Virus record (IMG/VR): IMGVR_UViG_3300044712_000322
Span: 1 to 30,433 of that record
Origin: a virus
DNA length: 30,433 nucleotides
Direction: 5' to 3' (one strand)
Made by a program: the position numbers and the translations under genes. Of this stretch, positions 1-30,433 are shown piece after piece. The notes beneath the pieces are model-generated. The model had not been told where the DNA came from and searched no databases. It saw only the letters and a program-made list of their open reading frames with translations. Each line of letters opens with the position of its first letter. Positions within the stretch are counted from its first letter, which is position 1.

Positions 1-1593
1 AATAAATGAAATAATATCATCTGCGTATTTTGTAGGATACAACTCACTTGAAAAACTAGAACCTGTAATTCTAGTAGGTAATTTTCTAGTTACTAACATA
101 TTTAATTTACGATCTGAAATTTGCTGTGAACCTTTTATATTTACAAATAAAGTTTGAACCGTAGTTACATTTCCAAAATCTAATTGACTAACTGAAGATA
201 CAGAATATAAATCCTGCCATCTAACCTCATCATAAATTTGAAATCCGGCGATAGGATCAATTGCAGTTAAACGTCTAGCTTTTACAGCGCATCGGCCTGT
301 AAAGGTTGGAATACATTTTAGAGTTATTCCAAGGCTCAAATCATCTGTATAATTCCATAATAAGCTTCCACCAAATGTTTCAGAACTGCCAATAGGTGTA
401 TCTGTGCTATCAATAGGAGTTATTGAAACTTCAATTGCTACCGGAATAGCTGTTTTTGTAGTTCCATCGTCTTTATAAATTCCGTTTGGTGCAGTAAAAT
501 TGCACCAAACTTCCTCATTATTTTCTTTTGTAATTATGAAAGAACCGATAAATGCATCTGCTGAGGATAATAAATGAGCAGATATATAACCGCTATCCGT
601 AGAAGTTGAAATTAAAATATACCAGTCAGGATTAAATGAAGGATCACTTACAGTAATTTCTAAAGCGCTTACTGCTGTAATTGTATAAGTTCCATTGTAA
701 TCATAAATAATTTCGCCGTAATCTGGACTATGACGATCTAAAACATAACCAATTGCATTAGTTACAACAACAGGTTGGCCGATAGCAAAAAAAGTAGTAA
801 AATCAAGTCCGCTTGTAGGTGTAGCTACTATTTTATAATCATGAGTAAATTTTATATTACCAGATCCATAAATAGTAGCTACACTATCTACGCCTAAAAT
901 TTGATTATTAACTGAAGATGAACGATAAACATTTTTTATTTCTAAATCAATTGCTTTACCTATTCTTAACTGCGGTTCATCGCCAGAATTAGGCGATGTA
1001 AAGGCACCGTAAATTTCTAAAGAAGAATTTCTAATATCACTAACTAAAGTAGTATCTTCTCTTATATCTTCTGTGACAAAAGCACCTCTGCCGATGCACA
1101 TATAAGAATGTTCATATTGATTATTATCTATAAAAAATTTATAAGGCAATCCAATCAAATCCGGAGTTGATCTTACTTGTCCAAAAATATCCGGAATTCT
1201 TGCATTAATTCTAGCTTTATTGGAACGTTCACTTAAAGCATTGTTTGGAGATTGGCTTTCACCTGTTCTTAAAGCAGGAAGTGGAATTTTTGGTTTTGGC
1301 GTAAATATTACAACAGCTAAAACAATTAATGAAACGATTAAACCAACTGTTGCAAATTCACCAGGATAAAGCACAACATAAAAAGGCCCTTCTAATTTAT
1401 TTAAATTTTCAACATCTTTTTCATCGTTTGGCGTTACATCTAATGTTTCACAAACGGATTTGTTATAAAGTCTTGCGTTAGTAGGCCATTCGTTAAAATG
1501 ATCTAATAAAAAATCTAAAATATTATCACAGTCATATTCAATCCACGTTTTAGGATCTAAAACATTATCACAAATTATAATCTTTCTTGACAT
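1..1593 (-). CDS. Tail tip / host-specificity protein, TipJ (lambda J-like), partial
   Basis: The reading frame opens with ATG at 1593 after GAGG in a good position and stays open to the left edge, so the C-terminal part is missing (531 codons seen). The first 80 residues fit the N-terminus of TipJ-family tail tip proteins: a DHFNEW segment, then DVTPNDEKDVENLNKLEGPF and a VVLYPGE turn. A hydrophobic segment follows (about residues 83-99, FATVGLIVSLIVLAVVIF), a common feature of this family, then PALRTGE and SNKARINARIPDIFGQVR, as in J-like proteins near the start of the hub. Known role of the family: baseplate hub and receptor contact at the distal end of a siphovirus tail. It is the last gene of the minor tail cluster and overlaps the NlpC/P60 gene by 26 bases. 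Identification rests on these motifs and on gene order. Confidence 0.85.
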   Translation of the reverse strand, partial: MSRKIIICDNVLDPKTWIEYDCDNILDFLLDHFNEWPTNARLYNKSVCETLDVTPNDEKDVENLNKLEGPFYVVLYPGEFATVGLIVSLIVLAVVIFTPKPKIPLPALRTGESQSPNNALSERSNKARINARIPDIFGQVRSTPDLIGLPYKFFIDNNQYEHSYMCIGRGAFVTEDIREDTTLVSDIRNSSLEIYGAFTSPNSGDEPQLRIGKAIDLEIKNVYRSSSVNNQILGVDSVATIYGSGNIKFTHDYKIVATPTSGLDFTTFFAIGQPVVVTNAIGYVLDRHSPDYGEIIYDYNGTYTITAVSALEITVSDPSFNPDWYILISTSTDSGYISAHLLSSADAFIGSFIITKENNEEVWCNFTAPNGIYKDDGTTKTAIPVAIEVSITPIDSTDTPIGSSETFGGSLLWNYTDDLSLGITLKCIPTFTGRCAVKARRLTAIDPIAGFQIYDEVRWQDLYSVSSVSQLDFGNVTTVQTLFVNIKGSQQISDRKLNMLVTRKLPTRITGSSFSSELYPTKYADDIISFI

Positions 1594-1939
1594 TATAAAA
1601 CCTCACTTGATTAAAGCTAACCGAGAATGTTTCCACATACGTCCATTCTACGCCTTTTTCCGTGATATGTAGAACTTTACCATTGATCCAAATTCCAACG
1701 TGGGGCTGCTTTCGCCAGATCTGAAACAAGGCCAAACACGGGCCGGTAGGGGTGCCCACAGGCTCAAACACGGCTAGATCGTGGGCACTGAGCCGCCGCT
1801 GTCCAGGTGCCCTTAAAACGCCGTTTAACGGGCCTGAAATGTCTTGATTGAATAAATCTTTCCATACTTCGCATACAAAATGAGCACAATTGTATTCAGA
1901 TTCATCATAAATTTTATCGAAATATTTATCTAAGTTCAC
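1568..1939 (-). CDS. NlpC/P60-type tail assembly peptidase (lambda K-like)
   Basis: A 123-residue protein with the NlpC/P60 signature: YNCAHFVCEVW places the nucleophile at Cys18, and KQPHVGIWI places the partner histidine at His80, with a second histidine at 91. The family cleaves peptidoglycan cross-bridge bonds. In siphoviruses the lambda K-like member sits between the L and J genes and acts in tail tip assembly or cell-wall penetration. The start is GTG at 1939, overlapping the TGA of the preceding gene as GTGA, which supports translational coupling. The middle (about 1690-1830) is clearly richer in G and C than the flanks. The lambda Mov34/JAB part is absent, so this is the peptidase domain only. 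Confidence 0.8.
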   Translation of the reverse strand: MNLDKYFDKIYDESEYNCAHFVCEVWKDLFNQDISGPLNGVLRAPGQRRLSAHDLAVFEPVGTPTGPCLALFQIWRKQPHVGIWINGKVLHITEKGVEWTYVETFSVSFNQVRFYNVKKDYNL

Positions 1940-2436
1940 AGCAAACCGCGCAGCATCGGGAAACGGTCAATGGCGTAAATTTCACCTGTTTTATTAATAT
2001 TCAATGAAGGCGCTTTGGCTTCAAATAAAGCGCCTTGCTTATTAAAAGTAAATTGTTTAATTTCTAAAACAATAGGACCATATAGAACGTTTAATAAATC
2101 GTCGCTTCTAAATGTTCTATATTTTAAAGTAGGCTTAATTCCAAATCCATTAGCTGCTTCAACTAAATCTAATTCGTTAGGAACAATTTCGCCCAAATCG
2201 CCTAATTGAATTTTAATAATTTGATCTAAATCGTCTAAATCATTTGATAAAGAAGTTTTCATAGGGCAATAATCGAAGGTATGGACAGAAGTATCTTCTA
2301 ATGTTACAGTAACACCGTTTGTTGCATTTCTAACTAAATAATAAATCTTGCTAAAATTAGGATGGGATATTTCCAATAATTCTAATTGAACAACAGAAGA
2401 TTTTGATTTTAGAAAGAATTCAGTGTATGCACTCAT
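1936..2436 (-). CDS. Minor tail protein, DUF1833 family (lambda L position)
   Basis: A 166-residue protein. The opening SAYTEFFLKSKSSVVQLELLEISHPNF, the YLVRN segment and the later TPTLKYRTFRSDD-like stretch with GPIVLEIKQFTFN followed by a C-terminal FPMLRGLL resemble DUF1833 proteins. These lie between the M-like and NlpC-like genes of TipJ-type siphoviruses. The role is inferred from position: a component of the tail tip complex around the distal tube. The ATG at 2436 overlaps the upstream TGA (ATGA), and its own stop overlaps the next GTG. No catalytic motif is visible. Confidence 0.72.
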   Translation of the reverse strand: MSAYTEFFLKSKSSVVQLELLEISHPNFSKIYYLVRNATNGVTVTLEDTSVHTFDYCPMKTSLSNDLDDLDQIIKIQLGDLGEIVPNELDLVEAANGFGIKPTLKYRTFRSDDLLNVLYGPIVLEIKQFTFNKQGALFEAKAPSLNINKTGEIYAIDRFPMLRGLL

Positions 2437-2846
2437 GTTAAGCCGCCGAATGTATAAGCCGCCGAAATATTGCCAGCGTCTAAAGCAATTGGTTTAACTT
2501 CTAATGTTGCACCTAAAACAAACGCCAAGCCTTTTTGACTTTTTAAACCAAAAGTTCCTGGCAAAAAGTGGCATTCGTGAGTTGTTAAAGTATAAGGATT
2601 ATCAACATACAAATCAATATTGAAAGGCAAAGAACCGTTTTCTAAAACAACTTTATAAAATACTCGCATATAATTATATTGCTCTGGAGTTAAAGTCCAT
2701 TGAACAGAAAGCCTAAAAGTTCCATTTAAAATATCTTTTCTGAATTTAGATGCACCGCCGTCTAAATCGACAGATAAAATATCTTTAGGATCTAAAAAAG
2801 AATATCCGTCTTTATCTGGAGGAAGAATTAATTTTTGAATTGGCAT
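2433..2846 (-). CDS. Minor tail protein (lambda M position)
   Basis: A 137-residue protein placed directly after the tape measure gene, where lambda-like phages carry the distal tail protein M. It has the character of that group: LSVQWTLTPEQYNYMRVFYK resembles the central 'tLtpeqy..l..Fy' segment of small tail-tip proteins, followed by a beta-rich half containing GSLPFNIDLYVDN and a small-residue tail ending TFGGLT. The start ATG at 2846 shares its A with the tape measure stop. Assignment is by position and by this segment; no enzyme motif is seen. Confidence 0.62.
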   Translation of the reverse strand: MPIQKLILPPDKDGYSFLDPKDILSVDLDGGASKFRKDILNGTFRLSVQWTLTPEQYNYMRVFYKVVLENGSLPFNIDLYVDNPYTLTTHECHFLPGTFGLKSQKGLAFVLGATLEVKPIALDAGNISAAYTFGGLT

Positions 2847-5800
2847 TACCTTTGCCTCGCTGCGGTTGTATTTCGGTCAATTGATTTAGAAATGGTTGAA
2901 TTTGGATTTGCAATATCTGAAGAAACTAAAGTAGGAACATCACGCCGAATAGCTTGTCTTGCTTCATCCCTAGCAATAATTTTAACTCTATTTTCATCCA
3001 TGCTAACATCAAATTCTTTAGAAGTTCCGTAATTTTCAATTTTAACAAGCATTGTAGAACCAGCGCCGACAGCACCTAAATTTTCGCCTCGATTCATGGC
3101 ATCCAAAATAGGTCTATGGCGTGCTGTTGCCGAAGCATTCATAACAGTTTCACGGCCTTTTTCATTGACCATAATCATTTGTGGACCGCCCGGAACTTCA
3201 CCACCGGTCCAATAACCTCCACCAAATTGCGTAGAAGAAATTTTAGCGACATTAGCGGCGGTTAGAACGGCAGTAGAAGCCGCCATGATGTAGCTGTAGG
3301 GTGGCGGAAGACTAGCAAGCGCCTTTTGCACACCTAAGATACCGTCAATCGTAGCTTGAGCAATTGCGGCGGCTTTACCGATTTCGAAAACTTGCCTAGA
3401 ACCTGAATTCTGCAAAGCTGCAAAATTTCCAAAGAAAGTAGAAGCCATTTGTAAACGATCTTCAGAATATTTTAAATCAGCTTTCTTTTTTAATTGAAAT
3501 GATGTTTTTTCACTAATTAAGTCTTTTTGCCTTAATTGATCAACTTGACTATAAAAAATTTCACGCTGTTTTAATTGATCATCAAACGCTTCTTGTGTTC
3601 CATCAAACATATTTCCAAACAAACTAATTTTAGCAGCGGACATATCAATGTTACTGGCCCCGCCAGCCATCAATAAAACTAACGCTTCTAATTGAGCTTT
3701 AAATAAATTTGTTTTACCGATTAAATCATCATAAATTTTATTTTGCTCTTGATTAACTAGATTCTTTTGTAAAATAGCACTTATTTCATCTTTATATGTT
3801 TTTTCTTGATCACTAGATAAAATAATACCTTTTGTTAACAATTCGTTACGAATTTGTTGCATTCTGTTTTCAATTTGTTGAGCTTGACCAACAAAATTCA
3901 ACAATTCGTTTTCTTGCGCCAATCCTTTATTAATTTCTCTTAAAGGATCAATTGCACTAATATAAACATTTTTAGCAATTAAAATATTTTTATTAAATTG
4001 ATCTTGTGTAATTAAACCTTGCGTTAATAAAATAGAATTCGCTTGAATTGTATTGTTTAAATTAATTAAGGATCCGGCAGCATCTTCATAAATTTTGTTT
4101 GCTTCGGATTGAACTTTTTTATTTGTTTCATTAATTAAAATTTGTTCTCTAAAAGCGTTTGTTTCTTCTTCAGTTAATTTAATTCCATTTTTGCTATTTT
4201 TTAACTTCTTATCACCAAGTCTTAATTCAATTTCAGTCATTTTTAAATAAGCTGCGTGCGCAGGACCAACAATACCAAAAGCGTCTGCTTCTTTATTTAA
4301 TTCCGCAGTAATACGAGCTAATAACTTAGCTCTAGTCTCTTGATCTTCCAATTCCTTTTTATCAACCGCCGCTTTAGGCGCAGCGCCAGCCGGACGCAGT
4401 TTGGAAGTAGTGTCTACTAATTTTGCAGTTTGCTTTTCAGCTTCTTCTACACCCCTTGCCCATTTTTCAAGCGGAGTTTCGGCAGCTTGCATTTTTGAAG
4501 CTGTTTCTGCGGCAGCGATACCTAAATTTGTTAATACTAAAACCTGTTCCGTTGCATTTTTTAACTCTAGTGTAGAAGCGCCTGATTTTTTTAATTCTTC
4601 TAAGTTTTTTACAGCTTTTGCAACTTTTTCGCTATATTCATAAACAGCACGTTTTTCTAATTCTAAATTAATCAATTGCAAAGTTTCAGCTACAGTAGCT
4701 AAAATAAATCCAACACCTTGAATTGTTCTTTTTAAAAATTTAAAACCTGCATCCGCGCCAAATAAATTTTCTGATAAAGTAAAAACTTCCTTAGCCAAAT
4801 CTTTAAAAGCAGTTCCTAAAATAACCGTAGAAGGCGAAAGTCTTAATATAACATCTGCAATTGTTGTAACTCCACTTGCCAAAGAACTAAAAATACCTGT
4901 TTTCTTTTCTAACTCTCCCATTGCTTCAATTGCTTTATTCTTCATAATAGTCAAACTTTGATTTAAAGTAGGAATTGTTTTAGCAAACTTTTTATCAATT
5001 TCATCTGCCGCACCTGCCAAACCTTTACGCAAAACATCGGCGGTAATCTTACCTTGCGGAGCGAGTTTAAGCAATTCGCCACGAGTTACGCCTAATTGCT
5101 TTGCAATAGCGTCTGCAACTGTGGGCATTAATTCCATTACAGACCTAAATTCATCACCATCTAATTTACCTTTGTTGAATGCCTGTGATAATTGTAACAA
5201 ACCAGACGCAGCCTCACCCGTATTAGCACCAGAAACAATCAATGCTTTATTTACAGTTTCAGTTAATCTTAAAGTTTCTTCCTGACTAGCGCCCAATTGC
5301 ATTAAAGCAAGATCAAACCTAGAAAAAGCCTTTGCTGTTTCTTCAACAGGAACACGAGTTTTATTTGCAATTTGAAAAACACGTTCAGAAACTTCTGCTA
5401 ACTGTTCCTCTGAAGTTGTAACAACCCTTAATTTATTTTCAAGATCAACATAAGCATTGCCAAGTTGCAAAAGTTCTCTAATGCTTACATAAGCAGCCGC
5501 TATTTGCAAAAGACGAGAAATTAGCGGACTGAAGGAACTGCCCACAGATTCATTTGAAGCAGCGGCACGCCTAGAAGCTTCCTCCTGGCGCTTCTGCGCA
5601 GCCTCAAGCCGCATGTGAGCTAGCGCGGCTCGGTCTGTGGCAGCGGCAAGCCTTTGCGCTGTGGTCTGCGTTCTGTTTTGCGCAGCCGCCAAGCGTTCCG
5701 TAGCTAATGCATTTTTATCAATAACATTTAAATTCTTTTGCAAGCGCTCAATTTGTTTATTTGAAATTTGAGCGGCAGCTCCAATAGAAATAATTTTTTC

Positions 5801-5854
5801 AGAAATAGATGAATCAATTTTATCATCAATTTGGATAACGTAACCATCACTCAT
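2846..5854 (-). CDS. Tape measure protein
   Basis: At 1002 residues this is the largest gene in the window. Residues about 120-270 match the tape-measure N-terminal domain (TIGR02675 type): ENKLRVVTTSEEQL, then VSERVFQIANKTRVPVEETA, LIVSGANTGEAASGLLQLSQ, LDGDEFRSVMELMPTVADAI and QGKITADVLRKGL. The first 110 residues are a charged coiled coil rich in Ala and Arg (repeating RLAAA and RLEAA units), and this part lies in a GC-rich patch (5530-5700). A hydrophobic stretch (GVGFILATVAETLQLI) and a Gly-rich C-terminal segment (TQFGGGYWTGGEVPGGPQMI) follow. Known role: sets tail length and is ejected during DNA delivery. The ATG overlaps the previous stop as ATGA, with GGGGA upstream. By the usual proportion (about 1.5 angstrom per residue) the tail would be roughly 150 nm long; this is an inference. 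Confidence 0.93.
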   Translation of the reverse strand: MSDGYVIQIDDKIDSSISEKIISIGAAAQISNKQIERLQKNLNVIDKNALATERLAAAQNRTQTTAQRLAAATDRAALAHMRLEAAQKRQEEASRRAAASNESVGSSFSPLISRLLQIAAAYVSIRELLQLGNAYVDLENKLRVVTTSEEQLAEVSERVFQIANKTRVPVEETAKAFSRFDLALMQLGASQEETLRLTETVNKALIVSGANTGEAASGLLQLSQAFNKGKLDGDEFRSVMELMPTVADAIAKQLGVTRGELLKLAPQGKITADVLRKGLAGAADEIDKKFAKTIPTLNQSLTIMKNKAIEAMGELEKKTGIFSSLASGVTTIADVILRLSPSTVILGTAFKDLAKEVFTLSENLFGADAGFKFLKRTIQGVGFILATVAETLQLINLELEKRAVYEYSEKVAKAVKNLEELKKSGASTLELKNATEQVLVLTNLGIAAAETASKMQAAETPLEKWARGVEEAEKQTAKLVDTTSKLRPAGAAPKAAVDKKELEDQETRAKLLARITAELNKEADAFGIVGPAHAAYLKMTEIELRLGDKKLKNSKNGIKLTEEETNAFREQILINETNKKVQSEANKIYEDAAGSLINLNNTIQANSILLTQGLITQDQFNKNILIAKNVYISAIDPLREINKGLAQENELLNFVGQAQQIENRMQQIRNELLTKGIILSSDQEKTYKDEISAILQKNLVNQEQNKIYDDLIGKTNLFKAQLEALVLLMAGGASNIDMSAAKISLFGNMFDGTQEAFDDQLKQREIFYSQVDQLRQKDLISEKTSFQLKKKADLKYSEDRLQMASTFFGNFAALQNSGSRQVFEIGKAAAIAQATIDGILGVQKALASLPPPYSYIMAASTAVLTAANVAKISSTQFGGGYWTGGEVPGGPQMIMVNEKGRETVMNASATARHRPILDAMNRGENLGAVGAGSTMLVKIENYGTSKEFDVSMDENRVKIIARDEARQAIRRDVPTLVSSDIANPNSTISKSIDRNTTAARQR

Positions 5855-6294
5855 TTTTTCCCCAAATCAATTTTAAAATTTTTAACGTATTTTTGCCCAA
5901 GCATTATAGCACGTTCAACAAATCCAGCCGGAGCTTGGGTAGAACTTCCACCGTTTAATTTTTCAATGTAATCAACTGCATTTACAATAAAAATACTTTC
6001 ACCTGGCTTTTTTTCACTTAAAATTAAAGCAGCTTCTTTATTTGCGAAACGCATGCTTTTTAATTTGGTAGAACCTCGTTTACCCATAAAATAAGGTTCA
6101 TGCGGAGTTTTCTCATAAGAACCTATAAAAACATCCCAATTTGACAATGCTGTGGAAGTATCAACAGGTGTTATTTCCGTTAAGTTATGATGAACAATCA
6201 AAGCACTTTCAATAGCACAGCGGTTACCCTCAAGTTTAAGAGTAACCGCTAGTTTGTCCATATCTAAGGCCAAATCATGTAATGTTTTTAACAT
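5851..6294 (-). CDS. HK97 gp10-like head-tail/tail completion protein
   Basis: A 147-residue protein with the pattern of HK97-gp10-like proteins: an N-terminal helix, then TEITPVDTSTALSNWDVFIG, which corresponds to the usual TPVDTGRARSNW motif, a central VNAVDYIEKLNGGSSTQAPAGFVERAI, which corresponds to the usual 'Y...lEyG.S.qaP.Gfv..a', and a basic end. This family normally sits with the head-tail connector genes. Here it lies between the tail chaperones and the tape measure gene, so a role in tail completion or initiation is possible. The gene follows the T frame by two bases and has GAGG upstream of ATG. Confidence 0.65.
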   Translation of the reverse strand: MLKTLHDLALDMDKLAVTLKLEGNRCAIESALIVHHNLTEITPVDTSTALSNWDVFIGSYEKTPHEPYFMGKRGSTKLKSMRFANKEAALILSEKKPGESIFIVNAVDYIEKLNGGSSTQAPAGFVERAIMLGQKYVKNFKIDLGKK

Positions 6295-6296
6295 AA

Positions 6297-6605
6297 TTAA
6301 GCCTCTGTTTGCTTCGATCTTTTTTTAGACCAATTTTTATAGCATTCGTCTAGTCTTCTTATAAAATATACCAAATTTTCCGTTTGAGTTTTATCAAATT
6401 CGTGATGCTCTGCATATTTAATAATGACTGACCAGGGAATGTAACCCGATTCGTTTCTATCAAATTGCAGATCTAAAAAACCATCAAAGTAAAGTGTTAA
6501 ATGCGATTTTAAAAACGGCTTGTTTGCTATTTTATCTGGAATGGGTTGACCCATTCTAACCGCTTGCTTTTTTAGGCTTTCCTCGCGGCTTGTAGGCATT
6601 TCCAA
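6297..6605 (-). CDS. Tail assembly chaperone T domain (expressed as a -1 frameshift product)
   Basis: The open frame has only TTG (6605) or ATG (6599) as possible starts and no convincing ribosome binding site, and it is open upstream as far as the slippery site at 6629. It is therefore best read as the T half of a G-T fusion made by -1 frameshifting. After the shift, reading resumes at 6629 and adds 110 codons, giving a 249-residue G-T protein. The sequence (SGYIPWSVIIKYAEHHEF and a C-terminal FIRRLDECYKNWSKKR) is typical of the second tail-chaperone domain, which binds the tape measure and recruits tube subunits. It is short, basic at the end and lies directly before the tail genes, as in lambda. 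Confidence 0.78.
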   Translation of the reverse strand: MEMPTSREESLKKQAVRMGQPIPDKIANKPFLKSHLTLYFDGFLDLQFDRNESGYIPWSVIIKYAEHHEFDKTQTENLVYFIRRLDECYKNWSKKRSKQTEA

Positions 6606-6625
6606 GCCGTAAAGGAAAACCTCAA

Positions 6626-7045
6626 TTAGTTTTTTTCTTCGGCCTTTAAATTAGCTTCTAAGAAATTCGCCATATCTGAAGATTTGGCGTTTAAAGCCTC
6701 GTAAAGTTCCGGAAGCTCTAAAAACAGTTCTAGCGCAGCTTCCTTGCTAAATGGAATATTCTTACCAGCTTCTTTTTGAATATTTCCCCAATTGTAAAGA
6801 AGGGAAGACACAAAAACGTCAACATTCAACTTATGCGCTTCTTCTTCAGAAATGCTTTTGTTGTCAATATCATTCTTAAAAGGTCGAGTCTTTGCTTCAA
6901 AAGTCTTAACCCATTTGGTATTACTTCGGCAAGCTCGCCCAATTACAAAGAAAGGAATACTACCGTCTTCATTAGGTTTAAATTTAATCGTAATGCCTTC
7001 TTCTTCTAAAACCTTACTAGTTTTAAACTGCTTGAAAATTGACAT
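6626..7045 (-). CDS. Tail assembly chaperone G
   Basis: A 139-residue protein immediately downstream of the tail tube gene. It has the features of the first tail chaperone frame: a short beta-rich start (EEEGITIKFKPNEDGSIPFFVIGRA), a middle with KTFEAKTRPFKNDID and a helical, acidic C-terminus rich in Leu, Ala and Glu. Its last codons are GAA AAA AAC TAA, which contain an exact A-AAA-AAC slippery heptamer in the correct phase, so a fraction of ribosomes should continue into the T frame. The ribosome binding site AAGGAA lies inside the tail of the terminator after the tube gene, which suggests it is translated from read-through transcripts and so kept low relative to the tube. Confidence 0.82.
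   Translation of the reverse strand: MSIFKQFKTSKVLEEEGITIKFKPNEDGSIPFFVIGRACRSNTKWVKTFEAKTRPFKNDIDNKSISEEEAHKLNVDVFVSSLLYNWGNIQKEAGKNIPFSKEAALELFLELPELYEALNAKSSDMANFLEANLKAEEKN
6629..6635 (-). other. Programmed -1 ribosomal frameshift site (A AAA AAC)
   Basis: On the minus strand the heptamer A AAA AAC occupies 6635-6629 with the codon phase required for -1 slippage, and the zero-frame stop TAA follows at once. In the -1 frame translation continues as CTA ATT GAG GTT and runs without a stop into the T domain ending at 6297. This is the established G/G-T mechanism of siphovirus tail chaperones. No strong downstream pseudoknot was recognised by eye. Confidence 0.85.
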
Positions 7046-7057
7046 TGTTTATTCCTT

Positions 7058-7089
7058 AAAAAATCGGAGCCGCTTAATTGCGGCTCCGA
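7058..7089 (-). terminator. Rho-independent terminator after the tail tube gene
   Basis: A perfect 10-bp stem (TCGGAGCCGC, six-base loop, GCGGCTCCGA) is followed on the minus strand by six T. It lies 20 bases after the stop of the tail tube gene and before the chaperone genes. Its T-run is directly followed by the AAGGAA ribosome binding site of G. Partial termination here would make the abundant tube protein in excess over the tail tip genes. Confidence 0.85.
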
Positions 7090-7108
7090 AGGTCTGAGCC
7101 TGAACAAA

Positions 7109-8647
7109 TTATACAGGCATTGCGATGTTGGGCAAGTAGCTAAAGAAAGTAGAAAGCAAAGTGTATTCGTTTCCGTTTTCGGCTGCGTTCATTTCAATAG
7201 GCAATTTAATAGCAGCGTCTTTTTCAACAGATAAACGGCCACCGCCTAAAGACATAAGCGGAATGTCAAAAACAAAACCAGCATTTTTATTAGCTAAAAT
7301 GACATTGAATCCAACATCTGAATTATTTCGAACAGCCGCAACAGCCGCAACAGTTGAGAAATAGGCTGTAATACTACCAGTAATTGCGAAATCACCAGCG
7401 GCGGCATCAAAAGCGCCCAAAACCCCAATTGCCTTATTTGGAGTAACGCCATTATTAATAACTAATTTACCATCGGTAACATAAGCAAATAAAGGCGCAC
7501 CATTAATATTTAATGGATCAACAATATTCATTTTCATACGGTAAACATCTGAAGAAGTATTAAAAGCGTCTTCATTTGCAGGATTAACACGAGTTCCGGC
7601 TTTAACGCCTTGGGTGCCCGTGCGAGTTTGATAATCAAGAGCAACAAAAGATAAATCAGCATTTAATTTGTCAGCTTCTGGAATGTTCAAAGTCAATTCA
7701 TTAGGAATAGCACCTAATAAATATTCGCTTTGAATTCCATCACCATCGTTACCTAACTGCCGTTCAAGCTGATAAGATCGGCGCTTAATCAAGGTAGAAA
7801 GTTCATTCTTGATTACTTTACCGAAGAAAATTTGAATAGACTTTCCAGTTCCTGCTTCCGTAGTAGCTGCAAAAGTGGTATCGTCAAAATCAATATAATC
7901 AGCCGTAACAGCTTTAACGCGAGCATATCCAGGCTTATTTACCGCAAATTTATTACCAACAGCATCGCCACCAATAAAAATCCATTCTCCAGGAATTAAA
8001 CCAAGAGTAGTTAAAGTAACAGCTAAGGAAGTCATACGAACATTGGAAGCAGAAGCGGTTAAAGAAATATCGTCAGAATCAAATTCAAATCCAACAGTTT
8101 CAATTTTTGCATCCGCAGGCGGGGCTGCTTCGTCAGTCTTAACCGCTGTGCCCACAATAGTGCCAGCCGTGCTGGAAGCTACTTTGTCTAAGCCGTTGTT
8201 AGCAGCTACGCCAAAGCCGCTCGCCATGAACAAGGAACCGGCCAAGAAAGCACCAAGACCGCTAGCGGCGGCATACGTCTTAGTCGCTCCTGTGACGCCG
8301 GTAAAGGCGATCTGCGCCCCATTGAAAGATTTCGTATTTGCCTTTTCGCGTGCATCGGCAAAGAAAAAGCCTTGAAGAAGCCGTTGCATGTTATTTTGCG
8401 TGAAATCGCTATTGAATCCGCCAGAAGCGTCTAAATCAGTCAAAACGCCTTTTTTAATCTGACGAGACGCATTAATCGGTTTACGTGCGACATTAGTAAA
8501 AGAACCGCCAAAATCAGAATATGAATTAGGTTCTAAACCATTCCAAATGGCGTCCGCTTCGGAAACGCCAGGAAGAAGTTTTAAACTAACTTCTTCAGCA
8601 AAAGCCAAGCCAGTGATATTAGAATCATGTTTATTAGGTGCGGTCAT
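7109..8647 (-). CDS. Major tail (tube) protein, Phage_tube_2-like, long form
   Basis: A 512-residue protein whose N-terminus follows the pattern of Phage_tube_2-type tube proteins: SNITGLAFAEEVSLKLLPGV, IWNGLEPNSYSDFGGSFTNV, ARKPINASRQIKKGVLTDLD, then SGGFNSDFTQNNMQRLLQGFFFAD. These segments cover about residues 8-105. The later half is beta-rich with repeated small residues and includes a stretch (IVGTA at about residue 164) also found in the Ig-domain protein at 10025. It is preceded by AGGGG seven bases before ATG and followed by a strong terminator, fitting a highly expressed structural gene. The length suggests additional surface domains beyond the tube core, though this cannot be shown from sequence alone. 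Confidence 0.85.
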   Translation of the reverse strand: MTAPNKHDSNITGLAFAEEVSLKLLPGVSEADAIWNGLEPNSYSDFGGSFTNVARKPINASRQIKKGVLTDLDASGGFNSDFTQNNMQRLLQGFFFADAREKANTKSFNGAQIAFTGVTGATKTYAAASGLGAFLAGSLFMASGFGVAANNGLDKVASSTAGTIVGTAVKTDEAAPPADAKIETVGFEFDSDDISLTASASNVRMTSLAVTLTTLGLIPGEWIFIGGDAVGNKFAVNKPGYARVKAVTADYIDFDDTTFAATTEAGTGKSIQIFFGKVIKNELSTLIKRRSYQLERQLGNDGDGIQSEYLLGAIPNELTLNIPEADKLNADLSFVALDYQTRTGTQGVKAGTRVNPANEDAFNTSSDVYRMKMNIVDPLNINGAPLFAYVTDGKLVINNGVTPNKAIGVLGAFDAAAGDFAITGSITAYFSTVAAVAAVRNNSDVGFNVILANKNAGFVFDIPLMSLGGGRLSVEKDAAIKLPIEMNAAENGNEYTLLSTFFSYLPNIAMPV

Positions 8648-8662
8648 TTTAGACCCCTTTCA

Positions 8663-9112
8663 TTAAAAAATTTCGTCAAATTCAAAATCAGCAATTACGT
8701 TTGATCGTAAACAGCCGTTTTCAGCAGGCATTTCTTTAATTCTTGCGTTTCTAATTATTACATTTGCGGTTCTATTTCTAAAACCGTTTTGAATTAACAT
8801 TGCAAGTTTATTTAATAACTCTAGGGAATCATTTCGCTTTGGTGCGAAAATTTGAACAAAAACTAACCCGAAAGTTTCAAAACGCTTCGAACCATTTAGC
8901 ACCACATTTTCCGATAAAGTTTTTTGATCACTTCCAACGTTTTGAGTTGAAATTCTTAACCAAAATTTTGAAGCGTCTGGCGCTTCATCTGCTGTAATTC
9001 CCGGCCATTCGATATGCGGAGTATAGCCTAAAAAACTTGATACATACGAAGATAAATTTTGATTAAAAGCAAGGAAAATCTCATTAATTGCACCTTCATA
9101 AGTAGTAGTCAT
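8663..9112 (-). CDS. Tail terminator-like protein (DUF4128 type)
   Basis: A 149-residue protein between head closure and tail tube genes, the usual place of the tail terminator. The pattern fits: an N-terminal helix beginning TTTYEGAINEIFLAFNQ, then YTPHIEWPGITADEAPDASKFWLRIS (the usual 'w.g....p......w.r..' segment), a beta strand ETFGLVFVQIFAPK, and a C-terminal ADFEFDEIF. Known role: a ring that caps the tube and makes the surface that binds the head. Its start overlaps the previous stop by four bases. Confidence 0.75.
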   Translation of the reverse strand: MTTTYEGAINEIFLAFNQNLSSYVSSFLGYTPHIEWPGITADEAPDASKFWLRISTQNVGSDQKTLSENVVLNGSKRFETFGLVFVQIFAPKRNDSLELLNKLAMLIQNGFRNRTANVIIRNARIKEMPAENGCLRSNVIADFEFDEIF

Positions 9113-9501
9113 AAATAAAATTCCAAGGTATATAAAATATCTTGTCCGTTTGGATTCAAAATATCAATTGCCGAAATCTTTAATTCCTTTCCTTTTCTAA
9201 TTACAATATCATTCTGTTTCGGAACAATTGAACCGGAAGCCATGTAACCTCGAACCTCGCCGGTAATAGTTTGGCTTCCTTTTAAATATTGTAAAAGCTC
9301 ACGACCAAATAAAGTTGAAGCGCTGGCCCCAGGTGATAAGAAAATAATTTTTAAATCTTTTTGTGTTCCTGGAATTTCAGTTTGGATCCAAGGTTTGTCT
9401 GGATCTGAAACAGTATAAGACAATCGTTTAAATGTGATTAATTCTCCGAATTCTTCAACTAATTCTTTTACAGTTTCGATTTCTTCATCAAAAGTTCCCA
9501 T
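9109..9501 (-). CDS. Head closure / head-tail joining protein
   Basis: A 130-residue protein: an acidic helical start (EEIETVKELVEEFGELITFKRL) followed by a beta-rich body with a repeated 'D.vi.kgkel.i..ID' pattern near the end (PKQNDIVIRKGKELKISAID). This agrees with head-closure or stopper proteins that follow the adaptor in siphovirus gene order. The assignment is from position and size (usually 110-140 residues); no diagnostic motif is present. It is tightly coupled to its neighbours (three bases from the adaptor gene, four-base overlap with the terminator gene). Confidence 0.62.
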   Translation of the reverse strand: MGTFDEEIETVKELVEEFGELITFKRLSYTVSDPDKPWIQTEIPGTQKDLKIIFLSPGASASTLFGRELLQYLKGSQTITGEVRGYMASGSIVPKQNDIVIRKGKELKISAIDILNPNGQDILYTLEFYL

Positions 9502-9503
9502 TT

Positions 9504-10007
9504 TTAAACTCTCAATGTTGATAATTTAAAACCTGATTTAGAAACACTTTTTAACAAAGGTTCTAATAAAATGTCAACTGATTTAATAATCGGTTCGAAA
9601 ATTTCGCCAGGATTTACTGCATATTCCTTACTAATAGGTCCAATTGTAGTTTTCTTTACAGGTGCTTTGTTGGCAGTAGGCAAAATATTAATTCCATTTT
9701 CTTGTTCAATTACAAGTTGTGATAAAGCATTTTTTAATTCAATTGGAATTTGATTAGCTGGAAATTGATTATCGTCGATTACTAAATACAATCGTGGGAA
9801 TTGCAAAGGCTGTAAATTCGAAACTTTAATTCCTTGAAATTCGTTACGCTTACTTTCGATGTAATCCATTGCTATAATTGCTTTTGTTTCAATTGTAGCG
9901 TCTGTTAAAGTAACACCACGCGCTAACGCATATTCTTTAATAAAATCTGAATCAGCATATGCGTTAGCATTTGCAACAATCGTTCCGTCTTCAACAATCA
10001 AAGCCAT
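9504..10007 (-). CDS. Head-tail adaptor, often labelled DnaT-like
   Basis: A 167-residue protein with the pattern of the family annotated as DnaT-like ssDNA-binding protein but found at the head-tail adaptor position: a start with EDGTIVANANAYADSDFIKEYA, then MDYIESKRNEFQGIKVSNLQPLQFPR, PIELKNALSQLVIEQENG, and a late GPISKEYAVNPGE. In structural terms these bind the portal ring as the first adaptor (P22 gp4 / HK97 gp6 role). The neighbourhood (upstream capsid genes, downstream head closure) supports the structural role over any replication role. AAAGG stands upstream of the ATG. Confidence 0.75.
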   Translation of the reverse strand: MALIVEDGTIVANANAYADSDFIKEYALARGVTLTDATIETKAIIAMDYIESKRNEFQGIKVSNLQPLQFPRLYLVIDDNQFPANQIPIELKNALSQLVIEQENGINILPTANKAPVKKTTIGPISKEYAVNPGEIFEPIIKSVDILLEPLLKSVSKSGFKLSTLRV

Positions 10008-10024
10008 ATTAACAGCCTTTAAAA

Positions 10025-10531
10025 TTAGCTAACGGTAACAGCACAAGTAGCGGTAATGGTTTTTCCAGAAGCGTAAGTATAAGTTGCGGTAATTACAGTG
10101 TTACCGGCAGCAACACCTGTAATTAAACCGTTAACATCAACAGTAGCTTTAGCAGGAACAGAACTTACATAAGTAACATTATCAGCCAAAGCACTAGCGC
10201 CCAAACTACTTAAATCAGTTCCAGTAATTGCAATTGGCGTTAACTGTTTAGTAGCTGTGCCCACAATAGCGGCGGTATTAGGCGAAAGCACAAATCCAGT
10301 TGGTTTAGCAGCATCAATGCCACTGTAAACGGTATTAGCAGCGTGACTTGTGGGCACAGTTCCGGCCACTAAATCGGCTACTTCTTTACCGTATCCGAAA
10401 GACGCAGATTCCGCACCATTTCGAATGGAAACCGAATATCCGGGCGAAGTAAGATTATTTAATAATGCAATTTCCGCTAATTCTCCGGCAGTAGGATTTA
10501 CACCGGCAGTAAAATAAATAATCTTTTTCAT
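10025..10531 (-). CDS. Ig-like (Big_2-type) domain structural protein
   Basis: A 168-residue protein in two parts. Residues 1-57 (KKIIYFTAGVNPTAGELAEI and onward) align by eye with the small protein encoded next to it at 10541-10807, so the two appear to be paralogous at that end. Residues about 90-168 form a bacterial Ig-like domain: a run of Val/Thr strands with SSVPAKATVDVNGLITGVAA and GNTVITATYTYASG, closing with TCAVTVS, the usual Big_2 ending. Such domains decorate capsids or tail tubes and bind weakly to cell or mucus glycans. It lies after the capsid gene, so decoration of the head is a fair guess. AAGGA precedes its ATG. Confidence 0.72.
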   Translation of the reverse strand: MKKIIYFTAGVNPTAGELAEIALLNNLTSPGYSVSIRNGAESASFGYGKEVADLVAGTVPTSHAANTVYSGIDAAKPTGFVLSPNTAAIVGTATKQLTPIAITGTDLSSLGASALADNVTYVSSVPAKATVDVNGLITGVAAGNTVITATYTYASGKTITATCAVTVS

Positions 10532-10540
10532 ATAAGTTCC

Positions 10541-10807
10541 TTATGAATTTGGAGTCCAAATTGATTTATTTTGTTCAGTTTTATTTATGTTAATAAGTTC
10601 TTTAATTTTTTCACCGTAAACCGCAACTTCAGAATAACTATCTGGAATTTCGCCTAAAACAAAATCGCATTTTTCAATATTAGCGCTGTTATCAATGAAA
10701 TTTGCATTTCTAAAACAAACTTTGTGCTTTTTTAAAGACAAAGCTTTCTTTTTTTCTTCTTCGGTTGGTAAAGCTCCATTGATGAAAAAAAGAATCTTGT
10801 TTTGCAT
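10541..10807 (-). CDS. Small protein, paralogue of the N-terminus of the Ig-domain protein
   Basis: The start chosen is ATG at 10807 (88 residues), because AAAGGAAAAG stands just upstream; a longer frame from 10840 would start inside the hairpin following the capsid gene and has no binding site. Its first half (KILFFINGALPTEEEKKKAL, then CFRNANFIDNSANIEKCDFV and GEIP) matches in spacing the start of the neighbouring gene (IIYFTAGVNPTAGELAEIAL, IRNGAESASFGYGKEVADLV, GTVP). The function is unknown. Its location between the major capsid and the Ig-domain protein suggests a capsid-associated structural or accessory role. Confidence 0.7.
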   Translation of the reverse strand: MQNKILFFINGALPTEEEKKKALSLKKHKVCFRNANFIDNSANIEKCDFVLGEIPDSYSEVAVYGEKIKELININKTEQNKSIWTPNS

Positions 10808-10822
10808 ATCTTTTCCTTTAGT

Positions 10823-10861
10823 TGAAAGGGCAAACAGCATTTAATACCGTTTGCCCTTTCA
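10823..10861 (-). terminator. Strong hairpin after the major capsid gene (attenuator or mRNA-stabilising)
   Basis: The arms TGAAAGGGCAAAC and its complement GTTTGCCCTTTCA pair perfectly over 13 bp around a 13-base loop. The hairpin lies 16 bases after the capsid stop. On the minus strand it is not followed by a T-run (ACTAAAGG follows, which is the binding site of the next gene), so it may act as a weak terminator or protect the 3' end of the capsid message. Confidence 0.6.
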
Positions 10862-10877
10862 GTTCAAAATTTATTTA

Positions 10878-11840
10878 TTAATTAGACTTAACAATAACTC
10901 CGGCCAAATCCTTGTGACTGGTAGCGATCTTGTCCCAATTGGTAGAAGTAAGCAAAGCTGCATCGTTCGGAGAATGACCGCCAGCCGCCTTGTCCCAAGT
11001 GAAACCTTTAATAGAAAGATTGTTACTCCACTCTTGCTGATAAGTGGTCATGATGTTTTCTTTGCCATTGGTAGTAGATTCATTAGCGACAAAATCGTTA
11101 TTACGTTCAACAATGATAGCGCCAGGAACTAAACCAAGAGTATGACAAACCTTCGGAGTTCCGGCGGTATAAAGAGCCGGAATGTCAGACATAATAAGAA
11201 GACGGCCTAAGAAGTCTTCCACAACGTTAATCGTTTCAAACTTGAACAAACGATTAGCATTGGTCAAAGCGCCGATAAAATAATCATTAAGCGCCATAGA
11301 GTGAGCAACCCAAGCGACAATGCTAGATTGACGATCACCGAATTTATTAGATCCCATTTGGAGCATCGTGGGATTAAGCGTATCCGGAGTATCGCCAGTG
11401 CCATCATACAGCACCGCAGCTTGGCCGGAAAGCGCAGCAAAGGCAGCACCAACAGCAGTATTGAGCATATCCGCCATTACGTCACCGGCCAATTGCTGAC
11501 CGTAAGCAGCGCCCTGGGCCTGCGGGTTTTGCTGAATCCATTTCATTTGGCCGGGAGGTAATTCGACAAAGCTACCAGAAGCGAATTTAACACTCGTATC
11601 AGTAAGCTGGGTCATTTTCTTAGCAACGATATCACCAGTTCCGTAAGCATCACGCCGATGGACCAAACCAGCGGTTTTCGCCCAGAAAACCTTATCGCTA
11701 TAATCACCTTGATTAGCGGCAGAAATAAGCTGGATAGTGCCACGCGAGGCGGCATTAAATTTTTCGACTTCCTGCGCAACAATTTCAGTTAACGCAAGAT
11801 AAGCGTATTCGGAATAAACCGCAAGATCAGAAAGCGCCAT
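10878..11840 (-). CDS. Major capsid protein
   Basis: A 320-residue protein placed directly after the scaffold gene. The start LAVYSEYAYLALTEIVAQEVEKFNAASRGTIQLIS, the PPGQMKWIQQNP segment, a mid-region AAVLYDGTGDTPDTLNPTML followed by SIVAWVAHSMALNDYFIGAL, and a late DIPALYTAGTPKVCHTLGLVPGAIIVERN fit HK97-fold coat proteins of the type annotated as major capsid in lambda-like siphoviruses. GGAG precedes ATG at a good distance. The gene is more GC-rich than its neighbours, consistent with high expression. There is no N-terminal delta-domain-like extension, matching the presence of a separate scaffold. Confidence 0.85.
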   Translation of the reverse strand: MALSDLAVYSEYAYLALTEIVAQEVEKFNAASRGTIQLISAANQGDYSDKVFWAKTAGLVHRRDAYGTGDIVAKKMTQLTDTSVKFASGSFVELPPGQMKWIQQNPQAQGAAYGQQLAGDVMADMLNTAVGAAFAALSGQAAVLYDGTGDTPDTLNPTMLQMGSNKFGDRQSSIVAWVAHSMALNDYFIGALTNANRLFKFETINVVEDFLGRLLIMSDIPALYTAGTPKVCHTLGLVPGAIIVERNNDFVANESTTNGKENIMTTYQQEWSNNLSIKGFTWDKAAGGHSPNDAALLTSTNWDKIATSHKDLAGVIVKSN

Positions 11841-11842
11841 AA

Positions 11843-12562
11843 TTATTCTCCGTGGCTTTTAGAAGCCGTTAAATGTTCGGCTAATTTGACAGGTGACAAA
11901 CCAGCAAGTTGGAGGGGTTTTCCCTCTGCGTCTCTATGCTCTGTGCCACCGGCACCACGGGGTTTAGAATCGCTGCCACCGGCTGCGCCTGATGCCCTGC
12001 TAGCAATAATGATAGGGGCGTATTCCTTGTTTGCAAGAATTTCTTTTTCTAAATCTTCAAGAGTCAAGGCGGAAGGTTTGCCCTGGTTATCTAGAATGCG
12101 CAAGGTGGATTTTTCACCTTCAATTTCAACATTAAAACGATCTTCAATGCTACGTTTAAATAACCTATGTGATTCTGGCTTAACTAATTTAGCAGCCAAA
12201 GAAGTCAAAGCAGCGTCTTTTAAAGAACTAGAAACAATATTTTTCAATCGTCCAATTTCAGTAGTTAATTCAGTTTCACGAGTAGAAAACTTAGTTTTCC
12301 AGGAATTTTCAAGAGCTTCAATATCACCATCTTTTTTGTGCTTACCGTGCGTCAATTCTTCCAATTGCGTTTCAAGTTCCTTTAATTTCTTTTTAGTTTC
12401 TTTGTGGTTTTCAACTTCATTTTCTTTTGCACGCCGTAAAGTTTCAACTGCTTCGTCTTCGTCTTCAATAATTAGAAAATACTCTCCGTTCTTTTCTTTG
12501 TAATCTGCTTTCTTTTCGTCTGAAAGCTTATCAAAAGCTTCTTTGTTAATCTTGCGCTTCAT
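11843..12562 (-). CDS. Capsid scaffolding protein
   Basis: A 239-residue protein, highly charged and mostly helical: residues about 40-110 are a long coiled coil rich in Glu, Lys and Leu (ETKKKLKELETQLEELTHGK and TELTTEIGRLKNI). The C-terminus holds a Gly-rich linker (GAAGGSDSKPRGAGGTEHRD) and a short basic helix, typical of scaffolds that bind coat protein through their last residues. It sits immediately before the major capsid gene, with two bases between. No protease active site is visible, so the scaffold would exit intact or be cut by another enzyme. A small palindrome (GGATC ACC GATCC, 12563-12575) overlaps the leader just before ATG and could mask the binding site. Confidence 0.75.
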   Translation of the reverse strand: MKRKINKEAFDKLSDEKKADYKEKNGEYFLIIEDEDEAVETLRRAKENEVENHKETKKKLKELETQLEELTHGKHKKDGDIEALENSWKTKFSTRETELTTEIGRLKNIVSSSLKDAALTSLAAKLVKPESHRLFKRSIEDRFNVEIEGEKSTLRILDNQGKPSALTLEDLEKEILANKEYAPIIIASRASGAAGGSDSKPRGAGGTEHRDAEGKPLQLAGLSPVKLAEHLTASKSHGE

Positions 12563-12596
12563 GGATCACCGATCCCTTTTAAAGTCCAGGCACAGC

Positions 12597-13607
12597 CTAG
12601 ACGGTTAGTATGCTTTCGAGTTTAGAGCTAAAATCTTCCAAACTCAATGGAGAAAAACCATTTTTTACATATTGCTGAACATCATTTGATTGTTGCAAGC
12701 TCCATTCATTGAAGCTTTCGTTAGGAACAGAACCGCCAAAATAAGGAATGGTTTTACTTCTGCACCTTCTGTGTGCAGGCGGTAAAGGCCCTTTGCCGTA
12801 ATAATAAATATTTTTATTTCTGCTAATGCAAATATCGCTAGTTCTACTGTCCATAACCGAAATCCATTGATAACGATCAAAAGCAGTAGCAAATACAGCA
12901 GCGCCTATAATTGAAGTAATATTTTGAATTAATGTGTGTGAAGTTGATATAGCGGCTGTATCAATAGATAATAAAATACCGTCTTTATAATTATTGTCTT
13001 TAGTTCCGATAATTTCATTTTCAATAGAACTAAGATCAATATTATCAGCATATCCAGAATTAATTATTTGTTCCATTCTATCTAAAGAATTTTGCCCAAG
13101 ATCATTTAAATAATCTAACGGTAAAGAACCAGTTGCAGAAATTAATGTATTATTTATATAAGTTTGTAATTTGTCAATTTCATTATCGAAAATCCAACCG
13201 AAAGGCACAATTTTATTATCGTCTTCTTTTCTAGCTTGATTACTTATTGTTAAATTATTTTGTGTTTCATCTAATACAACTTCACTTTGTAAATTTTCGT
13301 AATTAGCTAAAATTGCTTTATTTATTTGCAAATCAACTTGCATAAAATCATTCAAATCTTTTAATAAAATTCTATTCCAATAATCAAAGAACTCATTGTT
13401 AGCTTTTTTAATTCCATATCTAAATAATGTCAATTCTCTTTTAGTCATTTCATCTAAAGTTTTAAAATCACTTTGTCTAAATTGTTCTTTGATTGCTTTT
13501 ACTAACTTTGGCAATTCTTTACGAAACTTCGCTACTTGAAAGTTTTTAAAACCTTCAATATAAATTTGATGCTTTACTAAAATATCGTAAAGCCTTCTGT
13601 TGATCAT
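12597..13607 (-). CDS. Phage head morphogenesis protein (Mu F / SPP1 gp7-like)
   Basis: A 336-residue protein with a mostly helical N-terminal two-thirds. The diagnostic C-terminal block is at about residues 247-290: WISVMDSRTSDICISRNK, then YYYGKGPLPPAHRRCRSKTIPY. This is the Phage_Mu_F motif with conserved D-x-RTSDIC, PPxHxRCR and paired cysteines. Family members are minor head proteins, in SPP1 linked to DNA ejection. The ATG overlaps the portal stop as ATGA. The position between portal and scaffold agrees. Confidence 0.88.
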   Translation of the reverse strand: MINRRLYDILVKHQIYIEGFKNFQVAKFRKELPKLVKAIKEQFRQSDFKTLDEMTKRELTLFRYGIKKANNEFFDYWNRILLKDLNDFMQVDLQINKAILANYENLQSEVVLDETQNNLTISNQARKEDDNKIVPFGWIFDNEIDKLQTYINNTLISATGSLPLDYLNDLGQNSLDRMEQIINSGYADNIDLSSIENEIIGTKDNNYKDGILLSIDTAAISTSHTLIQNITSIIGAAVFATAFDRYQWISVMDSRTSDICISRNKNIYYYGKGPLPPAHRRCRSKTIPYFGGSVPNESFNEWSLQQSNDVQQYVKNGFSPLSLEDFSSKLESILTV

Positions 13608-15106
13608 TTGCCCACACTAGGAATTTTACTGTTAGATTCTTGTAGTTTAATTTGATCTGCTAAAGCTGTTGCGGCTTCTTCTTCGATATACTTTTTAGCG
13701 CTTTCATCGTCTTGTAAATCTACTTTACCTTCCCTTAGATTTGCTCTTAATTCCGGCCAAGATATTGCTCCCTTCATCCATTCACTTAATAACTGTGCGC
13801 GTTCAGCCGGAGTTAGTTTAGTAATTTCGAAATCATCATTCAATTCGAAGATAATTTTATCTGAATTGGATTGTGCAACAAATTGCATACAATTACGCAA
13901 AGCGTTTTCAAAAGCCTTAGAAGCGTTTGTAGCAATGGTTGATAAAATAGAAGTTTCGGTTATGTTGTTAATTTTGCTTTCTGTAGCTGTTTTCTGACCA
14001 CTAGAAGGCGATGTTAATTTAGCACCAAGCGCTAAAAATTGTTCTTCTTTGTGCTTCATGGCTTCAATAGGCATGGAGTTAGCGGTTACCTGTAGCAGCC
14101 CCGCAGAACCGTTTACAGGCAGCGGAATGGCACCCCTAGAGCCCAATTGAATAACGCCGTTATCCTTGACCCATTCTTGAGTCAAGCCGCTAAACCAGGG
14201 TGTAGGCTGTCCGACGATATAGCATGCTTCTTCATAATCGGCAGAGTTACGATAATGCCCTATGTTCAAAACAGCAATATCATATAAGACAGGAATATCA
14301 GGGATAGCATCGTTATTATCTGAGCCTGCAAATTCAAAAGGAATGCGCTTTAATTTATTACCATTAAAGTCTGTGGGAATATATATATTTTCAGGCTTTA
14401 ATTTATAATCAGTAAAGGAAGCAGGGACGTTATAATCACTATCTAAGCAAGCGATATCAATATCAGAATTGTAAATATTAACTTCGTAATAACCTTCATT
14501 GTTTAATTTTAAAACACGATAATTATACTGTTCTTTAAATTCAAAACCATCGTCAAAAGAAGTAAATCTTTCTTTTAAAACGACAAGAGAATAAAATTTT
14601 TCAGCACCTTCTGTCTTAATACGCCAATTGATAATATCCTTTGATTCATATAATTTTAAACTTGGTCGAATGTTTCCATTTGTAATTTCTTCAACTGAAC
14701 TTTCACTATTGGTCTTAGGATAGTCAGAAAGTAAACCAAACCTAGCGCCTTTTAATAAATATCCTACACTTTCTTTAGATAATTGCTCAAGACTTTTACC
14801 GCTTCCATCGGCATTTTTATTTAAAATTTCTAACGCCGTTGGTAATTCGATTTGCGGCTCTTTAGAAAAAATTTGCCCAATTAATCCAGCGTATGTATTT
14901 TTTGTAACATTATAAAAAATAGCTCTTGAAACGTATTGATCATAGCGATGTTGATTTTCAGTGCTAGGATCATCTGGATTAGGCTTAGGCAAATATTTAG
15001 TTTTCTTACTCTTTACTTTAAAATCTCCATCACAACAATCTGACACTAATTCGTAAATAGGCAAAAGCTTTTTTACTTCCCGACGAACAAAACCAACATT
15101 TGCCAT
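13604..15106 (-). CDS. Portal protein (DUF4055-like)
   Basis: The frame is open from 15127, but the chosen start is ATG at 15106 (500 residues) because AGGGGA lies seven bases before it, while the upstream TTG has no site. Portal features include the opening GFVRREVKKLLPIYELVSDC, the segment RAIFYNVTKNTYAGLIGQIFSK, a middle NNDAIPDIPVLYDIAVLNIG followed by HYRNSADYEEACYIVGQPTP, and the QKTATESKINNITETSILST region near residue 375. This matches the DUF4055 portal family, which forms the dodecameric DNA channel of the capsid and docks the terminase. It directly follows the large terminase gene. The stretch 14085-14215 (PWFSGLTQEW and GSRGAIPLPVNGSAGLLQV) is unusually GC-rich. Confidence 0.85.
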   Translation of the reverse strand: MANVGFVRREVKKLLPIYELVSDCCDGDFKVKSKKTKYLPKPNPDDPSTENQHRYDQYVSRAIFYNVTKNTYAGLIGQIFSKEPQIELPTALEILNKNADGSGKSLEQLSKESVGYLLKGARFGLLSDYPKTNSESSVEEITNGNIRPSLKLYESKDIINWRIKTEGAEKFYSLVVLKERFTSFDDGFEFKEQYNYRVLKLNNEGYYEVNIYNSDIDIACLDSDYNVPASFTDYKLKPENIYIPTDFNGNKLKRIPFEFAGSDNNDAIPDIPVLYDIAVLNIGHYRNSADYEEACYIVGQPTPWFSGLTQEWVKDNGVIQLGSRGAIPLPVNGSAGLLQVTANSMPIEAMKHKEEQFLALGAKLTSPSSGQKTATESKINNITETSILSTIATNASKAFENALRNCMQFVAQSNSDKIIFELNDDFEITKLTPAERAQLLSEWMKGAISWPELRANLREGKVDLQDDESAKKYIEEEAATALADQIKLQESNSKIPSVGK

Positions 15107-15116
15107 ATTTTTTCCC

Positions 15117-16679
15117 CTAAGTTGCAAATTTAAATTTAATTTCAGTAGCTTCTCTGTTATTGCCCTTTGCTACTCTGTAACGAACCATATCATAAGGATG
15201 ATCTTCAGCATCTGTATCAATGTCATTCGGTTTATCTGGATCGCGTGGCAATGTGGGCAAAGTGCTTATCGAAGCTCTGCAATTATCCATAAAATACAGT
15301 CCTGGGCCTTCTGCGTCAATGGAAGCTTTTAGTCTGTCTCTAATAATTTGTAAGCCAATAACACGGCTCCCAGGTGATTTATCCGAATCAGTCCATTTAA
15401 TACCTTGTTTTTCCATTTTTAATGCGATAGATTCAACATCAATTTCCGTTGTATTACCTATTTGATTATCAGCCGGGCCGGGTTTTGGCTGTGTAAAAAT
15501 CCAGCCTTGTTTTAATAAATCAATTTCAATCGCAATAATTCCTTTTGCAATGTCTGTAGCTGACATTTGCAAACCTTTATTAGTTCCAATTTTTTTAGTT
15601 CCATACCATTCAGCAATTTGTATTAAAGTTCCAGGTGGCGGACAAAACTTACTTCCATCCGACAATGTAGCTTCCTCGCCGTTAGCTTCTGCCCACCATC
15701 CGACACTGAAAGGATGACTAGAGCCCCAATCAAAGCTTCTGTCAATTCGCCATGTTTTAGGCACAATGAAACGTTGTTTAACATGTAACGGCTTCCACAC
15801 ACCGTCTAAAGCTCCACCGGAAACAATATTCCAGTTACCTTTAAGCCAAGCTTCCCTTAAAACTTCATCGTTTTCTGTTAATTGATGCAAACTAGCAATA
15901 TAGTTAGGATCAAGATAAATGTTTTCTTTGTATGTTCCAAAAATAGTTACTTGAGTTTTTGTAATGATTTCTTCTTTTTGTTTCTGTGGATTAAAAACCT
16001 CAATGTATGCTTTAACTACTTTGCCATAAGGTGCGCAATCAATAAAACGTTCTTTTACCCAATTGTGGCCTGCACCGTGGGGGTTTGATGTTGAAAATGT
16101 TTGTAAAGGAATTGGCGGTAAAATATATCTAACTGCCGTTTTACAATTTTCTTCTACAAATACAATAAGGCCGCTTTTATTATAAATATCGCCATCAATT
16201 GTTTTAGGGTAATCTTCTGGCCTAAATGAACTTCTGTTACAAGATTGCATTTTATCATAAAGTGCAGACGTTGGAAATTTAGTCAATTCATTCCAACCGA
16301 TAAACGGAAATTCTTGACCGTGATAGTCCCAATAATCATCCTCACGTTTTAATACTCGAAATAATAATTCTTCGCCGGTGGGCCAAACCCATTTATAATC
16401 GGATTTAGAACTTAAAAATCTAGCTCCATCACCAAATGCTCTATACCAACGTTTTGATTTTGCTACCAAGTCATCTAAATTTTTATATTCTCTATCGAAA
16501 ATAACGCCACGCCAAAAAGGGCCGTAGCCATTGCCCACAAATCGGCGGAAGCGCATTAGCTGAGTATCTGTCTTACCTGGGCCGCGATTGCCTGTAAACA
16601 TGGTTTCATCGCATCGCGTGTCTAAAGCTAGCTCTTGACTCGTTCCTTTAATTGGGGACCAAATAACTTTATTCTGCAT
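15117..16679 (-). CDS. terL: Terminase large subunit
   Basis: A 520-residue packaging motor. The ATPase half carries a Walker A at residues 30-37 (GNRGPGKT) and a Walker B-like segment at 124-132 (FPFIGWNEL), where the usual Asp before the catalytic Glu131 is Asn130. Residues 196-209 (STSNPHGAGHNWVK) are the coupling motif. The nuclease half has SFDWGSSHPFSVGWW with Asp317 as a likely metal ligand, and a C-terminal DAEDHPYDMVRYRV with further acidic ligands. It cleaves concatemers and translocates DNA into the prohead with the portal encoded next to it. The start overlaps the small subunit by 11 bases. The Asn at Walker B is unusual but the rest is intact, so the gene should be functional. 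Confidence 0.92.
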   Translation of the reverse strand: MQNKVIWSPIKGTSQELALDTRCDETMFTGNRGPGKTDTQLMRFRRFVGNGYGPFWRGVIFDREYKNLDDLVAKSKRWYRAFGDGARFLSSKSDYKWVWPTGEELLFRVLKREDDYWDYHGQEFPFIGWNELTKFPTSALYDKMQSCNRSSFRPEDYPKTIDGDIYNKSGLIVFVEENCKTAVRYILPPIPLQTFSTSNPHGAGHNWVKERFIDCAPYGKVVKAYIEVFNPQKQKEEIITKTQVTIFGTYKENIYLDPNYIASLHQLTENDEVLREAWLKGNWNIVSGGALDGVWKPLHVKQRFIVPKTWRIDRSFDWGSSHPFSVGWWAEANGEEATLSDGSKFCPPPGTLIQIAEWYGTKKIGTNKGLQMSATDIAKGIIAIEIDLLKQGWIFTQPKPGPADNQIGNTTEIDVESIALKMEKQGIKWTDSDKSPGSRVIGLQIIRDRLKASIDAEGPGLYFMDNCRASISTLPTLPRDPDKPNDIDTDAEDHPYDMVRYRVAKGNNREATEIKFKFAT

Positions 16680-17112
16680 TGGTTAGCCTAGCTTGCTGTG
16701 CTAACAATTGCTTTTCCCAATCAGCATTATCACCATGATCTTTAACAAGCATTACTTTATTAAATTCTGACTTTTCAGTAATGTTTTTATTAATGGTTTT
16801 ATCAGGCATGAAACCTAAAATTTCAGATAATAAACGTAAAGCTGCAATTCTGTCTTTGCCTTCAAAACAAGTAGTAGCTAAATCCCATGCTGCTTTAGCT
16901 ACTTGCGTTTTATCTGGAATTGAATTAATATCAGGACTTTTTGATAATCTTTCGATTTCGTCCCATACTTCGGGATCATCTTTCCATTGAACTGCATACA
17001 AACAAGCGCTTCCGGTATCCTCTGGAAATACCGAAAGCGCAGCTTTAAAAGGGTTTCCCGGCTCCAAATATAAGGCCGATGCGAACTGTTTTTTTAGCGC
17101 CGAAACGTCCAT
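16669..17112 (-). CDS. Probable terminase small subunit
   Basis: A 147-residue protein overlapping the start of the large terminase gene. It is mainly helical, with DKTQVAKAAWDLATTCFEGK followed by DRIAALRLLSEILGFMPDKT, as in small terminases and related DNA-recognition subunits where helices of this type precede a short C-terminal tail that contacts the large subunit (here EKQLLAQQARLTNAE). No clear helix-turn-helix was recognised, so the call rests mostly on position. There is no strong ribosome binding site; a hairpin stands directly upstream (17124-17161). Confidence 0.62.
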   Translation of the reverse strand: MDVSALKKQFASALYLEPGNPFKAALSVFPEDTGSACLYAVQWKDDPEVWDEIERLSKSPDINSIPDKTQVAKAAWDLATTCFEGKDRIAALRLLSEILGFMPDKTINKNITEKSEFNKVMLVKDHGDNADWEKQLLAQQARLTNAE

Positions 17113-17123
17113 AGCGTTAGGAT

Positions 17124-17161
17124 AATGATTTAAACGCCAAAAATCAAGCGTTCAAATCATT
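17124..17161 (-). repeat. 14-bp hairpin between holin and small terminase genes
   Basis: AATGATTTGAACGC and GCGTTTAAATCATT (minus strand) pair over 14 bp with one G-T wobble around a 10-base loop. It overlaps the holin stop and ends 12 bases before the ATG at 17112. No T-run follows, so control of translation or RNA processing is more likely than termination. Confidence 0.55.
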
Positions 17162-17681
17162 TTCGAGCCGCTACTAATTCGTCTTTGCGCGCAGATCCAG
17201 CACTAGAGCCGAAATAATAGGTAATAACAGCTACAAAAGAAGTTCCCAACATTCCAAGCATGATGTTTAACAAATCTTTATTCGAAGATGGAACTTCATA
17301 TTTCATCATGTAAAACAGTAAGCCGAAAAACCCAAGAGCTACAGCAATGCCTAAAATCATGGGCATCTTATCTTTAATTGCGATTTCCCTATTACGTGCA
17401 GAACTTCGATCTTCAGAAGCTAATTTTTCAAGATCAATTGTATTTTTAAAACCTAAATTTGTCATTTGAATTTTAAATTCTTGCTCTGCTTTTTGAATTG
17501 CTAAAAGCTGATCCGGGCCAGCGCCAGAAATGGCAGCTTGAAGGGTCGCGTCTTCATTGTCAGACGTTCCCAGGGCCCTCCCAAGCGCTGCGCCTGCCAA
17601 ACCCACCAGGGGACTACCTAAAGCCGTTCCAAGCATAGGAGCAATAGACTTTACTAATGACTTCCAATCAAAGCTTGCCAT
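17157..17681 (-). CDS. Holin, three-transmembrane type (GTA_holin_3TM-like)
   Basis: The start is ATG at 17681 (174 residues), because GGAGG lies eight bases upstream; a longer frame from 17705 is less likely. Three hydrophobic stretches are visible: a Gly/Ala-rich N-terminal one (PMLGTALGSPLVGLAGAALG), then MPMILGIAVALGFFGLLFYM and LNIMLGMLGTSFVAVITYYF, with charged residues between (IDLEKLASEDRSSARNREIA). That layout is the 3TM holin pattern seen in gene-transfer agents and many phages. It would form the inner-membrane holes needed to release the leaderless lysozyme encoded just before it, and overlaps that gene by 14 bases. The basic end (ARKDELVAARK) suits a cytosolic tail. Confidence 0.75.
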   Translation of the reverse strand: MASFDWKSLVKSIAPMLGTALGSPLVGLAGAALGRALGTSDNEDATLQAAISGAGPDQLLAIQKAEQEFKIQMTNLGFKNTIDLEKLASEDRSSARNREIAIKDKMPMILGIAVALGFFGLLFYMMKYEVPSSNKDLLNIMLGMLGTSFVAVITYYFGSSAGSARKDELVAARK

Positions 17682-18144
17682 CAAACGATCCTCCAAATTC
17701 AACATATTTCAAAAGTAAATCTTCAATTTTGTTTTCGTGCTGTTTGTATCCTGCACCCGGAAAACTTGCCCAAATATTAGAGCATTTTTCAATTGCAGTT
17801 TTAATATCACCTTTTAAAATATAACTTAACGCCTTTTGTTCTTTAATGTATTGAATTGCAATCAAGTCTTGTGAATGTGGCGAAAAATCAGGTAATAAAA
17901 GAAGTTCTTTATAATGCCTGTAATAACGATAAAGGATTTGATAACGACCGGCAGCGGTAGAACAAATATTTAATTTTTCTAATTTAACCATCTTTTTAGG
18001 ATGATCTTTATATGAAGTAAATAGCTCTCCGCCGACAATTACATTATAACCGTCTTCATTTCCGTATTTTGTAGTTCCTTCAGAATAAGCAATCATATCT
18101 AAAAACGCAGCAAGATTAGGCATTAAGTTTTTAGAAGCGGTCAT
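17668..18144 (-). CDS. Endolysin, lambda R-type lytic transglycosylase
   Basis: A 158-residue protein clearly related to lambda R: AFLDMIAYSEGT, then YNVIVGGELFTSYKDHPKKM, TAAGRYQILYRYYRHY, DFSPHSQDLIAIQYIKEQKAL and CSNIWASFPGAGY, all in the same order and spacing as in lambda R. The catalytic Glu is Glu22 in SEGT. The family cuts the glycan strand of peptidoglycan with formation of a 1,6-anhydro end. No signal peptide or membrane anchor is present, so it depends on a holin (17157). The start overlaps the previous stop as ATGA, with AAGG upstream. Confidence 0.93.
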   Translation of the reverse strand: MTASKNLMPNLAAFLDMIAYSEGTTKYGNEDGYNVIVGGELFTSYKDHPKKMVKLEKLNICSTAAGRYQILYRYYRHYKELLLLPDFSPHSQDLIAIQYIKEQKALSYILKGDIKTAIEKCSNIWASFPGAGYKQHENKIEDLLLKYVEFGGSFDGKL

Positions 18145-18488
18145 TTAGTAACCTTCCATCCATGCGCAGCGGCTTCAATTTGTAAATCTTTCATTTCTAA
18201 ACTAACACGATTTGTAGTCATGTATTGCCTATCTAATTCTGTTTGAAAATTTTTGTTTTGCATTAAAATAGTTTTGAACTCACCTTGCATTTCAATTGTT
18301 CTTTCACTTTGCTTTTTAGTTTCAAGACACAAATATCCAACTAATGTAAATATCAAGCCAACCATTGCAGTTAATAAAGACATAAGAATAATGTTTTTAT
18401 CTTTTCTTAATTCATTCTGCGGCATTAAAATATCCGTTCCTCTGCGGCCCGGATGCCGCTGAATAAGGGTTTCAGTAGAATCTGGCAT
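18141..18488 (-). CDS. Single-span membrane protein upstream of the lysozyme; possible inner-membrane spanin or holin partner
   Basis: A 115-residue protein. One transmembrane segment (about residues 34-54: ILMSLLTAMVGLIFTLVGYL) follows a short charged N-terminus, then comes a helical, charged C-terminal half of about 55 residues. That orientation resembles the inner-membrane spanin (lambda Rz), whose periplasmic coiled coil helps disrupt the outer membrane, but no outer-membrane lipoprotein partner is visible next to it. A holin-associated or antiholin protein is the alternative. An internal ATG at 18425 is a second possible start. Binding-site evidence is weak for both. Confidence 0.5.
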   Translation of the reverse strand: MPDSTETLIQRHPGRRGTDILMPQNELRKDKNIILMSLLTAMVGLIFTLVGYLCLETKKQSERTIEMQGEFKTILMQNKNFQTELDRQYMTTNRVSLEMKDLQIEAAAHGWKVTK

Positions 18489-18502
18489 GAGTTGAGCCTA
18501 TG

Positions 18503-18526
18503 CGATGCCCACAGTCTAGGGCATCG
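18503..18526. repeat. Inverted repeat at the head of the lysis operon
   Basis: CGATGCCC and GGGCATCG pair around the eight-base loop ACAGTCTA. It lies 15 bases upstream of the first lysis gene and downstream of the 18548-18581 terminator, so it is in the only available promoter/leader region for the late block. It contains one copy of the octamer TGCCCACA. No good sigma70 boxes are apparent, so it could be an activator or antitermination site. Confidence 0.45.
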
Positions 18527-18547
18527 GGCGTGGCCTGGGAAGGGCAC

Positions 18548-18581
18548 AAAAAGAAAAACCCCAGGGGTTAGCCTGGGGTTT
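18548..18581 (-). terminator. Rho-independent terminator after the 18628 gene
   Basis: A 10-bp stem (AAACCCCAGG, loop GGTTAG on the plus strand, CCTGGGGTTT) is followed on the minus strand by TTTTTCTTTTT. It ends the transcript of the gene at 18628-19197 and separates it from the late block. Confidence 0.9.
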
Positions 18582-18627
18582 GATTACTGCGGAGACAGCC
18601 GCAACTGGAATTTCAATTCATTAATTC

Positions 18628-19197
18628 TTACTGCTCACGCCAGACGCCAGCACCGGCGACACCTTCGTGAGTGTAGGGCCGAATCACAAACTTCTTAGTG
18701 TAAGCAAGCTTGGGAATGTCTTCACCTTTACGATTCTTCTTGAACTCACCAGGAACGACGATAGCATTCCGGCGATTAGCAGAAGTCACGACCGAACCAA
18801 GCGTCTTGGCTGGCTCAGGCTGATCCGCAGAAGCCGGGACAAAGAAGAATTGCCCAACCTCCAGAGCGTCAAAGGGATACTTGCTGGGACGGCCCGCCCC
18901 ACCCTTGCGCTTGGTCTGCGGCAGAGGGGCGGACAGGATAGTAAAAGACTGGGCCATTGCGTGCTTCCTTTCAGTTGAGGCGGTAGCGCCTTCGGTTCCG
19001 TTAAGAGACTTCATATATTCCTTACCGGCATCAGTCAAGCGGCAAGCATGCGCCCCGCTTTCGTCAGCCATCCCAAGATTGACTTCTACAAGGCCCTGCT
19101 TTTCAAGGTTCTTGTATTCCCCAGGCTTTAGATAATCAAAACCGCTGGGAGCCTTTTCGAGCAATTCCAGCGCTTCAAGCTTCGATTTGTTGGCCAT
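18628..19197 (-). CDS. Possible DNA-binding phage protein with winged-helix-like N-terminus and conserved C-terminal module
   Basis: The start is ATG at 19197 (189 residues), with GGAGGAAGTGAA just before it. Residues about 1-75 look like a winged helix: LEALELLEKAPSGFDYLKPG, KNLEKQGLVEVN, CRLTDAGKEYMKSLNG. A linker leads to a second module, about residues 100-189 (GRPSKYPFDALEVGQFFFVP, ANRRNAIVVPGEF, TKKFVIRPYTHEGVAGAGVW), a pattern seen in many small phage proteins of unknown function that often lie near replication or regulatory genes. It has its own promoter (19238-19265) and terminator. The gene is more GC-rich than its neighbours. The function is unknown; a regulatory or ssDNA-related role is a guess. 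Confidence 0.7.
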   Translation of the reverse strand: MANKSKLEALELLEKAPSGFDYLKPGEYKNLEKQGLVEVNLGMADESGAHACRLTDAGKEYMKSLNGTEGATASTERKHAMAQSFTILSAPLPQTKRKGGAGRPSKYPFDALEVGQFFFVPASADQPEPAKTLGSVVTSANRRNAIVVPGEFKKNRKGEDIPKLAYTKKFVIRPYTHEGVAGAGVWREQ

Positions 19198-19235
19198 TTC
19201 ACTTCCTCCGATTGTGGGCACCGCGCCCGATGCAT

Positions 19236-19454
19236 TCAGTATGGATCATTCGAAATTTGAGTCAAGGGGTTTTCAATAATTTTTTCAAGTTTGATTCGGT
19301 TGATCAGCTTGTCAGAAATTCCTAGCATACGCAAAGATTTTTTCAAGTTCTTATTTTCTGTGATCCAGCATTTGCAATACCCGTGCCAAGTGCAACCCAA
19401 AGACTTTAAGAAAACTCTAATCAAAAAAGTGTTACCTCGCACAGCGTAGCGCAT
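19236..19454 (-). CDS. Small basic protein of unknown function (DUF5710-like pattern)
   Basis: A 72-residue protein with the pattern GNTFLIRVFLKSLGCTWHGY then CWI, close in layout to the 'GNTYPVREQLKALGGRWD..K.W' motif of small phage and plasmid proteins. AGGTGACGCA precedes ATG. The C-terminal half is basic and helical. The function is unknown. Confidence 0.62.
   Translation of the reverse strand: MRYAVRGNTFLIRVFLKSLGCTWHGYCKCWITENKNLKKSLRMLGISDKLINRIKLEKIIENPLTQISNDPY
19238..19265 (-). promoter_or_regulatory. Sigma70-like promoter for the 18628 gene
   Basis: Minus strand: TTGACT at 19265-19260, 16-base spacer, CATACT at 19243-19238. It lies 40 bases before the ATG at 19197, overlapping the end of the 19236 gene. 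Confidence 0.6.
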
Positions 19455-19472
19455 TGCGTCACCTATGAAAGT

Positions 19473-19790
19473 CTAACCTCGTTCAAAAAAGATTTCAAGA
19501 TTGAGCCTATGGGCAATATGCAGTTCAAGGTGTGCGCCTTTCGATTTCTCCCACCCATCAAGCATAAACACAGCCTCGCAATCACACAAGGCTTTAATGT
19601 CTTCGGCCATGCACTTTTCCCATGATTCGGGATACTTCATAGCAATTTCATGCGGTGCAGAGACAGTAGCGCCAGCATCCCTTAAAAATTTTGCGGCTCT
19701 AGCAAATGCTGGAAAATTCAATTGTTCAATGCCTGTCATCGGTCCAGAAATATAAATTTTCTTATTTAGCAATGGAAATGCCTTACTCAT
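19473..19790 (-). CDS. DUF4406 protein (nucleoside 2-deoxyribosyltransferase-like fold)
   Basis: A 105-residue protein with the full DUF4406 pattern: KKIYISGPMTGIEQLNFPAF, AAKFLRDAGATVSAPHE, SWEKCMAEDIKALCDCEAVF, MLDGWEKSKGAHLELHIAH. The fold relates to nucleoside 2-deoxyribosyltransferases, and the SGPMTG start and the EDI and GA..E segments form the presumed nucleotide pocket. The substrate is unknown; a nucleotide-handling role during infection is likely. The start is preceded by AAAGGTGAATA, which includes the stop of the upstream nuclease gene. Confidence 0.85.
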   Translation of the reverse strand: MSKAFPLLNKKIYISGPMTGIEQLNFPAFARAAKFLRDAGATVSAPHEIAMKYPESWEKCMAEDIKALCDCEAVFMLDGWEKSKGAHLELHIAHRLNLEIFFERG

Positions 19791-19793
19791 TAT

Positions 19794-20189
19794 TCACCTT
19801 TTAAGATATTGAATAAGAATGTCTCTAGCCTGCCACCATGAATAACAAACTACATAGCCAAATCCTTGATTATTAGCAAAAATTCCGAATTCTTTTTGAT
19901 CTTCGCTTTCCTTTCCTTTCTTTTTACCATCGTCTTTTTTCATTTCAATAAACAGACCATGCATATTATGTCTTGCAACGGGCAAGAAAATATCAGATAC
20001 ACCTGATTTAACGCCTTCTGCCTTTGCCATTGAACCTCGAATTGCACCGCCTTTTTCTGCATTCTTGATTGCAAACATCCATTTAAGCTCTGGATGCATG
20101 CCCACAGATAGCGCAGCCCAGGCAAACAAGGCCATTTGCTCGGATCGTTCTGTGTGCGGAGCGGCAATTTGTTCAGGTGTTAGGATCAT
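19794..20189 (-). CDS. VRR-NUC domain nuclease
   Basis: A 131-residue protein matching phage VRR-NUC nucleases: TERSEQMALFAWAAL, then a core with GVKSGVSDIFLPV (Asp66), GLFIEMKK (Glu82, Lys84), and DQKEFGIFANNQGFGYVVCY. The Asp...Glu-x-Lys arrangement is the PD-(D/E)XK active site. Phage members are thought to act on branched DNA or as Holliday-junction nucleases. GGAAG lies upstream of the ATG, overlapping the end of the next small gene. Confidence 0.88.
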   Translation of the reverse strand: MILTPEQIAAPHTERSEQMALFAWAALSVGMHPELKWMFAIKNAEKGGAIRGSMAKAEGVKSGVSDIFLPVARHNMHGLFIEMKKDDGKKKGKESEDQKEFGIFANNQGFGYVVCYSWWQARDILIQYLKR

Positions 20190-20192
20190 ACG

Positions 20193-20348
20193 CTAATCTT
20201 CCAAATCTTTTTCAATTTTTTCAATACCTTTTACTGTATTTTGCAATACGTTTTCTCCATTTACTATGTTGCCTGGAAGTTTTACAACGTCCACAGCTAC
20301 TCTAGCAGGCATTGTTACGATATTAGTTAAAATATTTAACAGTCCCAT
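20193..20348 (-). CDS. Small amphipathic phage protein, 51 residues
   Basis: Reading from ATG at 20348 gives MGLLNILTNIVTMPARVAVD and so on, to GIEKIEKDLED. AAGGAA stands seven bases upstream. Hydrophobic residues spaced as an amphipathic helix and a KLPGN hinge recall small phage proteins of the 'hydrophobic start, Lys/Glu end' type, possibly membrane-associated. It is packed between the VRR-NUC gene and the pyrophosphohydrolase gene with no free space. The function is unknown. Confidence 0.72.
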   Translation of the reverse strand: MGLLNILTNIVTMPARVAVDVVKLPGNIVNGENVLQNTVKGIEKIEKDLED

Positions 20349-20349
20349 A

Positions 20350-20646
20350 TCACATTCCTTTCAAATGACTAATAACTCCATCACAATCCGCATTTCCCCA
20401 AATTCGATTTTTATTAATCTGCATCTTTTTATTGACTTCTTCCAGCAAATCGAAACCATCACGATAAGCAATACCAAAAAGAAGAATAGCCATATCTGCG
20501 CATTCTTCAATATGGTTTTCAAAATTCTTTGCAGAAAGCAACTCCGCAAGCTCACGCGCAAGATGATTTTTCATTGCTTCAACATTAGTTCTATCGGCAA
20601 ATGTTGCAATATTCCATTCACCGATTTCTTTCTGAATCGGATGCAT
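20350..20646 (-). CDS. dATP/dGTP pyrophosphohydrolase, MazG-like (DUF550)
   Basis: A 98-residue protein with an intact MazG-type metal site: Glu32-x-x-Glu35 (ELAELL) and Glu48-x-x-Asp51 (EECADMAILL), followed by GIAYRDGFDLLEEVNKKMQI and a KNRIWG...DGVISH ending. Enzymes of this type hydrolyse dATP and dGTP (or related purine dNTPs) to monophosphates and pyrophosphate, and in phages serve in nucleotide-pool control. GGAGATTAA precedes the ATG. Confidence 0.88.
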   Translation of the reverse strand: MHPIQKEIGEWNIATFADRTNVEAMKNHLARELAELLSAKNFENHIEECADMAILLFGIAYRDGFDLLEEVNKKMQINKNRIWGNADCDGVISHLKGM

Positions 20647-20660
20647 TTAATCTCCAGACA

Positions 20661-20834
20661 TTAGCTTTTCGGCTTATAGGATTCTCGCTTGATAGCTCTA
20701 ATAGCATGCGATGGCATTTTGGACGCCCCGCCTGCACTATGCTTCCAGTAACCAGAAAGCCCGTTTTTACGGGACCACCATCGCACAGGCCGTCCACAGT
20801 CCATGCATACATTGTTGCTAGGCTTGTTTTTCAT
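20661..20834 (-). CDS. Small cysteine-containing protein, 57 residues
   Basis: From ATG at 20834 the frame reads MKNKPSNNVCMDCGRPVRWW, then SRKNGLSGYWKH and a basic C-terminus ending in YKPKS. Cys10-x-x-Cys13 and a later His32 suggest half of a zinc knuckle. AAAGG precedes the start by five bases, and the stop is 14 bases before the next ATG. A different 64-residue frame over the same DNA (20618-20812) has neither a binding site nor this composition. The function is unknown. Confidence 0.7.
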   Translation of the reverse strand: MKNKPSNNVCMDCGRPVRWWSRKNGLSGYWKHSAGGASKMPSHAIRAIKRESYKPKS

Positions 20835-20889
20835 ATAGCACCTTTAAAGATTCGTTAATTTAGACAAAAGCAGAGCCAGCTAGCAAATA

Positions 20890-21120
20890 TTATTTCATTT
20901 CGTTTTTTCGTTTTTCGATTGCACGTTTAAGGCCATTAATCACCTTATCCGTCTTTTCGTTTTCACGCCTTACAGTATCACGCCACTGTCGCTCCGCTTC
21001 ATTCTTTGCGGCGATGTTTTGAACAATACCGGCAATTGGCAGCGCAAACATACACACAATGCCAAGTCCCGCAAAAAATCTTAGCACCTTTGCGCCTTTG
21101 GTTGGTTCATCATGATACAT
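20890..21120 (-). CDS. Small membrane protein with basic helical tail
   Basis: A 76-residue protein: a basic N-terminus, one transmembrane span (about residues 14-35, LRFFAGLGIVCMFALPIAGI), then a long charged helix (AERQWRDTVRRENEKTDKVI and onward). It starts after a very good site (GGAGGTAATTCT) and is directly driven by the promoter at 21140-21167. It is the first gene after this promoter. The function is unknown. Confidence 0.72.
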   Translation of the reverse strand: MYHDEPTKGAKVLRFFAGLGIVCMFALPIAGIVQNIAAKNEAERQWRDTVRRENEKTDKVINGLKRAIEKRKNEMK

Positions 21121-21139
21121 AGAATTACCTCCATGCCAA

Positions 21140-21167
21140 ATGATACAACACAGACTAACTCTGTCAA
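21140..21167 (-). promoter_or_regulatory. Early promoter, TTGACAGAGTT type (copy A)
   Basis: Minus strand: TTGACA at 21167-21162, 16-base spacer starting GAGTTAG, TATCAT at 21145-21140, then GGCATGGAGG and the ATG at 21120. The block is nearly repeated at 22904-22932. Confidence 0.75.
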
Positions 21168-21181
21168 GGCAAATTCAACAA

Positions 21182-21469
21182 TTATTTTTTATTCCATCCA
21201 TCAAATTTATGAAAATCAAATTTCGTGCCAGTTCTGACGCAATCTTCATAATACTTTCGAAAATTGATAGCGGCTTTTCGAGTTTGATTCTCAGTTACGT
21301 TTTTAGATACACGAAACTTCTTTACAGTAAATAGACCGTCAACAGCTACCAAAACACCGAAACAAACAATCGGATTTGGTTTAGCTAGTCTATTGTCAAG
21401 TTCAATAAACCTACTTACTCCATTGGGCAGGTTTGAACCTTTGTTAATTTGTGACGTTTCACGAATCAT
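21182..21469 (-). CDS. Unknown protein, weak AP2/integrase DNA-binding-like pattern
   Basis: The start is ATG at 21469 (95 residues): AGGTG lies just upstream, and the upstream frame is occupied by another small gene, which makes the longer reading from 21688 unlikely. The sequence (SNLPNGVSRFIELD, then NPIVCFGVLVAVDGLFTVKK and AAINFRKYYEDCVRTG) has the layout of small AP2-like domains: three strands and one helix with GVSR near the start. This is only a pattern match. It ends in KFDFHKFDGWNKK. Confidence 0.6.
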   Translation of the reverse strand: MIRETSQINKGSNLPNGVSRFIELDNRLAKPNPIVCFGVLVAVDGLFTVKKFRVSKNVTENQTRKAAINFRKYYEDCVRTGTKFDFHKFDGWNKK

Positions 21470-21476
21470 GTTACAC

Positions 21477-21623
21477 CTAAAGTGAAAAGTTAATATTTCT
21501 ATAATACCATCGTCTAAGCCTGTGTTGCGCTTTACTAAACCATTCTGGAGATTCGTGAGCCATGCGCCTACGATGCCAGTTAATTTTAAAATACTTTCTG
21601 TATATCTTTGGATTCTTTGCCAT
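21477..21623 (-). CDS. Small basic protein, 48 residues
   Basis: ATG at 21623 follows AGGTTGAA and overlaps the leader of the previous stop (TGA-A-ATG). The frame reads MAKNPKIYRKYFKINWHRRR then MAHESPEWFSKAQHRLRRWY and ends NINFSL. It is rich in Arg and aromatic residues, suggesting nucleic-acid binding. Its stop is seven bases before the next ATG. The function is unknown. Confidence 0.65.
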   Translation of the reverse strand: MAKNPKIYRKYFKINWHRRRMAHESPEWFSKAQHRLRRWYYRNINFSL

Positions 21624-21624
21624 T

Positions 21625-21843
21625 TCAACCTGCTTTCTGTTCTCTTGGTGGTGAACTGGTTAAATGCCAGTAGTGACAAAACTCGCACTTATATACATAC
21701 AATTGTTTACAGCGTTTATTCATTTCTTTATTCATGCATTCCAATGCGATTTTATAATGTTTGAACTTTCTTTTGTAATAACATGGAAACAATACTTCTT
21801 TTAACTTGCGCTTTTCATTTCGTTGTTTCTTTGCATTTTTCAT
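21625..21843 (-). CDS. Small lysine-rich zinc-finger-like protein
   Basis: A 72-residue protein: a very basic helical start (KNAKKQRNEKRKLKEVLFP), then YVYKCEFCHYWHLTSSPPRE, which holds Cys-x-x-Cys and His and matches the 'kCpfC..WHLT' ending of many small phage proteins. No strong binding site is present; it follows the previous stop by three bases and may be coupled to it. The function is unknown. Confidence 0.65.
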   Translation of the reverse strand: MKNAKKQRNEKRKLKEVLFPCYYKRKFKHYKIALECMNKEMNKRCKQLYVYKCEFCHYWHLTSSPPREQKAG

Positions 21844-21846
21844 AAA

Positions 21847-22053
21847 TTATCTAAATATTTCAATAACGATTATACCAACGGCGCAAATAATACAAACAAC
21901 AGTAGTTATTTTTTCTATCCTTCCATCCTTTTTAGTAAAAAGATTATCCATAAAGTCAAACTCCCTTGAAACAAAATAAAGAAGTAGACAAACACAAATA
22001 CAGAAGCCCCAAGTCAAAGCAGCAATGGCATAAACAATAAATTGTTCAATCAT
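21847..22053 (-). CDS. Small two-span membrane protein
   Basis: A 68-residue protein with two hydrophobic spans (FIVYAIAALTWGFCICVCLL and IEKITTVVCIICAVGIIVIE) joined by a charged loop (FDFMDNLFTKKDGR). The ATG overlaps the upstream TGA by the ATGA pattern. The function is unknown; phages often encode such proteins for membrane or exclusion effects. Confidence 0.68.
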   Translation of the reverse strand: MIEQFIVYAIAALTWGFCICVCLLLYFVSREFDFMDNLFTKKDGRIEKITTVVCIICAVGIIVIEIFR

Positions 22054-22205
22054 ACAAGACTTCTTTGATTTCGTTCAAATACGTTTTTCTCCAAATTCGT
22101 ATAAAATTCAACAAACTTTGAAGCTGTTATTATACCGGCTTTTAAAGACTTTGCCATATCAACAAACAAATCTAATTCTTCGTTGTTAAGATCTGTCCAT
22201 CTCAT
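22050..22205 (-). CDS. Small helical protein, 51 residues
   Basis: ATG at 22205, preceded by GGAG eight bases away. The frame starts MRWTDLNNEELDLFVDMAKS, continues LKAGIITASKFVEFYTNLEK and ends in NQRSLV. Amphipathic helices suggest a regulator-like or structural mini-protein, but there is no known motif. Both ends overlap neighbours by ATGA, which strongly supports translation. Confidence 0.65.
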   Translation of the reverse strand: MRWTDLNNEELDLFVDMAKSLKAGIITASKFVEFYTNLEKNVFERNQRSLV

Positions 22206-22318
22206 CGGTATGTCTCCATTCCCTTAGAAAAGCCGTATTCAAGAGCACTACATAGGCAGCCCAGCAAATAAGCGAGCCCAGCAAAGGGAATCAAGACAAT
22301 TTGCATTGCTGTATTCAT
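22202..22318 (-). CDS. Very small membrane peptide, 38 residues
   Basis: ATG at 22318 after GGAGAAAGTCAA. The peptide reads MNTAMQIVLIPFAGLAYLLG then CLCSALEYGFSKGMETYR: one transmembrane span followed by a short charged tail. Both ends overlap neighbours by four bases (ATGA). The function is unknown. Confidence 0.62.
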   Translation of the reverse strand: MNTAMQIVLIPFAGLAYLLGCLCSALEYGFSKGMETYR

Positions 22319-22461
22319 TTGACTTTCTCCGAAGAAGTTATGTAAATGAACTGTGTCAAGCCTTGATAAGCACCTGACATGAAATGGACGAATGTTACAT
22401 TGTTGATTTTATGAATCAAAACTAAATCGCCTTCAAATTCATTAATTGCGAGTGTTTCCAC
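22315..22461 (-). CDS. Small unknown protein with GTG start, 48 residues
   Basis: The start is GTG at 22461, because GGAGG stands seven bases before it. A longer frame from TTG at 22521 lacks such a site. The peptide begins METLAINEFEGDLVLIHKIN and ends ITSSEKVK. It shows alternating beta-like hydrophobics. It is the first gene after the promoter at 22675-22702 and follows a 200-base leader that contains several mini-ORFs. The function is unknown. Confidence 0.65.
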   Translation of the reverse strand: METLAINEFEGDLVLIHKINNVTFVHFMSGAYQGLTQFIYITSSEKVK

Positions 22462-22674
22462 TGTATAACCTCCAAAGAAAAGAAACAAGGCCGGACAAAT
22501 CGAAAATGTCGCTAGCAACAATAATCAATTCATCCGGCCTCGGAGCGTTAGCTCTATAGGCTGCGCATATATCCGCCTTTCAAAAGTTTTAAAGGAATTT
22601 CATTACGAATTTTCCTTTTTGTTCATTTTAGTTTATTGCTACTTCATAAAACACCCCCAGGAAACTATAAAATC
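22462..22674 (-). promoter_or_regulatory. Long leader with several mini-ORFs and a wide inverted repeat
   Basis: This leader between the promoter and the GTG gene holds very short frames behind possible binding sites: ATG AAG TAG at 22647-22639 after GGGGGTG, ATG CGC AGC CTA TAG following AAAGGCGG, and ATG AAT TGA following GAGG. An inverted repeat AGGCCGGA / TCCGGCCT (22488-22495, 22533-22540) spans part of it. This may be translational attenuation, or remnants of lost genes. Confidence 0.4.
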
Positions 22675-22702
22675 AATGTAAGCTAACCGGGTAACTTGTC
22701 AA
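22675..22702 (-). promoter_or_regulatory. Sigma70-like promoter
   Basis: Minus strand: TTGACA at 22702-22697, 16-base spacer, TACATT at 22680-22675. It starts just after the 22719 gene and reads into the leader at 22462-22674. Confidence 0.65.
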
Positions 22703-22718
22703 GAAAAAATTTATTCTT

Positions 22719-22883
22719 TTACAACTTTTCACATTTATTACAATTAGCTTTAGAAGCTTTATAAATTCCGCAGAATTCACAAGCATATTCATTATCACCT
22801 TTATTTTCAATTTCAAAATTGCACATACAAATAAATCCAAATCGCATGTTATCACAAAAATGCAATTCATTTTTATTATTCAT
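22719..22883 (-). CDS. Small zinc-ribbon protein, 54 residues
   Basis: The start is ATG at 22883, with GGAGGTAACACA directly before it; a frame from 22904 would place this site inside the coding sequence. Residues hold CDN, then CMC, a C-terminal CEFCG and CNKC, so two Cys pairs form a probable zinc ribbon. It is driven by promoter copy B. The function is unknown; a DNA- or protein-binding adaptor is likely. Confidence 0.72.
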   Translation of the reverse strand: MNNKNELHFCDNMRFGFICMCNFEIENKGDNEYACEFCGIYKASKANCNKCEKL

Positions 22884-22903
22884 TGTGTTACCTCCATGCC
22901 ACA

Positions 22904-22932
22904 AACATACATTCTCAGCCTAACTCTGTCAA
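22904..22932 (-). promoter_or_regulatory. Early promoter, TTGACAGAGTT type (copy B)
   Basis: Minus strand: TTGACA at 22932-22927, 17-base spacer starting GAGTTAGGCTG, TATGTT at 22909-22904, then GGCATGGAGGTAACACAATG. It overlaps the last bases of the 22929 gene. It is the closest relative of copy A at 21140-21167. Confidence 0.75.
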
Positions 22933-23171
22933 GTGATTTTCGTCACAGCTTTAAAAACTCTAATAGTGTTATCTATTTTCAATTGTAAACATTCAGCTTC
23001 AGCCCAACCCATAGCTTCGATTTTTGCATCCACAGAATTATCATATCTTCCAATTCCTGTTTCTACAATATCCTGCATCCAATCCATATCTTCATATTCT
23101 GCAATATGCAAAGCAGCATAGCCAGAACCAATTAAACCTATTGTTATAAAATGATTTCTTGTTTTACTCAA
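22929..23171 (-). CDS. Unknown phage protein with GIGRY motif
   Basis: The start chosen is TTG at 23171 (80 residues), five bases after GGAGG; an alternative is TTG at 23183, which lies on top of that site. The protein reads SKTRNHFITIGLIGSGYAAL, then MQDIVETGIGRYDNSVDAKIEA followed by MGWAEAECLQLK, similar to small phage proteins with a 'TG.GRY....EA...WA..E' pattern. The function is unknown. Confidence 0.6.
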   Translation of the reverse strand: MSKTRNHFITIGLIGSGYAALHIAEYEDMDWMQDIVETGIGRYDNSVDAKIEAMGWAEAECLQLKIDNTIRVFKAVTKIT

Positions 23172-23213
23172 TTCATCCTCCAATGTTACATAATGACTAT
23201 TATCGAAAGTTGA

Positions 23214-23378
23214 TTAGCAAATACCATACCAATGATGTTCAAAATACCAAGCCCATGCTAAACTTCGTATTCTTTTATCCCAAAGTTTTTTATTAATCAA
23301 GTCCATTAAAAATTCATTTGATAAAAACTCATAAGGTGTTTTTGTAAAGAAGTAACATCTATTTCTAACTCTAAACAT
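23214..23378 (-). CDS. Small basic aromatic-rich protein, 54 residues
   Basis: The start is ATG at 23378 with AAAGGTGGAAA upstream. The peptide reads MFRVRNRCYFFTKTPYEFLS and ends AWAWYFEHHWYGIC. It is basic, with many Trp and Tyr. No family is recognised. Confidence 0.55.
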   Translation of the reverse strand: MFRVRNRCYFFTKTPYEFLSNEFLMDLINKKLWDKRIRSLAWAWYFEHHWYGIC

Positions 23379-23459
23379 TTTCCACCTTTGTAAAAAGTAT
23401 TGCCTACATTGCACCGCAATTAAACCAAGATTGTGCCAATTGCCCGGTTCAATAATGCG

Positions 23460-24122
23460 CTAGGACTGCCAGGGAGCCTTGGGGAAGGGCAATGCAGGGT
23501 GTGAGGTAAGCAAAGGCGCTTCCTGGACGTTTGGCACGGCAGAGGATGGCGCAGGAAAGGCGCTGGGAGCAAGGTGCAAGCCGTTTTGATCAAGAGTAAC
23601 AATTTCAGAATCAACTTGAATAATACCGCCTTCTTGAGCCAGTGCGTCTTGCTGACGGACAAAGGCAATTACGTCAGGATCGCCACTATTCAATAAAGCA
23701 AGCCGCGCACCTTGACCACGCAAATTAATGTTCAACTGGCTAAGGTCCGGCTGCTTCAAATTTAAACTTTCATTTTTACCAATGCAGTTTTTACAAATAC
23801 CACCATTTCGTTGTGTAAGATTGCTATATGCAATTTCCTTTTCAATGTTGCATTTAACGCATACACACTTCCAATAACCCATGCTTTTCCGTTTTTCAGT
23901 AAATGAAATTACTTTCCAAGTTCCGAAAAGTTTTCCTGTCAAATCATTTTTATTATTATCACAAACACACTTAAAAATCATTGTTTCAAATGCGCTTACG
24001 CTAACTTCGTTGTATCTGCCACACTCGCAAATAACAATTACGAAATTAGGATCATTTCGCATTTCATTAAAGCCAATTGCCCACAGTTTGCCGTGTTTTT
24101 GGCCGATAATATCGCTTATCAT
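23460..24122 (-). CDS. Tandem Cys-rich (zinc-binding-like) protein with Pro-rich tail
   Basis: A 220-residue protein. Residues 1-55 and 56-115 are two copies of one domain: IIGQKHGKLWAIGF / LTGKLFGTWKVISF, then CEC / CVC-x-x-C, and closing CVC / CKNC pairs (Cys32, 34, 52, 54 and Cys86, 88, 91, 110, 113). The pattern 'G..fG.w.vi......W.C.C..C....v....L..G....C..C' is that of the zinc-binding modules found next to phage HNH and AP2 domains, here without any nuclease motif. Residues 120-220 are low-complexity, Pro- and Ala-rich and GC-rich (23461-23560). AAGGGAG precedes the start, and a good promoter lies at 24156-24183. The first copy has lost one Cys, so it may bind metal differently. The function is unknown. 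Confidence 0.68.
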   Translation of the reverse strand: MISDIIGQKHGKLWAIGFNEMRNDPNFVIVICECGRYNEVSVSAFETMIFKCVCDNNKNDLTGKLFGTWKVISFTEKRKSMGYWKCVCVKCNIEKEIAYSNLTQRNGGICKNCIGKNESLNLKQPDLSQLNINLRGQGARLALLNSGDPDVIAFVRQQDALAQEGGIIQVDSEIVTLDQNGLHLAPSAFPAPSSAVPNVQEAPLLTSHPALPFPKAPWQS

Positions 24123-24155
24123 GGTTCAATCTCCCTTGGCGGTATCGCCATAATG

Positions 24156-24183
24156 ATTATATGCCCTTTTGCCTGTTCGTCAA
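24156..24183 (-). promoter_or_regulatory. Strong sigma70-like promoter for the 23460 gene
   Basis: Minus strand: TTGACG at 24183-24178, 16-base spacer, perfect TATAAT at 24161-24156, about 34 bases before the ATG at 24122. Confidence 0.78.
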
Positions 24184-24189
24184 GGCCGG

Positions 24190-24470
24190 ATAAACTCATA
24201 TCCAAAATATTTATACTTACTTATCACTTATATATATTCATAATAATTAATAATAATATAATAATAATAAATAATAATAATATATATCAACAATATCAAT
24301 AGGTGTAACGTTCTAACACTTTTCCAATAAAAAATTTTGTGATATGATAATACGATATCAATATCAAGATAATTTATTTTTATCTATAAAGTGATAAAAT
24401 ATCAATATCAAACCTGAAAATTTTTCATTATTTTTGTTATACTTGTGTAAGCTGACTACTTGCAACACTT
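24190..24470. other. AT-rich non-coding region, candidate replication origin
   Basis: No gene fits here. It is very AT-rich, with a TAA-type simple repeat at 24241-24285, two exact copies of ATATCAATATCAA (24355-24367 and 24399-24411) and an imperfect third at 24284-24300. Iteron-like repeats beside an AT tract are common at phage origins, and the primase-helicase gene lies about 2 kb away. No classic DnaA box (TTATCCACA) was found in it. Confidence 0.45.
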
Positions 24471-24791
24471 AAACGTTATTTTGCCATTAGAAAATCATTA
24501 GAATGAATTATACCAAGTATAATTATTACATTATCTTTGATAAAAAGATATTTACGATGATATAGAAATGGAATAGCGCGATAAGCACATATAAAAAGTA
24601 GTGCTGAGTCGAGGGGAGTGTGAGCAGGGCAAGTGCGATCTGATATCAAAGATAAAAAACGAGATGGCCGTTGCATGCGGTGCTGTAAAGTGTGGGCACG
24701 GTGTAAGCCTAGAGCCGCTGTTTCATTGCGCTTGGCCTTAGACGCGACAAAGCCGCTAGTTAGGCGGCTTTGTGAAGGTGTGGAGGATGAA
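24471..24791. other. Non-coding stretch of unclear content
   Basis: A long frame crosses this stretch on the minus strand, but it has no binding site and an unnatural composition, so it is not called as a gene. Visible items: a palindrome TTATAC-CAA-GTATAA (24508-24522), a spaced inverted repeat TATCTTTGATA / TATCAAAGATA (24532-24542, 24644-24654), a GC-rich patch (about 24600-24780) with one TGCCCACA octamer, and a hairpin at its end. Confidence 0.4.
24747..24773 (-). terminator. Hairpin terminator after the 24792 gene
   Basis: A perfect 10-bp stem ACAAAGCCGC / GCGGCTTTGT with a seven-base loop lies 19 bases after the stop. The T-run is short (TTTG inside the stem), so strength may be moderate. 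Confidence 0.6.
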
Positions 24792-25172
24792 TTAGTATAA
24801 AAGTTCAATGGGTGTGAAAAGTTTTGCAAATTCTGAATTTTGAATTTGTTCTGCTGTTAACATTATCGGTAGTTCAATTTTATAAGTATTGTGATCAATC
24901 AATTGCTTAATAATTTTAATTGCTTCTTGTAATCCGATGTTTTCGCCACCTAAAAACTTTCGAAGTGTTTTAATAGCTTCAATTTTGTTTGATTCAATTA
25001 TAGGATTTGAATAAAGTTTGATTGCTTTGTAAGTTTTTTCTGTTGGCTGCTTTTCTTCGTGTCGCTTTATCAAATGATCAACAGTTTTCATTTCAAGTTC
25101 TACTTTTTCACGATACATCTTTAGCAATTCAAGATCAAAAGTAATCAGGGTTTCAAGCGATATGAAAACCAT
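24792..25172 (-). CDS. Unknown protein with a ribosomal L7/L12 C-terminal-like motif
   Basis: The start is ATG at 25172 (126 residues), seven bases after AGGAG; the longer reading from 25232 has a hydrophobic leader that belongs to the small gene at 25183. Residues about 76-106 (NKIEAIKTLRKFLG then GLQEAIKIIKQLID) follow the 'K...IK.vR...glGLkeAk..v' pattern of the L7/L12 C-terminal domain. The rest is helical and charged (LLKMYREKVELEMKTVDHLI). Similar motifs occur in unrelated small phage proteins. Its role is unknown; contact with translation or a mimic of L7/L12 can only be guessed. Confidence 0.62.
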   Translation of the reverse strand: MVFISLETLITFDLELLKMYREKVELEMKTVDHLIKRHEEKQPTEKTYKAIKLYSNPIIESNKIEAIKTLRKFLGGENIGLQEAIKIIKQLIDHNTYKIELPIMLTAEQIQNSEFAKLFTPIELLY

Positions 25173-25182
25173 TGTGTGACTC

Positions 25183-25281
25183 CTAGAAAAATAGAAAAAA
25201 AAGAACGATTGCGAAACCGCAACCGATGACAAGGGCGCGGATGAAGCTAACGTTTTCGAGGCAGGGAATGGAAGGATTCAT
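25183..25281 (-). CDS. Very small membrane peptide, 32 residues
   Basis: ATG at 25281 after GGAGGAAAAC. The peptide reads MNPSIPCLENVSFIRALVIG and ends CGFAIVLFFLFF: a single C-terminal transmembrane span with a short N-terminal tail. The stop (25183) is just before the AGGAG of the next gene. The function is unknown. Confidence 0.62.
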   Translation of the reverse strand: MNPSIPCLENVSFIRALVIGCGFAIVLFFLFF

Positions 25282-25358
25282 GTTTTCCTCCGGTTGGTGG
25301 TGGATTCGCGTAAAGCCGTTCCCGGTTATGGTTCTGTTGTTTAGAAATGATCGGACAC

Positions 25359-25586
25359 TTACTTAATTAGATTCATGACAGCTTCTTTAATTTCGTAATC
25401 AGACATTCCGTTAAGGCTTTCTGCTTCTTCATCATTAAGAACGGGGCCGGAAATGGAACCGACAAGAGTTTCCAGCATATCAGAACAAAACTGTTCAGGA
25501 GAAATCAAAGCGAAATCGGCGCGGCTGTAATTCATGCTCATCATGTCTGCCATCTTCGCCAGGGTTTCTTGTTTCTGATTGCTCAT
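25359..25586 (-). CDS. Small acidic helical protein, 75 residues
   Basis: The start is ATG at 25586 after GGAGAAACCC; the frame runs further upstream but crosses the promoter. The sequence includes QETLAKMADMMSMNYSRADF, SPEQFCSDMLETLVGSI and NDEEAESLNGMSDYEIKEAV. It is driven by promoter copy C. No family is recognised. Confidence 0.65.
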   Translation of the reverse strand: MSNQKQETLAKMADMMSMNYSRADFALISPEQFCSDMLETLVGSISGPVLNDEEAESLNGMSDYEIKEAVMNLIK

Positions 25587-25605
25587 GGGTTTCTCCGATG
25601 CAACA

Positions 25606-25634
25606 AGTATAGGTTCACCGCTCAACTCTGTCAA
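25606..25634 (-). promoter_or_regulatory. Early promoter, TTGACAGAGTT type (copy C)
   Basis: Minus strand: TTGACA at 25634-25629, 17-base spacer beginning GAGTTGAGCGG, TATACT at 25611-25606, then GTTGCATCGGAGAAACCC and the ATG at 25586. It has the best boxes of the three copies. Confidence 0.82.
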
Positions 25635-25677
25635 GTGATTTCGAAAAGAAAATTCAAATATTTTTTTTGAAGGCATG

Positions 25678-25710
25678 AAAAAGGGCCGGGATCAACGATC
25701 CACCGGCCCT
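25678..25710 (-). terminator. Rho-independent terminator (distal of a tandem pair)
   Basis: Arms AGGGCCGG / CCGGCCCT enclose an inner GATC/GATC stem and are followed on the minus strand by TTTTTCATG. It lies just upstream of promoter copy C and insulates it. Confidence 0.82.
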
Positions 25711-25775
25711 AGGGTGTGCAACCCCGCTCAAACACCCCAGGCAAGCATGGAGCCAGCGGCGGGGCTGCGCAAGAC

Positions 25776-25812
25776 AAAGAAAAACGGCCAGCAGTGGGAT
25801 TTGCTGGCCGTT
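25776..25812 (-). terminator. Rho-independent terminator (proximal, end of the candidate sRNA)
   Basis: A perfect 11-bp stem AACGGCCAGCA / TGCTGGCCGTT with an eight-base loop, followed on the minus strand by TTTTTCTTTG. Confidence 0.9.
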
Positions 25813-25860
25813 CCACCCATTGCCGCTACGCCGTCTCTCAAGCGGTCGTAGCACCTGAAA
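25780..25860 (-). ncRNA. Candidate small RNA, about 81 nt
   Basis: Downstream of the sigma70-like boxes at 25866-25893 the minus strand reads through hairpin 1 (GCTACG-A-CCG, nine-base loop, CGG-CGTAGC; 25825-25852), a short linker (GCAATGGGTGG), and the terminator hairpin 25783-25812 with its T-run. No ORF fits. A 3' UTR element of the 25905 gene is the alternative. It is not a tRNA: no T-arm consensus is present. Confidence 0.45.
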
Positions 25861-25865
25861 GTCCT

Positions 25866-25893
25866 AGAATACTATTTGCAATTAAGGTTTCAA
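25866..25893 (-). promoter_or_regulatory. Candidate promoter of the small RNA
   Basis: Minus strand: TTGAAA at 25893-25888, 16-base spacer, TATTCT at 25871-25866. It lies wholly between the stop at 25905 and the hairpins. Confidence 0.5.
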
Positions 25894-25904
25894 GTCATGC
25901 AAAG

Positions 25905-26180
25905 TTAATGCCAAGTAATCTGATTTTCCACATAATAAACATGACCACATTTACAATAAGTCCACCCTGAGTTTTCATCTTCATTATCACTCGTATAATT
26001 CCATATACCACAATTTCGACATTGAGAATGATTAGAAAAAACTTCGTGCATTAATTCATCAATATATTTCAATCTTTTTGAATTGTTTTTGGTTTTTTCA
26101 ACATAAGGTTTCATGCCATCGGAAAGCATGGGTTTGTAATAAATATGAAAATCCGATAAAAAGCTATGCTTTATTTTCAT
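25905..26180 (-). CDS. Zinc-ribbon protein downstream of the primase-helicase
   Basis: A 91-residue protein: a basic, helical first half (KPYVEKTKNNSKRLKYIDEL), then CRNCGIWNYTS and YCKCGHVYYVENQ, giving two Cys pairs of a zinc ribbon. The ATG follows the primase stop by one base, so they are likely translated together. A role with the replication protein is plausible but not shown. Confidence 0.72.
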   Translation of the reverse strand: MKIKHSFLSDFHIYYKPMLSDGMKPYVEKTKNNSKRLKYIDELMHEVFSNHSQCRNCGIWNYTSDNEDENSGWTYCKCGHVYYVENQITWH

Positions 26181-26181
26181 A

Positions 26182-28455
26182 TCAAGTCCGTTGTGTTACA
26201 GCAAAGCATTTTTGCTTATGTCCAAACTCGCGTTCAATTTGACCTATTGGAACTTCCTGTAATTCACCTTGATCAATCAAGCCTGCAATAGCCCGTTTCA
26301 ATGCAAAAGTAGCGCCCATCTTATCAGTTCTGAAACAAGAAATAGGCGCTAGTCTTTGATTTAAATATTTGTATGGAATAATAAACATTTCATGCATTTT
26401 TTTATCAAGCTTGTATTTTTCTGCAACACCTTTTGTTGTAATGTATTCTTGACAAATTCTAGATAATTCTTTTTGTTGTGTAAAATCAGTATTGTTAGTG
26501 CTTACTTCACCTTCTTCGAATTTTGAAATGATATTAAAGTTATCGTAATTAATAATGCCAATCGCCCATTCTGCATCCTGCCTTGTGATTACAGGAAAGA
26601 AAGGATTATTGCCCACAGCTACCAAAGCCGCTAATTTCATTGCTTTTACATGACTGCGTGTCCAAAGTTCATTTGATACGCCTATTGCATCCTGTTTATT
26701 AATTTCAACATTGCATTTATTTTTATTATATTCATCAAAAATTCTTGCTGCGTGTTCATCTAACTTAACTGTAATTACTGCTTTGTTTGAAATGAGCATT
26801 AAAGAGTTAGACGCAATACCTGAAATTTTTTGTATTAATTCAGGTGATGGTTTGATCATGTAATGATTGTTGTTTGGATCGCATCGCAAACCCAAGTATT
26901 CGAAGGTGGTAAATCGAGGTAATAGACCTTCTGAAATCAAATCTTCATCTAACAGCCGGTAATACTTTTCCGGCGTGCATTCCCCTAGAAATGAGAAGCA
27001 AGGCGCATTCAAGGTATGTGTATTTTTGTCTTTGTCTGAATAAACAATTCCGCCAAGCGTTTGCCCATTGCCTGATTTATTGTATAAATTCAAAAACATT
27101 CGTCGCAAGCCGGTCAAATTTGAATTAGCATTTTGACTTGTCAATTGTTTGAGCATCATTGCAAATTCGGTAAGCACTGACATAAAACATGGATTTTGAT
27201 CCAGATGTTTTACTAGACCTTGTGGTGATGCAAATTCAGCCGGACCAATAAAGCTTGTTACTGTGGGAACAGTCTTTTTTACTTCTGCAATAATTTTATC
27301 AATTCCCTTTGCCATTGCTTCTTTGCCGCGCCCTGTTTTTGCCAATAAAACAAAATAATTATTTAAACCGGTTCCGGAAACATTGTAACTTTTACCGCAC
27401 AGCGCAGACATTAGCGCAAGTGAGGCTACAAGGGAAATTTCCTTTACCGGATAGATTGATTGTGCATAAATAAATTCCGCAATCTCTCCCACAATTCCAG
27501 ATGGAAAGGAATACGGATTAGGCGGCTTTGGTCGTTCTTTCATAAGCTTCCCAGGCTTAGAAAGTTGAATCTCCATTTGTTCACGCAAGCCTGTTAAATC
27601 AATAGGCGGAAGCATGCGGTCAAATGATTTATTAATCATGTATGCTATATAGTCTTCTCTATTGGCTTTTTTGCGTTTGCCTAAAGCTGAATTTCTAAAA
27701 ATTCGCTTGATCTGATTTTTATTTTGTGTATAGAATGCAACAATGTTAATTAACGCAAAATCAGCTTCTGATTGTGATGAATAGTATTGAGTCCAGTTTC
27801 CTGTATAAAGATTTTTGAATTTTTCGCCGTTTGATGCATCGGCAGCTTTCATCAATACTTCATCATCTGTAAACTTTTGCTCTAGCTCACCTTCATAAAT
27901 TACATTTGTTTTATTTCCGCCCATTTCTTGCCAAAGCATTGATATTAAGTCTTGCTTTGGTGCAATTGGTGCGGAATTGAATACATCGCCAGTCATCGTC
28001 ATATAGCGAGCCGTAGAATAAATTTCTACTGCGTGCTTACGTCTTCCAGATGGGACTTGGCCTTTTACAATAATATGCAAGCCTTGACCTGAAGGCGATT
28101 TTTCACTATAACTTGAAAATGCATCGTGAATTTTTATTTGTCGTTCCATGATTTGCGCTGGGTTTTCATATTTCAATTTACCATCTTTATCAAACTCAAA
28201 TGGATTATCTAAATCAATAAATGTATATGGGTCTGCCTCGGTCAAAACAAAGCCGATACCGGAAAAGCCGCCGTTTAAATATGTATTGCAAGCTTCATTA
28301 AAGCTAGCCCATGTTTCAGGCTCGGTTACATCTGCCAAGCGGTTAGAATGTGGGCAATACGGAACCTTTGTAGGCTTGCCGTTTTGGGTTTCTTCATACT
28401 TCCAGACGCACCATTGTCTATACCGTGTTAATTCTTCCGGTATATTTTGGAACAT
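26182..28455 (-). CDS. Primase-polymerase (AEP, NrS-1 type) fused to DUF3987-like helicase
   Basis: A 757-residue replication protein. Residues 1-165 are an archaeo-eukaryotic-type primase-polymerase of the NrS-1 group: WCVWKYEETQNGKPTKVPYC, FSGIGFVLTEADPYTFIDLD with metal ligands Asp81 and Asp83, SPSGQGLHIIV with His127, and EIYSTARYMTMTG with Glu144. Residues about 230-280 form a helical primase C-terminal domain. Residues 310-757 resemble the DUF3987 helicase domain, with a Walker A-like LAKTGRGKEA at 371-380 (Glu where Ser or Thr is usual) and a Walker B candidate FMSVLTEF at about Glu430. This enzyme class can start DNA synthesis without a separate primase, laying primers and unwinding DNA at the fork. 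AAGGGTGG stands before the ATG. It is the first large gene leftward from the divergent promoter. Confidence 0.88.
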   Translation of the reverse strand: MFQNIPEELTRYRQWCVWKYEETQNGKPTKVPYCPHSNRLADVTEPETWASFNEACNTYLNGGFSGIGFVLTEADPYTFIDLDNPFEFDKDGKLKYENPAQIMERQIKIHDAFSSYSEKSPSGQGLHIIVKGQVPSGRRKHAVEIYSTARYMTMTGDVFNSAPIAPKQDLISMLWQEMGGNKTNVIYEGELEQKFTDDEVLMKAADASNGEKFKNLYTGNWTQYYSSQSEADFALINIVAFYTQNKNQIKRIFRNSALGKRKKANREDYIAYMINKSFDRMLPPIDLTGLREQMEIQLSKPGKLMKERPKPPNPYSFPSGIVGEIAEFIYAQSIYPVKEISLVASLALMSALCGKSYNVSGTGLNNYFVLLAKTGRGKEAMAKGIDKIIAEVKKTVPTVTSFIGPAEFASPQGLVKHLDQNPCFMSVLTEFAMMLKQLTSQNANSNLTGLRRMFLNLYNKSGNGQTLGGIVYSDKDKNTHTLNAPCFSFLGECTPEKYYRLLDEDLISEGLLPRFTTFEYLGLRCDPNNNHYMIKPSPELIQKISGIASNSLMLISNKAVITVKLDEHAARIFDEYNKNKCNVEINKQDAIGVSNELWTRSHVKAMKLAALVAVGNNPFFPVITRQDAEWAIGIINYDNFNIISKFEEGEVSTNNTDFTQQKELSRICQEYITTKGVAEKYKLDKKMHEMFIIPYKYLNQRLAPISCFRTDKMGATFALKRAIAGLIDQGELQEVPIGQIEREFGHKQKCFAVTQRT

Positions 28456-28545
28456 TAGCCACCCTTGAAATTGAAGCTATTGCATTAATTTTCCAATTTT
28501 ACACAATAAGTTACATTATTTAATTGTGTTTGATAATTAAATTCA

Positions 28546-28743
28546 TTATTTGACTTTGTTTTCTAGATAATTTTTTAGTGTTTCAATTCGATTAACAGAA
28601 GGATCTTCAATTTTATTTTGAGAAAGGCTTTTTAACCATCCTTCGGGGATGGTCGTTTCCATCGAAATGATACCCAAAGTCATCCATACCGGACGATTTC
28701 TTAATAGTTCGATAGTCTTATCCCTTAGATCGGTTGTAATCAT
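28546..28743 (-). CDS. Small helix-turn-helix DNA-binding protein
   Basis: A 65-residue protein: DLRDKTIELLRNRPVWMTLG, then ETTIPEGWLKSLSQNKIEDPSVNRIETLKNYL. This is the pattern of small phage HTH proteins in which the recognition helix is followed by 'WL..f..g.i..PSvnriE.Ly.yL'. AGAGG lies six bases before ATG. It is the first gene transcribed leftward from the palindromic promoter at 28804-28843, so autoregulation through that palindrome is a natural hypothesis. It is a repressor or activator candidate for early gene control. Confidence 0.75.
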   Translation of the reverse strand: MITTDLRDKTIELLRNRPVWMTLGIISMETTIPEGWLKSLSQNKIEDPSVNRIETLKNYLENKVK

Positions 28744-28804
28744 TCCAGCCTCTGTAATAGATGATGCATGATGTAACTTTGGAAATTTTTTCTGCCCAAA
28801 AGAA

Positions 28805-28833
28805 AATCTACCCTTGACACTCTAGCCTGTCAA
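28805..28833 (-). promoter_or_regulatory. Leftward promoter inside the palindrome
   Basis: Minus strand: TTGACA at 28833-28828, 17-base spacer, TAGATT at 28810-28805. It drives the HTH gene and the primase-helicase operon. Confidence 0.75.
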
Positions 28834-28842
28834 GGGTAGATT
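28814..28842 (+). promoter_or_regulatory. Rightward promoter inside the palindrome
   Basis: Plus strand: TTGACA at 28814-28819, 17-base spacer, TAGATT at 28837-28842. It drives the MazG-like, unknown and Sak4-like genes. Same boxes and spacing as the leftward promoter. Confidence 0.75.
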
Positions 28843-28891
28843 TGGTCCTGGCACGAAACACTTCTTAAACGGTCAATCTGGAGTCTATGAA

Positions 28892-29404
28892 ATGGATAAT
28901 CTAGAATACGTCAGACTTGTGGATCAGCACAAAAGCATCAAATATAATGGAGAGAATGTAAATATTGAACGTTTTATTAAATCAATTGAATTATTAATTA
29001 CAGATTTTAGATTTATTGATTATTACAAAACAAAAATGTTTTCAGAATCAAATAAAAAAGAATTTGCAAATGAATTTTCTTTTAGCAATTGTTCACAGCT
29101 ACCGTATCAATTTAAAAATTACGATGAAGGCGTGGAATTAATAAATTCTATTCTAAATATTGCAAGTGAAAGCCGATATCTTTTAGAAATTCTTTTGTTT
29201 ATTTTTAAGAATAAAAATATTGTTCCTATTTCTGATTTCAAGCGTTCTACTTCTGAAATTTTTCAACACATGGCAGTAATTTCTAAGTTTTGTGAAATTA
29301 GTTTTGAAGAAATGCAAATTGCAAATATAGAAAAATTGCGAAAAAACAATGATTGTTGCAAAAAATACAAAGTAAATGGAATTGAAATTGAGTTTATAAA
29401 ATGA
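28892..29404 (+). CDS. MazG-like protein with degenerate metal site
   Basis: A 170-residue protein, first gene of the rightward operon, with GGAG eight bases before ATG. The second half has the MazG/NTP-pyrophosphohydrolase layout: ASESRYLLEILLFIF, then a helix STSEIFQHMAVISKFCEISF and EEMQIANIEKLRKN, which matches the usual 'isleev..aNieKL..R'. However, the ExxD pair is ExxQ (Glu122, Gln125), and the first ExxE is incomplete (Glu99 with Arg95/Tyr96 before it). Catalysis may be lost or changed. A regulatory or structural role, or a different substrate, is possible. The N-terminal 75 residues are of unknown type. Confidence 0.6.
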   Translation: MDNLEYVRLVDQHKSIKYNGENVNIERFIKSIELLITDFRFIDYYKTKMFSESNKKEFANEFSFSNCSQLPYQFKNYDEGVELINSILNIASESRYLLEILLFIFKNKNIVPISDFKRSTSEIFQHMAVISKFCEISFEEMQIANIEKLRKNNDCCKKYKVNGIEIEFIK

Positions 29405-29811
29405 ATCGTGATCAGTTAATTCTAACATGGTTGAATAAGAAAAATCAAGTTGAAATTTTAAAAGAAGAAGAAAATAAACTTAGAATTGAAATTGTAAAAA
29501 ATATCATTGATACTTCAAGACTCGAAAAATTTACAAGAACGTTTGATTTAGGCAAAGGTTACAAGCTGCGTGCAACAAATATTGTTAGTTACAAGTTAGA
29601 CGAAACAGAACGAGTTATTGCCTGTATTGATGCAATTTCTAATGCAGGTCGAAAAGATATTTCATCTTCTTTATTCAAGTGGAAAGCGGAATTATCCGAA
29701 ACAATTTACAAACAGCTACCGTTAGAAATCAAAGCAATTGTTGATGAAATCTTGACTATTAAACCTGGAATACCACAACTTGAATTTGTTTCACCTGAGG
29801 ATAAAACATAA
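29401..29811 (+). CDS. Unknown phage recombination-operon protein (DUF7173-like)
   Basis: A 136-residue protein: a coiled-coil start (NKKNQVEILKEEENKLRIEI), a beta segment with FDLGKGYKLRATNIVSYKLD, and a C-terminal motif LPLEIKAIVDEILTIKPGIPQLEF, as in small proteins encoded next to Sak4-type ATPases and ssDNA-binding genes. It overlaps the previous gene by four bases (ATGA) and the next by one (TAATG). The function is unknown. Confidence 0.6.
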   Translation: MNRDQLILTWLNKKNQVEILKEEENKLRIEIVKNIIDTSRLEKFTRTFDLGKGYKLRATNIVSYKLDETERVIACIDAISNAGRKDISSSLFKWKAELSETIYKQLPLEIKAIVDEILTIKPGIPQLEFVSPEDKT

Positions 29812-30433
29812 TGCAAATGTCGGATTTAAAACCTGTTTCCGCCTTTGCTCGTAATTTTGGCGTCAAATCGTTAGTCTATGGTGGTCCTGGTTCCGGTAAA
29901 ACTCCAATCGTAAGCACAGCACCAAACCCTGTAATGTGTATTGTTGAACCTGGGGTTTTGTCTTTACGAAAAGAAGGTATTCCGGCTTTCGAAGCTTATA
30001 CAAGTTCAAAAATTGATGAATTTTATAAATGGATTGTTGGATCTAAGGAAGCTGCTAAATTTGATACTGTTGCTTGGGATAGTGTATCCCAATGGGCAGA
30101 AATTATTTTGATTGAAGAATTAAGCAGATGCAAGGATGGTAGAATGGCTTATGGAAACATGAGCCGCAGAATTATGGAATACATGAATGGTCTTTATTTC
30201 TTACCAAATAAGCATGTTTATTTAATTGCTAAAATGACTTCAGTGGATGAAATTGGAGTCATTCGAAAAAAGCCTTATTTTCCAGGGCAAGATTTAAATG
30301 TTAAAATTCCTCATTTGTTTGACGAAATCCTTTACGCTGGTAAATTTCCTATTCCTGGCGCTGGTATTAATCCAGCTTTCCGCACTCGTGAAGCTTTTGA
30401 TTCCATGGCACGCGATAGAAGCGGAACATTAGA
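29811..30433 (+). CDS. Sak4-like RecA-fold ATPase (single-strand annealing/recombination), partial
   Basis: The frame starts at ATG 29811 (or the in-frame ATG at 29817) and runs off the window after 207 codons. Residues 21-35 carry a Walker A, YGGPGSGKTPI, with Lys30 and Thr31; the Walker B-like FDTVAWDSVSQW follows at about residues 84-95. Later segments (MAYGNMSRRIMEYMNGLYF, HVYLIAKMTSVDEIG) match phage AAA_24/Sak4 ATPases that pair with ssDNA-binding proteins and promote recombination during replication. The stop lies outside the window. Confidence 0.85.
   Translation, partial: MQMSDLKPVSAFARNFGVKSLVYGGPGSGKTPIVSTAPNPVMCIVEPGVLSLRKEGIPAFEAYTSSKIDEFYKWIVGSKEAAKFDTVAWDSVSQWAEIILIEELSRCKDGRMAYGNMSRRIMEYMNGLYFLPNKHVYLIAKMTSVDEIGVIRKKPYFPGQDLNVKIPHLFDEILYAGKFPIPGAGINPAFRTREAFDSMARDRSGTL

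Follow-up and report, generated by a model that had tools for sequence, protein, structure and literature searches.

A perfect palindrome between two divergent phage operons and its probable reading as a pair of overlapping mirror-image promoters

A perfect palindrome sits between two oppositely transcribed phage operons in the IMG/VR virus record IMGVR_UViG_3300044712_000322 (positions 1 to 30,433; this whole stretch of 30,433 nucleotides is referred to as the window). Judging from the sequence, we consider it fairly likely that two mirror-image divergent sigma70 promoters are fused in this palindrome, that they are mutually exclusive and that they have slid together in this clade. In related phages the control region has its two promoters side by side; the palindrome is probably an overlapping form of it, and probably not an entirely new type of switch. 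Readings of the palindrome as an operator, a terminator or a replication origin are all ranked below the promoter reading.

The palindrome, its promoter-like sites and the flanking operons

A previous reading of the window, made from the sequence only, had claimed exactly complementary 16-bp arms at 28804-28843 and, on each strand, TTGACA, 17 bases and TAGATT. Both claims were borne out by the letters of the palindrome, AAATCTACCCTTGACA ctctagcc TGTCAAGGGTAGATTT, which has no mismatch between its arms. The interleaving described there was also found, with each -35 box lying between the -10 and the -35 of the opposite promoter. The elements are as follows.

28804-28843, no strand: perfect inverted repeat, with arms 28804-28819 and 28828-28843 of 16 bp each and an 8-nt centre
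28814-28842, plus strand: rightward sigma70-like promoter TTGACA-17-TAGATT, with -35 at 28814-28819, -10 at 28837-28842 and predicted start at about 28849
28805-28833, minus strand: leftward sigma70-like promoter TTGACA-17-TAGATT, with -35 at 28833-28828, -10 at 28810-28805 and predicted start at about 28798

When the window was dinucleotide-shuffled 25 times, the longest arm in each shuffle was 9-12 bp, compared to the 16 bp observed. Of 20,000 composition-matched random 16+8+16 palindromes, only 48 contained a promoter matching 10 of 12 bases in both directions, and the arm is single-copy in the window in a search allowing 2 mismatches. These results together show that the palindrome is real and not a chance match. 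Each promoter-like site matches 10 of the 12 bases of the sigma70 consensus, which may not be the consensus of the host; both -35 boxes are consensus and TAGATT matches the -10 consensus at 4 of 6 positions. The 17-bp spacing of the hexamers on both strands falls within 16-18 bp, and the two sites are directed into the flanking operons. The starts at 28849 (plus) and 28798 (minus) were predicted from spacing only, and they are only about 51 bp apart. As a separate observation, the part of the window from 20000 to 30433 contains 53 sigma70-like sites compared to 38 in shuffles (sd 5.9), and several minus-strand sites with TTGACA are among them, e.g. 25634-25606 and 21167-21140.

The genes on the two sides of the palindrome are listed below.

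28546-28743, minus strand: XRE-like helix-turn-helix (HTH) protein of 65 aa, first gene of the leftward operon
26182-28455, minus strand: NrS-1-like primase-polymerase/helicase, second gene of the leftward operon (PF22763, 3.8e-10; phrog_3022 DNA primase, 1.6e-219)
28892-29404, plus strand: MazG-like protein, first rightward gene (phrog_229, 0.0029)
29401-29811, plus strand: DUF7173 protein, rightward operon (PF23791, 1e-27)
29811-30431, plus strand: Sak4-like ssDNA-annealing ATPase, rightward operon, continuing past the end of the window (phrog_124, 1.5e-37; PF13479, 1.6e-14)

The HTH gene is where the earlier reading had placed it, and the replication and recombination flanks that it had proposed correspond to the NrS-1-like primase on the left and the Sak4 recombination gene on the right. 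The MazG-like protein is 24% identical to the MazG protein (PF03819) at the equivalent place in the related phage L012. Compared to this Pfam-positive homologue, it has ESRY for ETGE and STSE for ETGD; the protein seems to have lost catalytic acidic residues and is possibly an inactive MazG. Megablast of the window against INPHARED phages gave no match, Rfam gave nothing above noise, and no tRNA was found.

Under the promoter reading, the fused promoters would drive two operons, HTH-primase to the left and MazG-like/DUF7173/Sak4 to the right. From the geometry, a polymerase bound in one direction would exclude the opposite direction; given the generally known size of the polymerase footprint and a distance of about 51 bp between the predicted starts, two polymerases should not be able to bind at the same time. 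The direction would then be set by competition, since the promoters appear to be nearly equal and each has a consensus -35 box. In E. coli bidirectional promoters, a better -35 on one side leads to polymerase competition and less of the divergent transcript (PMC12825309). One may go further and propose that the exact symmetry was itself selected, as an orientation coin-toss promoter at which one polymerase-binding event picks either the replication or the recombination operon. We regard this extension as unlikely; if it were true, the base ratio of the two operons would be set without any regulator.

The same gap in related phages

The nearest relative (IMGVR 3300034088_000006, here L008), with an HTH protein 86% identical to that of the window, has AATCTACCCTTGAC-N10-GTCAAGGGTAGATT at the equivalent place (L008:4503-4540). 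An exact palindrome search in which the inner arm end was fixed as A/T missed this relative and a relaxed pattern recovered it; the relaxed pattern had no other match in the viral contigs. The record 3300034081_000008 yields an identical match and was counted with 3300034088_000006 as one phage, and the palindrome was found in only two independent phages including that of the window. The 170-aa MazG-like rightward gene is missing in L008. In the alignment of the window to this relative, all of the 28 inner arm bases are identical and the centre is largely changed, while the 60 bp from the HTH start codon to the palindrome have 14 mismatches. The leftward promoter of the relative is unchanged (TTGACA-17-TAGATT) and its rightward promoter is TTGACT-17-TAGATT.

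The palindrome could also be primarily an operator, where a dimeric or tetrameric regulator, either the HTH protein or a host factor, would bind two CTACCCTTGAC half-sites and silence both promoters at once. The perfectly symmetric arms are conserved beyond the hexamers, including CCC/GGG, the spacing of the half-sites is identical in the nearest relative, and the HTH gene adjoins the palindrome. However, the four promoter hexamers account for 22 of the 28 inner arm bases that are conserved. At the flank identity of about 77%, chance would leave the remaining six, CCC/GGG, intact in about one case in five. Promoter function alone therefore suffices for the conservation of the arms. A site of 38 bp with a 10-bp centre would also be long for a single XRE dimer. 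We consider the operator explanation rather unlikely, and return to it below with the HTH protein.

HTH homologues are present in many other viral contigs, and about 20 more distant phages were compared. No relatives were found when genome_contigs was scanned with the HTH protein, nor in a viral scan with DUF7173. Upstream of the HTH gene, the highest-scoring leftward and rightward sigma70-like promoters in the gap of the relatives usually make up a divergent pair. The -35 boxes are back-to-back and 10-15 bp apart in 14 of 22 gaps, compared to a mean of 0.57 and a maximum of 2 in shuffles, where the 22 gaps include near-duplicate relatives and are not 22 independent events. The summed promoter score of the family gaps has a mean of 18.9, compared to 12.2 in shuffles (maximum 13.5). 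Predicted starts are about 84 bp apart in most relatives. Overlapping variants were found in the clade of the window (gap -20) and in L043 and L046 (gap -10), and in four phages (L026, L030, L041 and L044) the top-scoring pair is outside both layouts. The earlier claim of two divergent promoters thus gains support from the pair in the gap of most relatives and from the mirror-overlapping form in the closest one. The symmetry itself, which had been expected to be conserved in related phages, was retained in the nearest relative and is lacking in most distant ones, where the promoters are back-to-back.

Counted from the HTH start codon, the -35 and -10 of the rightward promoter are at -76 and -99 in the window, which is about the family position. 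The leftward -35 is at -90, about 20 bp further upstream than is usual in the family. An inverted duplication, for example, may have created the HTH promoter anew over the rightward one. The family series from back-to-back to partly and then fully overlapping promoters suggests that a divergent control region of a phage can drift in geometry, and this drift leaves both operons and the small HTH gene in place.

The comparison to relatives also bears on whether the palindrome might be an intrinsic terminator or an attenuator hairpin acting on leftward transcripts. On the minus strand the palindrome would form a strong RNA hairpin (-28.1 kcal/mol, z -4.5) followed by TTTTCTTTT; a hairpin with TTTTCTTTT is also found in L024 (-24.3 kcal/mol, z -2.1), and the T-rich stretch is conserved. 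Most relatives, however, have no such hairpin here and yet have the promoter pair. The stem is A/T-rich and, the gap being divergent, there is no leftward gene upstream to terminate, which makes this explanation very unlikely.

The HTH protein, its candidate operator and the adjacent primase

The predicted model of the 65-aa HTH protein is XRE-like with four helices (mean pLDDT 86), and the family profile has distant matches to XRE/DdrO regulators. Foldseek with this model returned SinR, the AcrIIA15 HTH and C.Esp1396I, with probabilities near 1 and weak E-values. A PHROG transcriptional repressor was matched by 15 of the 23 members of the HTH family. The gene adjoining the promoters thereby encodes an XRE-like HTH protein, as in a switch of the XRE/Cro type. 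The following element in the gap is a candidate for its binding site.

28781-28792, no strand: A/T-rich near-palindrome GGAAATTTTTTC (GGAAAATTTTTC in the nearest relative), candidate HTH operator resembling the AAAATTTT-type element

Similar A/T palindromic cores of the AAAATTTT type occur in 9 of 20 family gaps, compared to 0.7 in shuffles, and are often positioned between the divergent -35 boxes. In the window and the nearest relative, the core lies outside the palindrome, just past the predicted leftward start. In EM motif discovery for an HTH operator only a low-information A-tract/T-tract motif emerged, and since that search collapsed the candidate is drawn from simple enrichment.

The palindrome had been proposed as the natural ligand of the HTH protein, and this proposal found no support, as homologues elsewhere occur without the palindrome sequence and their gaps are enriched for the A/T core instead. 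Moreover, L025 and L026, both of which are without the palindrome, share the N-terminal portion (IPEGWLK) of the predicted recognition helix. The location of the A/T core and the shared helix argue against the proposal, although not conclusively; the homologues without the palindrome and the shared helix weigh in the same way on the operator explanation given above. The element at 28781-28792 is, from its sequence, the better operator candidate. Combined with the promoter reading, HTH protein bound at 28781-28792 would probably bias the direction by hindering its own operon.

Since the second leftward gene encodes an NrS-1-like primase, we also considered the palindrome as a replication-origin hairpin serving this enzyme. 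The primase gene is close by and the cumulative GC skew has its minimum near the palindrome, but the skew turn coincides with the switch in transcription direction. Published sites of the NrS-1 primase are TTTGGTTA or GTGG/GTGA (PMC8718748), and neither is within the palindrome, which is also missing from most relatives. We find an origin hairpin highly improbable.

An observation of another kind concerns the octamer TGCCCACA (TGTGGGCA), the top-ranked 8-mer of the window, with 16 sites on both strands compared to 0.6 expected from a first-order Markov model (e.g. 1753+, 8149+, 13609+, 15252- and 28349-). In 12 of 12 related phage records, GCCCACA clearly exceeds its reversed control. In the window and the five relatives tested, the spacing of the octamer on the same strand is more even than random (CV 0.15-0.54 compared to about 0.9), with a mean of about 2.4-2.9 kb on the denser strand. 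The octamer includes GTGG, at which the NrS-1 primase primes efficiently (PMC8718748), and it might mark priming sites. Many relatives have a copy, TTGCCCACAT, in the 5' leader of the HTH gene (e.g. L039:2957, L025:1038 and L041:2965), which is missing in the window and its closest relative. The octamer may be of more interest than the palindrome.

Comparison to known divergent promoters

In the OR region of lambda, PR and PRM are back-to-back divergent promoters with Cro and CI as regulators. The window is similar in that a small HTH regulator gene adjoins divergent early promoters. Most of its relatives come closer still to PR/PRM, as their -35 boxes are separated by 10-15 bp that contain a palindromic element, and their predicted starts are about 84 bp apart. 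Unlike those of lambda, the promoters of the window overlap completely as exact mirror copies, with predicted starts about 51 bp apart, and the operator is only a candidate. The tetA/tetR region of Tn10 has overlapping divergent promoters of which the operators and the regulator are known. It resembles the window in that overlapping divergent promoters are beside a regulator gene, and differs in that the symmetric sequence of the window is the promoters themselves, the regulator site being a candidate.

The E. coli bidirectional promoters of Warman et al. are also symmetric DNA to which polymerase binds either way, one binding excluding the other. They share one -10, and their starts are most often 18 bp apart, also 10 and 23 (PMC12825309). 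In the window, by contrast, the -10 boxes at 28805-28810 and 28837-28842 are separate, and two full sets of -35 and -10 are interleaved with nothing shared and predicted starts about 51 bp apart. In the tested E. coli promoters competition appeared only once one direction was strengthened (PMC12825309). The palindrome, in which the promoters interleave fully and the two consensus -35 boxes are identical, would be a clean natural test case for competition between polymerase orientations.
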